NCBI GenBank assembly: GCA_003712055.1
Contig: RHLJ01000001.1
Location: 62,001-126,000, forward strand
Source: Balneola sp.
GTDB taxonomy: Bacteria; Bacteroidota; Rhodothermia; Balneolales; Balneolaceae
Reading direction: 5' to 3'
DNA: 64,000 nt
In this document: positions 1 to 64,000 of the stretch, piece by piece
Position numbering within the stretch: the first letter of the stretch is position 1
How the letters are laid out: every line of letters starts with the position of its first letter
Position numbers and translations under genes: made by a program
Notes under the pieces: generated by a model
What the model was told of the DNA's origin: nothing
Seen by the model: only the letters and a program-made list of their open reading frames with translations
Database searches by the model: none

Positions 1-3000
1 CAAGGTGGGCATGTAGAATATTTTAAATATATGATTGAGCTTCTTGAAGAGCATGGAGCGGGTCATATTAAAGTATTTGGAGGCGGTGGTGGTGTAATTG
101 TACAGGATGAGATAGATGATCTCCATGCATCCGGTGTAACCCGAATTTTTTCTGTTGAAGATGGTAGTAATATGGGGCTCCAGGGTATGATTAACTTCAT
201 GCTTAGAGAATGTGATTTTGCCCCTGTTACTATAGGTGATTTTGATGCTCATAAAATAAAAGAGAAAGATTCGATCACCCTTGCTAAAGCTATTTCAGCA
301 TTAGAGAACGGAAATGAAGAGCTCATCTCTTATGATCCTGGTAGCTATCTGATGAGTAATGGGAAGCGATTAGATGTTCACTCTGATCGAAATATTCCTC
401 TACTAGGAATAACCGGGACAGGAGGTGCTGGTAAGAGCTCACTTACCGATGAGGTTGTTCGTCGCTTTTTGAATGAATTTACTGATCTGTCAATTGGGAT
501 TATCTCTGTTGACCCGTCCAGATTAAAAACGGGTGGTGCCTTATTGGGAGACCGGATACGAATGAACAGCATAGATACTCATAGAGTGTTTATGAGGAGT
601 CTGGCTACTCGCGCGTCAAACAGGTCTACCAGTGCGGCATTGCAAGCTGTGATTGAGTTATACAAAGCAGCTGGTTTCGATTTAATCATTGTAGAGACCA
701 GTGGAATTGGTCAAAGTGGTACAGAAATCGTTGATTTGACTGATATACCAATTTATGTAATGACCAGCGAGTATGGAGCGGCCACTCAGCTTGAAAAGAT
801 TAATATGCTTGACCTGGCTGATATTGTAGTGCTCAATAAGTTTGAGAAGAAAGGCTCACAAGACGCCCTTCGTGATGTAAGAAAACAAATGCAAAGGAAT
901 TCAGGGCAATGGCATACAAACCCGGAAGAAATGGCTGTGTTTCCTACCATTGCTGCACAATTCAATGATGAAGGGGTAAATCGCCTTTTTAAAGCGCTTG
1001 TCGATCGAATCAATGATAAGTATGGGGTAAACTGGGAAACCAGTATTTACACTGATTCTAAGCCTTCAGATGGAATTCAGTCTCAGGCAATCATCCCCGG
1101 AAAAAGAGTCCGGTATTTATCTGAAATTTCAGAAACGGTAAGGAACTACCACACATGGGCGAATCAACAAGTTGAAGTAGCAGCTAAATGGGAGCAGGTT
1201 AAAGGAACCATCGCTCAATTAAAAGAAGCGGGTTCAAAAGTAGATGCCCAACTATTGACTCCACTTAAGCAGCTTCAATCAAGGTGGGAAGATGAACTGG
1301 ACAGGGTGCCTAAAAATATTCTTGAAAACTGGGATAATCTGTCAGAAAAATATCAGCAGGAAAGTTTTGATATCCAGATTCGAGACAAGGTTATAAAGAA
1401 TAAGCTTTATCGAACGTCCTTAAGCGGACTTCAGATCCCAAGAGTAGCTCTTCCGAAGACAAAGCAGGCAGCTGATAGGCTTCATTTCGCCTTGAAAGAG
1501 AATTTACCTGGCTATTTTCCATATACGGCTGGAGTTTTCCCATTCAAAAGAGAAGGAGAGGATCCAACGAGGATGTTTGCAGGTGAAGGAACTCCTGAAC
1601 GTACTAATAAACGTTTTCACTTTGTTAGCGAAGGACTCCCTGCAGCACGATTATCTACGGCCTTCGATTCAGTCACTCTTTATGGTGAAGATCCGGGTTT
1701 CAGACCCGACATATATGGGAAGATTGGAAACTCAGGAGTAAGTATTTGTACGCTTGACGATATGAAAAAGCTGTACTCCGGCTTCGAGCTTACTAAACCA
1801 ACTACATCTGTATCAATGACCATAAACGGTCCCGCTCCAATGATTTTGGCCATGTTTATGAATACAGCCATTGACCAGGAAATAGAGCGTTATTTAAAAT
1901 CAGAAGGGAAGTGGGAAGAAGCACAGGAAAAGATAAAAGCACATTTCGAGAAAATTGGAGTGCCTGTTCCCGTTTATACAAATGAAATTCCAAAAGGGAA
2001 TAATGAGTTTGGGCTTGGTCTGCTTGGAATTACCGGAGATAAACTTGTAGAGCCTGATGTATATAAGCGCATAAAAGCTGAAGCGCTTAGTGTAGTTAGA
2101 GGAACAGTACAAGCAGATATTCTTAAAGAAGATCAGGCTCAAAATACCTGTATTTTCTCAACCGAGTTTGCACTTAAGATGATGGGTGATATCCAGGAGT
2201 ATTTCACACAGCATAAAGTTAGGAATTACTACTCGGTATCTATTTCGGGATATCATATCGCTGAAGCCGGAGCTAACCCTGTTACACAAGCAGCATTCAC
2301 ACTGGCGAATGGTTTTACCTATGTAGAATATTATCTGGCACGAGGGTTAAATATTGATGATTTCGCACACAATCTATCGTTCTTTTTCAGTAATGGCTTA
2401 GATCCTGAATATTCTGTGATCGGAAGGGTAGCACGTCGTATATGGGCGGTTTCTATGAAGAATAAATATGCTGCTAACGATCGTTCACAAAAGCTTAAAT
2501 ATCATATCCAAACAAGTGGTAGATCATTGCATGCCCAGGAGATTCAGTTCAATGATATCCGAACCACATTACAAGCATTATTAGCAATATATGATAATTG
2601 TAACTCATTGCATACCAATGCTTATGACGAAGCAATTACTACTCCAACTGAGGAATCAGTTAGAAGAGCACTTGCTATCCAAATGATTATCAACAAGGAA
2701 CTTGGTACCGCTAAAAATGAAAACATAAATCAGGGTTCATTTTTTATAGAAGAGCTAACGGATTTAGTAGAAGAAGCTATACTCGCTGAATTTGACAGAA
2801 TCACAGATCGGGGTGGAGTTCTTGGTGCAATGGAAAGCATGTACCAGCGAGGAAAAATTCAGGACGAAAGCCTTTACTATGAGAGTAAAAAGCATAGCGG
2901 AGAACTTCCGATAATCGGGGTTAATACCTTCTTTGGAAAAGGAAGTGAAGAAGAAAATAAACCAGTAGAACTTATCAGATCTACCGAAGAGGAAAAGAAA

Positions 3001-3198
3001 CAACAGATTACAAATCTGGAAGCCTTTTGGAAGCGAAATGAGGGAGAAGCTCAACAAGCTTTAGATCGACTTAAAACGGCAGCCAGAACCAACGGTAATA
3101 TCTTTGAAGAATTGATGGAGACTGTAAAAGTGGCCTCATTAGGTCAGATTTCGCATGCTTTATACGAAGTAGGTGGACAGTATAGAAGGAATATGTGA
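1..3198 (+). CDS. icmF: Fused isobutyryl-CoA mutase IcmF (5' end outside window)
   Basis: Coenzyme B12-dependent mutase that interconverts isobutyryl-CoA and n-butyryl-CoA, with its G-protein chaperone built into the same chain. The reading frame is open from base 1, so the start lies upstream; the ATG at 31 falls inside the B12-binding domain and is not the start. In order one sees the second half of the B12-binding domain ([10 protein letters not shown], then the glycine-rich KVFGGGGGV), a MeaB-type GTPase domain with P-loop [12 protein letters not shown] (about nt 403-438), a helical linker, and the long mutase domain to the TGA at 3196. The usual GTP-base motif NKxD reads NKFE here (about nt 835). 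The DxHxxG cobalt-ligand motif would be upstream. Length and domain order match IcmF rather than a two-subunit MutAB. The next gene is convergent. Confidence 0.93.
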
Positions 3199-3226
3199 TT
3201 CGTTTACTATTTATGAAGGTGTACTA

Positions 3227-4624
3227 TTAGCGAGGTTTAATTTCTCCATATTCATTAAATAAAAAACAAGGCCAGGGGAGATCAAAATCACTATTTAGAC
3301 TTCTTAAACTTATGTCTAGAACTGTTGCATTTGTTTTATCATATGAGTCAACATGGTATAATAAGAGTGTGTCATCTGGTAGCAAAAACCATAGAGAAGC
3401 TGAGTTCCGGTTACTTTTTATTTCAAAAAAAATTGCTTCTTCTATGAATGAACGATTAAAGCGATAATTACATCCAGTATGAACCATTTCAGAAGTTCTT
3501 CTTGCTTTTTGATCACCATATCTATCGAACCATTCTAATCTGATATCATGCTTAATCCATTCGGATGAATCCTTATTCACCCTATAAATGTTATACTCAT
3601 TTACGGTCCTATTATCATAATAATATATATCCAGTCTGGAGTTAGTGTCATCTTTTAGATATTTAGAAATAAAGTTGTTGGACTGAATTCTATTTAATAT
3701 ATCTGTATAGTTTTTTTTGAGACTGTCCCCTGTGTATAAACTTCCTTCGGAGATTGTTGCTATAAATTGTATGTAAACGTTTGGGAAGAAATGGTCATTC
3801 TTCAACTCAATCCTTAACGTCCTTTCAAAACCAGATATATATCGACCTCCACCTAGATTCTCATTTGTTGAAAGTACATCGAACTCGGTTCTCAGAATAT
3901 TGATTTCTTCTCGGAAAGTTTCTCCGCTCATTGCATAGAGTTCTCTGATATTATTATCCAATATTTTATTGACTATATACCTTATTAATTTCTTTTCGGT
4001 TAATGGCTTTTCAACCTTTATTCTAGAATCAAATAAATTGTGTAATTCTTGGTCTACTTTATAATTGTATATAGTTTCTCCATTTTGATTGGTATATGGG
4101 AAGAGATAACCCCAGGCTCTTTTTTGCGAAACAAATGAGGCATAAACAGATCCTTCTTTATAAAACTTAACTGTGAATTGGTATCTATACTGATTATGCA
4201 TTGTGTAACAACATCCTTTTGATAGATAGTCTTGTAACTGTTTTCTGTAGTTATCAAGGTTGGATAATTTTTTTCGAATATGCTGTTTTTGTTTAAAATT
4301 CCAATCTATTCTATCTCTATAGTAGCCATCGTAGAGTTGAAGTAATTCTTCCGGGTTATTTTTGATATAGCTTGTATCTAATCCAAATTCAACAAGTATA
4401 TAATCCTCATTGATAGTTTTATTGAGTTCTATAACAAGCCTTCTTTTACTTCTCTTTCGTTTTATTACCTTTTTCCTGGTTTCCAAAAAGGAATCCTCAC
4501 CTGAGATACCCTTCATATAAAATGTTGTTCTATAAACCACGATACTATCCGGCAGGGATTGGGCCTTAACATTAATGCTTATTTGTATAAGTATTAGTAA
4601 AACAACTAAGGTTCTTGTTTTCAT
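3227..4624 (-). CDS. Secreted hypothetical protein, 465 aa, no family recognised
   Basis: I do not recognise this protein. The N-terminus (MKTRTLVVLLILIQISINVKA, cleavage likely after KA) is a clear Sec signal peptide, so it is probably periplasmic or exported. The mature part is rich in Lys, Asn, Tyr and Arg, with a basic stretch near residues 50-62 (KKVIKRKRSKRR) and two adjacent cysteines (KGCCYTM) around residue 138. There is no lipobox, membrane segment or catalytic motif that I can name. The gene looks more AT-rich than its neighbours and stands alone between convergent icmF and a divergent gene, which would fit a recently gained or fast-evolving gene. Start is ATG at 4624. Confidence 0.75.
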   Translation of the reverse strand: MKTRTLVVLLILIQISINVKAQSLPDSIVVYRTTFYMKGISGEDSFLETRKKVIKRKRSKRRLVIELNKTINEDYILVEFGLDTSYIKNNPEELLQLYDGYYRDRIDWNFKQKQHIRKKLSNLDNYRKQLQDYLSKGCCYTMHNQYRYQFTVKFYKEGSVYASFVSQKRAWGYLFPYTNQNGETIYNYKVDQELHNLFDSRIKVEKPLTEKKLIRYIVNKILDNNIRELYAMSGETFREEINILRTEFDVLSTNENLGGGRYISGFERTLRIELKNDHFFPNVYIQFIATISEGSLYTGDSLKKNYTDILNRIQSNNFISKYLKDDTNSRLDIYYYDNRTVNEYNIYRVNKDSSEWIKHDIRLEWFDRYGDQKARRTSEMVHTGCNYRFNRSFIEEAIFFEIKSNRNSASLWFLLPDDTLLLYHVDSYDKTNATVLDISLRSLNSDFDLPWPCFLFNEYGEIKPR

Positions 4625-4668
4625 TCTATAATTTGATGAAATAGAAAATCTTTTGGAACAAGTTTTTC

Positions 4669-4683
4669 ACTCAGAATCTGAGT
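4669..4683. promoter_or_regulatory. 15-nt perfect palindrome, possible operator
   Basis: ACTCAGA-A-TCTGAGT is a perfect 7-bp inverted repeat in the 175-bp gap between two divergent genes. It lies 45 bp before the minus-strand start at 4624 and 117 bp before the plus-strand start at 4800. The position would suit a repressor site, but one short palindrome in an AT-rich gap may be chance. I saw nothing else recognisable in this gap. Confidence 0.2.
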
Positions 4684-4799
4684 ATATAGTTTTTTGTAAT
4701 CTATAGATTAAACTTTTATCCAGCATCTAAGACTATTAATACCGAAACTAAACCCAGCTACATTCGTGTATCTGTCAGATTTAAAAAACTCAGGGCATC

Positions 4800-5792
4800 A
4801 TGAGTACCAATAAAGATAAGTTCCGTAAAGGGATACCTAACGATTTAAATAATAATGATCCCGACTTCAACCTTGATCAGTACATTGATGAGCAATCAAT
4901 GGAAGGGGAAGAAGATGTTCGCCCTGGAGTTACCTTTCGAGTAAAGGAAAAGAGCACCAAAAAAAGAGACCGTACGGTAATAGCTGTAGTACTTGCTATC
5001 ATATTCCTATGGTATTTCGATTGGAATCCAATCAATGCGATTACTCAAACAAGCCAGGGAATAGCGGGGCTCTTCTCGAGTGACGATCCAATCACTCAGG
5101 TAGAAGCAAATGCTGTACAAGAAGCATTAAATAGTGAAACGGCATCGGGTTCCAGCTCAATCTTAGAATATTCTGCTGCTTTAGGGAATTTAAGATTCGA
5201 TTCAAATCCAGCAAGTTCCGAAGTGTTGGCATTATATAATAATGGGGTTCCTATCAGCTATATGGAAAAGCTGAACCAATTAGATTACCTCGATGAGGTT
5301 AGTTACTCAGGGGTAATCGGCCTCTATGCAAATGGAGTCCCGACCTCTTACTTTGAAAAGCTTAATCAGCTGGATTATCTGGATGAGGTGTCTTACTCTG
5401 GAATTATCGGGCTTTACGCTAATGGAGTAACCACGGGGTATCTGGAAACCTTAGATCAATTGGATTACCTGGATGAAGTAAGCTATTCGGGAATTATTGG
5501 CCTCTATGCCAACGGAGTATCAGAAAGTTATTTGAGGGGTCTTAACCAACTAGATTATCTGGATGAGGTTTCGTATTCAGGAATAATTGGGATGTATTCC
5601 AACGGTGTTACTCTAAGCTATCTGAATACATTGCATGAAATTGATTACTTGGATGAGATTAATTATTCAGGGATTATTGGCCTTTATGCTAATGGCGTAA
5701 CTCCTTCATTTTTGAGAGAACTTGCTCAACGAGACCTTTTGGATGATATGAGCTATTCTGATATTATTCGTGTGTATATGAATGATAACTAA
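4800..5792 (+). CDS. Membrane-anchored protein with six 30-residue repeats
   Basis: Unknown function. Residues 1-57 are polar and charged with a basic end (KKRDR); residues about 59-73 form one transmembrane helix (VIAVVLAIIFLWYF); residues 74-140 are a Ser/Ala-rich linker; residues 145-324 are six tandem 30-residue repeats of the pattern LYxNGVxxxYLxxLxQLDYLDEVSYSGIIG, ending in VYMNDN. The positive-inside rule puts the N-terminus in the cytoplasm and the repeats outside. The pattern GVTxxYLxxLxxLxYxD resembles the helical GVTPEYI-type repeats found at the ends of some M56/BlaR-like proteins (recollection, not a search). The next gene, a glycosyltransferase, starts 16 bp downstream, so the two are probably co-transcribed. 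Start ATG at 4800. Confidence 0.8.
   Translation: MSTNKDKFRKGIPNDLNNNDPDFNLDQYIDEQSMEGEEDVRPGVTFRVKEKSTKKRDRTVIAVVLAIIFLWYFDWNPINAITQTSQGIAGLFSSDDPITQVEANAVQEALNSETASGSSSILEYSAALGNLRFDSNPASSEVLALYNNGVPISYMEKLNQLDYLDEVSYSGVIGLYANGVPTSYFEKLNQLDYLDEVSYSGIIGLYANGVTTGYLETLDQLDYLDEVSYSGIIGLYANGVSESYLRGLNQLDYLDEVSYSGIIGMYSNGVTLSYLNTLHEIDYLDEINYSGIIGLYANGVTPSFLRELAQRDLLDDMSYSDIIRVYMNDN
5232..5771 (+). repeat. Six in-phase 90-bp tandem coding repeats
   Basis: Six units of exactly 90 bp (5232, 5322, 5412, 5502, 5592, 5682) encode the 30-residue repeats of the membrane protein. Units 2-4 are nearly identical in protein (DYLDEVSYSG) but differ at many synonymous positions, for example GATTAC/GATTAT for Asp-Tyr and differing Leu codons. 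Units 5 and 6 are more diverged (IDYLDEINYSG, RDLLDDMSYSD). The pattern points to old duplications kept alike by protein-level selection rather than recent slippage. Confidence 0.85.
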
Positions 5793-5808
5793 CTAATACA
5801 CACCTTCT

Positions 5809-7047
5809 TTGAATGTCTTAATTATTGGCAAAGTCTGGCCGGAACCGCAGTCTTCCGCTGCGGGCTCTCGAATGCTACAGCTCATAGAACTATTTCAACA
5901 CCAGGGGTGGGATATAACCTTTGCCTCAGCTGCAAGCAAAAGCAAATACTCTACAAGTCTCGAATCGATTAATATTGATTCCGTTACAATTCGTTTAAAT
6001 GACCCTTCCTTTGATCAATTTATAGAAGATCTGAAACCTGATCTCGTTTTATTTGATCGTTATATGACGGAGGAACAGTTTGGATGGAGAGTAGCAGAAT
6101 CTTGTCCTAATGCAATAAGAATACTGGATACTGAAGATTTGCATGGTTTAAGAGAAGGAAGAAATATTGCTCTAAAAGAGGGTAGAAGCTTCCACCAAAG
6201 TGATCTGCTTAATTCAATCTCCCTAAGAGAAATCGCAAGTGTTTTTCGATGCGATTTGTCCTTAATAATATCAGAATCGGAGATGGAACTATTGGAAGGT
6301 TTTTACAAGATAGACCTCTCTCTGGTTCATTATATCCCATTCATGATTAACTCGTTGACATACCTGGATATAAAAGAGTGGAAAGGGTTTGAAGAGCGGG
6401 AGCATTTTGTTTGGATAGGAAACTTCCTTCATGAACCTAACCTGGATGCAGTTCAATATTTAAAAAAAGAGATTTGGCCTGTAATTAGAAAGCAGTTGCC
6501 AAAAGCAGAGCTCCATATTTATGGCGCATATCCTAAAGAGAAAGTCTTTCAATTAAACAATGAAAAGGAAGGTTTTTTGGTAAAGGGGAGAGCCTCTACA
6601 GTAGAGAGTATTTTTTCCAATTCAAGGATACTATTAGCTCCAATTCGATTTGGGGCTGGATTGAAAGGAAAGTGCATAGAAGCTATGCAATATGGTCTTC
6701 CATCTGTAACTACTAAAATCGGAGCAGAAGGAATTCCAGGAGAGCTACCCTGGCCCGGAGCTATAGCTGATAGCGCTGAACAAATCATTAAGGAGGCAAT
6801 TGCCCTATATACTTCCTCAACTGAATGGGATAATGCTCAGGCAAAAGGCGTGGAAATCTTATATAAGCGCTTTGATAAGCAAAAACATGGTAGTGTTCTC
6901 ATACAAAGGATAGAAAAGCTAAGAGATGAATTAACACAGCATAGAACGAATAATTTTGTTGGAGCTATGCTGCAACATCAAAGCATGAGTAGTACAAAAT
7001 TTATGGGTAAATGGATTGAGGAGAAGAATAGGTCAAAGGAGAGTTAA
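5809..7047 (+). CDS. GT4-type glycosyltransferase
   Basis: Predicted retaining glycosyltransferase of the GT-B fold, probably acting on envelope or surface glycans from a nucleotide sugar in the cytoplasm. The N-terminus NVLIIGKVWPEPQSSAAG is the acceptor-side Rossmann start. The C-terminal half carries the donor-binding pattern: FVWIGNFLHEPN, the strand LHIYGAYP, then SRILLAPIRFGAGLKGK and EAMQYGLPSV (about residues 205-310). Start is TTG at 5809: a TAA lies 15 bp upstream in frame, and the next in-frame ATG (5872) would remove the conserved first strand. It follows the repeat protein by 16 bp. Acceptor and linkage cannot be read from the sequence. Confidence 0.85.
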   Translation: MNVLIIGKVWPEPQSSAAGSRMLQLIELFQHQGWDITFASAASKSKYSTSLESINIDSVTIRLNDPSFDQFIEDLKPDLVLFDRYMTEEQFGWRVAESCPNAIRILDTEDLHGLREGRNIALKEGRSFHQSDLLNSISLREIASVFRCDLSLIISESEMELLEGFYKIDLSLVHYIPFMINSLTYLDIKEWKGFEEREHFVWIGNFLHEPNLDAVQYLKKEIWPVIRKQLPKAELHIYGAYPKEKVFQLNNEKEGFLVKGRASTVESIFSNSRILLAPIRFGAGLKGKCIEAMQYGLPSVTTKIGAEGIPGELPWPGAIADSAEQIIKEAIALYTSSTEWDNAQAKGVEILYKRFDKQKHGSVLIQRIEKLRDELTQHRTNNFVGAMLQHQSMSSTKFMGKWIEEKNRSKES

Positions 7048-7080
7048 CCAATTTTGGCATCAATCAAATTCATCAGTTTA

Positions 7081-7650
7081 TTAGTCTTTCTTTGTACAAC
7101 TAATCTTCCAGGTAGGAAATATAATTTTTTCGGTTAAATCAACCCATTCTCCAATCCATTCAAAATTATCATCGGAGATATCGAAAAATGTAAGCCGGTA
7201 ATAACCCTCCATTCCATTTGGAGCAACCTGGGGGCGATATAGCACTATATTTCCATCGTCTTTTTTTGATCCTTCCCATACGGGTAAAACAGGAGCAGCT
7301 CCTGCTGAAGCATAATAGTGTACATACCAGGCAAGGCTATCTGAATTAAACTGACGAATGCTGCCAGAATGAGTCCCATCTTCTTTAAGGGTCTCATCCT
7401 GTACAGCCATACCGTCCATTATATATTTAAATCTCCAAAGCATAGGTACGGGGTCAGCCCAGGATTGATCTGGGTTACGTGTAACCGAGCTACATTCTGA
7501 TTCTCCGATCAAAGGTTGGAAATCCGCAAGTTCGCCTCTGGCACTTGGGTTAATTCTACCAAAGGGATATTCCTCGGAGGGCTCATAATTATATTGTGCT
7601 GAAAGGAATTGAGGAAATAGGAAAAAGAGTAATAATGCTGTTTTCTTCAT
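7081..7650 (-). CDS. Secreted DUF1579-like protein
   Basis: A 189-residue protein with a signal peptide (MKKTALLLFFLFPQFLSAQ, cleavage after SAQ). The body resembles the DUF1579-type beta-barrel fold: an early FQPLIGESEC segment, the central RFKYIMDGMAVQDE, and a late TFFDISDDNFEWIGEW, which matches the usual order of a mass-balance motif, a strand with MDG, and a closing W-rich strand. Function is unknown; such proteins are thought to bind small ligands. It lies about 75 bp downstream of the LytTR regulator on the same strand and converges with the glycosyltransferase gene. Start ATG at 7650. Confidence 0.6.
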   Translation of the reverse strand: MKKTALLLFFLFPQFLSAQYNYEPSEEYPFGRINPSARGELADFQPLIGESECSSVTRNPDQSWADPVPMLWRFKYIMDGMAVQDETLKEDGTHSGSIRQFNSDSLAWYVHYYASAGAAPVLPVWEGSKKDDGNIVLYRPQVAPNGMEGYYRLTFFDISDDNFEWIGEWVDLTEKIIFPTWKISCTKKD

Positions 7651-7724
7651 TTTTTCCCGAAAGAAAAGGAAGAGAGCATTAGGAATTTAATCTTTGCAGT
7701 AAATCGTGCTACTTTTGCAGGAAA

Positions 7725-8579
7725 TCAAAGGGATGCTGCTTTTAGTACCTGTTTTAAATATCCGATCCGGGATTTTGAAATGGGGATTTCAGAACGGTCG
7801 CTTAATGTAACGGTGCAATTATTGAAATCAGCTTGTTCAAAGTAGCTAAGATTAACGAGTGCACGGCGGTGTACCCGCACAAAATTGAAGTTTTGCAAAT
7901 CCTTCTCTAAGGATTTGAGGCTTTTTCTTAATGAGTAAGTTCTGGATTCGGTATGTATACGTACACAATAGTCATCAGCCTCAAACCACGTAATTTCAGT
8001 AATTGGGATCAATTTTTCTCTTGAACCGATCCTGATAAGAAGATGATGTGCATCACTTGCTTTTTCCGGGTTACCAACAACTTGGTCTTTCAAACTCTGT
8101 ATCTCTACCCACTGAGCTTCAATGATATGTTTCTTTGACCGGTTAAATAGAAGTAGCAGAGTTAGTCCCGAAGCAAAGGTAAAACTCATTCCTTTTTGAT
8201 AAATCATAAAAACAAAGACTTCCTTTAATACCACAAAACTTAGTTCAGTATTAGATTGAAGAATATTATGAGCAGAGACTAATACAAGAGCAATGATGTT
8301 TAAAAAAAGGAAAAGGCCAGAAATTAAGATCCAATTTTCTGTCTTATCAGAGCTAAAAAGACGGTCAGTGGATCTGAGAAATGAAATTCCCAGAAAAGTA
8401 GTACCAAGCCAAATAGTCCACCTGATAAAATGAAGTTTGAGCAGGAAGAGAAATGATATTTCACCATCCGAATACAAATCAAAAGTATCGAGGTAGAATT
8501 TCTGCTGGAGAGCATCAAAAAATATCACCCCTAAAATTGAGATGATTAATAAGAGAGTGATTTTATTCTTTGTTAGCAT
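7725..8579 (-). CDS. Membrane-bound LytTR transcription regulator
   Basis: One-component regulator with a membrane sensor and a DNA-binding domain. Four hydrophobic helices (about residues 7-24, 41-69, 83-103, 120-145) precede a short linker and a C-terminal LytTR domain (about 180-282). LytTR hallmarks are ITWFEADDYCVRIHT, YSLRKSLKSLEKDL, FVRVHRRALVNLSY and the final ISKSRIGYLKQVL. There is no receiver domain, so signal is probably sensed in or at the membrane. The divergent ROK kinase starts 59 bp away and the DUF1579-like gene is downstream; either could be a target (inference). Start ATG at 8579. Confidence 0.87.
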   Translation of the reverse strand: MLTKNKITLLLIISILGVIFFDALQQKFYLDTFDLYSDGEISFLFLLKLHFIRWTIWLGTTFLGISFLRSTDRLFSSDKTENWILISGLFLFLNIIALVLVSAHNILQSNTELSFVVLKEVFVFMIYQKGMSFTFASGLTLLLLFNRSKKHIIEAQWVEIQSLKDQVVGNPEKASDAHHLLIRIGSREKLIPITEITWFEADDYCVRIHTESRTYSLRKSLKSLEKDLQNFNFVRVHRRALVNLSYFEQADFNNCTVTLSDRSEIPISKSRIGYLKQVLKAASL

Positions 8580-8638
8580 TTATTTGTGACTTAATAAGTA
8601 CTACTTTCAAACGAATCTAAAATAGCATATTTGCAGTT

Positions 8639-9730
8639 TTGCCCAAAAAACCTGTTGTCTTAACCCTTGATGCCGGAGGTACTAATTTTGTTTTCTCCGC
8701 TGTAAAAAATGGGGTTTCATATGGTAAAAGCTTTTCATACCCAGCTAAGACTAATGAGCTGGAATCCTGTATCCAACTGATTATAGATGGGTTTGAAAAA
8801 CTTGCATCTACTCTAGATGAAAAACCGGATGCTATTAGTTTTGCTTTTCCCGGTCCTGCAGATTATGAACAGGGAATAATAGGTGACTTGCCAAATTTAC
8901 CAGCTTTTAAGGGGGGAACTCCATTAGCCTCTATGATAGAGGAAAGATTAGGAATACCTGTATTTATCAATAACGACGGGAACCTGTTCACTCTTGGAGA
9001 AAGCAAGTCTGGTTTTTTGCCATATTTAAATCAGCAGCTGAATGAGGCCGGGAGTTCCAGACGATTTAATAACCTCATAGGAATAACTTTGGGTACTGGT
9101 TTTGGAGTAGGGGTTTCTATAAATGGTCAGCTAGTTATTGGTGATAACAGCGTAGCTGCCGAAGGATGGTTGTTAAGGAATAAACATTATAACTATTCAA
9201 ATGTTGAGGATACACTTAGTATCCGTTCAATTAAGCGAATCTATGCTGAGCAAATTTCAATGGATCCTGCAAAAGCTCCGGAACCACATGAAATATTCGA
9301 AGTTGCCATCGGGCAGCGAGATGGTATTCGTGAAGCAGCTATAGAAACCTTCCTTAGATATGGAGAAGTCCTAGGTGATGCGATTGCTCATCTTATCACA
9401 ATTGTAGATGGAGTAGTTGTAATTGGAGGTGGAGTAAGTGGAGCATACCCGATTTTCTCTCGTTCTATGTTGGATGAGCTAAATGGAAGTTTTACAGCAC
9501 TAAATGGAAAGAGATTTCCAAGGCTTATTCAGGAGGTTTATGATTTTGAAAATGAGTTCAAAAGAAGAAGCTTTTTAAACCTGAAAGGGCAAACTATTTC
9601 TATTCCAGGTTCAGAAACACCAATTACCTATTATGAGACTAAAAGTACGGTAGTAGGCCTATCAAAGCTGGGAACCAGTAAAGCTATTTCACTGGGAGCT
9701 TATCACTTCGCGGTAGAAAAACTGGGCTAG
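8639..9730 (+). CDS. ROK-family sugar kinase
   Basis: Predicted ATP-dependent hexose kinase of the ROK group. The phosphate-binding loop is near the N-terminus (LTLDAGGTNF), the catalytic Asp lies in FINNDGN, and the adenosine-side glycine motif reads GITLGTGFGVG with VVIGGGVSGAY later. The zinc-binding CxCGxxGCxE segment of classical ROK kinases is absent: the corresponding stretch reads EGWLLRNKHYNYSN. Start is TTG at 8639 (no in-frame ATG nearby fits the N-terminal motif). Its TAG overlaps the stop of the convergent sugar transporter by 4 bp. Substrate (glucose, N-acetylmannosamine or other) cannot be fixed from sequence. Confidence 0.85.
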   Translation: MPKKPVVLTLDAGGTNFVFSAVKNGVSYGKSFSYPAKTNELESCIQLIIDGFEKLASTLDEKPDAISFAFPGPADYEQGIIGDLPNLPAFKGGTPLASMIEERLGIPVFINNDGNLFTLGESKSGFLPYLNQQLNEAGSSRRFNNLIGITLGTGFGVGVSINGQLVIGDNSVAAEGWLLRNKHYNYSNVEDTLSIRSIKRIYAEQISMDPAKAPEPHEIFEVAIGQRDGIREAAIETFLRYGEVLGDAIAHLITIVDGVVVIGGGVSGAYPIFSRSMLDELNGSFTALNGKRFPRLIQEVYDFENEFKRRSFLNLKGQTISIPGSETPITYYETKSTVVGLSKLGTSKAISLGAYHFAVEKLG

Positions 9731-11058
9731 TCAACTACTTTAACTTCAGATCCTTTAGCTCCATACCATAGGATGTATACGTAACAGAATGCCAAAAACA
9801 ACAGTGCATTTTGTAAACCAAATGAATCTGCCAGGCTACCATAAAGAGGAGGAATAAATGCTCCACCTACAATTGCGGTACAAAGAATACCAGATCCCTG
9901 TGCGGTATGCTCCTTTAAATCTTTAATTGATAAAGTAAAAATAGTGGGGAACATGATTGAGTTGAATAACCCAATACATAAAATGCTCCACATAGCTATA
10001 TAACCACCGGAAAGCATGCTAACAATTAAAAGGGTAATATTTACTCCTCCATATACAGCAAGAAGACGCCCCGGAGCAATTTTTTGTAGGAGTGCAGATC
10101 CAACAAATCTTCCAATCATAGCACCTCCCCAATAAAAGAATACAAACGTACCTGCCATTTGAGCTGGGTTCATAGAAGTAATATCAACGCTGGAAAAACT
10201 TAGCGTAGCGAGTATGTTAGCTACCCCACTCATAAATGAACTTTCGGATACAAGTGTAGCAATGTCCAGATTTAAGAAATAATTGACCAGGTAGCTTCCA
10301 ATAGCAACTTCGGCACCCACATACACAAAAATTCCGATAGCCCCGAAAGTAAGGTGTCGATTTTTTAAAGCTGATTTATAACTACCGTGATGATGTTCAT
10401 CACCTTCAAGGATACGTGGTAGTTTAAAAGCTGAAAATGCAAGAGCGAGTCCAATTAAGACAAAGGCGAGAATGACAAATGGTCCCTGAACAGCGGATGC
10501 TTCAGAAGCGTAATAGGAGAGCTTTTCAGCTTCACCAAGTGCGTCAATTTCTGATGAACTCAATACCGAATTACTCAGAATGAATGCGGCACTTACTAAA
10601 GGAGCAATTGTTGTTCCTAAGGAGTTAAAAGCCTGGGCTAGGTTTAGCCTACTTGAAGCTGTTTCCTGAGGACCTAATGCAGCAACGTATGGATTTGCTG
10701 CTACCTGAAGAATGGTGATACCTCCAGCCAATACAAACATTGCCAGCAGAAAAATTGCAAACATTCTAAACTCTGCAGCTGGGTAGAAGAGTAAACATGC
10801 TACACCCATTGTAATCAATCCCACTATTGCTCCTTTTTTGTAACCGATTTTTGATATAAGTTGGCCTCCGGGTATTGAAAAGACAGCATAGGCCGTGAAG
10901 AAGGCAAACTGAACAACACCACTTTGAAAGTAGGTTAGCTCAAATACATCTCTTAGTCTTGGAACAAGTGCATCAACCAAAACAGTAATGAAGCCCCACA
11001 TAAAAAAGAGGGAGGTAATTACAATGAAAGGTACCAGGTATTGATTTTTCTGAGTCAT
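9727..11058 (-). CDS. GluP/FucP-type MFS sugar:H+ symporter
   Basis: Twelve-helix inner-membrane transporter of the fucose/glucose-galactose branch of the major facilitator superfamily, 443 aa. Typical features are FFMWGFITVLVDALVPRL in helix 1, the loop SKIGYKKGA, ILQVAANPYVAALGP in helix 4, ASSRLNLAQAFNSLGT, and FVFFYWGGAMIGRFVGS in the second half. A larger cytoplasmic loop near the middle holds the His-rich EGDEHHHGSYK. It most likely imports a monosaccharide for the convergent ROK kinase. The stop codon overlaps that of the kinase in the palindrome CTAG. Start ATG at 11058. Confidence 0.9.
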   Translation of the reverse strand: MTQKNQYLVPFIVITSLFFMWGFITVLVDALVPRLRDVFELTYFQSGVVQFAFFTAYAVFSIPGGQLISKIGYKKGAIVGLITMGVACLLFYPAAEFRMFAIFLLAMFVLAGGITILQVAANPYVAALGPQETASSRLNLAQAFNSLGTTIAPLVSAAFILSNSVLSSSEIDALGEAEKLSYYASEASAVQGPFVILAFVLIGLALAFSAFKLPRILEGDEHHHGSYKSALKNRHLTFGAIGIFVYVGAEVAIGSYLVNYFLNLDIATLVSESSFMSGVANILATLSFSSVDITSMNPAQMAGTFVFFYWGGAMIGRFVGSALLQKIAPGRLLAVYGGVNITLLIVSMLSGGYIAMWSILCIGLFNSIMFPTIFTLSIKDLKEHTAQGSGILCTAIVGGAFIPPLYGSLADSFGLQNALLFLAFCYVYILWYGAKGSEVKVVD

Positions 11059-11099
11059 GTTTTTTTGGTTAGGCGCTACTGATCAATGTGAATGTATAC

Positions 11100-11131
11100 A
11101 AAAAAGGCTCCCTAAAGGAGCCTTGAATTTT
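11100..11131 (-). terminator. Rho-independent terminator, bidirectional in form
   Basis: AAGGCTCC (11104-11111) and GGAGCCTT (11117-11124) form an 8-bp stem with loop CTAAA. On the minus strand, a run of T follows the stem, directly after the TPR-protein gene that ends at 11133. An A/T-rich flank on the other side would also let it act on the plus strand. Confidence 0.85.
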
Positions 11132-11132
11132 T

Positions 11133-11819
11133 TTAGCTGGTAGCTGCTATCCGACCTTGGAGATTTTGTGAACTTGTAAGTTCAGCACTAGTGGGATACT
11201 CTGAAATAATTCGATCGGTGAGTTCTTGAGCCCTTTCTAAATCACCAGCTTCAAAATAAGCTTCAGCAGCCTGATACAGATTGTATGGAGTGGTATTATC
11301 ATTAATATCCCAGTTCGCAGCTTTAACAAAAGTCTCAGCAGCAAGCTCCGAATTACCATTCACGAGTAATAGCTTCGCATTAAAAGAAATTGCTCCTACG
11401 CCAAGTATTCCCTTAGGAGCATCATAGCTAGAAAGATGGTCAAGTGCGTCTTCAACGTTTCCTAATTTAAAACTAGAAACCGCTGCGTAATACGTAGCCA
11501 GGTTTCCCGCTTCTGTTCCTGAAAACTCGTTAGCTATTGCAAGGAAGCCATAGGTAAGCTCAAAACTGTCGCCATTAATAGCTCTGTCAAAGTCGCCCTG
11601 AGTGTAATATCCTTCAGCTATAGCTAAAAGTTGTTGTGCTTGTTCTTCCTGATTTTGAGAATAGAAGTTGTAACCAATTAGTGAACCAACAACAACTATG
11701 ATACTAATTACAATGGCCAGAATTGTAATTCTATTTTCAGTAAAAAATGATGCCGCCTTATTATAGCTTTCGATTAGCGGATCAGATTCAAGTTGTTCTT
11801 TAGAAAGGTGTTTAGCCAT
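11133..11819 (-). CDS. YfgM-like membrane-anchored TPR protein
   Basis: A 228-residue single-pass inner-membrane protein. A cytoplasmic N-terminus (residues 1-30) is followed by one helix (ITILAIVISIIVVVGSLIGY, about 31-50), then a periplasmic region with TPR-like pairs: AEGYYTQGDFDRAI, YYAAVSSFKLGNVEDAL, AAEAYFEAGDLERAQEL. This layout matches YfgM/Ancillary SecYEG partners, which help export and folding; the assignment to that role is by architecture only. It is the last gene of the minus-strand run from pheS and ends at a strong terminator. Start ATG at 11819. Confidence 0.75.
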   Translation of the reverse strand: MAKHLSKEQLESDPLIESYNKAASFFTENRITILAIVISIIVVVGSLIGYNFYSQNQEEQAQQLLAIAEGYYTQGDFDRAINGDSFELTYGFLAIANEFSGTEAGNLATYYAAVSSFKLGNVEDALDHLSSYDAPKGILGVGAISFNAKLLLVNGNSELAAETFVKAANWDINDNTTPYNLYQAAEAYFEAGDLERAQELTDRIISEYPTSAELTSSQNLQGRIAATS

Positions 11820-11885
11820 GGATGTGTTTAATTATCAAAAAAATTTCAGACTTAGAAAATACGGCTGTTTGAATTGATAGTAAAA

Positions 11886-12572
11886 CTAAAGTGAGCTCAA
11901 TTCACCGTTTTTTATTTCAAGTATCACATCTGATCGTTCGGCTATAGCTTTTTCATGAGTTATTAGAAGAATAGTCACGTCTTCTTGGGCACGAAGTTCA
12001 TAAAGCATATCAAGGATAATCTTTGTATTAGCATCATCAAGATTACCTGTGGGCTCGTCGGCAAGAATGAGAGAAGGGGAGTTCATTAGGGCTCTTGCCA
12101 TAGAAACTCGTTGTTGTTCCCCTCCTGACAATTGAGTGGGTCTATGTTCAGATCGATCGGCTACACCAAATCTTTCCAATAATTCAAGAGCTCTCTTAGA
12201 AGCAGTAGTAATCGGAGAGCCTGCTATCAAGGCAGGCATTGCAACGTTTTCAAGTGCAGTAAACTCGGGTAATAAATGATGAAACTGGAATACAAACCCG
12301 AGATTTTTATTCCTGAAGTCAGCAAGTTGATCAGCATTCAGTTTAGAGATTTCTGTTTCACCCCAAAAAACAGATCCGGAATCAGGTTTGTCAAGTCCTC
12401 CAAGTATATGAAGTAAGGTGCTTTTTCCACTTCCACTTGAACCAACAATGGAAGTAATACTTCCTTTTTCGATAGTTAGCGAAATACCTGAAAGTACCTC
12501 AAGCAGGGAGTCTCTTTGTTCGCTTCTGTAACTTTTCTTTATATCAATTGCCGACAGTACGTTAGTACTCAT
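11886..12572 (-). CDS. lolD: LolD-like ABC transporter ATP-binding protein
   Basis: Cytoplasmic ATPase subunit of the MacB/LolD type, 228 aa, probably working with a LolC/E-type permease in lipoprotein release. Walker A is [12 protein letters not shown] (about residues 42-53), the Q-loop is [18 protein letters not shown], the signature is [15 protein letters not shown], Walker B is [12 protein letters not shown], and the switch His is LLITHE. The [10 protein letters not shown] segment is characteristic of LolD. No permease gene is beside it. It lies 1 bp downstream of ymdB. MacB or another member of this group is possible, so the symbol is tentative. Confidence 0.82.
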
Positions 12573-12573
12573 T

Positions 12574-13386
12574 TCAAGAGATCGAGTTATTGAATTCAGG
12601 ATATATAACGGATTCTATATGAACACATTTTCCGCTTTGAGTATTTACTTTTGCAAACGCCCCGCAGATATGATTATCACCATTTGCAGGTTGATATTTT
12701 TGATGAACACCAGTCATAAATCTTTTTATGGCAACTTTTTTATCCATTCCTAATGACGAATTATATGATCCTGTCATACCAGCATCAGTAAGATATCCCA
12801 AACCTTGAGGAAAAATACGAGCGTCTCCAGTGGGTATATGGGTATGGGTGCCTATAAGTACAGAAGCTTTTCCATCAATATGCCAGCCCATAGAAACTTT
12901 TTCAGCTGTTGCCTCCGCATGAAAATCTACAAAAATGATATTTGTCTCTTCAGAAATTTTTGAGAGTGCCCGATCGGCTGAAGTGAAAGGGTCGTCAATA
13001 GCTTTAAGAAAAGTTCTTCCCTGGAGGTTTAACACGCCGATCTTCAAATCTGTTTTAGGAACATGATAAACCCCAAATCCAAAACCAGCATTACCTCTGG
13101 GGTAGTTAAGAGGGCGGAGGATGTGATTATTTTCCCTCATGTAATTAAACACTTTCCATTTATCAAAGGAATGATCCCCACCGGTAATTACATGTACACC
13201 AAGAGATAGCAGCTTTTTTATTATTTCTTCATTAATCCCATGACCTTCGTGACTGTTTTCTCCATTGGCAATTACAAAATCGGCTTCATATTTCTTTATC
13301 AAACTTGGTAGAAATGTTTCTGAAATAGATAAGCCCGGATTTCCTACAATATCGCCAATAAATAAAATGCCAATGGTTTCTGACAA
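12574..13386 (-). CDS. ymdB: YmdB-family (TIGR00282) metallophosphoesterase
   Basis: Predicted dinuclear-metal phosphodiesterase that hydrolyses 2',3'-cyclic nucleotides or related phosphodiesters in the cytoplasm. Metal-ligand motifs run in the family order: FIGDIVGNPG, ANGENSHEGHGI, GGDHSFDKW, VDFHAEATAEK and IGTHTHIPTGDARI. Length (270 aa) is normal. Start is TTG at 13386; an in-frame TAA is 21 bp upstream and there is no ATG before the first motif. It sits between zapA and lolD, all on the minus strand with short gaps. Confidence 0.9.
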   Translation of the reverse strand: MSETIGILFIGDIVGNPGLSISETFLPSLIKKYEADFVIANGENSHEGHGINEEIIKKLLSLGVHVITGGDHSFDKWKVFNYMRENNHILRPLNYPRGNAGFGFGVYHVPKTDLKIGVLNLQGRTFLKAIDDPFTSADRALSKISEETNIIFVDFHAEATAEKVSMGWHIDGKASVLIGTHTHIPTGDARIFPQGLGYLTDAGMTGSYNSSLGMDKKVAIKRFMTGVHQKYQPANGDNHICGAFAKVNTQSGKCVHIESVIYPEFNNSIS

Positions 13387-13412
13387 AGCAGAAGGGTTTA
13401 AGAATTATGAAA

Positions 13413-13706
13413 TTAGGATCTGATATCCTCAATTAAGCGCTCCAGCCTTGCATTAACGCGCTCAAGAATAGCCTCTTCACTTTGTTCCAGGCTAGGGGCG
13501 TTTTGGCGTACTTCAAAAAGCTCTTCTGCAATACTTAGTGCTGCCAATACCATCACTGTAGACTCAGGTTGTTTTACAAGTTGGTTACGATAAGTTTGAA
13601 ACCTCTCGTCAACAAATTTGCAAATACGAAGCATAGTCTCTTCTTCATGGTCTTCAACCTTGAGAGGATATTGTTTACCAAGAATGGTAACCTTAATCGA
13701 CTTCAT
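13413..13706 (-). CDS. zapA: Cell division protein ZapA
   Basis: Small Z-ring-associated protein, 97 aa, that bundles FtsZ filaments. The N-terminal IKVTILGKQYPLKV hairpin, the middle MLRICKFVDERFQTYR helix, and VMVLAALSIAEELFEVR are typical ZapA; the end is a coiled coil (EAILERVNARLERLIEDI). It overlaps the preceding coiled-coil gene by 4 bp (ATGA), so the two are translationally coupled. Confidence 0.92.
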   Translation of the reverse strand: MKSIKVTILGKQYPLKVEDHEEETMLRICKFVDERFQTYRNQLVKQPESTVMVLAALSIAEELFEVRQNAPSLEQSEEAILERVNARLERLIEDIRS

Positions 13707-13957
13707 ACTCCACTGTTCAGGTGATTGTCAATTTTAGTAATTAAGCTTTGTACGTGTTGTCTTAATGCTAGGCGCTCAGACTCACTAATTGCTGAAAATA
13801 TATCAGTTTGCTCACTCTGAAGATCTTCAATTTTTAGAACAAGTTTACTGTTTTCTCTTTTTAGATCACGTAATTCTTGCTTTAGTATAGTTACTTCATC
13901 ATGAACTTCAGTAAGCAAGTCACCGAACCGCTCCGATTGATTTATTATTTGATTCAT
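13703..13957 (-). CDS. Small coiled-coil protein, ZapB-like
   Basis: An 84-residue protein that is almost wholly predicted coiled coil: LLTEVHDEVTILKQELRDL, then KLVLKIEDLQSEQTD. No catalytic motif. The overlap with zapA (ATGA) and its size suggest a division-associated role similar to ZapB, but the sequence alone does not show homology. It starts 12 bp after the pheT stop. Start ATG at 13957. Confidence 0.7.
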   Translation of the reverse strand: MNQIINQSERFGDLLTEVHDEVTILKQELRDLKRENSKLVLKIEDLQSEQTDIFSAISESERLALRQHVQSLITKIDNHLNSGV

Positions 13958-13969
13958 TAAGGTACCCCG

Positions 13970-16378
13970 TCATCCTCTTAATTTTGCGGAGAATTGTTTC
14001 TCTAAGTTTTTTATGGCACCCTGTATAATAGGTTCTACATCTTTGATATTCAACGTTTTGTTGGGGTCTACAAAGGATAATCTAAAAGCGATGCTTTTTT
14101 TACCATTCCCAATGGATTCATCTTCGAAAACATCAAAAATATCAATGGCTTGGAGGTTGTTTCCACCTTTTTCTCTAATGGTATACAAAAGGTCTCCTGA
14201 CTTAACACTGTTATCTACAATTAGAGAAAAATCATATTCGATGGGTGGAAACTTGGGTATGATCTGGTACTTTTTTTGAGCTAATGAAGCATTAATTTTG
14301 TGCAAAGCATTGACTGAAAACTCAGCCACAAAGGTAGGTTCTTTAAGATCATAGGTTTTTTTTAGTGACTTATCTACTGGTCGTAATTCCCCTATCCGTT
14401 CACCTTTTACCTTATATATCAGGCTTCCATCAACTTCGTCTGTTTTGACTTTACTTATAACTCCGATCTTTGAAAGAAATGCGTTAACTAGAGACTTTAA
14501 ATCGAAAGGAGTGAAGTTTATCGGACCGCTCGTCCAATGTTCACCAACTTTTAATCCGGAAACTCCAAATAATACATGTGTTTGTTCTTGAATGCCTTCA
14601 TGGAAGATACCTTGATCGTTTACTTCAAACACATTGCCAATCTCAAAAAAGCGAACGCTATCTTTTTGGCGGTTGAAATTATAAGAAGCAGCTTTTAAGA
14701 AACCATGCAGTAAAGAAGGTCTCAGGGTAGTCATATCCTTTGTTAAAGGATTAATGGTACCCACCATTGATTCTAATGATCCAAATTGTTCCGCTTCTTT
14801 TTCTGATATAAGTGAGTTCGTGTAGATTTCTCTAAAACCTAATTCCACTGAGGCTTTTCTTATATCGGAATTAAGAATTTCCCAGGTTGAGAATTCCTCG
14901 GTAGAAACAAAGATCCCATGGCTAGGAGATTCAATGTTATTGTAATCGAATAATCTCCCTACTTCTTCAATTAGATCAACTTCTCTTTCCAGATCCGGAC
15001 GAAACGTAGGTATCCTAAATGTTACTTTCTCGTCTGATTTTTCAAGAACCTCTAGTTCAAGACGTTTAACCATTTCAATGGCTTCTTCAATATTCAGGTT
15101 TGTACCTAATAGCCTGTTCAGATAACTTTTTCTGAGGGTAAGTTCTTTTGGATCCGTTTTTATCGGATGTACATCTACTATGTTACCCGATATCTGTCCA
15201 CCAGCAATTTCAACAATTAGATCAGCTGCTCTTTTTGCTGCAAGTGCCTGTAGATTTGGATCTATACCTCGTTCGAAACGATAGGAAGCATCCGTTTGAA
15301 GTGTTTGTGCTTTTGCTGTTTTTCGAACGGAAACCAGATCAAAATAAGCACTTTCCAACAGGATTGATGTTGTGGAATCAGATACTTCCGAATCAACCCC
15401 GCCCATTACACCGGCTATTGCAACTGGGCCATCTCCGTCACAAATAAAAAGCGTTCCCGGTTCGCATTTTCTTTTTACATGATCGAGGGTTTCAAATTCA
15501 ACAGTTTTTTCGAACTCTCTTACAATTATTTTTTTGCCTGCTATATTATCGTAATCGAAAGCATGAAGAGGTTGTCCTACTTCATGCATTACATAATTTG
15601 TAATGTCTACAATGTTGTTTACAGGTCTTAAACCAATTGCAGTAAGTCGCTGTTTTAGCCAGGTAGGAGATTCTGCTACTTTGGTACCACTGATTACGAT
15701 CCCTACATATCGATTACACTTTTCAGGAGATAAAATCTGAATATCAATTTCAGAGGAGGAAGTACCTGAATGTATACCTAGTTCTACTTCCGGCTTTTTA
15801 AGTTCCAGGTTAAGAGCTGCAGATAAATCTCTAGCAACACCTAGATGACATGTTGCATCTGGGCGATTTGGTGTAATCGCTATATCGATTATTGAGTCGG
15901 TATAAAGATCGAATAGTTGATTGATAGGTGTACCGACTTTACTCGAGCTATCCAGAACCATGATTCCTGAATGATCTTTACCAAGGCCTAGTTCATCTTC
16001 CGCACAAATCATACCCTGAGATGTTTCTCCCCTAAGCTTTGCTTTTCGAAGGGTTAAAAAACTTCCATCATCAAGCTTAATGGGAAGGGTAGTACCCACA
16101 GTAGCTACAGGAACTTTTTGACCTTTAGCTACATTATCAGCTCCACAGACAATTTGAACTTTTTCCTCTCCTATATTAACCTGGCAAACTTTAAGTCGGT
16201 CTGCATTAGGGTGTTGTGTTACTTCCAGTACTTCACCAATCACCACACCTTCCAGGTTACTACCAACCTGAAATGTTTCCTCTTCTTCAAGACCGATCAA
16301 TGTAAGCTTATCGGCTGTTTCAGCAGGGGATAAAGTGAGGTCAATAAATTCTTTTAGCCAGTTGTATGAAATTTTCAT
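13970..16378 (-). CDS. pheT: Phenylalanine--tRNA ligase beta subunit
   Basis: Beta chain of the alpha2-beta2 enzyme that charges tRNA-Phe; 802 aa, normal length. Domains in order: N-terminal segment YNWLKEFIDLTLSPAETADK, EMAP-like tRNA-binding domain with GVVIGEVLEVTQHPNADRL, B3/B4 editing domain (NNIVDITNYVMHEVGQPLHA), B5 domain, the catalytic-core-like module, and the C-terminal FDX-ACB anticodon-binding domain (KFPPIEYDFSLIVDNS). Starts 13 bp after the pheS stop, as a pheST operon. Confidence 0.96.
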   Translation of the reverse strand: MKISYNWLKEFIDLTLSPAETADKLTLIGLEEEETFQVGSNLEGVVIGEVLEVTQHPNADRLKVCQVNIGEEKVQIVCGADNVAKGQKVPVATVGTTLPIKLDDGSFLTLRKAKLRGETSQGMICAEDELGLGKDHSGIMVLDSSSKVGTPINQLFDLYTDSIIDIAITPNRPDATCHLGVARDLSAALNLELKKPEVELGIHSGTSSSEIDIQILSPEKCNRYVGIVISGTKVAESPTWLKQRLTAIGLRPVNNIVDITNYVMHEVGQPLHAFDYDNIAGKKIIVREFEKTVEFETLDHVKRKCEPGTLFICDGDGPVAIAGVMGGVDSEVSDSTTSILLESAYFDLVSVRKTAKAQTLQTDASYRFERGIDPNLQALAAKRAADLIVEIAGGQISGNIVDVHPIKTDPKELTLRKSYLNRLLGTNLNIEEAIEMVKRLELEVLEKSDEKVTFRIPTFRPDLEREVDLIEEVGRLFDYNNIESPSHGIFVSTEEFSTWEILNSDIRKASVELGFREIYTNSLISEKEAEQFGSLESMVGTINPLTKDMTTLRPSLLHGFLKAASYNFNRQKDSVRFFEIGNVFEVNDQGIFHEGIQEQTHVLFGVSGLKVGEHWTSGPINFTPFDLKSLVNAFLSKIGVISKVKTDEVDGSLIYKVKGERIGELRPVDKSLKKTYDLKEPTFVAEFSVNALHKINASLAQKKYQIIPKFPPIEYDFSLIVDNSVKSGDLLYTIREKGGNNLQAIDIFDVFEDESIGNGKKSIAFRLSFVDPNKTLNIKDVEPIIQGAIKNLEKQFSAKLRG

Positions 16379-16391
16379 GAACCTGAAGGTA

Positions 16392-17399
16392 CTAATTAAA
16401 CTGTTCTAGAAATCGGATATCGTTTTCGTAAAAGGTGCGAATATCGTCAATCCCATACTTAAGGATGGCAATTCTTTCTACACCCATACCCCACGCAAAT
16501 CCAGTATATTTTTCCGGATCAACTCCGGCCGCTTTAAATACATTTGGATCTACCATTCCTGATCCAAGGATTTCAAGCCATTTGCCTTCTTTTTCTGATC
16601 CCCACCAAATATCCAATTCAAGACTGGGTTCAGTAAAAGGAAAGAAGCCAGGCCTTAGTCTGTATTTGACATCACTACCATACATTAGTTTGATAAAGGT
16701 GATCAGAGTTTCTTTTAAATCAGCAACACTTACATTTTCATCTACATATAGTGCTTCAACCTGGTGAAACAAAAAATATGATTTAGGTGAAACGGCTTCG
16801 TTTCTATACACTCTGCCAGGCATAATTGATCGAATAGGAGGGGTGGTGTTCTCCATTAGTCTGATCTGCACTGGGGACGTGTGTGTTCTAAGGACTAAAT
16901 CCATCATATCAGGATCATCACTCTTTCTTACAAAAAAAGTGTCCTGTTCATCTCGAGCCGGATGATTTGGTGGAAAATTCAAAGCTGTAAAATTATGGAA
17001 GTCATCTTCAACTTCCGGTCCATCCGCTATCGTAAATCCCAGCCTATAAAAGATATTCTTCATTTCATCCAGAGTCTTCGTTAATGGATGAAGAGAACCA
17101 ATAGGGAATTCAGGAGCAGTAAGTGTCAAATCATCAGTTGCACTTATAGATTTGCTTTCGGAAGAAGTAAGAGATTCCTTAGCTGTGTCAAATCTTTGCT
17201 GAGCAAGCTGCTTTGCTTCATTCATTGCTTTTCCAAGAGCTGCTCGTTCTTCTTTAGGAGCAGAGCCAAGTTCTTTGAACATTGTTTGAACACGGCCATT
17301 TCTGGAAAGAAATTCTAAACGGAAGTTCTCCAGTTGTTCTTCGTTCTCGATGGCAAAGCTTTCAATTTCTTTTTTTAGTTGTTCAATCTTGTCAAGCAT
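16392..17399 (-). CDS. pheS: Phenylalanine--tRNA ligase alpha subunit
   Basis: Catalytic chain of PheRS, class II fold, 335 aa. An N-terminal coiled coil (residues 1-85) is followed by HPLTKTLDEMKNIFYRLGF, motif 2 (RNEAVSPKSYFLFHQVEALY) and motif 3 (GFAWGMGVERIAILKYGI). Phe-binding residues lie in the GFFPFTEPSLE segment. A terminator on its upstream side (about 17430-17470) separates it from the rplT operon, so pheST probably has its own promoter in the short gap. Start ATG at 17399. Confidence 0.96.
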   Translation of the reverse strand: MLDKIEQLKKEIESFAIENEEQLENFRLEFLSRNGRVQTMFKELGSAPKEERAALGKAMNEAKQLAQQRFDTAKESLTSSESKSISATDDLTLTAPEFPIGSLHPLTKTLDEMKNIFYRLGFTIADGPEVEDDFHNFTALNFPPNHPARDEQDTFFVRKSDDPDMMDLVLRTHTSPVQIRLMENTTPPIRSIMPGRVYRNEAVSPKSYFLFHQVEALYVDENVSVADLKETLITFIKLMYGSDVKYRLRPGFFPFTEPSLELDIWWGSEKEGKWLEILGSGMVDPNVFKAAGVDPEKYTGFAWGMGVERIAILKYGIDDIRTFYENDIRFLEQFN

Positions 17400-17429
17400 G
17401 TAAGTGAATGAGATTATTCAGGTGCAAAA

Positions 17430-17470
17430 ATAAAAAAACCGGTAAACCTATTTGAATAAGATTTACCGGC
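17430..17470 (-). terminator. Rho-independent terminator after rplT
   Basis: CCGGTAAA (17439-17446) pairs with TTTACCGG (17462-17469) across a 15-nt loop. On the minus strand the stem is followed by a T-rich run (complement of 17426-17438). It ends the thrS-infC-rpmI-rplT transcript 23 bp after the rplT stop and insulates it from pheST. Confidence 0.85.
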
Positions 17471-17491
17471 TTATGAATAGCAAGTTTGCAA

Positions 17492-17839
17492 TTACGCGCG
17501 GGCTTCCTTTACAATGGCAGCAAACGTTTCCGCGTCATGAACTGCTAAATCTGCCAAGACCTTACGGTTGATTTCCATATTCTTCTGGCTCATGGCATGC
17601 ATAAGCTTTGAATAGGTAGTTCCGTTTAGTCTAGCTGCGGCGTTGATTCTAACAATCCATAATCTTCGGAAAACACGCTTGCGATTCTTTCTATCACGGT
17701 ATTGGTACTGAAGACCTCTTTCTACCGCATTCTTCGCAATCGTGTAAACATTTTTTCGCTTGCCCCAGTAACCTTTCGCTTGATTTAAAATCTTCTTGCG
17801 ACGGCGACGGGAAGCCACCAAATTTAGTGATCGTGGCAT
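17492..17839 (-). CDS. rplT: 50S ribosomal protein L20
   Basis: Large-subunit assembly protein, 115 aa. The basic N-terminal extension ([19 protein letters not shown]) and the globular part ([25 protein letters not shown]) are standard L20. It is the last gene of the infC-rpmI-rplT group, in the conserved order, 18 bp after rpmI. In other bacteria L20 represses its own operon by binding the leader or rpmI region; I see no clear leader structure here. Confidence 0.98.
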
Positions 17840-17857
17840 TTTGTCTAGATTATGTGA

Positions 17858-18058
17858 TTAAAATTTATTTGGGATCATTTCCTTAACTCTTGCAACATCA
17901 GCTTCAGCTACGAGAGTGGATTGCCCCAACTTTCTTTTGGTTTTACTGCTCTTTTTAGTAAGAATGTGACGCTTAAAAGCTTTCTTACGTTTAATTTTAC
18001 CAGAACCGGTAACCTTAAAACGTTTTTTAGCCCCACTATTACTTTTCATTTTAGGCAT
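17858..18058 (-). CDS. rpmI: 50S ribosomal protein L35
   Basis: 66-residue basic ribosomal protein with the standard N-terminus [20 protein letters not shown] and the [19 protein letters not shown] core. It lies between infC and rplT in the conserved order; the 77-bp gap to infC is the largest within the operon and could hold control sequence, though I see no defined element. Confidence 0.98.
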
Positions 18059-18135
18059 TATAAGTCCACTTGCTTTGTGAAAATTTAAAGACCAGAAAGA
18101 TAGGCATTAATCAATGTCTAAGCAATGAATTTCGC

Positions 18136-18672
18136 TTATTTCATTGGTGATAAAATCATAATCATTCTACGGCCTTCGAGGTTGGGTTTAGATTCAATTT
18201 TTGAAACGTCTTCCAAACTCTTGGCTAACTTAAGTAATAAGAGCTCTCCTTTTTCGGTATAAAGCATATCCCGTCCTCTAAATTGAACCGATGCTTTAAC
18301 TTTGTCACCACTTTCAAGAAACTCTCGGGCATGTCGGGTTTTAAATTCGAGATCATGGTCGTCTGTATTTGGACGGAATCGTAGTTCTTTAACCGTAACA
18401 GTATGCTGTTTCTTTTTAGCTTCCTTCTCTTTCTTCTTCTTTTCGTATTGATATTTTCCGTAGTCAATAACTTTACATACAGGAGGATTTGCATTGGGAG
18501 CGATCTCAACCAAATCCAGATTATATGACTCTGCTATCTGTAGAGCTCGGTCAGAGTTAGTTATTTCATGTCCTCCATCGGGCTTGATTACCCGTAACTG
18601 CATTGCTTTAATTTCATCATTCAATCGTGGCCTGTCTTCCTTGACAGGTCCTCTGAAATTTCTTCTTTTGAT
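18136..18672 (-). CDS. infC: Translation initiation factor IF-3, predicted AUC start
   Basis: IF-3 keeps the 30S subunit free and checks start-codon pairing. The core (ALQIAESYNLDLVEIAPNA, PPVCKVIDYGKYQYEKKKK, then VKELRFRPNTDDHDLEFKTR) is unmistakable. The frame contains no ATG or GTG upstream of LNDEIKAMQLRV; a TTG at 18624 would start inside the conserved RLNDEI segment and make a short 162-aa protein. Reading back to the TAA of thrS (18690-18688), an ATC codon at 18672-18670 gives IKRRNFRGPVKEDRPRLNDE and 178 aa, the usual length. GAGG sits 6 nt before this ATC. infC is well known for AUU/AUC-type starts, which IF-3 itself rejects as autoregulation. Start 15 nt after the thrS stop. Confidence 0.9.
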   Translation of the reverse strand: MKRRNFRGPVKEDRPRLNDEIKAMQLRVIKPDGGHEITNSDRALQIAESYNLDLVEIAPNANPPVCKVIDYGKYQYEKKKKEKEAKKKQHTVTVKELRFRPNTDDHDLEFKTRHAREFLESGDKVKASVQFRGRDMLYTEKGELLLLKLAKSLEDVSKIESKPNLEGRRMIMILSPMK

Positions 18673-18687
18673 GGTTTTCCTCGTTCT

Positions 18688-20637
18688 TTAGTTTTCGTTT
18701 GGTAGTATCTTATTGTCTATTTCATGATTTAGGTTCGAAAGAAACTCAGAAAAATTGAAAGTTCCAATATCACCTTTCTTATGTCGGCGTACTGAAACAG
18801 ATCCTGCTTCTTCTTCCTTTGAACCAATAATCAACATATAAGGGGTTTTTTCGGTTTCGGCATCCCTGATTTTAGCTCCGATCTGCTCACTTCGTTCGTC
18901 GACGGACACTCTTACATTTGAATCTTTAAGTTGTTGCGCGCATTGAAGAGCATATTCATTCTGAGTATCCGAAATGGGTAGTATTCTAACTTGCTCCGGA
19001 GATAACCAGACCGGGAAATCTCCGGCAAAATGTTCAATCAAAATGCTCGTAAATCTTTCCATTGATCCAAAAGGTGCTCTATGAATAATTACCGGGCGAT
19101 GTTTTTCATTATCCGAACCTGTATAGCTTAAATCGAATCTTTCTGGCATTACATAGTCTACTTGAACCGTTCCGAGCTGCCATTTTCTGCCTATAGCGTC
19201 TCGGACAATGAAATCGAACTTAGGACCATAAAAAGCTGCTTCTCCAACACCGATGAAATAGTCGAGTTCCATTTCTTCGGCAACCTCCAGAATATTTTTC
19301 TCGGCCAGTTCCCACATTTCATCAGAGCCTGCATACTTCTCTTTATTCTTAGGATCTCTAAACGAAAGCCTTGTTTTAACAGGCATTCCAAAAGTCTTAA
19401 AAACCAGTTGAGTTAGATCAATAGCATTTTGAAGTTCAGACTTAAGCTGCTCTTCAGTGCAATAAATATGAGCATCATCCTGGGTAAAACCTCTAACTCT
19501 TGAAAGACCACTAAGCTCTCCGGATTGCTCATACCTATAAACAGATCCAAATTCAGCGAGACGAAGAGGTAGATCTCTGTATGACCTCATTTCAGAAGAG
19601 TAAATTCTGTGGTGGTGAGGACAATTCATAGGCTTGAGCATATACATCTCGTCCTCAACTTCAATAGGAGCGAATTGTGAATCGGAATAGTATGGATAAT
19701 GTCCGGAAGTTTTATAAAGCTCAATATTCCCGATATGGGGAGTAATTACTTCTTTGTATCCTCTTTTTAAAAGCTCATCAGTTAAAAACCTTTCGAGAGT
19801 CCGTCTAAGAGTAGTTCCTTTTGGTTTCCAAACTGGAAGCCCTTGTCCTACCATTTTATCGAACATAAATAGGCCAAGCTCTTTTCCAAGCTTTCTATGA
19901 TCTCTACGTTTTGCTTCTTCAACCTGGATTAGATACTCATCAAGCATTTTCTGCTTCGGGAAACTCACACCATAAATTCTGGTCAGCTGCTTACTATTTA
20001 CATCTCCACGCCAATAAGCACCGGCCAGGTTTGTAAGCTTTATTGCTTTTACTACTCCGGTATTAGGAATGTGAGGCCCCTTACATAAATCGGTAAAGCT
20101 ACCCTGGGTGTAAAAGGTAATATCACCATCTTCAAGACCTTCGATAAGGTCTACTTTATATTCATTTCCTTTTCTTTTATAAAAGGAGAGAGCTTCGTCT
20201 TTAGATATTTCTTTTCGATCGAAGGTAGATTTGTTTCTTGCTACTTCTAAAAACTTTTTCTCAATCTTGGATAAATCGTCTTGTGTTATTTGATGATCTC
20301 CAAAATCGATATCATAATAAAATCCAGTTTCGATAGGAGGGCCAATTCCAAACTTAGCTTCCGGGTAGAGTTCTTGAACTGCTTCAGCAAGTAAATGGGC
20401 AGAAGAATGCCAAAAAGTATATTGTCCGTCCTCTGAATCCCATGTATTAATTGAAATAGATGCGTCTTCTTTGATAGACCGATTTAAATCCCAAATCTCA
20501 TCATTTACAGTAATACTAAGTGCTACTCGTGCAAGTCCTGATGAAATAGATTCTGCAATCTCTAATCCTGTTACCCCATAATCATATTCCCTTTTTGATC
20601 CGTCGGGAAGAGTTACAGTAATACTTTTGTGTGGCAT
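18688..20637 (-). CDS. thrS: Threonine--tRNA ligase
   Basis: Class II synthetase, 649 aa from the chosen start. Domains: TGS (ITVTLPDGSKREYD), editing domain with HSSAHLLAEAVQELYP (HxxxH), catalytic domain with motif 2 and zinc-ligand Cys in MLKPMNCPHHHRIY, VIIHRAPFGSMERF near motif 3, and the anticodon-binding C-terminus. The frame extends to a TTG at 20673, but ATG at 20637 gives the family-typical MPHKSITVTLPDGS. Two TAnnTTTG promoter boxes lie just upstream. First gene of thrS-infC-rpmI-rplT. Confidence 0.97.
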   Translation of the reverse strand: MPHKSITVTLPDGSKREYDYGVTGLEIAESISSGLARVALSITVNDEIWDLNRSIKEDASISINTWDSEDGQYTFWHSSAHLLAEAVQELYPEAKFGIGPPIETGFYYDIDFGDHQITQDDLSKIEKKFLEVARNKSTFDRKEISKDEALSFYKRKGNEYKVDLIEGLEDGDITFYTQGSFTDLCKGPHIPNTGVVKAIKLTNLAGAYWRGDVNSKQLTRIYGVSFPKQKMLDEYLIQVEEAKRRDHRKLGKELGLFMFDKMVGQGLPVWKPKGTTLRRTLERFLTDELLKRGYKEVITPHIGNIELYKTSGHYPYYSDSQFAPIEVEDEMYMLKPMNCPHHHRIYSSEMRSYRDLPLRLAEFGSVYRYEQSGELSGLSRVRGFTQDDAHIYCTEEQLKSELQNAIDLTQLVFKTFGMPVKTRLSFRDPKNKEKYAGSDEMWELAEKNILEVAEEMELDYFIGVGEAAFYGPKFDFIVRDAIGRKWQLGTVQVDYVMPERFDLSYTGSDNEKHRPVIIHRAPFGSMERFTSILIEHFAGDFPVWLSPEQVRILPISDTQNEYALQCAQQLKDSNVRVSVDERSEQIGAKIRDAETEKTPYMLIIGSKEEEAGSVSVRRHKKGDIGTFNFSEFLSNLNHEIDNKILPNEN

Positions 20638-20670
20638 TAAGCTTATAGAAAATTCGTTTTTTAAAGGCCT

Positions 20671-20694
20671 CAAAGATAGAAAAAATCAAAGTTA
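20671..20694 (-). promoter_or_regulatory. Two Bacteroidota-type -7 boxes upstream of thrS
   Basis: On the minus strand TAACTTTG (20694-20687) and TATCTTTG (20678-20671) both fit the TAnnTTTG -7 consensus used by Bacteroidota sigma factors. They lie 50 and 34 bp upstream of the thrS ATG at 20637. I see no convincing TTTG -33 element at the ideal distance, so which box is used is open. Confidence 0.5.
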
Positions 20695-20798
20695 TGCACA
20701 TGACTTAACTGTTTTAATTTCATTGAAATAATTATTTGGGAAAAGAGATCAGAAGGCCTAATATTTAAAAGCAATGATATAATTTTATTAAAGTCTGG

Positions 20799-22886
20799 AT
20801 GTCGCAAAAAGAAGACACTTTCTTTGGAACGCAATGTATGTTTGTATGCGACCAAATTTCTCTTGAGATACTTGATGTTAATGAGAACACAGTTCAGCGC
20901 TTAGGGCTGGGAAAAGAAGAGATTTTGGGCAAGAAACTTTTCGAACTGGGAAGTGAAGTTTCTTCGCTCTACCATAAATCATTTATGAATAAGTCACTAT
21001 CGAATAAGATTTGGGAGTTTGATATAAATGGTTCGGGATCCCAGTTAGTCCAATTTTCCTCGCATCTAATAAACTATCAAGGGAGACCCTGTAAGCTTGT
21101 TGTAGCACACGACATCTCTCAGACTCCCTTTAATGTTCCAAAGGAGTCGCAGCTATCAAGCCCTGTTGAATTTATTGATTTTCCAATGGGCGAAATTGAA
21201 TGGGATAGCAGTCATAAAATTTTGAGGTGGTCACCTAAGGCTGAGGAAATTTTTGGTTGGTCTCAGGAAGAAGCGATGAGACATCCGAGCCTATTAAAAT
21301 CATTTGTACATCCCGAAGATTTAGTGATAATTCGAAAAGAATTTGCTCAAACGATAAAGGAGAAGATTAAAAGTAAATCGATCGTAAATCGGAATATTAC
21401 TAAGTCTGGTAAAGTAATCTACTGTGAGTGGTATAACTCCTACTTATTTGACGATGATGGCAATCTGGTATCTATCTATTCATTGGTAATAGATATTACC
21501 GATAGAATAAAAGCATTGAATAAGGTTCAAAGAAGTATGCAGAGCTTTAGGGATTTATTTGATTCAATTAGCGATGCAATTTATTTGATTAATGATGAAG
21601 GAGTAATTGTAGGAGCTAATAAAGGAACTGAATTAACTTACGGATATAAAGTCAATGAATTAATTGGAGAGAATCATAAGATTCTGGGTGCTGTTGGGAA
21701 ATTTGATCCTGCTCGGCTTGCGGAGATAAGTAAGAATAAAGGGGATAAAGGATCACAAAAACTGGATGGATGGGGCAAAAAGATTAATGGAGAGGTCTTT
21801 CCAACGGAACTTTTGGTAAGTAAAGGGATCTATTTTGAGCAAGAAGTGCTCATCATAATTGAAAGGGATATTTCTGACCGAAGACTTGCTGAGGAGGAGC
21901 TTAAGAAAAGAGAACATCTCCTCAACGATTTATTTAATACTTCACCACTCGGAATAGCACTTTTAAATAAGCACAACGAAATAATTGAAGTAAACAAAGG
22001 TTTTGAGGAACTATTTGGATACAGCGGAACAGAGATTGAAGGTCTGGAATTAGATCGCTTAATAGTACCTGAGCAAGATATTGTTGAAGCAAAAAAGCTT
22101 TCTAATACTCCGCGTGTGGAGGATTTGGTAACCAGAAGGAAATCAAAAGAGGGTGAGCTCATTGATGTAATTATTTATGCAGTTCCCATCATTATCGATG
22201 AAAAGATGATGTATAAATATGGGATCTATGTAGATATCAGTGATCGAAAGAAAACAGAAGAGCAGTTGCGTTCATCACTTAAAGAAAAGGAAGTACTACT
22301 TGCCGAAATTCATCATCGAGTAAAAAATAATCTTGCGGTTATAATGGGCTTACTTGAATTGCAGTCGTACTCTGTAAATAACGAGGACGCCAAAACCATT
22401 CTTCAGGAAAGCCAAATGAGAATCCAGTCGATCGCACTGGTTCACGAGAAACTTTATGATACCGACGACTTTTCCGAGATCAAGGTTGAAAACTACATAA
22501 AAGAGCTTGCCCAAACTGTTCAGCAAACTATTGGTAATCAATCGGTACCTGTACACATCCAGTTTGATATGGATGAGATTTACTTGCCTATTACACAAGC
22601 CATTCCTTGTGGGTTAATCCTCAATGAGGTACTTACCAATTCCTATAAACATGCCTTCATTGGTAAAGATGAGGGATGTATTCAGGTTGTATTTAAAAAG
22701 GAAGCGGACCACCTTCTTTTTATAATTAGGGATGATGGAATAGGTTTTGATATTGAAAGCTCCAAAAGAAGCAGATCTCTTGGAATGAAATTGATTAAAA
22801 CACTAGCCGATCAATTGAGTGGAACCTTAGAAGTATCGACCAAAGAAGGAGCGGAATTTGCCTTCCGTTTCAAGAAAGAAGAGTAA
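20799..22886 (+). CDS. Multi-PAS sensor histidine kinase (HisKA_2 type)
   Basis: Soluble sensor kinase, 695 aa, without membrane helices. About four PAS domains (roughly residues 8-110, 125-235, 245-365, 368-490) sense small ligands, redox or light; PAC-like ends such as YSLVIDITDRIKAL and YGIYVDISDRKKTEE mark boundaries. The dimerisation/phospho-acceptor box is LLAEIHHRVKNNL with His505 the likely site, followed by LLELQSY and the ATPase N box (ILNEVLTNSYKHAF), G1 (IRDDGIGFD) and SLGMKLIKTLADQL. This box is typical of the HisKA_2 family. No response regulator is adjacent. It is divergent from thrS and ends 2 bp before the tRNA-Val gene on the other strand. Confidence 0.9.
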   Translation: MSQKEDTFFGTQCMFVCDQISLEILDVNENTVQRLGLGKEEILGKKLFELGSEVSSLYHKSFMNKSLSNKIWEFDINGSGSQLVQFSSHLINYQGRPCKLVVAHDISQTPFNVPKESQLSSPVEFIDFPMGEIEWDSSHKILRWSPKAEEIFGWSQEEAMRHPSLLKSFVHPEDLVIIRKEFAQTIKEKIKSKSIVNRNITKSGKVIYCEWYNSYLFDDDGNLVSIYSLVIDITDRIKALNKVQRSMQSFRDLFDSISDAIYLINDEGVIVGANKGTELTYGYKVNELIGENHKILGAVGKFDPARLAEISKNKGDKGSQKLDGWGKKINGEVFPTELLVSKGIYFEQEVLIIIERDISDRRLAEEELKKREHLLNDLFNTSPLGIALLNKHNEIIEVNKGFEELFGYSGTEIEGLELDRLIVPEQDIVEAKKLSNTPRVEDLVTRRKSKEGELIDVIIYAVPIIIDEKMMYKYGIYVDISDRKKTEEQLRSSLKEKEVLLAEIHHRVKNNLAVIMGLLELQSYSVNNEDAKTILQESQMRIQSIALVHEKLYDTDDFSEIKVENYIKELAQTVQQTIGNQSVPVHIQFDMDEIYLPITQAIPCGLILNEVLTNSYKHAFIGKDEGCIQVVFKKEADHLLFIIRDDGIGFDIESSKRSRSLGMKLIKTLADQLSGTLEVSTKEGAEFAFRFKKEE

Positions 22887-22888
22887 GT

Positions 22889-22961
22889 GCGTTCTGGCAG
22901 ATTCGAACTGCCGACCTCCACGATGTCAACGTGGCGCTCTAACCAACTGAGCTAAGAACGC
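22889..22961 (-). tRNA. tRNA-Val (anticodon GAC)
   Basis: 73-nt cloverleaf on the minus strand. Acceptor stem GCGTTCT/AGAACGC, D arm GCTC-AGTTGGTTA-GAGC, anticodon stem CCACG/CGTGG with loop TTGACAT (anticodon GAC, reads GUC), variable loop AGGTC, and T arm GGCAG-TTCGAAT-CTGCC. CCA is not encoded. It lies between the convergent histidine kinase and the nusB promoter region. Confidence 0.97.
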
Positions 22962-23029
22962 AGAACCACAAGATAAAGAACCCTTGATAAATACATCAAT
23001 CTTTCTTTTTAGGGAATAGATCAAATCAG

Positions 23030-23037
23030 TATCTTTG
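23030..23037 (+). promoter_or_regulatory. Candidate -7 promoter box of nusB operon
   Basis: TATCTTTG matches TAnnTTTG exactly and is 20 bp before the nusB ATG, a normal distance. A -33 TTTG is not evident. Confidence 0.5.
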
Positions 23038-23057
23038 CGCTCCCAAAAATTTTGTTC

Positions 23058-23522
23058 ATGATTAATCGTCGCCACGTTCGCGAAACTGTTCTTCAATCTA
23101 TTTATGCCTTTCGACAAAGCGGAGATACGGCTCAGCATGTAGTTGATTCTATCATGAAAGAGCAAGTAGGTACCGAAAAAGAAGCACGTCGGTTCGCTGA
23201 GAAGCTTTTTTTTAACACTCTCGAAAATGAAAAAGAATTCAACGAGATTATTGAAGCCCATATTCAGAATTGGGATATCAATAGGCTCGCTATGATTGAT
23301 CTTATTGTACTTAGGATGGCATTGTGCGAGTTTATTTATTTCGAAGAGATACCTACTAAGGTGACAATTAATGAGGCTATTGAGATAGTAAAAAAATATT
23401 CTACTGCAAAATCTGGTCGTTTCGTGAACGGAATTCTTGACGCTTCGCTTTTAGAACTCACAAAACAAAGTAAGATTAAAAAAACAGGTCGAGGATTGAT
23501 CGACAGATCAACCACAAAATGA
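23058..23522 (+). CDS. nusB: Transcription antitermination factor NusB
   Basis: All-helical antitermination protein that binds boxA with NusE. NRRHVRETVLQSIYAF is the standard first helix, WDINRLAMIDLIVLRMALCE the core, and PTKVTINEAIEIVKKYSTAKSGRFVNGI the highly conserved C-terminal block. Start is the ATG at 23058 (a TTG two codons earlier is less likely). 154 aa; the basic tail (KIKKTGRGLIDRS) is slightly extended. Its TGA overlaps the ATG of the phosphatase gene. Confidence 0.95.
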   Translation: MINRRHVRETVLQSIYAFRQSGDTAQHVVDSIMKEQVGTEKEARRFAEKLFFNTLENEKEFNEIIEAHIQNWDINRLAMIDLIVLRMALCEFIYFEEIPTKVTINEAIEIVKKYSTAKSGRFVNGILDASLLELTKQSKIKKTGRGLIDRSTTK

Positions 23523-24193
23523 GTTCAACGCCATATGAAAAAGTAGCTATTGGAGATATCCATGGCTGCACAAAAACCCTAGATGCATTATTACAGCGCC
23601 TAGACAAGGTGTTTGGTAGCTCCCGAGAGTACATCTTCTTAGGAGACTATGTAGATAGAGGACCAGATTCGAAAGGAACAGTGCAAATGCTTCTTGATTT
23701 TTCAGAATCGCATCCTTGTGTGTTTCTAAGGGGAAATCATGATGCAATGTTCATGAATTCCTATTCAAAGAGGAATCTTCTTGACTGGTTTGACTATGGG
23801 GGAGATGCTACAATGGAATCTTATCAAAAAGGGGATACTGATATCAAAATCCCTACTCATCATCTTCAATTCTTTGCTGATACACAATTATATTATAATA
23901 CACCAGACTGGTTATTTGTACATGGTGGTATGCCACCTCATCAAACGATAAGCGAAGCACTGGAAGATGAGACTCAATACAGTAGTTTTCTTTGGAGGAG
24001 AGATCATATTGCAGAGGAAGACAATATTTGGGAAAAAACCGTAGTTTTCGGGCATACACCAACCCGGGTTCCATATGTTGGAAAAAACATGATAGGGATT
24101 GATACAGGATGTGTATATCCACATTTTGGTAAGCTAACAGCATTGTTACTTCCCGAAATGGAATTTATTCAACAGCAGCGGCTGGACTTTTAA
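23519..24193 (+). CDS. PPP-family serine/threonine protein phosphatase
   Basis: Metallophosphatase with the three PPP signatures in order: AIGDIHGCTKTL, FLGDYVDRGPDSKG and FLRGNHDAMFM; later ligands are in LFVHGGMPP and VVFGHTPTRVP. 224 aa, the size of bacterial PrpA/PrpE/ApaH-like enzymes. It could dephosphorylate proteins or act on diadenosine tetraphosphate; the short length and the GHTPTRVPY end favour the protein phosphatase-like group. Coupled to nusB by an ATGA overlap; ychF follows after 18 bp. Confidence 0.88.
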   Translation: MSSTPYEKVAIGDIHGCTKTLDALLQRLDKVFGSSREYIFLGDYVDRGPDSKGTVQMLLDFSESHPCVFLRGNHDAMFMNSYSKRNLLDWFDYGGDATMESYQKGDTDIKIPTHHLQFFADTQLYYNTPDWLFVHGGMPPHQTISEALEDETQYSSFLWRRDHIAEEDNIWEKTVVFGHTPTRVPYVGKNMIGIDTGCVYPHFGKLTALLLPEMEFIQQQRLDF

Positions 24194-24211
24194 CAATCAA
24201 GAAATTAATTA

Positions 24212-25306
24212 ATGAGTTTAAAATGTGGCATCGTTGGTTTACCCAACGTTGGTAAATCGACCTTGTTTAACGCACTGAGTAATGCAGGTGCTGAATCTGC
24301 AAATTTTCCTTTTTGTACTATCGACCCAAACGTAGGACAGGTTTCTATTCCTGATTCCCGGTTATTAAATCTAGCTGAGATTGCCAGTTCGGTAAATGTA
24401 ATTCCCACTACCATTGAATTTGTGGATATAGCAGGCCTGGTAAAGGGAGCTGCTGAAGGAAAGGGAAAAGGAAATGCTTTCTTGTCTCATATTCGAGAGG
24501 TTGATTTAGTGATTCACGTAGTTAGGTGTTTTGAAGACGACGATATTATTCATGTAGAAGGAGATGTTGACCCTGATCGTGATATAGCAATCATTGAATC
24601 AGAGCTTATTCTGAAAGACCTGGAAAGTGTTGAGAAGAGAGTAGAAAATCTAAAGAAACAGGCAAAGAGTGGTGATAAAGCTATAAAAAGCCAACTTGAA
24701 GTAGTTGATAAGCTTCGTGCTCATTTAGAGGATGGAAATACGGCTCGGACTTTTGAGGTTAGTGAGGAAGCGAGGCAAGCTTACAGAGATTTATTTTTGT
24801 TATCAGCTAAACCAGTTCTTTATGCATGTAATGTAGGAGAAACCGATTTAGAAACTGGTAATGAATTAGTGGAAGTAGTTAAGGGTGTTGCAGCAGAATT
24901 TGGTGATGAAGTAGTTATGTTCTGCGCCAAAATTGAAGCAGAAATAGCAGAGCTTGATGAAGAAGAGAAGGAGATGTTCCTTGAAGAATTGGGAGTTTCA
25001 AGTGCAGGCTTAGATCGCTTGATACATGCTGCCTACGCTGAATTGGGTTTGATTACCTACTTTACAGCAGGCCCTAAAGAAGCCCGGGCATGGACTATAA
25101 AAAAAGGAACAAAAGCACCTCAGGCTGCCGGGGTTATTCATACCGATTTCGAAAAAGGATTCATTCGCGCAGAGACTATTGCGTATGATGATTACATAGA
25201 ATTAAATGGAGAGAAAGGAGCGAAAGAGGCAGGTAAAATGCGTCAGGAAGGGAAGGAGTATACTGTTGTTGACGGTGATGTAATGCACTTCCGGTTTAAT
25301 GTTTAG
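24212..25306 (+). CDS. ychF: Redox-regulated ATPase YchF
   Basis: Universally conserved Obg-like P-loop protein that prefers ATP and associates with ribosomes. G1 is GLPNVGKSTLFNALSNAGAE (from residue 8), G3 is VDIAGLVKGAAEGKGKGN, a long coiled-coil insertion lies at about residues 125-175, and the TGS domain is at the end (LGLITYFTAGPKEARAWTI, then VIHTDFEKGFIRAE). 364 aa, normal. Third gene after nusB, and faces the DedA-like gene across a palindromic repeat. Confidence 0.97.
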   Translation: MSLKCGIVGLPNVGKSTLFNALSNAGAESANFPFCTIDPNVGQVSIPDSRLLNLAEIASSVNVIPTTIEFVDIAGLVKGAAEGKGKGNAFLSHIREVDLVIHVVRCFEDDDIIHVEGDVDPDRDIAIIESELILKDLESVEKRVENLKKQAKSGDKAIKSQLEVVDKLRAHLEDGNTARTFEVSEEARQAYRDLFLLSAKPVLYACNVGETDLETGNELVEVVKGVAAEFGDEVVMFCAKIEAEIAELDEEEKEMFLEELGVSSAGLDRLIHAAYAELGLITYFTAGPKEARAWTIKKGTKAPQAAGVIHTDFEKGFIRAETIAYDDYIELNGEKGAKEAGKMRQEGKEYTVVDGDVMHFRFNV

Positions 25307-25326
25307 CATCGATACCATCTCTTTTA

Positions 25327-25403
25327 GTCATCCTGAGCATACCTGCGAAGGATCTGGTTGAATTGAACCCGTTTAGATTCTTCGGCAGTAGCCTCAGAAT
25401 GAC
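25327..25403. repeat. Palindromic REP-like intergenic repeat, copy 1
   Basis: Two 29-nt arms in inverted orientation: 25327-25355 (begins GTCATCCTGAGC, ends GAAGGATCT) and 25375-25403 (begins AGATTCTTCGGC, ends CTCAGAATGAC), 19 nt apart. The reverse complement of the right arm matches the left arm at most positions. It fills the gap between convergent ychF and the DedA-like gene. The right arm is repeated exactly at 49821-49849. Such a palindrome could act as a bidirectional terminator or as a mobile REP element. Confidence 0.85.
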
Positions 25404-25410
25404 CCTGAAA

Positions 25411-26076
25411 CTAAACCTCTTTCTTCAGCTTCTGTTTATTGAAGTACAGAAACACCATCCATATAATGGTCAGTCCTCCAAAAATTCCAAGAAAAGTAAA
25501 GATTGCTGGATTAGGGTTTTCAACGGTACTTATGGATCCTGAATACGCTGCAATGATTGAATAGGGAAGAGTACCAATCAAATAGAATAGAAGGTATTTG
25601 AGGTAAGGCATTCTTGTAACACCAGCAAGGCAGGAGGTCACCTCCGGAAGCATTGGAGCTGCACGGCATAGCATTAATGAAAAAGGTCCAAATTGATGGA
25701 ATAGTCGTTTCATTTCATCTAGCTGTTCCTGGTCTTTGCTGATGAAACGCAGCAATTTGTTGCCATGGAATCGGCTAATTACATAGCCAAGTGACCCTGC
25801 TCCAAGCATTCCAAGTGTAGAGTAGAATACTCCAAGTTCAAGGCCAAGAAAAAAACCTGATAGAATGGTTAACGAGAGCGTTGGAATTGCAATGAAAAGG
25901 TCTACTAACAAAAGGAGGACAATGATACTACCGACAATCCATGGAGATAACGTCATGGCTTGTTCTAGCCAGTACTTAATATCGTCGACAGATAGTACTC
26001 CCAGAACTTTAAACAGCAAAAGAGTAAAGGTGAAGAAGGCTCCGAGAAGGACAACGAATTTTATTAGTGCTTTCAT
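25411..26076 (-). CDS. TVP38/TMEM64 (DedA-like, VTT domain) membrane protein
   Basis: Inner-membrane protein, 221 aa, with about six hydrophobic stretches. The VTT-domain core shows LFIAIPTLSLTILSGFFLGL, GMLGAGSLGYVISRFHGN and the later FSLMLCRAAPMLPEVTSCLAG, which carries the conserved Arg and Pro. Family members move lipids such as undecaprenyl phosphate or phosphatidylethanolamine across membranes, but this one's substrate is unknown. It is the last gene of the long minus-strand run that starts at deoC. Start ATG at 26076. Confidence 0.82.
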   Translation of the reverse strand: MKALIKFVVLLGAFFTFTLLLFKVLGVLSVDDIKYWLEQAMTLSPWIVGSIIVLLLLVDLFIAIPTLSLTILSGFFLGLELGVFYSTLGMLGAGSLGYVISRFHGNKLLRFISKDQEQLDEMKRLFHQFGPFSLMLCRAAPMLPEVTSCLAGVTRMPYLKYLLFYLIGTLPYSIIAAYSGSISTVENPNPAIFTFLGIFGGLTIIWMVFLYFNKQKLKKEV

Positions 26077-26124
26077 ACTTTAATCAAGTTCAGCCTTAAC
26101 CAAAACTTTTCCCAAATTATTCCA

Positions 26125-27324
26125 TTAAAAAGCAGCAGTTACGTAGGCTTTAAAAGAATAGAAATCACCGTTAAAATTATCCTGCTCGGCAAAAGCTACT
26201 TTTAGAAGTACATTTCTATCAAGCTTATATCCAACCAAGGCAGTGAACCTGGTCACATCGTAATCCCACATAAAATCTCCTCCTTGTGTTGGAGAGTTTG
26301 CAGTAGGATAATAAAGTTGATCGGCTCTTAGGGCGAAATAACCTCCTGTAAAGAAGGGGGGCTCATATCGAATATCAATGTTTGCAGCTATGTTTGAGAG
26401 ATCAAATTCTTCTAATCCGCCACTAGTTTTTTCTATAAAGCCATCTTCATTCGTATATCCTGGTACTAACCATTTAGAATAGGTGACCTCAGAAACAATT
26501 TCGAAGTAGGTAAACCCAAGTTGAAAATCAAAGCCAAGGGCAGTTTGGGTAAATTTGCTGAAATCATGATCATAGCTTAGTGTGTCTGCCGAGGCTTGAT
26601 GCATAAAACTTCCATGAGATGCCGATAAGCCAAAAGTAAGATAGGCGTTCGGAGAATGAGTCCAGCGTAACATACCGGCTAGTGTGTTAATAGGAGAAGC
26701 ATCGTAGCCAGTTGGAGATTCATTGGTAAGGGCAAACTTGAAGGTACTTTTCTGATTTTCTACTCCATAAACAAGTCCGGTTGTGTACCCTCCGTAAAAG
26801 AGAGTATTAACCCCATAATCACGATCGCTGGTTGGGATATCGCTATCGTAATATTTGCCCCGAGTTCCTTTCCACCAACCTCTTTCCCTGGAAATGAAAA
26901 GGCTGTAAGAATAGGATAAGGGGTAATCGATGAATGTTCGATCTATTTGTAGTTGACGGCTAGGATAAAACCCAAATGGAAGGATGATCTTACCACCAGA
27001 GATAAAATAATTCTTATCAGTCGGACTATAGGTAACGTTAGCTAATTCCAGTTTAGGAACTCCTAATTTACCAGTAAGAAATGTGCTGATTTTAACCCGT
27101 GCTTCTGTATAGAAATTTTCAGAAAGAGGAGCGAAGAGTAGCAAATTAAATTCTTCTGCGGTGGCATGTAAGTGAGTAAATTCTTCAGGGATTCCATTCA
27201 CAAAAAAACCTGATTCATTTCCACCTGCTTTTATCGCAACGTCAACGCTTCCATTAATCTGCACTTGAGAAAATCCAAGTGTCGGAATGAGTGATATTAG
27301 TAATACAGAAAAAACTTTATTCAT
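26125..27324 (-). CDS. Porin-like outer-membrane beta-barrel protein
   Basis: Signal peptide MNKVFSVLLISLIPTLGFSQ followed by alternating aromatic and polar strands characteristic of an outer-membrane barrel, and a C-terminal Phe (AYVTAAF). The mature protein is about 380 residues, in the size range of 16-strand porins. Pieces such as GKIILPFGFYPSRQLQ and GYKLDRNVLLKVAFAEQDNF look like uncharacterised porins. I chose the ATG at 27324, which starts the signal peptide; a frame upstream reaches 27345 but lies within the cyclase gene. It overlaps the cyclase gene by 8 bp, implying translational coupling. No ligand can be named. Confidence 0.75.
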   Translation of the reverse strand: MNKVFSVLLISLIPTLGFSQVQINGSVDVAIKAGGNESGFFVNGIPEEFTHLHATAEEFNLLLFAPLSENFYTEARVKISTFLTGKLGVPKLELANVTYSPTDKNYFISGGKIILPFGFYPSRQLQIDRTFIDYPLSYSYSLFISRERGWWKGTRGKYYDSDIPTSDRDYGVNTLFYGGYTTGLVYGVENQKSTFKFALTNESPTGYDASPINTLAGMLRWTHSPNAYLTFGLSASHGSFMHQASADTLSYDHDFSKFTQTALGFDFQLGFTYFEIVSEVTYSKWLVPGYTNEDGFIEKTSGGLEEFDLSNIAANIDIRYEPPFFTGGYFALRADQLYYPTANSPTQGGDFMWDYDVTRFTALVGYKLDRNVLLKVAFAEQDNFNGDFYSFKAYVTAAF

Positions 27325-29014
27325 AAAGTACCTCAACGGTTTCAATCGGGTTGGTAAATCCTTTCAAAGATTTAGGCTCTACATCTTTGAAGTTAAATTC
27401 TCTTGTAAGTCCATGCTCTTCTATTTTCATCTTAGGTAACAGGATCTGTCCCGATTCTGCAGCGGAACAAAGGCGGGCACAAAGGTTAACTTCAGGGCCA
27501 ATTACGGTATAATCCATCCGTTCACTTGCTCCCATATTTCCAAGTACCATACTTCCAAAATTCACGCCAATACCCAATCCCTTAAAGAAAGAGGAGAGTG
27601 TTTCATCTTTGTAGAAATCTTTCTGCATGGTCAGCGATGCTTTTATAGCACATTTAAGAGCGTCCTCTCCACTAAATAAAGCGATGATTGAGTCTCCAAC
27701 AAATTTATCAATAGATCCTCCGTAAGCTGTTACAGCATCGGCTTGAGAGGTAAGGGTTTTATTGAGGTTTTGAATGAAGTCTTCAGGATCCGTTTTTTCA
27801 ATTTTCGCTGTTGATCCACGAATATCTGTAAACAGAATTGCTAATTCTTGCCGGCTTCCTCCAAGTTCTAATCTCCCATCTGATGTTTTATTAATCATCT
27901 CGAGAGTGTGCGTGCCTACATAATTTTGTAATGCAAAACGTTCTTTAAGCCCAACCGTCATCTCATTGAAACGGTTTGCCATAAAGCCTATTTCATCTTT
28001 TGTTTTGGATTGCACGGTCACATCGAACTTTCCTTCTGAGACTTCTGCCATAGCCTCACTTAGATTTTTTATAGGAGATGTAAAGAGATTCCCCAAAAAG
28101 ATGGAGAGCAAGATGATTATAAGAAAAGCTACAAGAGCAATTATTAAAACGTTCTCTTGTAGAAGTTGGAGGGAAGAGAATTCCATTGCTACAGGAACAG
28201 TAGCGATGAAGAATGCATTTTCTCCGGTTCCAAGAGGTGAAACGGCCAAAAGCATTTCTGTGTCATTAACATCCGTTTGTAGGGTAGAAGAAAGAACAAG
28301 ATTCGAAGTGACTGAATCTACCAGTTCAGGATAACTAAGAAGGAAAGGCCAGAAATGTTCACTCCGAAAACTACTATCAGAAGTAGCAATCAAATCTTGC
28401 TCAAGAAAAAGTGAGATATCTATTTCAGTATTTAATTTTAGTTCTTCCGCTTCGGTATCAGTGAATTTGGCCCCAAAAGTAAGGGTGCCAATTACTATAT
28501 CTTCAACATTAAGAATGGGGACTGAAACTACTTGGTATAGCTCGTTCTCAAATGCCCAGATTGAAGGCCATTCTGGGTTGTATTCTGGATAGTATCCTTC
28601 AAGGGCTTCAGAAACATATTCCAGGCTACTCAGGTTTGTACCATGCAAATCCTGTCTTCTAAACCAACCTAATGTATTTCCTATATCATCAGTAACAATG
28701 ATTAGATCTGTCTCAGCGAAATTGGAGAACTCTAGAACATTAAAATAAACATTGCTTTCATCCTTGAGTTCAACATTCGTTTTAAGTGAGGAATTTTCTG
28801 CTACTAAAATAGCTGATTCGATGAGGCGCTTATACTTGGAATCTTGCTGTATTTTAAAAACTTCCTGAAGATTACTGAAGTCAGATATTACCTCTTCACG
28901 AATGGTTTTAGAAGAGATCGTATTGATTGCAATTAAAACGGTAGCGAGTACAGCAATGGTAAGTAATGAGAGAAGGAGAAAGAGTTTGAGCCGGATTGGA
29001 AAACCTATTTTCAT
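27317..29014 (-). CDS. Membrane receptor-type class III adenylate cyclase
   Basis: Makes a cyclic nucleotide, most likely cAMP, in response to an extracytoplasmic signal. Helix 1 is at residues 12-30, a periplasmic sensor domain spans about 31-287, helix 2 is at 288-306, HAMP at 307-360, and the cyclase domain at 385-555. All key residues are visible: metal Asp397 (FTDIRGST) and Asp441 (KFVGDS), adenine-selecting Lys437 and Asp501 (DYTVIGPEVN), and transition-state Asn510 and Arg514 (NLCARL). The sensor resembles double-Cache-type domains by size and strand pattern, not by a firm motif. It lies 8 bp after the cupredoxin-like gene and overlaps the porin gene. Start ATG at 29014. Confidence 0.9.
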   Translation of the reverse strand: MKIGFPIRLKLFLLLSLLTIAVLATVLIAINTISSKTIREEVISDFSNLQEVFKIQQDSKYKRLIESAILVAENSSLKTNVELKDESNVYFNVLEFSNFAETDLIIVTDDIGNTLGWFRRQDLHGTNLSSLEYVSEALEGYYPEYNPEWPSIWAFENELYQVVSVPILNVEDIVIGTLTFGAKFTDTEAEELKLNTEIDISLFLEQDLIATSDSSFRSEHFWPFLLSYPELVDSVTSNLVLSSTLQTDVNDTEMLLAVSPLGTGENAFFIATVPVAMEFSSLQLLQENVLIIALVAFLIIILLSIFLGNLFTSPIKNLSEAMAEVSEGKFDVTVQSKTKDEIGFMANRFNEMTVGLKERFALQNYVGTHTLEMINKTSDGRLELGGSRQELAILFTDIRGSTAKIEKTDPEDFIQNLNKTLTSQADAVTAYGGSIDKFVGDSIIALFSGEDALKCAIKASLTMQKDFYKDETLSSFFKGLGIGVNFGSMVLGNMGASERMDYTVIGPEVNLCARLCSAAESGQILLPKMKIEEHGLTREFNFKDVEPKSLKGFTNPIETVEVLYE

Positions 29015-29022
29015 AAGAGTGA

Positions 29023-29763
29023 TTATGAAAATTCCAGAACTATACTTTTAGATTCACTAACAGATACTGTTATTTCCTGTATCAACAGGCTAAACCTGGG
29101 ATGATATGCTCTTATTTCATACTCACCCGGAGGAAGGTTATCCAGTTGAAATGTACCATCATCGTTAGCCCTGGTGAAATAGGGTGTATCCAGACTCAGA
29201 ACAATCGCATTCATTTGTGAATGAATATCACAATAGATACTTATAGGACCAATACCTTCTACTCTCCAATTGAGTTCTGGGACAACTTTACTGTATACAT
29301 CTCCTTTAGGACGACGACCAATGTTGAATCTTGCACCGGGAGTAAGGCTAAAGACATTATGAAAAAAAGGATCATCATTGACAAACTGAACAGTAGATCC
29401 AACGGTAACTGCTGTAACTCTGGGAATAAATACTGCATCTTTCTGGATAACTTGAGCAGGTTCTTCAAGTGGAGTTGTTTCTACTGTAAATGATATCGGA
29501 TGTGCACTAATAATTACATCGCTGAAGTTACTTGAGCTATTTGAGGATTCATCAGTTGAGGAGTCACCAGAGGTTCTGTTTCTGTAGGTTCGTCCTCTAA
29601 ACCTGTTATTAGAAGCTTTTTGGATAGCAGGCAACACAATAGTACCTGAGACGGTAGCATCATTTTGATCTATTTGCTCAACAGGAGCTAATCTGCTATC
29701 AGTGTCAATGTCAGAAGTGGGAGACAAAACCATCAGCCCTAATAGAAAAACAAGTGTCCTCAT
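29023..29763 (-). CDS. Exported cupredoxin-like protein with carboxypeptidase-regulatory-like end
   Basis: A 246-residue exported protein. A hydrophobic start (MRTLVFLLGLMVLSPTS) is followed by a low-complexity Arg/Ser/Asn stretch (residues 48-80), a cupredoxin-like fold (about 85-190) and a CarboxypepD_reg-like beta sandwich (DGTFQLDNLPPGEYEIRAYHP, about 195-246). A full set of type 1 copper ligands is in plausible places: His135 (FFHNVFS), Cys178 and His181 (YCDIHSQ), Met184. It resembles proteins annotated as methylamine-utilisation/plastocyanin-like, but no amine dehydrogenase is nearby. It heads the cupredoxin-cyclase-porin unit. Start ATG at 29763. Confidence 0.78.
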   Translation of the reverse strand: MRTLVFLLGLMVLSPTSDIDTDSRLAPVEQIDQNDATVSGTIVLPAIQKASNNRFRGRTYRNRTSGDSSTDESSNSSSNFSDVIISAHPISFTVETTPLEEPAQVIQKDAVFIPRVTAVTVGSTVQFVNDDPFFHNVFSLTPGARFNIGRRPKGDVYSKVVPELNWRVEGIGPISIYCDIHSQMNAIVLSLDTPYFTRANDDGTFQLDNLPPGEYEIRAYHPRFSLLIQEITVSVSESKSIVLEFS

Positions 29764-29827
29764 AAATTGAATTTCGAATGAGTTTTTTGTGGTCTAAAGA
29801 AAATAAATATGAACAGTTTTAAAAACT

Positions 29828-30391
29828 CTATTTCGCATAAATCATTGTTGTATCAGAAGGAACATTCCAGGGGTCAACACGATCATATACTACCCATGCT
29901 TCTCGAAAGCGTCTCTTGAGGAGGTTTGAATAGTAAATAGCTCGGTCTCGGTCATGAAAATTGCCGACGTGAACTTTATAGTAAGGGGTCTTGAAAAAAG
30001 TATAGGTTTCAGCCTGGTAGCCTACAATAGTAGTATCCGACCATGCTCGAAAAATGGAAGCTATTGTATCAGCCATGGCTACATTTCTCCCAGAATAAAG
30101 CTGAACCCGGTATCCTTCAAATAGATTTTTCTGGTCTTTATTCTCTTCTTCTACTTTGATGCGGGCATATTCATCAGGGATTGGGTTACTCTTGTTCTGA
30201 TAAGTATCAGAAAGAGTACTTCTGTAGCTATCAAGATAGGAGCCAGTAGATGGGTTAGTAACCGGAGGTTCTATCGGATTGGTTGTATTAACTGTTCCAG
30301 AATCAGCGGTTTCATTAGTTTCAATTACAGGCTGAGTTCCTGAACATGCATAAATAAGAAAAATTGAAACTGCTAAGAGAACTCGAGACAT
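29828..30391 (-). CDS. SPOR-domain lipoprotein
   Basis: Lipobox FLIYACSG puts the acylated Cys at residue 16 from the ATG at 30391 (the frame itself extends to 30403). A Thr/Asn/Pro-rich linker follows, then a SPOR domain at the C-terminus (EGYRVQLYSGRNVAMAD, PYYKVHVGNFHDRDRAIYY). SPOR domains bind denuded septal peptidoglycan, so a role at the division site is likely. The ATG is 1 nt after the stop of the truncated ALDH gene, so it may be co-translated; functional linkage to that operon is not evident. Confidence 0.85.
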   Translation of the reverse strand: MSRVLLAVSIFLIYACSGTQPVIETNETADSGTVNTTNPIEPPVTNPSTGSYLDSYRSTLSDTYQNKSNPIPDEYARIKVEEENKDQKNLFEGYRVQLYSGRNVAMADTIASIFRAWSDTTIVGYQAETYTFFKTPYYKVHVGNFHDRDRAIYYSNLLKRRFREAWVVYDRVDPWNVPSDTTMIYAK

Positions 30392-30392
30392 A

Positions 30393-31259
30393 TTAAAACC
30401 CAATAGGGTGCCAGGTTGTTTTCGTTTCCTGAAAATCGGTGATAAAATATGGGCTCTGAGCTTCGCTTGAATACCAGTCAGAAGTTATCTTTTTGACAAC
30501 TCTTTTCAGATTTTCGGTAGACTGCTCATCAATCATTTTAATCATTTCAGGGGTTAGTGTATCTGTATAAATGATAGCATTTACATCCATATGACCACTG
30601 AAATGTTCCGCAAGTTCTTCTTTTTTTCCTGTCAGGATATTTACAACCCCACCTGGAACATCCGATGCATTTAACACTTCTGCAAAAAGAATGGAAGTAG
30701 TTGGGTAAGGTTCAGATGCAAGTGCTACACACGTGTTACCACCCGCTATAGCAGGAGCAATTAATGAGACTAATCCTAGAAGGGGAGATTGATCCGGAGC
30801 TAATATTGCAACCACTCCAGTAGGATCTAGCAAACTAAAGTTGAAATGAGCACTTGCAACCGGATTTACAGAGCCAAATACCTGCTGATATTTATCCGTC
30901 CATCCCGCATAATATATGAGTCGGTCGATAGATGCATTAACATCTGCTTCCGCTTCAGCGGCAGAAAAACCAATGGTAGAAAGTTGCTTCTCAAATTCAG
31001 CTCTCCTGCTTTCGAGCATTTCAGCAATTCTGTAGAGGATTTGCCCGCGATTGTATGCATTTCTTGATTTCCATCCCGAAAAAGCTCCCCGGGCACTTTT
31101 AACAGCATCCCTAACATCCTTTCGGCTGCAAAGGCATGCATTAGCCAGTAATTCTTTTTCGCTATCAAAAACCTTGTAATACCTTCCAGATTCAGTTCTT
31201 GGGAAGTTCCCGTTTACATAGATTTTGTAAGTTTTTAATACTTCTAAATGTTCACTCAT
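30393..31259 (-). CDS. Truncated, catalytically dead ALDH-like protein
   Basis: Related to the N-terminal NAD-binding part of aldehyde dehydrogenases (YKIYVNGNFPRTES, ARGAFSGWKSRNAYNRGQIL, APAIAGGNTCVALAS, VPGGVVNILTG) but it stops at 288 residues, before the catalytic-Cys domain. Signature residues are also lost: the PWNFP site reads APDQSP, the cofactor Lys reads ALASEP, and ELGGK and the Cys loop are absent. The end reads cleanly to a stop, without signs of a frameshift in its middle. It follows the intact ALDH by 9 bp from the ATG at 31259. Together the pair resembles a split ALDH16, in which a second, inactive domain supports the first (inference). Confidence 0.85.
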   Translation of the reverse strand: MSEHLEVLKTYKIYVNGNFPRTESGRYYKVFDSEKELLANACLCSRKDVRDAVKSARGAFSGWKSRNAYNRGQILYRIAEMLESRRAEFEKQLSTIGFSAAEAEADVNASIDRLIYYAGWTDKYQQVFGSVNPVASAHFNFSLLDPTGVVAILAPDQSPLLGLVSLIAPAIAGGNTCVALASEPYPTTSILFAEVLNASDVPGGVVNILTGKKEELAEHFSGHMDVNAIIYTDTLTPEMIKMIDEQSTENLKRVVKKITSDWYSSEAQSPYFITDFQETKTTWHPIGF

Positions 31260-31268
31260 GGCCAATTA

Positions 31269-32777
31269 TCATTTTAGAGTTAAATAAGCGGATAATCCAT
31301 GCAAACCGCCTTCTCTTCCAATTCCACTTTCTTTATATCCACCAAAGGGTGAGGTTGGATCAAATTTGTTGTATGTATTTGCCCAAACAACACCAGAACG
31401 TAGCCCTGAGCCAACCTTAAATACTTTTGATCCTTTATCAGTCCAGACCCCGCCAGCCAGTCCATAAGGAGTGTTATTGGCTTTCTGTATAGCTTCGTCA
31501 GCAGTTCTAAACGTTTGAACGGTAAGAACAGGGCCAAAAATTTCTTCCTGAACCACCCGTTTACTTTGTGATACATTAGTAAGGAGGGTAGGGCGAATGA
31601 AAAAACCGGTGTCCGGGATGGAGCATTTGCTTTGATATACATCAGCTCCCTCATCTAAACCAATCTCTAAGAATGAGTTAATAGTGTCATATTGTTGACC
31701 GGAATTGATGGCTCCAATATCAGTATTCTTATCAAGTGGGTCGCCAACGATGAGTGTTTCCATCCGGTCTTTTAGCTTTCCAATTAGCTCATTAGCTACT
31801 CCTTCCTGAACAAGAAGCCGTGACCCTGCGCAGCATACATGTCCCTGATTAAAGAAGATGGCATTGATAATACCTTCTACCGCCTGATCTATGGCGGCAT
31901 CTTCGAAAATGATTAGAGCACCTTTTCCACCTAATTCAAGGGTGAATTTCTTGTCTGTTCCTGCAATAGATCTTTGTATCAGTTTTCCAACAGCAGTAGA
32001 GCCGGTAAAAGCAATCTTGTCAATATCCTCATGATTCACCATTTCAGCGCCTGTTTGGCCTGCTCCTGTAATAATATTTACTACTCCATCAGGTAAACCG
32101 GAATCCTTAATTAATTCTGCAAATTTTAATGCAGTTAAAGAGGTAGTCTCAGCTGGTTTGAGAACGACGGTGTTTCCACATGCCAACGCTGGAGCAATTT
32201 TCCAGGCCAGCATAAGTAAAGGAAAGTTCCATGGTATGATTTGTCCACATACGCCAATAGGTTCAGGGGTTTTGCCTGGAAATGCATACTCAAGTTTATC
32301 AGCCCATCCTGCGTAATAAAAGAAGTGAGCAGCAGCAAGAGGAACATCTACATCTCTGGACTCTCGAATAGGCTTACCTCCGTCCATACTTTCTAATACT
32401 GCAAATTCCCGTGCTCTCTCTTGGAGCATCCGGGCGATACGATATAGATATTTCCCCCTGGTTTTCGGTGCCAGTGAGCTCCATTCACCTTTAAATGCTT
32501 TCCGAGCTGCTTTTACTGCACTATTTACATCACTTTGGGTAGCTTCTGCAAACTCAGTGATGACTTCTTTATTTGCAGGATTAATCGTCGGGAAATATCT
32601 GTCTTTGGATGGTTTAACAAATTTACCACCAATAAATAGTTCATAGCGATCTTTAATCTCAACATGGCTGGTACTCTCAGGAGCAGGAGCATATTCCCAA
32701 ACTGAGGCGAAATCGAGTTTCGAGTTTGGAGAAGTGGGTTTGAAAGGGGTTTCTTTAGTCTCTGTTGTTTGTGACAT
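31269..32777 (-). CDS. NAD(P)-dependent aldehyde dehydrogenase
   Basis: Intact ALDH, 502 aa. It has the substrate/cofactor loop IIPWNFPLLML, Lys207 in VVLKPAE, FTGSTAVG, general base Glu281 in ELGGKG, and catalytic Cys315 in NQGHVCCAGSR, with EEIFGPVL and SPFGGYKESGIGRE at the end. It lies 11 bp downstream of deoC, so the most likely substrate is acetaldehyde released by the aldolase (context inference). An N-terminal extension of about 40 residues precedes the domain. Start ATG at 32777. Confidence 0.93.
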   Translation of the reverse strand: MSQTTETKETPFKPTSPNSKLDFASVWEYAPAPESTSHVEIKDRYELFIGGKFVKPSKDRYFPTINPANKEVITEFAEATQSDVNSAVKAARKAFKGEWSSLAPKTRGKYLYRIARMLQERAREFAVLESMDGGKPIRESRDVDVPLAAAHFFYYAGWADKLEYAFPGKTPEPIGVCGQIIPWNFPLLMLAWKIAPALACGNTVVLKPAETTSLTALKFAELIKDSGLPDGVVNIITGAGQTGAEMVNHEDIDKIAFTGSTAVGKLIQRSIAGTDKKFTLELGGKGALIIFEDAAIDQAVEGIINAIFFNQGHVCCAGSRLLVQEGVANELIGKLKDRMETLIVGDPLDKNTDIGAINSGQQYDTINSFLEIGLDEGADVYQSKCSIPDTGFFIRPTLLTNVSQSKRVVQEEIFGPVLTVQTFRTADEAIQKANNTPYGLAGGVWTDKGSKVFKVGSGLRSGVVWANTYNKFDPTSPFGGYKESGIGREGGLHGLSAYLTLK

Positions 32778-32788
32778 ATCGGTCAGTT

Positions 32789-33688
32789 TTAATCCACTGA
32801 AAAATAGTCCGGACTTTGATATCGTCCGGTTTCCTGTTTTACGATTTGCATAAGCACATCGTTGGCAAGTGAGCTGGCTCCAAATCGGAAGTATTCATTA
32901 TTTAACCAGGCTGCTCCAAGTGTTTCTTTTACAAGTACAAGGTATTGTAATGCTTGTTTTGCAGTTCTAATTCCTCCTGCAGGCTTCATTCCAATCATTT
33001 TTCCTGTTCGATTGTAAAAATCACGGATCGCTTCCAGCATTACTAACGTAACGGGTTGTGTAGCTGCGGGGCTTATTTTACCAGTAGATGTTTTAATAAA
33101 ATCAGCACCAGCATCCATTGAGATATCGCTCGCCTTTCTCACATTTTCATAGGTATGAAGTTCTCCGGTTTCCAGAATCACCTTTAAATGGGCTTCTCCA
33201 CAAGCTTCTTTCACAGCAGCAACTTCATCAAATACCTTGTTGTACTCACCTGATAAAAAAGCTCCACGGCTTATTACCATATCAACCTCATCTGCACCTT
33301 CGTCTACTGCAAATTTAGTATCATCAATTCTTACCGAGAGAGGGGCCATCCCACTTGGAAAAGCAGTAGCAACACTAGCTACATTAATTCCTGTACCTTT
33401 CACTTGTTCTTTTGCAATTCGAACCATTGTAGGATAAACACAAACTGCAGCTACTTTTGGGAGATCCGGAAGCGGGGCGTACGGTAGTTTAGCTTTTTGA
33501 CATAATTGGATGACTTTTCCTTCGGAATCTTTTCCCTCCAGTGTAGTCAAATCCATCATGCTAAGCGCCATTTTTAATCCACTTAACTTAGCATCTTTTT
33601 TGATACTCCTTTTATTAAGCCTGGAAACACGTTCTTCGATACCAACGTGATCTATGGGTTTTGTGATAGTATAGTCTGATCTGTTCAT
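32789..33688 (-). CDS. deoC: Deoxyribose-phosphate aldolase
   Basis: Class I aldolase splitting 2-deoxyribose 5-phosphate into glyceraldehyde 3-phosphate and acetaldehyde. The TIM-barrel motifs are present: VDEGADEVDMVISRGAF, KVILETGEL, the Schiff-base Lys in GADFIKTSTGK, and GMKPAGGIRTAKQAL. About 299 aa, longer than the E. coli enzyme by an N-terminal extension of about 45 residues, as is common in Gram-negative relatives. A TAnnTTTG box lies 45 bp upstream. First gene of deoC-ALDH-ALDH-like. Confidence 0.95.
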   Translation of the reverse strand: MNRSDYTITKPIDHVGIEERVSRLNKRSIKKDAKLSGLKMALSMMDLTTLEGKDSEGKVIQLCQKAKLPYAPLPDLPKVAAVCVYPTMVRIAKEQVKGTGINVASVATAFPSGMAPLSVRIDDTKFAVDEGADEVDMVISRGAFLSGEYNKVFDEVAAVKEACGEAHLKVILETGELHTYENVRKASDISMDAGADFIKTSTGKISPAATQPVTLVMLEAIRDFYNRTGKMIGMKPAGGIRTAKQALQYLVLVKETLGAAWLNNEYFRFGASSLANDVLMQIVKQETGRYQSPDYFSVD

Positions 33689-33732
33689 TCTATTACAAAC
33701 ATTAAGTGAATTCTATGCAGAAATATCAGGGG

Positions 33733-33740
33733 CAAAGGTA
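33733..33740 (-). promoter_or_regulatory. Candidate -7 promoter box of deoC
   Basis: On the minus strand TACCTTTG fits TAnnTTTG and lies 45 bp before the deoC ATG. A TTTGG further upstream is about 25 nt away, somewhat too far for an ideal -33. Confidence 0.45.
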
Positions 33741-33840
33741 CGAAAACTATAGAAAGCATATTAACCAAACATCCAGGAGCTTTAACATATAAATCGGAAT
33801 ACTGGCACTAATACTTCTTTTTCCTTTAATTCAATGGCTA

Positions 33841-33858
33841 CCAATACGATAGTATTGG
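33841..33858. promoter_or_regulatory. 18-nt palindrome before the DUF1761 gene
   Basis: CCAATAC-GATA-GTATTGG is a perfect 7-bp inverted repeat with a 4-nt centre. It lies 29 bp before the ATG at 33888, where an operator or a small hairpin in the leader would sit. The 199-bp gap it lies in also holds the deoC promoter candidate and nothing else I recognise. Confidence 0.3.
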
Positions 33859-33887
33859 CGCTAAATTATTAACTAATAGGAATAAAC

Positions 33888-34289
33888 ATGGAAATGGATA
33901 TTAACTATTTGGCAGTGGTTGTATCAGCTTTAGTGGGATTTGTTGTTGGTTTCCCATGGTATGGGCCTGTTTTCGGGAAGGCCTGGATGGAGCTTGTCGG
34001 AATGACTGAAGAAAAAGTTCAACAGGGAAATATGGCTAAGATATTTGGACTGTCATTTATCTTTCAATTAATAATGGCTTATTGCCTGGCGATGTTTTTG
34101 AATGACCCTACTATTGACGCTGCAATGGGAGCGTTTTATGGATTCTTAACAGGCTTTGGCTGGATATTCTTTGTATTTGCTACTTCATATTTATATGAAC
34201 AAAAACCATTCAAGCTTACCTTAATTAATGGCGGGTACTGGACAGTAGTGTTCACAATTATGGGGCTTATACTCGGAGCCTGGAAATAA
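33888..34289 (+). CDS. DUF1761 membrane protein
   Basis: 133-residue inner-membrane protein with four hydrophobic helices. FVVGFPWYGPVFGKAWMELVG near the N-terminus (the WYGPxFGKxW motif), FYGFLTGFGWIFFVFAT and the closing INGGYWTVVFTIMGLILG are typical of DUF1761. Function unknown for the family. AGGA lies a few bases before the ATG. It stands alone between the divergent deoC operon and a convergent glycosyltransferase gene. Confidence 0.85.
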   Translation: MEMDINYLAVVVSALVGFVVGFPWYGPVFGKAWMELVGMTEEKVQQGNMAKIFGLSFIFQLIMAYCLAMFLNDPTIDAAMGAFYGFLTGFGWIFFVFATSYLYEQKPFKLTLINGGYWTVVFTIMGLILGAWK

Positions 34290-34352
34290 TCTTTTCAAGT
34301 TTCTTATAAGTGGGAGCTAAAGCCCGCTTAATTAAATTGAAATGAATAAGCT

Positions 34353-34390
34353 ACAAAAACACAGAATCAATGAGGTTTTAGTGTTTTTGT
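34353..34390. repeat. 10-bp inverted repeat, possible terminator
   Basis: ACAAAAACAC (34353-34362) and GTGTTTTTGT (34381-34390) pair across an 18-nt loop in the gap between convergent genes. The stem is AT-rich and lacks a clear T-run after it, so it is a weak terminator candidate at most. Confidence 0.35.
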
Positions 34391-34438
34391 GGCTAAGTAA
34401 TAATCAGCTTACCTCAACAAATTGATCACACTATGTGA

Positions 34439-35458
34439 TTAAGATTCATGTTTTACAAGTTGATTATATGTTTTTTTCCCTCTGGCAAAAAATTTCCAAA
34501 CGAGAAATACATTACTCAAAGCTTTTTGTGCACCCTTTATTGGGTTAGCTTTTCTTTTTTGTTGTGCTAAAGGCAATCTTATCCAAAAGTGAAGATGAGC
34601 TTTAAGTATTGCAGTAAATTCATCCATTCGAAAAGTCAATAGAGAGCGAAGTACCGCTACCCAGTCGAGGAGTAATCGGATTGGGAACCTGACCAGCAGT
34701 GCTCCAAAAGGAAGGTTTTTCCAAAGCATATAAAGGCTGTTTCTGAAATTAAAGTACACCTTTCTATATGATCCCATGGGAAGTGAACCTCCGCCAAGAT
34801 GATAAATAGTACTCTTAGGAGTATAAATAATCGTGTGTCCCTGATTCAATGCTCTCCAACATAAATCGATTTCCTCCATATGGAATTCAAAGTCTTCATC
34901 GAAACCGCCCAAAGACTCAAAACAATCTTTCTTTATTGCTAAAGCCGCTCCTGATGCCCAGGTAATTGGAGCAATTGAATCGTATTGTCCTTCATCTTTT
35001 TCAGTAACATCAAGGATCCTTCCTCTGCAGAACGGGTAACCCAGCCAATCAAGATATCCACCTGCAGCTCCGGCATATTCGAAATATTCTTTCTGAGAAT
35101 AGGATTTAATTTTTGGTTGAATGATAGAAGGAGAAGAAGCGTGACTGAACCCATCTTCAAGTCCGGTAAGCCACTCAGAATCTACTTCTACATCATTATT
35201 AAGGAAAACGAGTACTTCTTTCTCTGCATATGGAACAGCCCTATTATTTCCCCCTGTGTACCCATAGTTAAGATCGAATGAGGCAATTTTTACAGAGGGG
35301 TAATGTTCTCTAACCCATTCAATGGATTCATCTGTAGATGCATTGTCTGCCAGAATGATTTCAAAATTACCATAGTTTGTTTCTACTACTGATGGCAGGA
35401 AGCGCTTTAAGTGATCTAAACCATTCCAGGTAACGATGATTATGCTAAATCCTAACAA
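34439..35458 (-). CDS. Family 2 glycosyltransferase (rhamnosyltransferase-like)
   Basis: GT-A fold inverting transferase, 339 aa. SIIIVTWNGLDHLKRFLPSV is the nucleotide-binding start, ILADNASTDESIEW follows, the DxD-type metal site is in VFLNNDVEVD, and the acceptor-side motif is FEFHMEEIDLCWRAL. This order matches WbbL-like rhamnosyltransferases of polysaccharide synthesis. Hydrophobic residues near the end (YMLWKNLPFGALLVRFPIRL) may touch the membrane. Start TTG at 35458, the only start codon after an in-frame TAA. No other glycan genes are beside it. Confidence 0.87.
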   Translation of the reverse strand: MLGFSIIIVTWNGLDHLKRFLPSVVETNYGNFEIILADNASTDESIEWVREHYPSVKIASFDLNYGYTGGNNRAVPYAEKEVLVFLNNDVEVDSEWLTGLEDGFSHASSPSIIQPKIKSYSQKEYFEYAGAAGGYLDWLGYPFCRGRILDVTEKDEGQYDSIAPITWASGAALAIKKDCFESLGGFDEDFEFHMEEIDLCWRALNQGHTIIYTPKSTIYHLGGGSLPMGSYRKVYFNFRNSLYMLWKNLPFGALLVRFPIRLLLDWVAVLRSLLTFRMDEFTAILKAHLHFWIRLPLAQQKRKANPIKGAQKALSNVFLVWKFFARGKKTYNQLVKHES

Positions 35459-35562
35459 TGAATGAAATTAAAGATGTGTATGTTGAACGCAGGTATAGAA
35501 GAAGTCAGTAAAAAACCTTTTATTTGCGAGCTATTTAACCCGGCAATGATGATAACGAATTT

Positions 35563-36078
35563 ATGATCAAAATAGGGCTTATTTCGGATACACATAATTA
35601 CCTGGACCCTCAGGTATTCGATTACTTTAAAGATTGCGATGAAATATGGCATGCAGGAGATTTTGGCACTATTGAGATAGCTGACAAATTGAAGCAAATA
35701 GCTCCTGTATTAGGTGTGTATGGGAATATTGACGGGAAAGACATCAGAGATGAATATCCGCTCCATCAACGATTTGAAAGAAACGGCATAGACTTTTGGA
35801 TGACTCATATTGGAGGAATTCCTGGAAGATATTGCATTCCAATTCGAAAGGAGATAGAAGAGAAAACACCGGATGTCTTTATTTGTGGGCATTCGCACAT
35901 TTTGAAAATAGCAAGAGATCAAAGCTTAAATAAAATGTTGTATATAAACCCTGGGGCAGCAGGCAAGCAAGGTTTTCAGGAATACAGAACTTTAATTCGA
36001 TTCAATATTGGAGATGGAAACATATCCGATGTAGAAGTAATTAATCTGGGCAGGCAAGGAGTTGCTCAGACTTCATAG
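35563..36078 (+). CDS. YfcE/MJ0936-type metallophosphodiesterase
   Basis: Small dimetal phosphodiesterase, 171 aa, cytoplasmic. Metal motifs are GLISDTHNYLD, IWHAGDFG, VYGNIDGKDIRDE, ICGHSHILKIARD and the late INPGAAGKQGFQ. Natural substrate unknown for the family. The gene's end overlaps the convergent desaturase gene by 13 bp. Start ATG at 35563. Confidence 0.9.
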   Translation: MIKIGLISDTHNYLDPQVFDYFKDCDEIWHAGDFGTIEIADKLKQIAPVLGVYGNIDGKDIRDEYPLHQRFERNGIDFWMTHIGGIPGRYCIPIRKEIEEKTPDVFICGHSHILKIARDQSLNKMLYINPGAAGKQGFQEYRTLIRFNIGDGNISDVEVINLGRQGVAQTS

Positions 36079-37538
36079 CGATCAATCAATTCTACTGCAT
36101 TAAATGCAGATTGCACAACTAAAGGAATTCCTCCTCCTGGGTGTGTTGAACCTCCAACGAAGTAAAGCTTATCAATGTGTCTGGATTTATTCCGAGGCCG
36201 CACAAATGCGGAAAATTTACTATTTGAAGAAGTACCATAAATACTTCCTTTATTGGATAGATACAGGTGATAAAAATCCTCAGGGGTAATGCTTTCCTGA
36301 ACTACAATCGCATCGGATAATCCATCAAGACCTCTTTGTTCAAGCCCTTGGATTACTTTTTTCGAGTAAGCCTGAACATGGTTTTCCCACGAGTAATATT
36401 CTGATAAATAGGGAGCATTAACAAGGACAAAAAGGTTTGAACCACCTTCAGGCGCATGAGCGGGATCTGAAAAAGAGGTATTAGCTATATAAATCGTAGG
36501 GTCGTCTGGCATCACCTTTTCTTTGAATATCTGATGGAATTCATGCTCATAATTCTTACTAAAGAAAATATTATGGTGAACCAGCTGATCATATTGTTTA
36601 TCTATTCCCAGAAGAAGTACAAAGCCTGAACAGGAGGGTTCAATTTTACTGGCTTTTTCCTTTTTCCTTTTTGGGAAATGATCATCTCCAATGAGATTAA
36701 GGATGGTTTCGGTGGAGTCGCTATTTGCGATGACTATATCCGAATGGAAATATTTTTCTTGTGACCGAACTCCTTTCGTTTGGCTTTTTTCAATTACTAT
36801 TTCTTCGACCGGCGAATTAAAGTGAAACTGAACTCCAAGTTTTAATGCCAGTTCTTCCAGAACAACAGTAAGGCGATACATTCCTCCTTTTATATAATAG
36901 CCACCTTGATTAAGCTCTACATGTGGTATAACATTTAATGTAGCCGGAGCCTGGAATGGAGAAGAACCGTTATAGGTGGTGAATCTCTTGAAGAACATCC
37001 GCAGATACTCTGATTGAAAAGCTTTATCTACTGATTTACTTACGGTAGTAAAAGCATCTATACCAAAAAAGGAGGGAACATTAAGATTTTTGACATCCGA
37101 AAAATCAAAGAGAGGATTTCTGATAAAAGCTGTGTCCGTTTTTGTGTAAAGTGTACTACAGTAATTCAAAAACGGAGGGTAGGCTTTAGCATCCTCAGGA
37201 GCAAACTTAGCTATTTCTCTTATGGTTGCTTCTTTGTCTTCAAAACAATCGAAACTGACTCCATCCTGATAATTGTACCTGCAAATAGGTTCTAAAGGAG
37301 TAAGATTAAGATGATCTGAAAGTCTTTCTCCCGTCAGCTCAAATAACTTTTCCAGAATATCCTTCATGGTAAGTAAGCTTGGACCAGTGTCAAAATGGAA
37401 GCCTTGTTTTTCAAAGATATTTAGCTTTCCACCAGCTCCACTGTTTTTTTCAAAAACAGATACCTGGTTTCCTTTTGCAGCGAGCAAGCACGCTGTTGCA
37501 AGTCCTCCAATTCCGGCACCGATTATAGAAACTCTCAT
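36066..37538 (-). CDS. CrtI-type phytoene desaturase/carotenoid oxidoreductase
   Basis: FAD-dependent carotenoid desaturase family, 490 aa. Dinucleotide motif SIIGAGIGGLATACLLAAKG at the N-terminus, FEKNSGAGGKLN, the substrate region FDTGPSLLTM, and the C-terminal FVGGSTHPGGGIPLVVQSA typical of CrtI/CrtN. It likely introduces double bonds or ends into a linear carotene; membrane-associated. No phytoene synthase (crtB) or other carotenoid genes are nearby, so the exact member (CrtI, CrtD or a related oxidase) is uncertain. Start ATG at 37538. Confidence 0.85.
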   Translation of the reverse strand: MRVSIIGAGIGGLATACLLAAKGNQVSVFEKNSGAGGKLNIFEKQGFHFDTGPSLLTMKDILEKLFELTGERLSDHLNLTPLEPICRYNYQDGVSFDCFEDKEATIREIAKFAPEDAKAYPPFLNYCSTLYTKTDTAFIRNPLFDFSDVKNLNVPSFFGIDAFTTVSKSVDKAFQSEYLRMFFKRFTTYNGSSPFQAPATLNVIPHVELNQGGYYIKGGMYRLTVVLEELALKLGVQFHFNSPVEEIVIEKSQTKGVRSQEKYFHSDIVIANSDSTETILNLIGDDHFPKRKKEKASKIEPSCSGFVLLLGIDKQYDQLVHHNIFFSKNYEHEFHQIFKEKVMPDDPTIYIANTSFSDPAHAPEGGSNLFVLVNAPYLSEYYSWENHVQAYSKKVIQGLEQRGLDGLSDAIVVQESITPEDFYHLYLSNKGSIYGTSSNSKFSAFVRPRNKSRHIDKLYFVGGSTHPGGGIPLVVQSAFNAVELIDRYEV

Positions 37539-37612
37539 TTTTTGAATTTGTGTGGTCTAATTGATTTGAGCTTGAAACAAGAAATGTTCTTTAAATGCTA
37601 AATAGTAATGAG

Positions 37613-37653
37613 GGTTATTAGTTATTGGCTATTGACTAAAATAACCAATAACC
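37613..37653. repeat. AT-rich inverted repeat, family B copy 1
   Basis: GGTTATTAGTTAT (37613-37625) and ATAACCAATAACC (37641-37653) are inverted repeats with one mismatch across 15 nt, in the 187-bp gap between divergent genes. A piece of it, TTATTAGTTATTGG, matches TTATTAGTCATTGG at 58102-58115 with one difference, so the two sites may belong to one family. Confidence 0.5.
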
Positions 37654-37725
37654 AAAGAGAGTCTGTTTAGGTGCTTTCCAACGTTTCTTATCTCAAACTC
37701 AAGGTAATTACTGTTATCTTGTATT

Positions 37726-38907
37726 ATGATCTCGGAGCTTTCCAACCCAAAAGTAATTCAATTCATTCAAGAACATCTCGATTCTGATCCTGTTGAACTG
37801 GTACTGAAGGCTAAAAACTACCCGGAAATACCTGTAAAGGCAGTTGCTGCACAAATAGCTTCAAGAAAGAAAATAGTATCCAAACTACCAGAATGGTATA
37901 GTAACCCCCAAATAATTTTTCCACCTAAGGAAAATCTTGAACAGGCTTCTTCTGAAAAAACAGCAAAGTTTAAATCAAGATGGGTATCAGGTAATAGTTT
38001 ACTGGATTTGACGGGGGGAAGCGGAGTAGATAGTTATTATTTAAGTCAACGTTTTTCGGATACAACCTATGTCGAGCCTGATTACCAACTATTTGAATTA
38101 GCCGAACATAATTTTAATACGCTTAATACATCTATTCTTTGCATCAATGATAGTGCGGAGTCTTTCCTGGAGTCACCTTCAAAGAAATACGATGTAATTT
38201 ATCTGGATCCTTCCCGACGAAACAATAAGAGCAAAAAAGTATTCGGAATAGAAGAATATCAACCTAATGCTATCGAGCTTTTTGACGTGTTGCTTAAAAA
38301 AGGAAAAACTCTTTTGATTAAAGCATCACCCATGCTTGATATAAAATCTACATTAGTAAAGATGCCAGGCACATCAAAAGTTCAAGTAGTAGCAGTAAGC
38401 AATGAAGTAAAAGAAATACTGTTCTTCATTGACAAAGGTTTTTCAGGCAAAACTCAAATTGAAGCCTGGAATTTAAACAAAGACAATGAAGAGCTTTTTT
38501 CTTTCACTCATGAAGATGAAATAAGATCAAAATCAAATTACCATGCTCCCCTTACATTCATTTATGAGCCAAATTCTTCTATAAGAAAAGCCGGAGCTTT
38601 CAATCTAATAGGCGAGAAATTTAAGTTATACAAACTCCATCCGAATACTCACCTCTATACCTCAGATGAAATAATTGAAGGCTTCCCAGGCAAAGTTTTT
38701 AGAATAAAAAACATCGTGAAGCCGAATAAAAAAGAGGTTCTTAAACTAGTGCCGGATAAAAAAATTAATGTGATTTCTAAGAACTACGCACTTGGAGCGA
38801 ACGAGCTAAAGAAAAATTACCAGATGAAAGACGGGGGAGAAGAGTTTTTGATTTTTTGTGAATGCATTCAGATTGGTAAGATCTGTATGCATTGCGAAAA
38901 GCTATAG
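37726..38907 (+). CDS. Class I SAM methyltransferase with THUMP-like domain
   Basis: Predicted AdoMet-dependent methyltransferase, 393 aa. The AdoMet loop is LLDLTGGSGVDSYYLS (about residues 89-104), the catalytic-type motif VIYLDPSRRNNKS stands where DPPY/DPSR occurs in base methyltransferases, and the C-terminal part (about 320-393) resembles the THUMP-like domain found at the end of such enzymes. Substrate unknown, probably RNA. It ends 6 bp into the convergent rlmD gene. Start ATG at 37726. Confidence 0.83.
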   Translation: MISELSNPKVIQFIQEHLDSDPVELVLKAKNYPEIPVKAVAAQIASRKKIVSKLPEWYSNPQIIFPPKENLEQASSEKTAKFKSRWVSGNSLLDLTGGSGVDSYYLSQRFSDTTYVEPDYQLFELAEHNFNTLNTSILCINDSAESFLESPSKKYDVIYLDPSRRNNKSKKVFGIEEYQPNAIELFDVLLKKGKTLLIKASPMLDIKSTLVKMPGTSKVQVVAVSNEVKEILFFIDKGFSGKTQIEAWNLNKDNEELFSFTHEDEIRSKSNYHAPLTFIYEPNSSIRKAGAFNLIGEKFKLYKLHPNTHLYTSDEIIEGFPGKVFRIKNIVKPNKKEVLKLVPDKKINVISKNYALGANELKKNYQMKDGGEEFLIFCECIQIGKICMHCEKL

Positions 38908-40314
38908 GTTGGTTTTGAGCTTAAGTTTGGCCACTGCTTCCACATGATAGGTTTGTGGAAACATATCTACAGGTTGGACTTCCAGGACATCATAGACTTC
39001 TGAAAGGATTTTTAAGTCGCGAGCCATGGTACTGCTATCACAACTCACGTACACTATTCGGGGTACTTTTAAGTCGCAAAGCCTGCTAACTACATCCGGA
39101 TGCATACCAGCTCTAGGAGGGTCAGTAATTAGTACGTCAGGAGCTCCGAACTCTGAGACTATTTCCTCGGTAAATACATCTTTCATATCTCCTTTAATAA
39201 AGGAAACATTCTCAACTTTATTTTCTTTCGCATTGAATCGAGCGTTTTCGACAGCTACTTCGACAAGCTCTATTCCAAGTACTTTACTGGCCTTTTTGCT
39301 CATGTACAGACTTAATGTTCCAACACCGCAATACAGATCATAGACAACATCTCCTTCTTGTAACTCAGCAAACTCAAGTGCTACATTATAAAGTTTTTCT
39401 GCTTGTGCTGTGTTTGTTTGAAAGAAAGCATTTGGATGAATCTTGAACTCGAAGTCACCAATTTTGTCTCTGATAAAACCCTGACCATGAATTACCCGCT
39501 CAATTCTTCCTATTGAAGTAGGAGAGGGAGTATCATTAATGTTATTAACAATAGTGGTGATTACCGGGAATTTCTCTAGCAGGGCATCAGAAAGAGCTTC
39601 TATGAGTTCCTGGTTGTGCTCAAAAGTAACCAGGTTAACCATGAAATCTTCGGTATAAAAGGAATTACGAATCATTACATGGCGAAGAAATCCTGTTTTT
39701 TGAAAAGTATTATATGGAGCTATTCCATTAGTGATACAGTAGCCTCTAATGAAGTCGAGGATTTCAAATGATTCCTTTTGTTGGAGATGACATTCATTAA
39801 GGTTTAGAATCTTATCGAATCTACCCGGAGCGTGTAAACCAGCAAAAAAACCAGAATCATCAACAAAATCGTCGCTTCTGATTTCTTCTTCTGTAAGCCA
39901 GCGCCTGTCACTCACACTGTATTCCATCTTATTGCGATAGTACAGTTCATTATCCGATTTAATTGCAGTATGAACGGGAGTATCAAGGTTGCCAATCCTT
40001 CGGATATGATCGGTTACTTGTTGGGTTTTATAATCGAGTTGTTTGGCATAGGGGACATGTTGCCAACTGCATCCTCCACAAACATTGGCATGAGAACAAA
40101 GTGGGGTGATTCTATCTGGGCTTGGATCAAGTATTTCAAGGAGCTTTGCTTCCCTAAAGTTTTTCTTTCTTTTTATGATCCGCGCTTTAACGAAATCACC
40201 GGGCATGGTTCCTGAAACGAATACAGCCATGCCGTCAATTTTTCCGATTCCTTTTCCTTTAAAAGCTGCCCCTTCAATCTTAAGGGTAATTTCCTCTCCC
40301 TTTTTTAAAGCCAT
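38902..40314 (-). CDS. rlmD: 23S rRNA (uracil-5-)-methyltransferase, RlmD/RumA type
   Basis: Makes m5U in 23S rRNA. N-terminal TRAM domain (LKIEGAAFKGKGIGKIDGMA), a [4Fe-4S] cysteine cluster (CSHANVCGGCSWQH), AdoMet motif VVYDLYCGVGTLSLY, DPPRAGMHPDVV, and the nucleophile Cys in IVYVSCDSSTMARDL. 470 aa, normal. RlmD versus RlmCD/RlmC cannot be settled by sight. Start ATG at 40314; the CNBD gene lies 3 bp upstream. Confidence 0.92.
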   Translation of the reverse strand: MALKKGEEITLKIEGAAFKGKGIGKIDGMAVFVSGTMPGDFVKARIIKRKKNFREAKLLEILDPSPDRITPLCSHANVCGGCSWQHVPYAKQLDYKTQQVTDHIRRIGNLDTPVHTAIKSDNELYYRNKMEYSVSDRRWLTEEEIRSDDFVDDSGFFAGLHAPGRFDKILNLNECHLQQKESFEILDFIRGYCITNGIAPYNTFQKTGFLRHVMIRNSFYTEDFMVNLVTFEHNQELIEALSDALLEKFPVITTIVNNINDTPSPTSIGRIERVIHGQGFIRDKIGDFEFKIHPNAFFQTNTAQAEKLYNVALEFAELQEGDVVYDLYCGVGTLSLYMSKKASKVLGIELVEVAVENARFNAKENKVENVSFIKGDMKDVFTEEIVSEFGAPDVLITDPPRAGMHPDVVSRLCDLKVPRIVYVSCDSSTMARDLKILSEVYDVLEVQPVDMFPQTYHVEAVAKLKLKTNL

Positions 40315-40317
40315 TAG

Positions 40318-40854
40318 TTATTCGTTAGGATCTTTCTGCTCGTAATAGGCTTCGAATTCAATTTTTACTGCTGTATGTGCGTCTGATAGTTCTTCAATTT
40401 TATTAGTAGCACGTTCCAGTTGCCTTAAAGCAATATTTGAGAGGGTTTGTAAGAACTTAACCGCTATTTGAGGATGGCGCTCCATTAATAGTTCGAAATC
40501 CGGTTTAAAAAATCCAAGAAGAGTACAATCAGTAATACATCTTGCGGAAGATTTTCTTCTCAAATTATATCCTATAGAAAGTGCTCCAAAACTATCAGAG
40601 GTTTCTAGCAAGAATCCTTCTTTAGACTCTTCGTTATCATCTAAATTAAAAGTAAGCTCTACCTGCCCATCTTCTATGAAATACATTCCTGTACCCGGAT
40701 CATTTCGATAGAAGACGTATTCACCCTCCTTATAACTTCTTCTGTGGCATAATTGCAAAAATTCAAAACGTTCAGCAGCAGAAAGATTTTTTATAAACTT
40801 TGAGTTGAATACTATTTTTGCCTGATTTGTTAAGCGCTTTAATTTTTGTTTCAT
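40318..40854 (-). CDS. Cyclic-nucleotide-binding-fold protein without DNA-binding domain
   Basis: 178-residue CNMP-domain protein; residues about 20-140 form the CRP-type beta roll (RSYKEGEYVFYRNDPGTGM, FIEDGQVELTF), followed by a C-terminal helix and no HTH. The phosphate-binding cassette departs from consensus: FGE is FGALSIGYN, with Arg/Lys in RRKSSARC. Loss of the cassette Glu suggests that it binds a different ligand or none. Located between the BamA-like gene and rlmD, same strand, with gaps of 14 and 3 bp. Confidence 0.82.
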   Translation of the reverse strand: MKQKLKRLTNQAKIVFNSKFIKNLSAAERFEFLQLCHRRSYKEGEYVFYRNDPGTGMYFIEDGQVELTFNLDDNEESKEGFLLETSDSFGALSIGYNLRRKSSARCITDCTLLGFFKPDFELLMERHPQIAVKFLQTLSNIALRQLERATNKIEELSDAHTAVKIEFEAYYEQKDPNE

Positions 40855-40868
40855 GCTATGACCTATAG

Positions 40869-43250
40869 TTAAAAGGAATGCCCGATTCCAAAACTAAAAT
40901 ACATTTTTCTATTGTTAAACCATCCTTCTTCAAGGTCGTGTGCCCGAAAAGCAAAATCAAATCTAACAACTAAATACTCCCAGTCTAATCTTACCCCCAA
41001 ACCGGAGCCTACTGCAATCTGCTTGTAAAATGAATCGAGCTTGAATTTTCCTTTTTCTAGTTCGGATTGATTGGAATTGTCACTGAAATCAGCAGTAGGG
41101 CGGTACCAAATATTTCCGGCATCAACAAACCAGGCTGCATGCCAGTTTGCTCCGAGTAGGTCTTGTATAAAAATTTGGCGAGCTTCGGTAAACGCTCCGA
41201 GTTTGATCTCTCCGCCATTAATGGTCACATTTTCCGGTGAAATTTCTCCTGGCCCAAGCTGGAAAGGAGCCCATCCCCGGATGTCATTACTTCCACCAGC
41301 AAAAAATCTTCTGTTTAATGGGATGGTGGTACTTTTTCCGTAGGGATGAGCGAAACCTCCGAAAAGTCGCCAGGAGAATACTGAACTAGGAGAGAGGGTG
41401 TAATACTTTCGATAGTCTGCAGTCAACTTTACGAAACGGCTATATTGTAAGCTGTTATTACTTAGTCCAAACAAAGAAGGTAGTTCTTCTTCTACAGTTC
41501 CCGGGGTAATAATGAAGCGATCTAAAGCATAGGGGATATTTCCACCTGCAGAGATTGAGTATTCGCTGTAGTACCCAAAATTTCTTTTAATCAAATCTGT
41601 GTTCTGACTTCGAAAGCTATATCTGATAATTGATGATACTTGTGGCTCGAAATCCTCAAGTATCCGAATATATTCGAGTGAGTTTTCTCCGAATTCATCG
41701 ATAAGATTCTGTGTGAATTCTTCTGAAGGATTGGTATCTACTATATCCAGTTCGATCAAATCAAGAAAGGACGAGTACCGATTATTATGTTGAACCTCAT
41801 ATCGGTAGTTGAAACGTACATCTGAGTTAATATCAAAGTACAATTGGTCGGATCTGCTATACGACAATGTATATCTCGATAATGCACTTGTGAAATAACG
41901 AGTGTTATCTAAAAACCGGAAAGGGAAAGCTAATCTTGGAAGCGTGTATTCACCACTAACCTCATAGCTTCTGAATAAAGAAGATTGAAGAGTATCGTCT
42001 GGTGCTATTTCTTCAAGGGTTCCTGAGCTAACAAATTCAAAGCTAGCATTTGCACCTATGTTCAATCGCTCAGCTTTACCGAATACATTGTTGTTTGAAT
42101 AGTCAATACCAAAACCAGTACCAAAGCCATAGCGCTTCATTCCAAAGAATTCTGTACTGATGCTGTGCTTTGTAATGGTCTCTAGATCAAAGTAAACAGG
42201 GATTTTCTCTTTCGAATAATCTGGCCGAACCCCATTTTTGTTTTGCCCAAACCTTCTGATATAAAGCATTCCCAAATTCTGGAATTCTTTTACTGTTTGT
42301 AAATATTGCTCTTCATTATAGATATCACCTGGCTTGAATAATATTTGATCGGAGAGCAAGGAGAAACGAGTATCTGAGCCAGGTTCTTTCTCGAGATATA
42401 CTTTGTTGGTGTCCAGGGCAATGGGCTCTCCCGAAAGAACTCGGGATTGAGAGTAGTTGTCAGGAGGGAATGGATCAGCAAGTTTGATTTCCAAATCTCC
42501 AAAGCGATATACACTTCCGGGTGAAACACTAAACAATACATTTAAATTTAGTGCATCTACTGAATCTCTCATCACAAATGCGATGACAGAATCTCTATCA
42601 ATGGATGCATAGCCGTTATTTTTCAAAAAATTCAAAATACGTAACTGCTCATCCTTTAAATCTTGAGAATTATATTGTCTATTTACCTGGTAAGTAGAAT
42701 CATTAATGCCTTGCCTTGTCATGGGGCTTTGAATAAAGAATCTTCTTTTAAGCTCTGGATCATCGAAATTTGGAAAACCTGAATAGGAGAGAGTTTGTAT
42801 TTGTGAGGGTTCGTTTTCCTCGATAAGAAAGGAAACTTCAATTCTATTGGCCCTGAATTCAACGATTGTGGTATCCACCTGAACGTTTAGAAAGCCCAGA
42901 GACTCATAATAAAGCCTGATTCTCTCCATATCATTGGTAACCGTTTGACGATCCAGGTATGCAGGTTCCTCTCCGAAACGACCGTTACTTATTTGCCAGA
43001 AATAATGCCAAGGGGTAAATCTTGGAATTCCTAAAAATTCTCTGTTTGTCCTTGTTCTGATTAGGTTCTCAAGGGCTTTGTTTTTCACGAATTTATTTCC
43101 TGAGAAACGAACTCTACGTACAACATCATCTATACTTGAAGAGTCGGGGGAAGTAGTTTGAGAAAAAACAGGAGACAAAAACCCACTTTGAAGCACCATA
43201 AAAAGTGCTAGCGCAAAGATTAGCAGTAATGGGCGGGTTCGAGTTTTCAA
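40869..43250 (-). CDS. BamA/TamA-family outer-membrane assembly protein
   Basis: 793-residue outer-membrane protein: N-terminal signal (hydrophobic stretch LLLIFALALFMVLQSGFL), several POTRA domains (about 45-380; VRRVRFSGNKFVKNKALENL, IQTLSYSGFPNFDD) and a C-terminal 16-strand barrel (about 400-793) ending in Phe (FGIGHSF). The barrel-lid motif reads GGSNDIRGW near residue 650. It could be BamA itself or the TamA/TamL-like paralogue; the lone POTRA pattern and gene context favour the latter. Start is TTG at 43250, giving an intact signal peptide. Confidence 0.85.
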   Translation of the reverse strand: MKTRTRPLLLIFALALFMVLQSGFLSPVFSQTTSPDSSSIDDVVRRVRFSGNKFVKNKALENLIRTRTNREFLGIPRFTPWHYFWQISNGRFGEEPAYLDRQTVTNDMERIRLYYESLGFLNVQVDTTIVEFRANRIEVSFLIEENEPSQIQTLSYSGFPNFDDPELKRRFFIQSPMTRQGINDSTYQVNRQYNSQDLKDEQLRILNFLKNNGYASIDRDSVIAFVMRDSVDALNLNVLFSVSPGSVYRFGDLEIKLADPFPPDNYSQSRVLSGEPIALDTNKVYLEKEPGSDTRFSLLSDQILFKPGDIYNEEQYLQTVKEFQNLGMLYIRRFGQNKNGVRPDYSKEKIPVYFDLETITKHSISTEFFGMKRYGFGTGFGIDYSNNNVFGKAERLNIGANASFEFVSSGTLEEIAPDDTLQSSLFRSYEVSGEYTLPRLAFPFRFLDNTRYFTSALSRYTLSYSRSDQLYFDINSDVRFNYRYEVQHNNRYSSFLDLIELDIVDTNPSEEFTQNLIDEFGENSLEYIRILEDFEPQVSSIIRYSFRSQNTDLIKRNFGYYSEYSISAGGNIPYALDRFIITPGTVEEELPSLFGLSNNSLQYSRFVKLTADYRKYYTLSPSSVFSWRLFGGFAHPYGKSTTIPLNRRFFAGGSNDIRGWAPFQLGPGEISPENVTINGGEIKLGAFTEARQIFIQDLLGANWHAAWFVDAGNIWYRPTADFSDNSNQSELEKGKFKLDSFYKQIAVGSGLGVRLDWEYLVVRFDFAFRAHDLEEGWFNNRKMYFSFGIGHSF

Positions 43251-43255
43251 AGAAA

Positions 43256-43287
43256 AAAATAAAGACCGCGTAACATGCGGCCTTTTT
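43256..43287 (-). terminator. Rho-independent terminator after the DUF2795 gene
   Basis: AAAGACCGC (43261-43269) pairs with GCGGCCTTT (43277-43285) with one A-C mismatch across a 7-nt loop; on the minus strand a T-rich run follows. It ends the DUF2795 transcript 24 bp after its stop, just upstream of the BamA-like start. Confidence 0.75.
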
Positions 43288-43310
43288 AAAAATTGTTAAG
43301 GAGCGCAGTT

Positions 43311-43565
43311 TTATACGTCGTCGTAATCAAACCCTTCATCTTCTTCGTTGTGGAAGAAGTCTTCTTTTCTGATATAGTCGGGCCAGATATCTTCAATACC
43401 TTCGTATATAGTGTCCTCGCCTTCGTCAATTTCTTCTAGTTCCTCGAGATTAACAATCACCTGGCTGGGAAGTCCATTTCGCTCAGCCCACTCTATTAAT
43501 TCGTCTCTACTTGCAGGAAATGGTGCTTCGTCTAAAGCAGCAGCTAGTTCAACTGTCCAAATCAT
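43311..43565 (-). CDS. DUF2795 small acidic protein
   Basis: 84 residues, strongly acidic. The first 45 residues match DUF2795 (ELAAALDEAPFPASRDELIE, WAERNGLPSQVIVNLEEL), a short helical fold of unknown function; the tail is rich in Asp and Glu (FFHNEEDEGFDYDDV). It has its own terminator. Start ATG at 43565. Divergent from tatA across a 164-bp gap with no clear element apart from a near-consensus -7 box. Confidence 0.85.
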   Translation of the reverse strand: MIWTVELAAALDEAPFPASRDELIEWAERNGLPSQVIVNLEELEEIDEGEDTIYEGIEDIWPDYIRKEDFFHNEEDEGFDYDDV

Positions 43566-43683
43566 ACGTTTAGCTTTGTTTTAAAATTTGTAGCAATCTT
43601 CGATTACATTAAACATGGGAGCGCGGTAAAATTCAAGTATTCAATAAATTTTTTTTGCGCTCAAATCGTGCCGAAAATATTGT

Positions 43684-43691
43684 TATCTTCG
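43684..43691 (+). promoter_or_regulatory. Near-consensus -7 box upstream of tatA
   Basis: TATCTTCG differs from TAnnTTTG at one position and lies 38 bp before the tatA ATG. A TTTG-type -33 is too far away to count. Confidence 0.3.
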
Positions 43692-43729
43692 CACAAATAC
43701 ATCAACTAAAATCCATATAGGATTATTTT

Positions 43730-43948
43730 ATGTTCAATGCACTTGGAGCTACCGAAATTATTATCATTCTGGCTGTTGTACTCGTTCTTTTTGGTGCGAA
43801 ACGCATTCCTGAGTTTGCCCGAGGTTTAGGTCAGGGAATTAAGGAATTCAGACAGGCGTCTAAAGACATCAAAAGGGAAATAGAAGAGAGTTCTAGAGAT
43901 ATTGATTCCGCAGTTAATCAAGACGACTCCAAAAACACTACTAAATAG
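43730..43948 (+). CDS. tatA: Sec-independent translocase subunit TatA/E
   Basis: 72-residue Tat component: one N-terminal membrane helix ([21 protein letters not shown]), the conserved FGxxxxPE hinge, then an amphipathic helix ([20 protein letters not shown]) and an acidic tail. No tatC nearby. It is the first gene of a plus-strand series, 14 bp before gatA. Start ATG at 43730. Confidence 0.93.
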
Positions 43949-43962
43949 CTGTAGAGGACGAT

Positions 43963-45495
43963 TTGACGATTAGCACCATCGCGGAGGCCAGAGCTAAAGT
44001 TCTGGCTGGAGAGATCACATTAAAGGAACTGGTTTCAGAATATAAATCTCAAATAGAAGCGAATAATGATGACATTAACGCTTTTGTTTATCTGGACTTT
44101 GATCAAGCATTTGAGCAAGCAGAATCTATCCAAAAAAGGGTAGAGTCAGGAGATGCAGGATCTCTAATTGGAGCGGTAATGGGAATTAAGGATGTAATTT
44201 GTGAGCGCGGAAAGCCCACAACTTGTGCGTCAAAAATACTCTCAAATTTTGAAAGTGTATATGACGCTACTGTGATTGAGCGCCTTAAGAAGGAAGATGC
44301 TATCCTTGTTGGCAGATTGAATATGGATGAATTTGCGATGGGATCAACCAACGAATACAGCCATTTTGGATCAGCTAAAAACCCTCACGATCTTACAAAA
44401 GTAACGGGTGGTTCTTCAGGTGGTAGTGCTGCTGCTGTTGCAGCTGGTATGGTAAATTCGACTCTTGGATCTGATACAGGAGGCTCTATTAGACAACCTG
44501 CATCTTATTGTGGAGTGATTGGTCTAAAGCCTACGTATGGAAGAGTTTCCAGATATGGATTAGTAGCTTTCGCATCTTCTTTTGATTCAATAGGTCCATT
44601 TGGAAACAGTGTAGAAGATGTTGCTACTGTATTTAATGTAATTGCAGGATTTGATGAAAAGGACAATACATCTTCTCGAAATGAAAAGGATGATTACATA
44701 GCTTCTGTTAACAATCCTGAAAAGAAGATTAGAATTGGAGTTCCGGAAGCTTTATTCGTTGAAGGCCTAGACCCTGAGATTTCTCAAGGGGTAAAAGACA
44801 TTCTTGCTCAGTTGGAGAAAAATGGAGCTGAATTAGTCCCAGTTGACCTACCTCATTCCAAATATGGTATCGCTACTTATTATATACTTGCTACTGCAGA
44901 AGCATCTAGCAACCTAGCCAGATATGATGGCATTCGATATGGTCATAGAGCAGATAAGGATGAAATGCTCGATGAGCTGAAGGTTGAAGAAGAAGCGTTA
45001 AAGCAGGCTATCAAATTAGCAGAAGGTGATGAATTAGGTGCTTTACAGAGCCAATTGGATAAATTAGATGCTCCGTTAACAAGGTTATACAAAAAATCCA
45101 GAACAGAAGGATTTGGAGTTGAGGTAAAGCGTAGAATTATGCTAGGTACCTACGTATTGAGCGCTGGTTATTATGATGCCTATTATGGAAAGGCTCAACG
45201 AGTGAGAAGATTAATCAAAGACGATTTTACCAAAGCTTTTAAAGATGTAGATGTAATTGTTACTCCTACAGCACCAAGCACAGCATTCGATATTGGTTCG
45301 GAGTTAAATGATCCAATCCAGATGTATTTAAACGATGTATATACTATATCGGCAAATCTTGCTGGAATTTGTGGGATAAGCGTTCCAGCTGGTACCCATT
45401 CTAATGGCTTACCTTATGGTATTCAATTTATGGCTGATGCTTTCCAGGAATCGAAGCTTTTAAATGCTGCACGTTTAGTTGAACTTCTTGATTAA
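43963..45495 (+). CDS. gatA: Asp-tRNA(Asn)/Glu-tRNA(Gln) amidotransferase subunit A
   Basis: Glutaminase/amidase-signature subunit of GatCAB, 510 aa, which amidates mischarged Glu-tRNA(Gln) and Asp-tRNA(Asn). Catalytic Ser-cisSer-Lys triad: Lys76 (MGIKDVI), Ser151 (GGSSGGSAAAV) and Ser175 (SDTGGSIRQP). The start is TTG at 43963 with a good SD (AGAGG, 5 nt spacing). gatB and gatC are not in this window. It follows tatA and precedes an SDR gene. Confidence 0.96.
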   Translation: MTISTIAEARAKVLAGEITLKELVSEYKSQIEANNDDINAFVYLDFDQAFEQAESIQKRVESGDAGSLIGAVMGIKDVICERGKPTTCASKILSNFESVYDATVIERLKKEDAILVGRLNMDEFAMGSTNEYSHFGSAKNPHDLTKVTGGSSGGSAAAVAAGMVNSTLGSDTGGSIRQPASYCGVIGLKPTYGRVSRYGLVAFASSFDSIGPFGNSVEDVATVFNVIAGFDEKDNTSSRNEKDDYIASVNNPEKKIRIGVPEALFVEGLDPEISQGVKDILAQLEKNGAELVPVDLPHSKYGIATYYILATAEASSNLARYDGIRYGHRADKDEMLDELKVEEEALKQAIKLAEGDELGALQSQLDKLDAPLTRLYKKSRTEGFGVEVKRRIMLGTYVLSAGYYDAYYGKAQRVRRLIKDDFTKAFKDVDVIVTPTAPSTAFDIGSELNDPIQMYLNDVYTISANLAGICGISVPAGTHSNGLPYGIQFMADAFQESKLLNAARLVELLD

Positions 45496-45521
45496 TTATT
45501 TATAGGTTCAGCAAAAAGATT

Positions 45522-46286
45522 ATGAACCGACTAGAAGGCAAAACAGTACTTATAACAGGAGCAACAGCGGGAATTGGAGAAGCATGTGCTCTTGAATTTG
45601 CCGCTCATGGTTGTAATCTGATACTTACCGGGCGACGAAGAGAACGACTTGAAGATTTAGCCAGAACCATACTGGACAAGTATAAAGTAATCGTAGCCTA
45701 TGAAGTTTTTGACATTCGTGAGGTGGAAGAATGCAGGGAATTTGTACAGAATCTGGCTCTTGATGTAGATGTCCTTATCAATAATGCTGGTCTGGCAAAA
45801 GGTGTAGATCCGATTCAGACCGGAGATTTTGAAGATTGGAATACGATGATAGATACCAATGTAAAAGGCTTGCTTTCCATGTCCAGATTTATAGCCCCAA
45901 AGATGCTTGAACGGAATTCTGGTCATATTATCAATTTAGGATCTACTGCCGGGCACGAGTCTTATCCTGGAGGGTCTGTGTATTGTGCAACAAAGCATGC
46001 GGTAAAAGCAATTACCGAGGCCACTAAGAAGGATCTTCACGGTACTAAAATTCGAGTAAGTATGGTTTCTCCAGGCCTGGTTGAAACTGAGTTTAGTAAT
46101 GTTCGATTTAAAGGGGATACAGAAAAAGCTAAGTCAGTATATCGGGGAATGCAGCCACTAACAGCTGAAGACATTGCAGAAATAGTAGTGTTTACTGCTA
46201 ATCGGCCTGAGCATGTTAACATCCTGGATTCTATCATTATGCCTGTTTATCAATCATCAGCTCAAATGGTTCATAGAGATGAATAA
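45522..46286 (+). CDS. SDR-family NAD(P)-dependent oxidoreductase
   Basis: Classical short-chain dehydrogenase, 254 aa. Cofactor motif TGATAGIGEACALEF, an Arg-rich stretch after strand 2 (LTGRRRERLEDL) that favours NADP, NNAGLAKG, the catalytic Ser (LGSTAGHESYPGG), and the YxxxK pair in YCATKHAVKA. It most resembles YdfG-like serine/3-hydroxy-acid dehydrogenases. The next gene overlaps its end by 8 bp. Start ATG at 45522. Confidence 0.9.
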   Translation: MNRLEGKTVLITGATAGIGEACALEFAAHGCNLILTGRRRERLEDLARTILDKYKVIVAYEVFDIREVEECREFVQNLALDVDVLINNAGLAKGVDPIQTGDFEDWNTMIDTNVKGLLSMSRFIAPKMLERNSGHIINLGSTAGHESYPGGSVYCATKHAVKAITEATKKDLHGTKIRVSMVSPGLVETEFSNVRFKGDTEKAKSVYRGMQPLTAEDIAEIVVFTANRPEHVNILDSIIMPVYQSSAQMVHRDE

Positions 46287-47250
46287 ATATCTTCTAGTAA
46301 GTCTGATCATTATTGGAATTGGGTGTTCTGAAAAAGAACAAACGAAGCCCGTACTTCAGTTTTCCCAAAAGGGAAGAGAAGTACCCGCGTTTAATGCTGA
46401 TTCAGCCTATCAATTTATCCAGGCGCAGGTAGATTTTGGGCCAAGAGTTCCAAATACTTTTGGACATGTTGAGACACGTAAATACCTCGAACAGAAGTTT
46501 CGCGGTTATGCAGGTTTTGGAAGTGTTTTTACCCAGTCATTTGAAACCCCTGGTTATACAGATACTCTTCAGCTTTCAAATATAATTGCAGCTTTTAACC
46601 CTACAGCACAAGATCGGATAATGCTTAGTGCTCATTGGGATACTCGTCCACGAGCTGATGAAGACACAATTAGAGTAGCAGATTATATTCCTGGTGCTGA
46701 TGATGGAGGAAGTGGAGTAGGAGTTCTTGTAGAATTAGCGCGCATTTTTTCTGAGAATCCTCCGCCTATAGGTGTAGATATTGTATTATTTGATGGCGAG
46801 GATTATGGAGTATCAGGTGATCTTAACTATTATTTCCTTGGCTCGAGATATTGGTCTCAAAACCCTCCGGTTCCAGGGTATTCTCCAAGGTTTGCGATCC
46901 TTCTTGATATGGTAGGCGCTGAGGGCGCAAAATTTCCTAAAGAAGAATATTCAATGATGTATGGCCCGAACATAGTAAACGGGGTATGGGATATTGCTGT
47001 TGAAATGGGACATGAAAACTTATTTCTCGATCAAAGAGGAGCAGCAATCCAGGACGATCACTACATCGTTAATCAATACACAGATATTCCGATGATCAAT
47101 ATCATTAATCACAAATTTAGTGCTGAAGGGGGTAGTTCTGTATTTGGAGATCATTGGCATACTCACCAGGACAATATGGATATCATAAGCAAGGAAACTC
47201 TTCAAGTTGTAGGAGATGTACTCTTAGAGCTTATTTATAACCGCATGTGA
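46279..47250 (+). CDS. M28/glutaminyl-peptide cyclotransferase-like lipoprotein
   Basis: Lipobox IIIGIGCSE puts acylated Cys at residue 16 of a 323-aa protein starting at the ATG at 46279 (the frame begins at 46213 inside the SDR gene, which is not used). The M28-like alpha/beta domain shows MLSAHWDTRPRAD, IPGADDGGSGVGVLVE, VLFDGEDYG and FGDHWHTHQDNMD. The spacing and the single-zinc look fit glutaminyl cyclase, which makes pyroglutamate at N-termini, rather than a dizinc aminopeptidase; this cannot be settled by sight. Confidence 0.85.
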   Translation: MNKYLLVSLIIIGIGCSEKEQTKPVLQFSQKGREVPAFNADSAYQFIQAQVDFGPRVPNTFGHVETRKYLEQKFRGYAGFGSVFTQSFETPGYTDTLQLSNIIAAFNPTAQDRIMLSAHWDTRPRADEDTIRVADYIPGADDGGSGVGVLVELARIFSENPPPIGVDIVLFDGEDYGVSGDLNYYFLGSRYWSQNPPVPGYSPRFAILLDMVGAEGAKFPKEEYSMMYGPNIVNGVWDIAVEMGHENLFLDQRGAAIQDDHYIVNQYTDIPMINIINHKFSAEGGSSVFGDHWHTHQDNMDIISKETLQVVGDVLLELIYNRM

Positions 47251-48080
47251 TGGAATATATTCGAATAAGTATATCCTTGAATGATGACTACCATGAGTTG
47301 TTGATCGCAGAATTGTTCGAACTGGATTTTGAAGGTTTTGAAGAGGAAGCTCATAAGCTGATAGCATCAATTCCTGCGAATCGTTTTGATGATGTTAAGA
47401 GAGAGGAGATAGAACGATTATTGCTCGGATATGGAGATAATGCATTCATTGAGGATGAGCAACTTATACCTCCTCAAAACTGGAATACGACCTGGGAACA
47501 ATCTATAAAACCACTTCAAATCGGTTTGTTTTATGTTAGACCTACCTGGGAAGTGTCAAATCATGATCCTTCTCTTACTGAGCTTCTGATTGATCCGAAA
47601 ATGGCCTTTGGGACAGGCTACCATGCTACAACCAAATTAATTCTGGAATGGGTGCCAGAAGTTATTTCTAGGGAAGACGAAGTGTTAGATGCTGGAACCG
47701 GAACAGGAATTTTAGGTATCGCTGCATTGAAGATGGGAGCATCATCAGTATTTGGTTTTGATATAGATGAGTGGAGTAAGGAAAACGCAGAAGAGAATAT
47801 TGTACTTAACCAGGTTTCAAATTTTGAAGTGAAACTCGGTTCATTAGAGGTAATCCCTGGAGGATCGACTTATGATGTTATTCTGGCCAACATAAATCGT
47901 AATGCGCTAATAGAGCTTATTCCTCAATTAATAACTCACCTTCCTAAAGGAAAACTTCTGTTATCTGGATTATTGCAAGAAGATGAACCGACCATTCTTA
48001 ATCTCGAAAGCCTAAAAGGATTCACGCATCTGGAAACAAGGCAGCATATGGAATGGATTGCAATGTTATTTGAGCGATGA
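47250..48080 (+). CDS. prmA: Ribosomal protein L11 methyltransferase
   Basis: Trimethylates lysines and the N-terminus of L11. AdoMet motif VLDAGTGTGILGIAALKMG, the Asp-Ile-Asp FGFDIDEW, and the catalytic-site motif VILANINRNALIELI. The start is the ATG at 47250 overlapping the TGA of the lipoprotein gene by 1 nt (a GTG at 47247 is also open). About 276 aa, normal. Its TGA overlaps the ATG of the next gene. Confidence 0.93.
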   Translation: MEYIRISISLNDDYHELLIAELFELDFEGFEEEAHKLIASIPANRFDDVKREEIERLLLGYGDNAFIEDEQLIPPQNWNTTWEQSIKPLQIGLFYVRPTWEVSNHDPSLTELLIDPKMAFGTGYHATTKLILEWVPEVISREDEVLDAGTGTGILGIAALKMGASSVFGFDIDEWSKENAEENIVLNQVSNFEVKLGSLEVIPGGSTYDVILANINRNALIELIPQLITHLPKGKLLLSGLLQEDEPTILNLESLKGFTHLETRQHMEWIAMLFER

Positions 48081-49003
48081 AAGCAGCCATCGATATTGGA
48101 ACTAACACGGTGTTGCTTCTGGTAGCCATATTAGATGGAAACAGAATTAAGGTTATTCGAGAAGAGCAAAGAATCCCAAGACTTGGGAAAGGCGTGGATG
48201 AATCTGGGGTGTTACATCAGGATAGTATAAACAGGGTACTCAAGGTATTGAGGGAATACAAGAAGATTATATCCGAAGAATATCCTGAAACAGATAAAGT
48301 ATTTGTAACAGCAACTAGTGCTGTACGAGACGCTAAAAACCGAGAGCCGTTCATTCATTTAATTAAAGATGAATTAGGCTTTGAAGTGATTTTACTTAGC
48401 GGAGATGAAGAAGCCAGGAGTACTTTCCTGGGGGCACTTTCGGTGCTGGATTTAGAGGATTCGGATTCTGCATTTGTTCTGGATATAGGAGGTGGTAGTA
48501 CTGAGATAGCCCTGGGTTCGAAAAAGGGTATCCAGCAATTTCATTCTTTTGATATGGGAAGTGTTCGTTTTAAAGAACGTTTTCTAAAACATGATCCTCC
48601 TTTAAAAGAAGAAATTGATGAGTGCAGAACAGAGATTCAGCGACTTTATACTTCTGTTCCATTTTCTATCCCAGATTCTGTTACAGCGTTGGCTGTTGCA
48701 GGTACAGCTACAACCCTTGCTGCTATTGAAGCAAATAGGGATGAGTATGTGGCGACAGAGTTAAATGGTTTTGTTATAAAAAAAGAGAGCCTTTTGAAGC
48801 AGATCCAATATTTTAGTTCTGATAAAAGCTCCGAATTACTAAAAAAGAATCCAGTGTTTTTGAAAGGCAGGGAGGACATCTTTTTATCAGGATTACTTAT
48901 TTTAGAAGGGTTTCTCAGTTTTTATAAACTAGAGCAGATTATCGTATCAACAGGTGGAATTCGCCACGGTATAGTGTTGGGTAGAAATCATATTAAAAAT
49001 TAG
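48077..49003 (+). CDS. Ppx/GppA exopolyphosphatase-family protein
   Basis: 308-residue member of the actin-like ASKHA fold that hydrolyses polyphosphate or pppGpp. Phosphate 1 motif AIDIGTNTVLLLVA, phosphate 2 motif FVLDIGGGSTEIALG, and the Glu-bearing ATSAVRDAKNRE. It has only the catalytic domains, without the HD-like C-terminal part of E. coli Ppx/GppA, so it is the short form. Coupled to prmA by ATGA. Confidence 0.92.
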   Translation: MKAAIDIGTNTVLLLVAILDGNRIKVIREEQRIPRLGKGVDESGVLHQDSINRVLKVLREYKKIISEEYPETDKVFVTATSAVRDAKNREPFIHLIKDELGFEVILLSGDEEARSTFLGALSVLDLEDSDSAFVLDIGGGSTEIALGSKKGIQQFHSFDMGSVRFKERFLKHDPPLKEEIDECRTEIQRLYTSVPFSIPDSVTALAVAGTATTLAAIEANRDEYVATELNGFVIKKESLLKQIQYFSSDKSSELLKKNPVFLKGREDIFLSGLLILEGFLSFYKLEQIIVSTGGIRHGIVLGRNHIKN

Positions 49004-49056
49004 AATTTTCATTTCCGCGAAGGTTTGTATTTTAAGCCTCAAATTTTATCCAGTTA

Positions 49057-49686
49057 ATGTCGGAAAACAGTAACATTTCAAATAGTTCACCACGAGAAAA
49101 CGCATCTGCCAGTAGTATTGAAGATGACAAGTTTGTAGCAGACGCTTTAGCTGGTAATGAGGATTCGTACAAAAAATTGGTGGACAAATATGACAGGCCC
49201 ATCTTTTTCCATATCCGCAAAATGATAAGGGAACAAGAAATGGTTGAAGACCTTGTACAAGAGGTCTTTATAAAGGCGTTCAAAAACTTGCAGACCTATA
49301 GCAACGAGTACGCGTTTTCTACCTGGTTATATCGTATTGCTACTAATCATACTATAGATTATCTACGGAAGAAGAAGCTTCAAACGTTCTCCATCAATGA
49401 TCCCATCAAAACAAAAGATGGAGAAATGGAAGTCCAGTTACCTGATATGAGCTTTTCTACTGACGCTCCGGTAATGAAAAAAGAAAGGAAAGCTATCGTT
49501 CAGGATGCTATTCATAACCTTCCGGAGAAGTATCGAAAAGTAATACAGCTTCGTCATATGGAAGAATTAAGCTACGATGAAATTGCAGATGAACTGGATT
49601 TACCTCTTGGGACAGTTAAAGCGCATATTTTCCGTGCAAGAGAGCTTCTGTATAAGGCGCTAGTAGATAAACGAGATAAGTTTTAA
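49057..49686 (+). CDS. ECF-type RNA polymerase sigma factor
   Basis: 209-residue group 4 sigma factor. Region 2 is FIKAFKNLQTYSNEYAFSTW with WLYRIATNHTIDYLRKKK (regions 2.3-2.4), region 4 is NLPEKYRKVIQLRHMEELSYDEIADEL and LPLGTVKAHIFRARELL. A non-conserved Ser/Asn-rich N-terminus precedes region 2. No anti-sigma gene is adjacent; the downstream side carries the repeat element. Start ATG at 49057. Confidence 0.93.
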   Translation: MSENSNISNSSPRENASASSIEDDKFVADALAGNEDSYKKLVDKYDRPIFFHIRKMIREQEMVEDLVQEVFIKAFKNLQTYSNEYAFSTWLYRIATNHTIDYLRKKKLQTFSINDPIKTKDGEMEVQLPDMSFSTDAPVMKKERKAIVQDAIHNLPEKYRKVIQLRHMEELSYDEIADELDLPLGTVKAHIFRARELLYKALVDKRDKF

Positions 49687-49696
49687 TCTCCTTTAA

Positions 49697-49849
49697 GTCA
49701 TCCTGATCTCGAACGCATTCAGGAGAGGATCTTATAGAATGAAGGTCTTTTTTTTAGAGCTAGGTAGTGACTCTGCTCTAGAACATTGTACATAAGGAAC
49801 TACTGGTTTTCTATCAGCTTAGATTCTTCGGCAGTAGCCTCAGAATGAC
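49697..49849. repeat. REP-like repeat, copy 2, extending into queG
   Basis: Left arm 49697-49732 begins GTCATCCTGA and ends GGATCT, with an altered middle; right arm 49821-49849 equals 25375-25403 at all 29 positions. Between them are about 88 bp of different sequence holding the queG stop (49800). The right arm lies inside the queG coding region and encodes the tail SHSEATAEES. See findings. Confidence 0.8.
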
Positions 49850-50792
49850 TTTCAATTAAATTAGCTTTAACAATATCCAGATTCCTTTTGAAACCAGAGT
49901 ATTTGGTTCTTTTAACCGCGCTTCCAAGGAATACTTCATCAAAGTCAGATTCAGAGGTTAGTAACCACTCTTTAAGATTCTTATTGATTACCTTTTCTCT
50001 TGGATAAAAATCCAGAAGCTGTGTCAACCTTGCTTTGCTATTCCATGGACACACATCCTGGCATATATCACAGCCAAATATCCAGTTTTCAATATCTGAA
50101 TGATATTCCTCGTCAATGTCTCCCTTATGCTCAATGGTTAAGTAAGAGATACATTTGGTACCATCCACCTTATAAGGCTCATAAATTGCGTCTGTTGGAC
50201 AAGCTTCAATACAGGCCGTGCAAGTACCACAGTGATCAGTAGTAGGGGAATCATAAACTAGTTCCTGATCGATAATTAATTCCGCAATAAAGAAATAGGA
50301 GCCTAATTTTTTGTTAAGCACATTGGAGTTTTTTCCAACCCAACCAAGTCCTGCTTTTACTGCCCATGCTTTATCCAGGATTGGAGCAGAATCAACGAAG
50401 AACCGACCTTGAATTCCACTGCATAATTCATTGGTGAATACAAACAGCTCCTTCAGTTTCTTTTTTAAAACCTTATGGTAATCTCGACCCTGGGCATATT
50501 TAGCAATGAGCGGTTTTGAAGTAATACCAATTTGCTCTTGGTGAGATGGATGATAATAGCTGGCTAATAGAGAAATTACTGTTTTTGATCCTGGAACCAG
50601 AAGGGTAGGGTCTACTCTTTTTTCAAAGTTGTTTGCCATCCAGTCCATTGTTGCATGTCGATCTTCGTTAAGCCACTGTTCAAGCCTTTCAGCTTCTTCG
50701 TCTAATCGCTCTGCTTTTGCAAAACCACAGGCATCAAATCCTAATTGAAGGGCGAAATTCCTGATCTGATGTGTTTTTTGCAGGATGTTCAT
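49800..50792 (-). CDS. queG: Epoxyqueuosine reductase
   Basis: B12- and [4Fe-4S]-dependent enzyme for the last step of queuosine synthesis in tRNA. N-terminal domain with the LGFDACGFAKAERLDEEAE start and the AKYAQGRDYHKVL motif; then two ferredoxin-like clusters, CGTCTACIEACPTDAI and CDICQDVCPWNSKA. The C-terminal tail from about residue 313 (SHSEATAEESKLIENQ) is encoded by a repeat arm and is not family sequence. Start ATG at 50792. Confidence 0.93.
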   Translation of the reverse strand: MNILQKTHQIRNFALQLGFDACGFAKAERLDEEAERLEQWLNEDRHATMDWMANNFEKRVDPTLLVPGSKTVISLLASYYHPSHQEQIGITSKPLIAKYAQGRDYHKVLKKKLKELFVFTNELCSGIQGRFFVDSAPILDKAWAVKAGLGWVGKNSNVLNKKLGSYFFIAELIIDQELVYDSPTTDHCGTCTACIEACPTDAIYEPYKVDGTKCISYLTIEHKGDIDEEYHSDIENWIFGCDICQDVCPWNSKARLTQLLDFYPREKVINKNLKEWLLTSESDFDEVFLGSAVKRTKYSGFKRNLDIVKANLIESHSEATAEESKLIENQ

Positions 50793-50808
50793 CTAACTAA
50801 GATGAAAG

Positions 50809-51516
50809 TTATCCGGTTTTAAGAGGGATGAGCTTGTCTCCCTTCCAGGTTAAATCCTGAACTTTACCCTCAATGAGCCGAACTGTTCGGAATGGATATT
50901 TTTTAACTACCGCATAGTCGTGGGTTACCAGCAATATGGCAGTTCCACGATTATTGATCGTTTTCAAGATATCCATTATACCTTGAGTTGCCTTAGGATC
51001 TAGATTTCCGGTAGGCTCATCTGCAAGAAGAATGCGGGGTTCATTAGCAAGTGCCCTGGCAATAACTACTCGTTGCTGTTCTCCACCTGATAAATCGGAG
51101 GGCATATTTTTTCTACGATGACTTAATCCTACCAATCCAAGCACTTCAAGTACCCTTTGCTTAATGAACTTTGGTTTTTCTCCAGTCACCTGTAGAGCAA
51201 AAGCTACGTTTTCAAATACATCGCGATCGGGAAGCAGTTGGAAATCCTGAAAAACAATACCCATACGTCTTCTTAACATAGGAACTTGTTTCATGCTGAT
51301 TTTATTAACCGGGAAGTCAGTTACACGGATGGTTCCTTCATCAGGTACAATATCACGATATAAGAGCTTTAAAAAGGAGCTTTTTCCTATTCCCGTTGGG
51401 CCTATCAGATAACAAAATTCTCCGTTATTGAGCTTAAAATTTATGTTTCTCAGAATCTGACGATTCTCATAACTGAGAGACACATTGCGTAATTCTATTA
51501 CTGCATTATCTAACAT
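50809..51516 (-). CDS. ftsE: FtsE-like cell-division ABC ATPase
   Basis: ATPase that with FtsX activates peptidoglycan hydrolases at the septum. Walker A is [17 protein letters not shown] (usual Ser replaced by Ile at GPTGSGKS), signature [15 protein letters not shown], Walker [13 protein letters not shown], switch VTHDYAVV. Sequence such as [23 protein letters not shown] is typical of FtsE. No ftsX is adjacent. Overlaps the methyltransferase gene by 7 bp. Start ATG at 51516. Confidence 0.88.
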
Positions 51517-52277
51517 TGAAGTACCATCGTTACTCGTGCACTGTTTTCATTGGCGTCAATCAAATCAAAGCCATCGTATTTTGCTACAAGATGATAGGGT
51601 GTTTGTTCCACAATTGACAGCATTTGATCTAATGAATATGCCCTTTGCTCATGAATTTCCTGAACCGTTTGAAGTATGTTTCCTGTTTTAATATCTATTT
51701 CTTCAATTTCAAATTCATTTCGATGGATTTTCTGTTTAGGATCATAGGCACTTTTCCTGAAGAATCTAAACCTACCATTATCACCTTCATTTTCATTTAA
51801 GTAATCAACCGATTCCAGTGAATTTTTTGGAGTTGAAAAGTCAAAGATTAACAGTCCGTTTCCATTAAGCTTTTTACTTGCTCCAATAAGAAATTTCTTT
51901 ATTTGCTCAGCATTCATGAGATAATTCACACTATCAAAAACGGTGAAAATACAATCAAAAGATTGATCAACATCGATATCAAGAAAGTCCAGGGTTATAA
52001 AATCAACGGTGCTATTAAAGTCTTTTGGTTTCTTCCTGGCAATCTCAATCATCTTTACTGATTTGTCGCTAGCAAGGATGTTGTAGCATTCCAGTTCACC
52101 TAATGAAAGAGAGAGGGAACCCGTACCGCAAGCCATTTCCAAAAGATCTACAGCTTCGGGATGATGCGTTTGAATAATTTCGTCGATAAAATCAGCCCAG
52201 GATTCATAATCTACATCCTCCATCAGTACATCATACAAAGCTGCCAGAAAGGTATAATTCTCTTTTAACTCAGACAT
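51510..52277 (-). CDS. Class I SAM-dependent methyltransferase
   Basis: 255-residue methyltransferase of the YjbJ/SAM-dependent general type. Motif I is VDLLEMACGTGSLSLSLGE, the next strand ends ILASDKSVKMI, and the motif IV-like CIFTVFDSVNYL follows. The substrate is unknown. Overlaps both neighbours (8 bp with pdxA, 7 bp with ftsE), so the three genes form a tight operon. Start ATG at 52277. Confidence 0.88.
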   Translation of the reverse strand: MSELKENYTFLAALYDVLMEDVDYESWADFIDEIIQTHHPEAVDLLEMACGTGSLSLSLGELECYNILASDKSVKMIEIARKKPKDFNSTVDFITLDFLDIDVDQSFDCIFTVFDSVNYLMNAEQIKKFLIGASKKLNGNGLLIFDFSTPKNSLESVDYLNENEGDNGRFRFFRKSAYDPKQKIHRNEFEIEEIDIKTGNILQTVQEIHEQRAYSLDQMLSIVEQTPYHLVAKYDGFDLIDANENSARVTMVLQC

Positions 52278-53268
52278 CGATCCTTTTTGTTGCCATGCTT
52301 ACGGCCAGATTATAGGCTTCAAGAAAAGAAGAAATAGTGGCCATTCCATGTCCGGCAATATCAAATGCTGTTCCATGATCCGGCGAAGTTCTGATAATTG
52401 GTAGGCCAGCAGTAAAGTTTACTCCTTTACCAAAGGAAAGTAGTTTAAAAGGAGTCAATCCCTGATCATGATACATCGCTAGTATTGCATCGAATTCGTT
52501 AAAAAGTTGCTGTCCAAAAAAACCGTCGGCAGGAAATGGTCCAGTTACTGTTATTCCTAACTCCTTTGCCTTTTTCAAAGTTGGTTCAATTACATTGATT
52601 TCTTCTTTTCCAATAACTCCACCATCTCCTGAATGAGGGTTTAAACCCAGAACTGCAATATTGGGTTGCTCAATTCCAAACTGATGGATAAGGGCTTCGT
52701 TTAGGATATGGAGCTTTCTGAGAATTAGTCCTTCATTTATTTCTGCAGATACCTTTTTAACTGGAATATGCCCTGTTACCAGCGCTACTCTAAGTGTATC
52801 AGTTAGAAGGATCATCAGAACTTCAGACGTATCTGTTTCTTCAGCCAAGAACTCGGTATGACCAGGGATTGAATAGCCAGCCAGATTGACCGCTTCTTTA
52901 GAAATAGGACAGGTTACCAGTGCTTGAGTTATTTCATTCATAGCGAGTTCAATACCAAGCTCAATGGATTGCATTGCGATAAGCCCACTCTTTTTATCCA
53001 GAACCCCCGGCTTTATTTCTATTCCATGATCCGGGAGACTTAACAGATTTATAGTATCTGGTTCAATCTGATCAATGTACTGGCAGGTGTTTACATGAAC
53101 TGCACGTTTAAGAAGGATAGCGTAATATTCCAGAACAGATTTAGGAGCAATAATAAGTGGAGATGATTTTTTTAAATCAATATGGTCCAATGCTTTAAGA
53201 ATTATCTCAGGACCAATTCCATTAACATCTCCGATACTTATTCCAATTATTGGCTTATTGCTTTCCAT
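52270..53268 (-). CDS. pdxA: 4-hydroxythreonine-4-phosphate dehydrogenase
   Basis: Pyridoxal phosphate pathway enzyme using NAD. 332 aa. GISIGDVNGIGPEIILKAL, VTCPISKEAVNLAG, the metal His in IPGHTEFLAEET, GLNPHSGDGG, and the second metal-site block AILAMYHDQGLTPFK are all standard; RTSPDHGTAFDIAGHG closes it. Upstream is a GWxTD protein; 40-bp gap. Start ATG at 53268. Confidence 0.95.
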   Translation of the reverse strand: MESNKPIIGISIGDVNGIGPEIILKALDHIDLKKSSPLIIAPKSVLEYYAILLKRAVHVNTCQYIDQIEPDTINLLSLPDHGIEIKPGVLDKKSGLIAMQSIELGIELAMNEITQALVTCPISKEAVNLAGYSIPGHTEFLAEETDTSEVLMILLTDTLRVALVTGHIPVKKVSAEINEGLILRKLHILNEALIHQFGIEQPNIAVLGLNPHSGDGGVIGKEEINVIEPTLKKAKELGITVTGPFPADGFFGQQLFNEFDAILAMYHDQGLTPFKLLSFGKGVNFTAGLPIIRTSPDHGTAFDIAGHGMATISSFLEAYNLAVSMATKRIDV

Positions 53269-53308
53269 ACATTAAGAAAAGTACGGTAAGGGAAATTAAA
53301 CTACACCT

Positions 53309-54688
53309 TTAATCTGTACCACGAAGTACAAAATCTCCAAATCCTGAACTTTGCTCAAATACAAAAGTTCTGTTCGGATATTCCCAAACTTCAATTACGT
53401 TTCCTTGAGAGGGGAATTTTCGATCTGTTGATTCAGGAGGCCCAAATTTTATATAGATTTCTCCCTGATCAGTTTCATGACCGTTTGGGTTCCCGGGGTT
53501 ACGGAATTCTCTGAAGGCATAGTCTACTCTTCGATAGTATTCGGTCATTAATTCGTTATAAACTGTATTTGGAGTAGGATCTCTGCTTTCCCAAAATGCT
53601 CTGAATTTCTCTTCTTTTTCTTTACTGCTACCTGACTTAAGCTCTTTCAATTGAGTTTCGCTTACGATGTACTGCATATTATTCAGTGCTATATCGAGAT
53701 TTAACAAACTAGCTGGCATATTAGGCCAATATGATCTGAAGAAACTTTTTGCAATGGGTTTTTCGGCAGTGGAAGAAGTTACCTCAATCATATAGGCAGC
53801 ATTCTCGAATTCTTTGTTTGGTATGTCCAATAACACATAAGTGAAATTCATTTCTGTGTCCTTAAATCTTAGCGTAGGATCGATACCTTGTTCAAGAACA
53901 GGAATTACCCCAGAAGAAATTTCTTCAGAGCCTATGGTTTTTGAATAGATAGATTCAACCTTAATTGTGTCTCTTCGCACAGTCCTTGCTTTATGCACAT
54001 TCAAGGTATATTCAGCGTCTTCAGAATAATTAGGGATCCTCACCAGGGCTTTAAAATCTTTACCAAAAAGTACATTGTCGTTCATATTCATCAAAACCAT
54101 ATCTGAATCAGCACTTCCTTCTTTAATGAGATAAACTTCTCCTGACTTCTTTTCTTCCCAATCCCAAATGCGAATATTCTGTCTATTAGAATTTCTCTCT
54201 CGGGTATTTTCCATCAAACTTAGCTGTAGCACATAATTATATTCTCCTGGCTCTAATATATTTGTAAGAGAACCCGAAGCATATAATCCCTTTGATTCCG
54301 TCTCCTCAAATGTTTTTGTATATAAGGTATCTACCCAAAGATCTCTGGTAGCAATACCAACATCTGTAGCACTTCTTCGACGGGAATACTTTCCTTTAAA
54401 AATCTCAGAGTTCAATCTTACAATTGTAAAGTATTCCATGCCTTCAGGCCCGATAATATCATCAGAAGGGGAAATCTTCTTATATGGAAGAAAGTCGTTA
54501 TCGAATCTGAAAATCACAGAAAGATTCGTATTACCATCTTCATTAGGTAATACAATTTCATCGATAAAGATTTGTGGTGCATTAGCTCTGTTCATTAAGG
54601 TGGTATAATTCACTCTATTCGAACGTTGAGCAAGAAGTGGAAGAGCTACAAAGAGAAGCGTAACTATTAGGATGAACCTTTTTTGCAT
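53309..54688 (-). CDS. GWxTD-domain secreted protein
   Basis: 459 residues with signal peptide (MQKRFILIVTLLFVALPLLA). A beta-rich domain is followed by the C-terminal domain: RAFWESRDPTPNTVYNEL, YYRRVDYAFREF and QGEIYIKFGPPE, the GWxTD-domain pattern (about residues 355-430). The motif itself reads GHETD, with His in place of Trp. Function unknown; the domain is common in Bacteroidota, Gemmatimonadota and relatives. Start ATG at 54688. Confidence 0.85.
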   Translation of the reverse strand: MQKRFILIVTLLFVALPLLAQRSNRVNYTTLMNRANAPQIFIDEIVLPNEDGNTNLSVIFRFDNDFLPYKKISPSDDIIGPEGMEYFTIVRLNSEIFKGKYSRRRSATDVGIATRDLWVDTLYTKTFEETESKGLYASGSLTNILEPGEYNYVLQLSLMENTRERNSNRQNIRIWDWEEKKSGEVYLIKEGSADSDMVLMNMNDNVLFGKDFKALVRIPNYSEDAEYTLNVHKARTVRRDTIKVESIYSKTIGSEEISSGVIPVLEQGIDPTLRFKDTEMNFTYVLLDIPNKEFENAAYMIEVTSSTAEKPIAKSFFRSYWPNMPASLLNLDIALNNMQYIVSETQLKELKSGSSKEKEEKFRAFWESRDPTPNTVYNELMTEYYRRVDYAFREFRNPGNPNGHETDQGEIYIKFGPPESTDRKFPSQGNVIEVWEYPNRTFVFEQSSGFGDFVLRGTD

Positions 54689-54799
54689 AATGCGTGTATT
54701 TGGGTTGATCGATCTAAGTCTCGGTAATCGGGATTTAAATTTCTATTTTTAACGGAAATTTGTTGGACACTAGTATACAAAAACATTGAATTCTTACCT

Positions 54800-56419
54800 A
54801 TGAATGGTACATCTACACATTGGCTTCAACACCTTATTGAAGAACTTAGAAAACAAGAAGAAGTTATTAAGCTGGGAGGGGGGATTTCTAGAATTGAAAA
54901 AGAGCATGCAAAAGGAAAACTAACGGCTCGTGAAAGAATTGAAACTTTAATTGACAAAGGATCTGATTTTTTTGAATTAGGATTGTGGGCAGGTCATGAA
55001 ATGTATGAAGATGTAGGCGGATGTCCAGCTGGTGGTGTAGTCACCGGTATTGGAACGGTTCAAGGCAGACAATGTATGATCGTAGCAAATGACGCCACAG
55101 TAAAAGCAGGAGCATGGTTTCCTATCACCGCAAAGAAAAATCTTAGAGCTCAGGAAATAGCTATTGAGAATCATATTCCACTAATCTACTTGGTAGATTC
55201 AGCCGGTGTTTTTCTCCCAATGCAGGATGAAATATTTCCGGACAAAGAGCACTTTGGACGAATGTTCAGAAACAACGCAGTTATATCGGCAAAAGGGATT
55301 CCTCAAATTGCTGCTATTATGGGGAGTTGTGTAGCTGGGGGAGCTTATTTACCTATTATGAGTGATGAAGCTCTAATCGTTGATGGAACGGGGAGTGTAT
55401 TTCTCGCAGGTAGTTACCTGGTAAAAGCCGCAATTGGCGAATCGGTAGATAATGAAACTCTTGGAGGAGCAACTACTCATACAGAAATTAGTGGCGTTAC
55501 TGATTACAAGATGAAAGACGATGCCGAGTGCATACAAACCATCAGAGATTTAGTAGATAAGCTTGGGCCATTTGAAACCGCTGGTTTTAATCGTACGGAA
55601 GCTAAAGAACCAAAACGACCTGCTTCTGATATCTTCGATATTCTACCGGAGCAGCGCACTTCTCCGTACAATATGTTCGAGTTATTAGATTGTATTATTG
55701 ATGAGGATAGTTTCACTGAATTCAAAAAAGGTTATGGCCAGTCATTGATTACCGGATATGCCCGAATAGATGGATGGAGTGTAGGAATAGTAGCTAACCA
55801 GCGCACTATCAATAAAACTAAGTCGGGGGAGATGCAGATTGGTGGGGTGATATATAGTGATAGCGCTGATAAAGCAGCTCGTTTTATCATGAACTGTAAT
55901 CAAAAGAGAATCCCGTTAATCTTCTTACAAGATGTAACCGGGTTTATGATTGGTAAGCGCAGTGAACATGGAGGGATCATTAAAGATGGAGCCAAGATGG
56001 TAAATGCCATGGCTAATAGTACCGTACCAAAAATTACTATTGTAATTGGTAACAGCTATGGAGCAGGAAATTATGCAATGTGCGGCAGAGCTTATGACCC
56101 TAGATTTATGTATGCCTGGCCTACCGCTAATATAGCTGTAATGAGTGGTGCCTCTGCTGCCAAGACCTTACTTCAAATCAAGTTGGCGGCATTGAAAAAG
56201 AAAGGAGAAGAGCCTACGGAGGAAGAACAAGCTGAAATGATGAGTGAAGTAACAGAAAACTATAATAAGCAAACGGATGTGCGTTATGCTGCTGCTCGCC
56301 TCTGGATTGATGGTATTATTCATCCTTTAAATACACGGGAGAGAATCTCTAAAGCATTAGCTTGTGCAAATCTTAACCCCACTATTCCAGAATATAAAAC
56401 GGGAGTGATTCAGGTTTAG
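54800..56419 (+). CDS. Acyl-CoA carboxylase carboxyltransferase beta subunit
   Basis: 539-residue carboxyltransferase of the propionyl/methylcrotonyl-CoA carboxylase group. KLTARERIETLIDKGSDFFE at the start, the biotin/CoA-site sequence VANDATVKAGAWFPITAKKN and IGNSYGAGNYAMCGRAYDPR in the second half. The pattern GSVFLAGSYLVKAAIGE is closest to 3-methylcrotonyl-CoA carboxylase; substrate not settled. No biotin-carboxylase/BCCP gene is in the window. Start ATG at 54800; a small membrane protein gene follows by 3 bp. Confidence 0.92.
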   Translation: MNGTSTHWLQHLIEELRKQEEVIKLGGGISRIEKEHAKGKLTARERIETLIDKGSDFFELGLWAGHEMYEDVGGCPAGGVVTGIGTVQGRQCMIVANDATVKAGAWFPITAKKNLRAQEIAIENHIPLIYLVDSAGVFLPMQDEIFPDKEHFGRMFRNNAVISAKGIPQIAAIMGSCVAGGAYLPIMSDEALIVDGTGSVFLAGSYLVKAAIGESVDNETLGGATTHTEISGVTDYKMKDDAECIQTIRDLVDKLGPFETAGFNRTEAKEPKRPASDIFDILPEQRTSPYNMFELLDCIIDEDSFTEFKKGYGQSLITGYARIDGWSVGIVANQRTINKTKSGEMQIGGVIYSDSADKAARFIMNCNQKRIPLIFLQDVTGFMIGKRSEHGGIIKDGAKMVNAMANSTVPKITIVIGNSYGAGNYAMCGRAYDPRFMYAWPTANIAVMSGASAAKTLLQIKLAALKKKGEEPTEEEQAEMMSEVTENYNKQTDVRYAAARLWIDGIIHPLNTRERISKALACANLNPTIPEYKTGVIQV

Positions 56420-56422
56420 AAT

Positions 56423-56923
56423 ATGAGGTATCGGCTCGAGAGAAATAGTGAGCAGCTGAAGTTGAGCGTAGAAGCCAGCTTTACACTCCTTGACTTCATG
56501 GCGTTGTTTGCATGCTTACTTTTGGGCGTGTTCTTTGCCCTTTTCTTGTGGATTTTTGCGGCAAGTATTTTGATCAAACTATTTACAAGGAATGAGTTCG
56601 TTTTTAATTCGGATACCTACAAGCTTACTCAATACCTCAGGATATTTAGTTATATAAGAATAAAACGGAGAGTCATTCCATTTTGGGAAATAAAGCAATT
56701 TCTGTTTTCAAATTTTGATTCCGGAAAGGCATTAGTAGAACGAGGATTAGTGAACAAAGAGTGGTTTACGTTTGAGATCATAACGAAGGATAAACAGCGA
56801 TACCGGATTGTAAAGGCTCAACCGGATGAACTTGAAGAGATCAACGAACTATATCTCGTATTGAAAGAGAGACTAGGAGGGATGTTTGAATTTGATGTGG
56901 AATTTGAGACTATAAATGAATGA
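56423..56923 (+). CDS. Small membrane protein, PH-like, unknown
   Basis: 166 residues, unrecognised. One long hydrophobic stretch (DFMALFACLLLGVFFALFLW continuing to about residue 52) that may form a hairpin, then a soluble domain with strand-like pieces (RVIPFWEIKQFLFSNF, FTFEIITKDKQRYRIVKAQP) reminiscent of bacterial PH-type domains. It starts 3 bp after the carboxyltransferase gene, but this is probably co-transcription only. Start ATG at 56423. Confidence 0.75.
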   Translation: MRYRLERNSEQLKLSVEASFTLLDFMALFACLLLGVFFALFLWIFAASILIKLFTRNEFVFNSDTYKLTQYLRIFSYIRIKRRVIPFWEIKQFLFSNFDSGKALVERGLVNKEWFTFEIITKDKQRYRIVKAQPDELEEINELYLVLKERLGGMFEFDVEFETINE

Positions 56924-57000
56924 TAATTTATTTAAAATTGTGAGCCAGATTAATCCAATACTCTTCATAAGGCAATCCCAAAAAGGTACCATCAAAAAAA

Positions 57001-58068
57001 ATGCGCATTCCTATTAATCTATTTCTGTTTGTACTACTAATCACTTCAATGGCTTGTAAGGATTCGAGTACGTCTCCTGAAGAAGAAGTTGATAATACGC
57101 CAAGTCTACGGAATAATGTGCCATATCCATTTGGTGCTGCAATTCAAACATGGCACCTTAATGACGGAAATTATGTGGGAGTAATGAGAGATGAGTTTTC
57201 AAGTCTTACCGCAGAATATGAAATGAAAATGAGCCCGATGTATAATGATCCGTCAGCGATTGATTTTTCAGATACAGATGAGTTCATGGAGTTTGCTGAA
57301 GCATTAGATATACGTGTGCACGGGCATGCGCTCATTTGGCATAGCGCTACTCCATCATGGATTGAAAATTTTTCAGGGTCTGATGCTGAGTTTGAGGAGC
57401 TTATAGAAAATTACATCAAAACAGTAGTTGGCAGATATAGAGGCCAAATAGCAAGCTGGGATGTGGTTAATGAGGCGTTTGAGGACGGTGGATCAAATGA
57501 ACTCAGGAATAGCGTATTTCGTCAAAGGATGGGTGATGACTATGTTGCAAAATGTTTTCAATGGGCTAGAGAAGCTGATCCGGATGTATTACTCTTTTAC
57601 AACGATTATGGAATGTCACAAAATGGCTCTAAACTGGATCGGGTGATGAGTATGATCGACGATTTCGGAGAGAGGGGGATTCCTATTGATGGTGTGGGGT
57701 ATCAAATGCACATAAGTTATAACTGGCCTTCGATTAGCCAAATACAAGGAGCAACAGGTAAAGCTGTATCCAGAGATTTACTCATACATTATTCAGAACT
57801 AGATATTCGCGTTAACCCTGAAGCAGAACAGACTTCATATACTCTAGAGCTGGATAATCGATTTACAGATAGGATGATGGAAATCATTGAACTCTATGAC
57901 GATGTACCCGAAGAACTACAATTTGGGATTACTATGTGGGGAGTAAAGGATGATGACACCTGGCTTCGAAGTTTTTGGGATAATCAGGATGAATGGCCAT
58001 TGTTATATAATGAAGATTTTACTCCAAAAACTGCTTATCAAAGTATTTTAGATTTCTACTCGAACTGA
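57001..58068 (+). CDS. GH10 endo-1,4-beta-xylanase lipoprotein
   Basis: Family 10 glycoside hydrolase, 355 aa, cutting xylan backbones. Lipobox LLITSMACKD puts the lipid Cys at 19, so it is anchored to a membrane facing outward. The GH10 barrel shows RVHGHALIWHSATPSW, acid/base Glu158 in WDVVNEAF, and nucleophile Glu266 in HYSELDIRV, with WGVKDDDTWL near the end. Length suits a single catalytic domain. Convergent with the GH13 gene. Start ATG at 57001. Confidence 0.93.
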   Translation: MRIPINLFLFVLLITSMACKDSSTSPEEEVDNTPSLRNNVPYPFGAAIQTWHLNDGNYVGVMRDEFSSLTAEYEMKMSPMYNDPSAIDFSDTDEFMEFAEALDIRVHGHALIWHSATPSWIENFSGSDAEFEELIENYIKTVVGRYRGQIASWDVVNEAFEDGGSNELRNSVFRQRMGDDYVAKCFQWAREADPDVLLFYNDYGMSQNGSKLDRVMSMIDDFGERGIPIDGVGYQMHISYNWPSISQIQGATGKAVSRDLLIHYSELDIRVNPEAEQTSYTLELDNRFTDRMMEIIELYDDVPEELQFGITMWGVKDDDTWLRSFWDNQDEWPLLYNEDFTPKTAYQSILDFYSN

Positions 58069-58091
58069 TTTTAATAAGTCGGTTTTGTTAT

Positions 58092-58146
58092 TAGTTAATG
58101 GTTATTAGTCATTGGAAGGTCACCATAAACTAATAACCATTAACTA
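58092..58146. repeat. Perfect 18-bp AT-rich inverted repeat, family B copy 2
   Basis: TAGTTAATGGTTATTAGT (58092-58109) and its exact reverse complement (58129-58146) across a 19-nt loop, in the gap between convergent genes. No T-run follows the stem, but the place suits a bidirectional terminator. Shares TTATTAGTYATTGG with 37617-37630. Confidence 0.7.
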
Positions 58147-58176
58147 TTGCCTAATAATTTATTCGACTTATTATAA

Positions 58177-60105
58177 TTAATTACTATGAGCCAGAATTGC
58201 AGATTTCCGAGCCGGGATACGAATTGATACCTGATCTTCGGTTTGTGATAATTCTGTTCCGTAGAGGACATCAGTATAAGTAGACATATTTTTCACAGGG
58301 ATAACCAGATCTTGATCGGTACCACTGCTATTAAATATAGCTATTACTTCATTTGAAGCATCATATCTACTGTAAACAAGAATCTCTTTTTCGTCATCTA
58401 TAGTTAAGTACTCCAATTCACCGCTAATTAGAACTGGATTATTTTTTCTGATTTGAATGAGTTTTTTATAAACATTAAACCATTCATCATTAAACCGGAC
58501 TTCATTAGTAGGTCTTTCCAGATTATTCGGATGAGTGGTTTCTGGTTCAAAGTCATAATCTTTCCAAATGAGGGGTTTTCTTGTAGAAGGATCATCAGCG
58601 CCCCACATACCCATTTCATCTCCAGCCCAGATTTGAGGAGCACCTACGTAGGTGAATTGCTGAACTAGAATAAGTTTCATTGTTTCGAGAGCTTCTTCAT
58701 CTGGTTTATCAATTTTATACTCCGGATTATCGTCGGGCTTTGCCTGATACTTATACTTATTTTTATTGTATATGGATGTGCCAAAACGAGGAACGTCATG
58801 ACTTGCTGTTAGATTCATCATAGCGTAATTACTTTGTGGCCGTAAGTTTTCCTGGAATGACCTCAAACTATCTACGTATTCAGAGACAGTTATTTTATGT
58901 GGAGACTGGTTGAAGAAATGACGCGTTGCCCGATACCATCGGTAATTCATTGGAGCATCAAAAATATCACCGCGAACTACTGGTTCTGGATCTAGTAGGT
59001 GATCGGGAAACTGCCTCCACCAAATTTCTCCCAGCAAATAGGTATTAGGGTTCACTCCACGAACTAATTCTCTAAACTCTCTCCAAAATCCTAATGGAGT
59101 TTCAGCAGCTACATCAAGACGAAATCCATCAACTCCATCAGAAGGGTCGCCATCTTGATTAGGGTCTAACCACCTTTTGGTGACATCAAATATGTGTTGC
59201 TTTACTTCTTCACTATAAATATCACCTTCAAACACTTCAACGGATACACTATGATCCTGACGAACGGTTTCTTTGATCTCAGGTAAAGATCTTACCCCTG
59301 CCCATCCGGTATACTCAAACTCGTTTTCTTCTGTATTTGGATCGTCAAAAGAATCTATCCAATACCAATCTGCATATTTAGATTCTACCCCGTTTTCCAA
59401 AATATCCTTCCAGGCCCAAAACTCTATACCGGTATGATTCCAGGAAAAGTCCATAATCACTTTAATATCTCGCTTATGAAACTCTTCTATTACTTTTAAA
59501 AAAAGCTTGTCAGCACCAGTCCATGTCCAGGTAGAGGCATCAGTTGGATCTTCACTGGCAATCATTCGGGCATCTTCTTCTGGAGTAGGACCGAAATTTC
59601 GATCAATGTGATGCCAATTACGAGGATCATATTTGTGAAGCGAAGGAGCATCATTTAGTGGATTGAAATAAACCGCAGTAATACCTAAGTCTTCAAGGTA
59701 ATCCATCTTGTCCAGTACTCCCTGCAAGTCACCTCCATACCGTCTTAGCTGTGCTTTTTGGCCAAAATAGGTTAGCTCATTTCCAAAAAAGTCTCGTATG
59801 TCTGAAAGGTTGTCGAAGTAAGGATCGCCTTTGTACCAATCGTGTGTCCAGGGAGTAACGGCCCAATCTTCAGGAACCATTCCTGGATAAGCCCCAACTA
59901 TATCCGCAGCGGTGGGGTCATTACTTGGATCTCCATTTCTAAATCTTTCTACGAATATTTGGTACCAGACTACCTCTTTAGACCATTCAGGAGGATTTTC
60001 GAAAGCAGTTACAACTTCTTCGTTGTTGGAGTTTGTACAACTGTACAATACAACCAATGAGAGGAGCATGATTAAAAACGGGGAAAATTTTCCAGAATAC
60101 GACAT
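58177..60105 (-). CDS. GH13 alpha-amylase-family lipoprotein
   Basis: 642 aa alpha-glucan hydrolase of the neopullulanase/cyclomaltodextrinase-like group. Lipobox VLYSCTN gives Cys23. The N-terminal EVVWYQIFVERFRNGDP is typical of GH13 subgroups that act on starch-derived glucans. Catalytic residues: Asp331 (DGFRLDVAAE), Glu360 (LLGEIWWR), Asp437 (TASHDVPRFG). The region I block is MDFSWNHTG. C-terminal beta domain about 560-642. A cupin gene lies just upstream on the same strand. Start ATG at 60105. Confidence 0.92.
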   Translation of the reverse strand: MSYSGKFSPFLIMLLSLVVLYSCTNSNNEEVVTAFENPPEWSKEVVWYQIFVERFRNGDPSNDPTAADIVGAYPGMVPEDWAVTPWTHDWYKGDPYFDNLSDIRDFFGNELTYFGQKAQLRRYGGDLQGVLDKMDYLEDLGITAVYFNPLNDAPSLHKYDPRNWHHIDRNFGPTPEEDARMIASEDPTDASTWTWTGADKLFLKVIEEFHKRDIKVIMDFSWNHTGIEFWAWKDILENGVESKYADWYWIDSFDDPNTEENEFEYTGWAGVRSLPEIKETVRQDHSVSVEVFEGDIYSEEVKQHIFDVTKRWLDPNQDGDPSDGVDGFRLDVAAETPLGFWREFRELVRGVNPNTYLLGEIWWRQFPDHLLDPEPVVRGDIFDAPMNYRWYRATRHFFNQSPHKITVSEYVDSLRSFQENLRPQSNYAMMNLTASHDVPRFGTSIYNKNKYKYQAKPDDNPEYKIDKPDEEALETMKLILVQQFTYVGAPQIWAGDEMGMWGADDPSTRKPLIWKDYDFEPETTHPNNLERPTNEVRFNDEWFNVYKKLIQIRKNNPVLISGELEYLTIDDEKEILVYSRYDASNEVIAIFNSSGTDQDLVIPVKNMSTYTDVLYGTELSQTEDQVSIRIPARKSAILAHSN

Positions 60106-60140
60106 AATGAATTCTTTACAATTAGTAGCTATTAAGAGAC

Positions 60141-60563
60141 TTATTGATTGATGGTAATGGGCTTATCCTTTGTACCTACATAAAAAGCCAGCAAAACAGT
60201 TGGAGTGTCTCCCTCATTCATCCCATAATGCCAGGTATTAACCAATTCTATTACGGCATCTCCGGCATTAAATACTTTTTTAACTCCATCTTCACGTGTT
60301 ACGGTGATGGAGCCTTCCAATACAATACCTCCTAGTGGAATAGGGTGCTTATGAACTGGTAATTTATACTTTGGTGGAAGGGTAATTCTAGCAATAGTTA
60401 TTTCAGGTTGACCTGATGGATAATTTGGTAGATAGGTTCCATCCCAGCTTTGACTGCTTTTTTCTAAAATTTCAACAACTACGGAATCAGCTTGTTGTGC
60501 GAATGAAGGATTAACATAACAAAGACTAAGTGATAGTATGAATAGGAATAACTTGGTTTTCAT
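60141..60563 (-). CDS. Exported cupin-fold protein
   Basis: 140 residues with a signal peptide (MKTKLFLFILSLSLCYVNPS, cut about FAQ). Cupin 1 has KYKLPVHKHPIPLGGIVLEG and cupin 2 DAVIELVNTWHYGMNEG, giving His, His, and His as metal ligands. Function unknown; such small exported cupins are often found beside sugar genes. It lies 35 bp upstream of the GH13 gene and may be in one transcript with it. Start ATG at 60563. Confidence 0.82.
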   Translation of the reverse strand: MKTKLFLFILSLSLCYVNPSFAQQADSVVVEILEKSSQSWDGTYLPNYPSGQPEITIARITLPPKYKLPVHKHPIPLGGIVLEGSITVTREDGVKKVFNAGDAVIELVNTWHYGMNEGDTPTVLLAFYVGTKDKPITINQ

Positions 60564-60570
60564 GTAATTA

Positions 60571-60593
60571 GATTAGTTTCTGCAAGACTAATC
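60571..60593. promoter_or_regulatory. 7-bp inverted repeat upstream of the cupin gene
   Basis: GATTAGT (60571-60577) and ACTAATC (60587-60593) pair across 9 nt, 8 bp upstream of the cupin ATG on the minus strand. It may be a hairpin or an operator; not decisive. Confidence 0.25.
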
Positions 60594-60629
60594 CATTACA
60601 AACTTTGATACAAATAAAATTATTTACTG

Positions 60630-63600
60630 CTACTCGATCAGAAAATCATCGCTGGGAGTTCCCATGAAACAATTCGGTATCTTAGAGAAATCGCTGGTAA
60701 TCACATAGTAATAAGTACCTTCAGGGTATTCAGGAGTTACCCCATACCTGCCATTACATTCATCCAGGTCTCCGCTGCCTTCAATATATTCGAAATCCTG
60801 AATGTAGGTAGCGTCGTAATCTCCATCCGGAGCGCTTGTGCCATCGCCGCCTCTAGAACCTGATTTCAAACTATAACTAGATATCAGTTCTTGGATGCCG
60901 CTTGTTTGATCTTCGGCATCTACATAACCATATTTATAATAGACAGGGAATCCATCTGCTGCCCATCCATAAATTTTGGAGTGCTTGGAACCATCCTCAT
61001 CGGTAGCTAATCCAGTAATATCGCCGTGGTAATGATATTTACCCCCGCTGGTTACATGACCGCCATACTCATCTAAATCGGTATCACCTTCATCGGTTAC
61101 TTTTGCCTGCCATTCCCAGTTTTCTTCTCCAGTATCAGGGTTTGTCCATGGTTGAAGACCCATTGGATTGAACCCTAATCCATTAACCGCAAAACCAAAT
61201 CTATAAAAGTTTTTTAGTCTCTTGTTAGGACCTGTAGTCTCATCGTAGATGTAGGTTATGTCGCCTGAGAGTGAGGGGGTAAGATCCACTTGAGATGATT
61301 GTTCCGTAGCAGTGACATCAGCATTTGGAAAGTTCCCAGTATCATGATTGGGCAGTTGGTTGCTTTCAATGGTTCTTAAATCACTACTTTCATCCATTGT
61401 CAAGCAAATTTGGCTTTCATCTTCACTATTATAAGAACAACTAGTTGTACTAGTGCTTGATACTGGTTGCGAGTTATCATAAACACCGTCGCTTGAGTAT
61501 GGATAAGCTTTAAAGTAATAAGTCGCATCCTGTGCTAATAATGTTATCGTAAATTCGTCAGGAGAGCTTCCATCAAAAATTACTTGTGAATCAGTTCCTC
61601 GATAGGAGGTACTGGTTTGATAGGTTTCTCCATCAGTTAAATCATCGAAATTATCTTCGTGATTGATTAAGAGCACATAACCTTCAACATCACTAAGAGT
61701 ATTCCAGGAATCAATAGTAATACTGTTTCCATCGGTACCGGAAAATGTAATAGTTATAGGATCTTCGTCAGCTTCATCGTTATCCAAAATGGTAATCGTT
61801 ACATCAGTTTCAGAACCAAGAGAAATATCATCAGGTAGATTACTTTCATCGATCTCGAGTATGATGGTTTCTGAATCTTCAATATCACTATCATCGATGA
61901 TGCTCACATCAAAGGTAGTACTGGATTCATCTTCATTAATAGTAACAGTCCCGCTAAGTGCTGTAAAGTCGGAACCACTTGTAGCTGTACCGCTCACGGT
62001 GTAAGGAATTTGAAGAGAACCCCCAGAAATATTAGACGCGCTAAGTTCTACGGTAACGGTAATACTTGCATCACCTTCAGTTACACTAGTAGTACTTGCT
62101 GTAATCGTAGCATTAGCACTGAATATGTCATTATCACTGATCGTAATTGTGAGTTCACTCTCTGTGCCCAGGCTTACGCCATCAGGTAGATTACTCTCAT
62201 CGATCTCGAGTATGATGGTTTCTGAATCTTCAATATCACTGTCATCGATGATGCTTACATCAAAGGTAGCACTGGATTCATCTTCATCAATCGAAACAGT
62301 TCCGCTAAGTGCTGTAAAATCGGAACCACTTGTAGCTGTACCGCTTACGGTGTAAGGAATTTGAAGAGAACCGCCAGAAGTATTTGATTCACTTAGTTCT
62401 ACAGTAATTGTGACATTACCATCTCCTTCACTAAGCGCAGTAATAGATGATAAAATTTCTACTTCTGCACTAAATGGTTCTTCATCGTTATCCTGAATAG
62501 TAATTGTAACTTCGCGTTCTGTACCCAGACTTACGCCTTCAGGAAGATTCATTCCAATTATTCTTAACGTGATAGTTTCTGAACCTTCAATATCACTGTC
62601 ATCGATAATGCTTATATCAAAGGTAGCACTGGATTCATTCTCATCAATAGTTACGGTTCCGCTAAGTGCTGTAAAGTCGGAACCACTTGTAGCTGTACCG
62701 CTTACAGAGTAAGAGATATCAAGTGAGCCCCCGGAAATATTTAAAGCACTTAATTGTACGGTAATTGTAATGTCATCATCTCCCTCTGTTAATTCAGTAG
62801 AAGAAGCACTAATTGTAACACTGGCATCAAATGTAGTATCGTCTTCGTCATTATCGAGAATCGTAACGGTTACCTCTGACTCTGATCCAACACTAATACC
62901 GTTAGGTAAATTGTTTTCAGTTAGTGTTAAAATTATTGTTTCTGAGTTCTCCATGTCATCGTCATCAATAACGCTGATCTCAAAAGAAGCACTGGTTTCG
63001 TTTTGTGAAATTATGACGGAACCATTTAACGTGGTAAAATCAGTACCACTTGTTGCGCTACCTTCTATTGTATACGGGATTTCGAGGGCAGTATCAGAAG
63101 TGTTTTGCTCGCTTAACTCAATGGTGATCGTGATATTTTCATCGCCCTCGGTTAATTCAGTAGAAGAAGCTTCAATAACAACACTTGCCATAAAGATTTC
63201 TTCATCATTGTCCTGAATTGTAATTGTGATTTCACTTTCAGATCCCAGGCTAACACTATCGGGGAGGTTAGCTTCATCTAAAGTTATTGTTAGGGATTCC
63301 GAGTTTTCTACCTCATCATCATCAATTATTTCTAACTGGAAAGAAGCACTGGATTCATTTTCCGGAATGGATACTGATCCGCTGAGTTCACTAAAATCGG
63401 AGCCGCTTGTAGCATCTCCTGAAACCAGGTAAGGTATTTGCAGCGAATTTCCTGAAGTATTAACTGAACTAAGCTCGACTGTGATTGTAATGTCATCACC
63501 GCCTTCCGTTAATTCAATAGAAGAAGATGCAATTATTGCCTCAGCACTAAACCCAGCTTCATCATTATCCAGAATAGTTATAGTAAATTCTGTGTCAGAC

Positions 63601-64000
63601 CCTAGTGTTATTTCATCAGGTAAATCATCCTCATCTAATGAGATGATGATTGTTTCTTCTTCCTCAACCTCTTCGTCATCAATGATTACAATTTCAAATG
63701 TAGCAGTAGACTCATTACCTGAAATAGTAGCTATACCACTTAGTTGTGTATAATCCTCACCATTGGTTGCAGTACCGGAGATTGAGTATGGTATCCTTAG
63801 AGTAGCACCAGAAGTGTTTTGAGTACTCAAGTCTACGGTCACAATCAGTGTATCACCTTCTGATACTTGTGCAGAGGAAGCATTGATTTCTACGTTGGCA
63901 CTGAATATATCTTCACTACTACCAGCATTGTCTTTACAAACCAAAAAGAGAAGAGAGAAGATGCAAAGAATGGCGAGAAAGGAGGCGTATCTAAACTTCA
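60630..64000 (-). CDS. Large Calx-beta/YHYH-domain lipoprotein (start codon at window edge)
   Basis: Secreted multi-domain protein. The frame runs open past the TTG at 63944 to base 64000; the last codon in the window is xTG, and an A at 64001 would make ATG. The resulting start KFRYASFLAILCIFSLLFLV then C is a signal peptide with a lipoprotein-like Cys. Then come six Calx-beta repeats (about nt 61770-63910), an FN3-like domain (about 61440-61760), and a C-terminal YHYH domain (GGKYHYHGDI, KIYGWAADGFPVYYKYG). Acidic repeats with DDDE/DNDE turns fit calcium binding. About 1120 aa. Function unknown; YHYH proteins are uncharacterised. Confidence 0.88.
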   Translation of the reverse strand, partial: KFRYASFLAILCIFSLLFLVCKDNAGSSEDIFSANVEINASSAQVSEGDTLIVTVDLSTQNTSGATLRIPYSISGTATNGEDYTQLSGIATISGNESTATFEIVIIDDEEVEEEETIIISLDEDDLPDEITLGSDTEFTITILDNDEAGFSAEAIIASSSIELTEGGDDITITVELSSVNTSGNSLQIPYLVSGDATSGSDFSELSGSVSIPENESSASFQLEIIDDDEVENSESLTITLDEANLPDSVSLGSESEITITIQDNDEEIFMASVVIEASSTELTEGDENITITIELSEQNTSDTALEIPYTIEGSATSGTDFTTLNGSVIISQNETSASFEISVIDDDDMENSETIILTLTENNLPNGISVGSESEVTVTILDNDEDDTTFDASVTISASSTELTEGDDDITITVQLSALNISGGSLDISYSVSGTATSGSDFTALSGTVTIDENESSATFDISIIDDSDIEGSETITLRIIGMNLPEGVSLGTEREVTITIQDNDEEPFSAEVEILSSITALSEGDGNVTITVELSESNTSGGSLQIPYTVSGTATSGSDFTALSGTVSIDEDESSATFDVSIIDDSDIEDSETIILEIDESNLPDGVSLGTESELTITISDNDIFSANATITASTTSVTEGDASITVTVELSASNISGGSLQIPYTVSGTATSGSDFTALSGTVTINEDESSTTFDVSIIDDSDIEDSETIILEIDESNLPDDISLGSETDVTITILDNDEADEDPITITFSGTDGNSITIDSWNTLSDVEGYVLLINHEDNFDDLTDGETYQTSTSYRGTDSQVIFDGSSPDEFTITLLAQDATYYFKAYPYSSDGVYDNSQPVSSTSTTSCSYNSEDESQICLTMDESSDLRTIESNQLPNHDTGNFPNADVTATEQSSQVDLTPSLSGDITYIYDETTGPNKRLKNFYRFGFAVNGLGFNPMGLQPWTNPDTGEENWEWQAKVTDEGDTDLDEYGGHVTSGGKYHYHGDITGLATDEDGSKHSKIYGWAADGFPVYYKYGYVDAEDQTSGIQELISSYSLKSGSRGGDGTSAPDGDYDATYIQDFEYIEGSGDLDECNGRYGVTPEYPEGTYYYVITSDFSKIPNCFMGTPSDDFLIE
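61770..63910 (-). repeat. Six Calx-beta tandem repeats of about 351-363 bp
   Basis: Six units encode the Calx-beta domains; the phase marker (start of the codons for the YxVSG turn) falls at about 61990, 62341, 62698, 63061, 63418 and 63775, giving spacings of 351, 357, 363, 357 and 357 bp. The two units nearest the C-terminus match closely in DNA (12 mismatches in about 205 bp, 61830-62031 against 62181-62382 by eye), so they arose or were homogenised recently. The others differ more. Confidence 0.85.

Follow-up and report, generated by a model that had tools for sequence, protein, structure and literature searches.

The input of most bacterial receptors is not known. In TorT-TorS and LuxP-LuxQ a soluble periplasmic partner informs a membrane receptor, and in Pseudomonas putida CinA/CinRS the plastocyanin/azurin-like CinA is encoded beside the membrane sensor and is a target gene of that copper sensor. 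GltB-GtrS pairs a periplasmic solute-binding protein with a sensor kinase (PMC7927077), and the tripartite YfiBNR system of Pseudomonas aeruginosa comprises the Pal-like lipoprotein YfiB, the periplasmic YfiR and the GGDEF protein YfiN, with c-di-GMP as output (PMC4887326, PMC3375315). No published description of a cupredoxin–receptor–porin set was found in the papers searched, consistent with the original prediction, which could name no known system of this composition.

Such a set lies in the window analyzed here, a 64,000-nucleotide stretch of a Balneola sp. genome, with all three genes on the minus strand:

26125..27324, minus strand: predicted 16-stranded outer-membrane barrel of the general-porin type with a signal peptide, 399 aa from the ATG at 27324 (AF2, Foldseek)
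27317..29014, minus strand: predicted inner-membrane receptor adenylate cyclase, 565 aa, comprising a transmembrane segment, a dCache_3-like periplasmic ectodomain, a second transmembrane segment, HAMP and a class III cyclase (Pfam, alignment)
27350..27850, minus strand: class III cyclase catalytic domain, residues 389–555 (Pfam, catalytic residues)
27947..28099, minus strand: HAMP domain, residues 306–356 (Pfam)
28160..28918, minus strand: periplasmic ectodomain, about residues 33–285 (dCache_3 in homologues)
29023..29763, minus strand: predicted secreted two-domain cupredoxin, 246 aa (ORF, Pfam, HMM, AF2/Foldseek)
29212..29361, minus strand: predicted type 1 copper ligands His135 (29359–29361), Cys178 (29230–29232), His181 (29221–29223) and Met184 (29212–29214) (alignment)

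The ORF coordinates bear out the compact arrangement first proposed: the cupredoxin and cyclase genes are separated by 8 bp (29015–29022), and the cyclase gene, which starts at an ATG, overlaps the porin gene by exactly 8 bp (27317–27324) if the latter begins at its ATG rather than at the TTG that extends the ORF to 26125–27345. The operon and its near flanks contain DedA, the porin, the cyclase, a SPOR protein and two aldehyde-dehydrogenase-like ORFs. A promoter and terminator scan gave no signal exceeding shuffled controls.

The original prediction was to fall if homologues of the three genes were rarely adjacent elsewhere; the opposite was found. When ectodomain and porin profiles were run separately over 244 genomes of the same class, the ectodomain was recovered at 33 loci in 28 genomes and the porin as 34 matches in the same 28 genomes. 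All 33 loci adjoin a cupredoxin (33/33), neither ectodomain nor porin occurs outside cupredoxin-linked loci in these 244 genomes, and no case was seen among them in which one member was lost and the other two kept. In Gemmatimonadota (249 genomes) the porin profile gave 10 matches, and all 10 have a cupredoxin match no more than about 3.5 kb away. The cassette is also found in Acidobacteriota and in Ignavibacteria/Kapabacteria/Chlorobi-type genomes; across phyla the set stays the same and its order is permuted. Some genomes carry two paralogous cassettes, with 23–31% identity in each of the three genes and each clade coherent across genomes. Three-gene adjacency is far above chance, and the three genes very likely form a real unit.

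The 246-aa protein is, by modelled fold and ligand order, a predicted type 1 (blue) cupredoxin. It comprises a signal peptide, a low-complexity linker, a type 1 copper domain (about residues 100–191) and a transthyretin/carboxypeptidase-regulatory-like C-terminal domain (192–241). Its ligand loop, C-x2-H-x2-M, has amicyanin spacing, and HMM matches and alignment place the ligands on the T1 site of copper nitrite reductases (NirK). Foldseek aligns the AF2 model, a structure prediction called for at the outset, with amicyanin (TM about 0.71, by target) as well as with pseudoazurin and plastocyanin. The four ligands stand at the positions first proposed, and the His-Cys-His-Met order is invariant in 90 of 90 receptor-linked cupredoxins. 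No methylamine dehydrogenase (MADH) subunit is present in the operon or its near flanks, as had been noted from the start for amine dehydrogenases, and a role in methylamine utilisation, with an amicyanin serving MADH, was rejected on the gene content of this stretch. Relatives of the cupredoxin occur in cytochrome c oxidase and MauG-like (di-haem) peroxidase neighbourhoods; the Rhodothermales proteins adjoining cytochrome c oxidase genes and the short proteobacterial proteins adjoining MauG-like genes were rejected as cassettes and regarded as relatives in a different context.

In the receptor, Pfam recognises HAMP and Guanylate_cyc (PF00211, above cut-off). The catalytic residues, described as intact in the original prediction, are all there, namely the metal-binding aspartates D397 and D441, the purine-binding K437 and D501, the asparagine N510 and the arginine R514, and the metal aspartates are kept in 48 of 48 class III domains; the cyclase looks catalytically intact. 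The dCache_3 profile matches 15 of 31 aligned receptor homologues (L143 at 5.6e-12), and the protein in the window gives no match at E 0.1. Across the ectodomain alignment no His, Cys or Met column is conserved (maximum 24%), so that direct metal sensing by the receptor was rejected and the metal chemistry assigned to the cupredoxin. To judge from these alignments, copper probably sits in the cupredoxin and is read by the receptor through protein contact.

The barrel has no Pfam match. Its AF2 model shows 16 strands at moderate confidence (pLDDT 65, with poor loops), and Foldseek returns OmpT (E 1.9e-11) as well as chitoporin and DcaP, all substrate-type porins. With a signal peptide and a C-terminal aromatic residue (Phe), it is by its modelled strand number a predicted general porin, in agreement with the porin-like barrel proposed earlier; entry of a ligand through it is plausible.

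The same receptor ectodomain is found with a cyclase, HisKA, HisKA_2, a hybrid histidine kinase–receiver or a Ser/Thr protein kinase, with at least three exchanges between cyclase and kinase on the receptor tree. With histidine, hybrid and Ser/Thr kinases behind this ectodomain in other genomes, cAMP is only one among several outputs and not the essence of the system. The source genome has six cNMP-binding genes, five of them above cut-off, and cAMP signalling is therefore plausible there. The original prediction thus held for the unit, the cupredoxin fold and ligands, the intact cyclase, the porin and the lack of a named counterpart; its proposal that the signal is turned into cAMP fits the cyclase in the window but does not extend to relatives with kinases behind the same ectodomain.

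In five Gemmatimonadota loci (L012, L013, L139, L140 and L141), receptor-cyclase and porin form a single continuous ORF, and in a sixth fusion genome of this phylum (L021) the cyclase ORF continues into the barrel up to the contig end. With six assemblies showing the fusion, a single-genome assembly error was rejected. The fused ORFs were examined for separate translation of the barrel: internal GTG codons exist, few of them with a Shine–Dalgarno-like motif. The cyclase–porin ORF would count among the few genes that span both envelope membranes. A Tat-type ferritin-like lipoprotein recurs as a fourth partner of the cassette (it was not found in the source genome, in a search run with no positive control), and a cNMP-binding gene adjoins one fused locus; these two fit a metal or redox input and a cAMP output, respectively.

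In the reading we favour, to which we give about even chances, the dCache receptor would sense the cupredoxin's copper or redox state by direct contact, the porin would be the way in or the anchor at the outer membrane, and cAMP would be one output. The three genes would then form one envelope-spanning sensory cassette, in which the cupredoxin, a periplasmic type 1 copper protein, would be the soluble co-receptor. Depending on whether it carries copper, or on whether it is reduced or oxidised, it would engage the dCache_3-like ectodomain differently, and the receptor would relay this change through the second transmembrane segment and HAMP to the class III adenylate cyclase, acting as a dimer, altering cAMP, or in relatives to a histidine or Ser/Thr kinase. 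Through the porin, a metal complex or small redox-active compound acting as the stimulus may reach the periplasm; the porin may also, or instead, anchor the cupredoxin at the outer membrane. The gene set and its folds, the intact sites, the co-occurrence and co-localisation, the exchange of outputs and the cyclase–porin fusion in relatives are computational results; we infer the contact, the copper or redox nature of the stimulus, the part played by the porin and the sign of the response.

An unlikely reading, though one with some claim to attention, is that the system is a small-molecule receptor: the porin would be the channel, the ectodomain would bind the import directly, and the cupredoxin would only modify or oxidise the molecule or protect the receptor. 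dCache domains usually bind small ligands, and the modelled barrel is of the substrate-porin type. In Acidobacteriota the porin slot holds proteins of 510–540 aa with no detectable homology to the porin family, seemingly another barrel-like family, a replacement expected if channel function matters. However, the ectodomain alignment contains no conserved pocket motif, yet the copper site is invariant, and some receptor–cupredoxin pairs of the Ser/Thr kinase type keep the cupredoxin without an adjoining porin.

Cupredoxins are known electron carriers, and since relatives of this one sit in cox and peroxidase neighbourhoods, the protein may donate electrons instead of acting as co-receptor. It would then pass electrons between a further carrier and a partner in the periplasm or outer membrane, lodged inside or beneath the porin, while the receptor monitors the reduced fraction as a gauge of respiration or extracellular electrons. 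The amicyanin-type C-x2-H-x2-M site, those operon contexts and the ferritin-like partner are compatible with this, whereas the cassette contains no conserved cytochrome or oxidoreductase and the barrel looks like a general porin and not like any known conduit; we regard it as improbable. We attach similarly low probability to a narrow copper-homeostasis sensor, in which the apo or holo cupredoxin would signal copper level and cAMP would govern copper uptake and detoxification. Invariant copper ligands, porins as metal entry routes and a ferritin-like metal-binding partner would suit it, but type 1 sites usually bind copper too tightly for level sensing, and copper exporters, CopZ and multicopper oxidases are not among the recurrent neighbours of the receptor-linked loci. 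Joint inheritance of an operon with no joint function is scarcely credible given the permuted order across phyla, the fusion, the perfect co-occurrence and the presence, within single genomes, of two cassettes that have diverged as paralogues, even though in Balneolaceae the aldehyde dehydrogenases, SPOR and DedA are also often retained beside one clade.

Returning to the cupredoxin as co-receptor, the cassette suggests that a copper- or redox-related signal from outside the cell is sensed by a modular mechanism not described before, and would mean that electron-transfer proteins can acquire a signalling role. Because the copper protein and porin are tied tightly to one ectodomain (same genomes, loci and fusions), the inputs of dozens of cyclases and kinases can all be tested together. 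More tentatively, and with the balance slightly against it, we propose a kind of envelope signalling not described before: a type 1 copper protein would act as co-receptor to a dCache receptor, and a porin would be a regular sensor part, up to a Gemmatimonadota polyprotein of inner-membrane cyclase, internal signal peptide and outer-membrane barrel, with interchangeable cAMP, two-component and Ser/Thr kinase outputs.

Compared with described systems, the cupredoxin shares fold, ligand set and C-x2-H-x2-M loop with amicyanin and the T1 domain of copper nitrite reductase, but has an extra C-terminal transthyretin-like domain and sits in a receptor operon instead of with methylamine dehydrogenase or a reductase. 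The receptor resembles class III receptor adenylate cyclases with CHASE/Cache-HAMP architecture (membrane receptor, HAMP, intact class III domain), for which our searches returned no report of fusion or coupling to a porin and a cupredoxin. In CinA/CinRS the cupredoxin is the sensor's target, and neither porin nor cyclase is involved. YfiBNR is likewise tripartite, with an outer-membrane member, a soluble periplasmic regulator and an inner-membrane receptor carrying a nucleotide cyclase; however, YfiB is Pal-like and not a porin, YfiR is no cupredoxin, the output is c-di-GMP, and no common family was found, Pfam and NCBIfam assigning other domains to the cassette proteins and none of them being YfiR-like, a Pal-like YfiB or a GGDEF YfiN. 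With GltB-GtrS, TorT-TorS and LuxP-LuxQ the likeness is a membrane receptor informed by a soluble periplasmic protein; the partners there are solute-binding proteins, whereas the cassette has a type 1 copper protein in their place, includes a porin and leads to more than one class of output.

A secreted cupredoxin-type protein, a receptor cyclase and a barrel protein are encoded side by side in the window, and it is very likely that this trio is a functional unit.

29023-29763, minus strand: ORF for the secreted cupredoxin-type protein, 246 aa
27317-29014, minus strand: ORF for the receptor cyclase, 565 aa, 8 bp after the cupredoxin gene
ATG at 27324, end at 26125, minus strand: barrel gene, 399 aa, overlapping the final 8 bp of the cyclase gene

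ORF calls reproduced the layout of the original prediction, including its coordinates, 8-bp gap and 8-bp overlap, and its three protein assignments also stood. In alignments with nitrite reductases, amicyanin and plastocyanin, the C-x2-H-x2-M loop and an upstream His of the 246-aa protein fall on the type 1 copper sites. The AlphaFold model of this protein (pLDDT 77.6; mostly about 90 in the folded part, lower in the ligand loops) matches amicyanin, again in agreement with the proposed type 1 copper protein; Pfam adds a C-terminal carboxypeptidase-regulatory-like domain. The proposed receptor cyclase has HAMP (residues 306-356) and cyclase (389-555) domains in Pfam and a complete class III residue set, in which Lys437/Asp501 indicate an adenine-type substrate. 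The predicted porin-like barrel has no match in Pfam, and its model (16 strands; pLDDT 65.4 from an alignment of 7 sequences) matches OmpT, chitoporin, OmpM1, DcaP and OmpC/F types (best E 1.9e-11). Upstream, at 29828-33688, lie a SPOR protein, two aldehyde-dehydrogenase-like ORFs and a deoxyribose-phosphate-aldolase-like ORF, which likewise adjoin the cassette in many Balneolaceae of the window's clade.

Across 244 genomes of the class, the porin profile gave 34 matches, spread over 28 genomes. A profile of the receptor ectodomain, built without HAMP or catalytic domain, gave 33 in the identical 28. All fall within 33 cupredoxin-adjoining loci and none elsewhere, the opposite of the rare adjacency in other genomes on which the original prediction would have abandoned the link. 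Five genomes carry two diverged cassettes (23-31% identity between them for each gene), and across genomes both cassette clades are coherent in all three genes. Pairwise distances of the three genes correlate (rho 0.53-0.81 versus permutation maxima of 0.08-0.19; 67 trios), with a contribution from shared ancestry. At L113:10584-11789, a 401-aa protein, DUF3095-like by eye, is flanked by porin and DedA genes.

Beyond the class, each of the 10 porin matches in 249 Gemmatimonadota genomes has a cupredoxin match no more than about 3.5 kb away. Full trios occupy 69 of 140 mapped cupredoxin loci from the class, Gemmatimonadota, Acidobacteriota and the phylum of the Ignavibacteria genome (a sample taking in Chlorobi/Kapabacteria-like genomes, L159-L170, so named by inference from the phylum drawn and L011/L017), loci picked by cupredoxin score, whose fractions are not population estimates. 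A further 21 have a receptor but no full trio, several being cut by contig ends or carrying a different barrel-like gene, and one (L106) having a HAMP-region match only. Gene order is cupredoxin-receptor-porin, porin-cupredoxin-receptor or cupredoxin-porin-receptor; Acidobacteriota loci have the receptor first, then a member of another barrel-like family, then the cupredoxin. That the phyla share the set in differing orders points to selection acting on the set. The Acidobacteriota slot (L018:4223-5803, L019:4181-5767, L020:4034-5638) encodes a 510-540-aa protein with an N-terminal coiled coil, a barrel-like C-terminus and a final Phe; homology between it and the window porin could not be detected.

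In five Gemmatimonadota loci a single uninterrupted ORF, 986-1364 aa long, encodes the receptor, cyclase and porin domains. A sixth ORF continues past the cyclase, by way of a signal-like stretch, into the barrel N-terminus before its contig ends.

L012:6414-9410, fused receptor cyclase-porin ORF
L013:6457-9435, fused receptor cyclase-porin ORF
L139:5126-8788, fused receptor cyclase-porin ORF
L140:7600-10560, fused receptor cyclase-porin ORF
L141:3662-7756, fused receptor cyclase-porin ORF
L021:3609-5425, partial fused ORF, contig-cut

The junction, hydrophobic and with small residues, resembles an internal signal peptide (L013: VSGVASLFLAGLAAPADAQ). The fused ORF may be a polyprotein cleaved by signal peptidase, as is the bacterial cytochrome b/c1 precursor FbcH, or may alternatively give two products via internal starts. 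In L013, a protein combining cNMP-binding and methyltransferase domains (9461-10921) follows 25 bp past the fused ORF.

The output domain is exchanged between loci. Behind a common ectodomain lie class III cyclases (the window type), HisKA kinases (L014, L017, L180, L153; some near NtrC-type regulators), receiver-bearing hybrid kinases (L142, L146, L156, L190) and HisKA_2 kinases (L121, L124); the 33 class loci comprise 31 cyclases and the two HisKA_2 histidine kinases, on that same ectodomain. Ser/Thr protein kinase domains share this ectodomain too, on dCache-HAMP receptors adjoining the same cupredoxin type (L151:7607-9607, L154:4817-6877), with no adjacent porin. The receptor tree needs at least three cyclase/kinase exchanges. 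Because outputs vary behind one ectodomain, the conserved element is the input: cupredoxin, ectodomain and porin. The window's genome has nine Guanylate_cyc and six cNMP-binding genes; its best cNMP-binding match, a 178-aa protein of that domain alone (40318-40854), lies about 11 kb from the trio.

His135, Cys178, His181 and Met184 are kept in all 90 receptor-linked cupredoxins, and Phe138 and Ser139 in 89 each, a signature largely gone in receptor-less relatives. By profile match the ectodomain resembles dCache_3 in half of the sequences aligned, and no column of the alignment exceeds 24% His, Cys or Met. Together these locate the copper chemistry in the cupredoxin, which the receptor would most simply read through protein contact. 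Family relatives adjoin cytochrome c oxidase or di-haem peroxidase genes, placing the family at home in electron transfer; this favours, without proving, redox state rather than copper level as the input. In Rhodothermia families (L079, L100, L074 and similar), a cupredoxin-plus-transthyretin-like protein of the same family is encoded immediately upstream of the genes for cytochrome c oxidase subunits, where it is maybe an electron donor.

In Balneolaceae (L009, L115-L117; porin-ferritin-porin in L009) and in Ignavibacteria/Kapabacteria-type loci (L159, L161, L166-L168, L170) alike, the porin is followed by a ferritin-like protein whose signal is Tat-like and of lipoprotein type. PF13668 genes directly follow the porin in these two distant lineages:

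L009:9677-10249, ferritin-like gene
L115:10659-11273, ferritin-like gene
L159:3360-3968, ferritin-like gene
L161:10833-11390, ferritin-like gene
L166:3575-4144, ferritin-like gene

This partner, not found in the window's genome, adds to the metal/redox theme.

Gene set, folds, sites, linkage, output exchange and fusion are shown computationally; that the cupredoxin serves as a copper/redox co-receptor is an even proposition. In the favoured mechanism, a stimulus would either cross the porin or act at the outer membrane on the cupredoxin, whose copper or redox state would alter its contact with the ectodomain; HAMP rearrangement would alter cyclase activity, and CRP-like effectors would carry the action of cAMP. 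The trio, a putative multi-component envelope receptor, is not a methylamine system, its operon and near flanks having no methylamine dehydrogenase. We found no description of it in the open-licence papers searched, where absence is weak evidence. Its overall plan is like that of YfiBNR, with an outer-membrane member, a periplasmic protein and an inner-membrane cyclase (PMC4887326), but we found no family common to the two systems.
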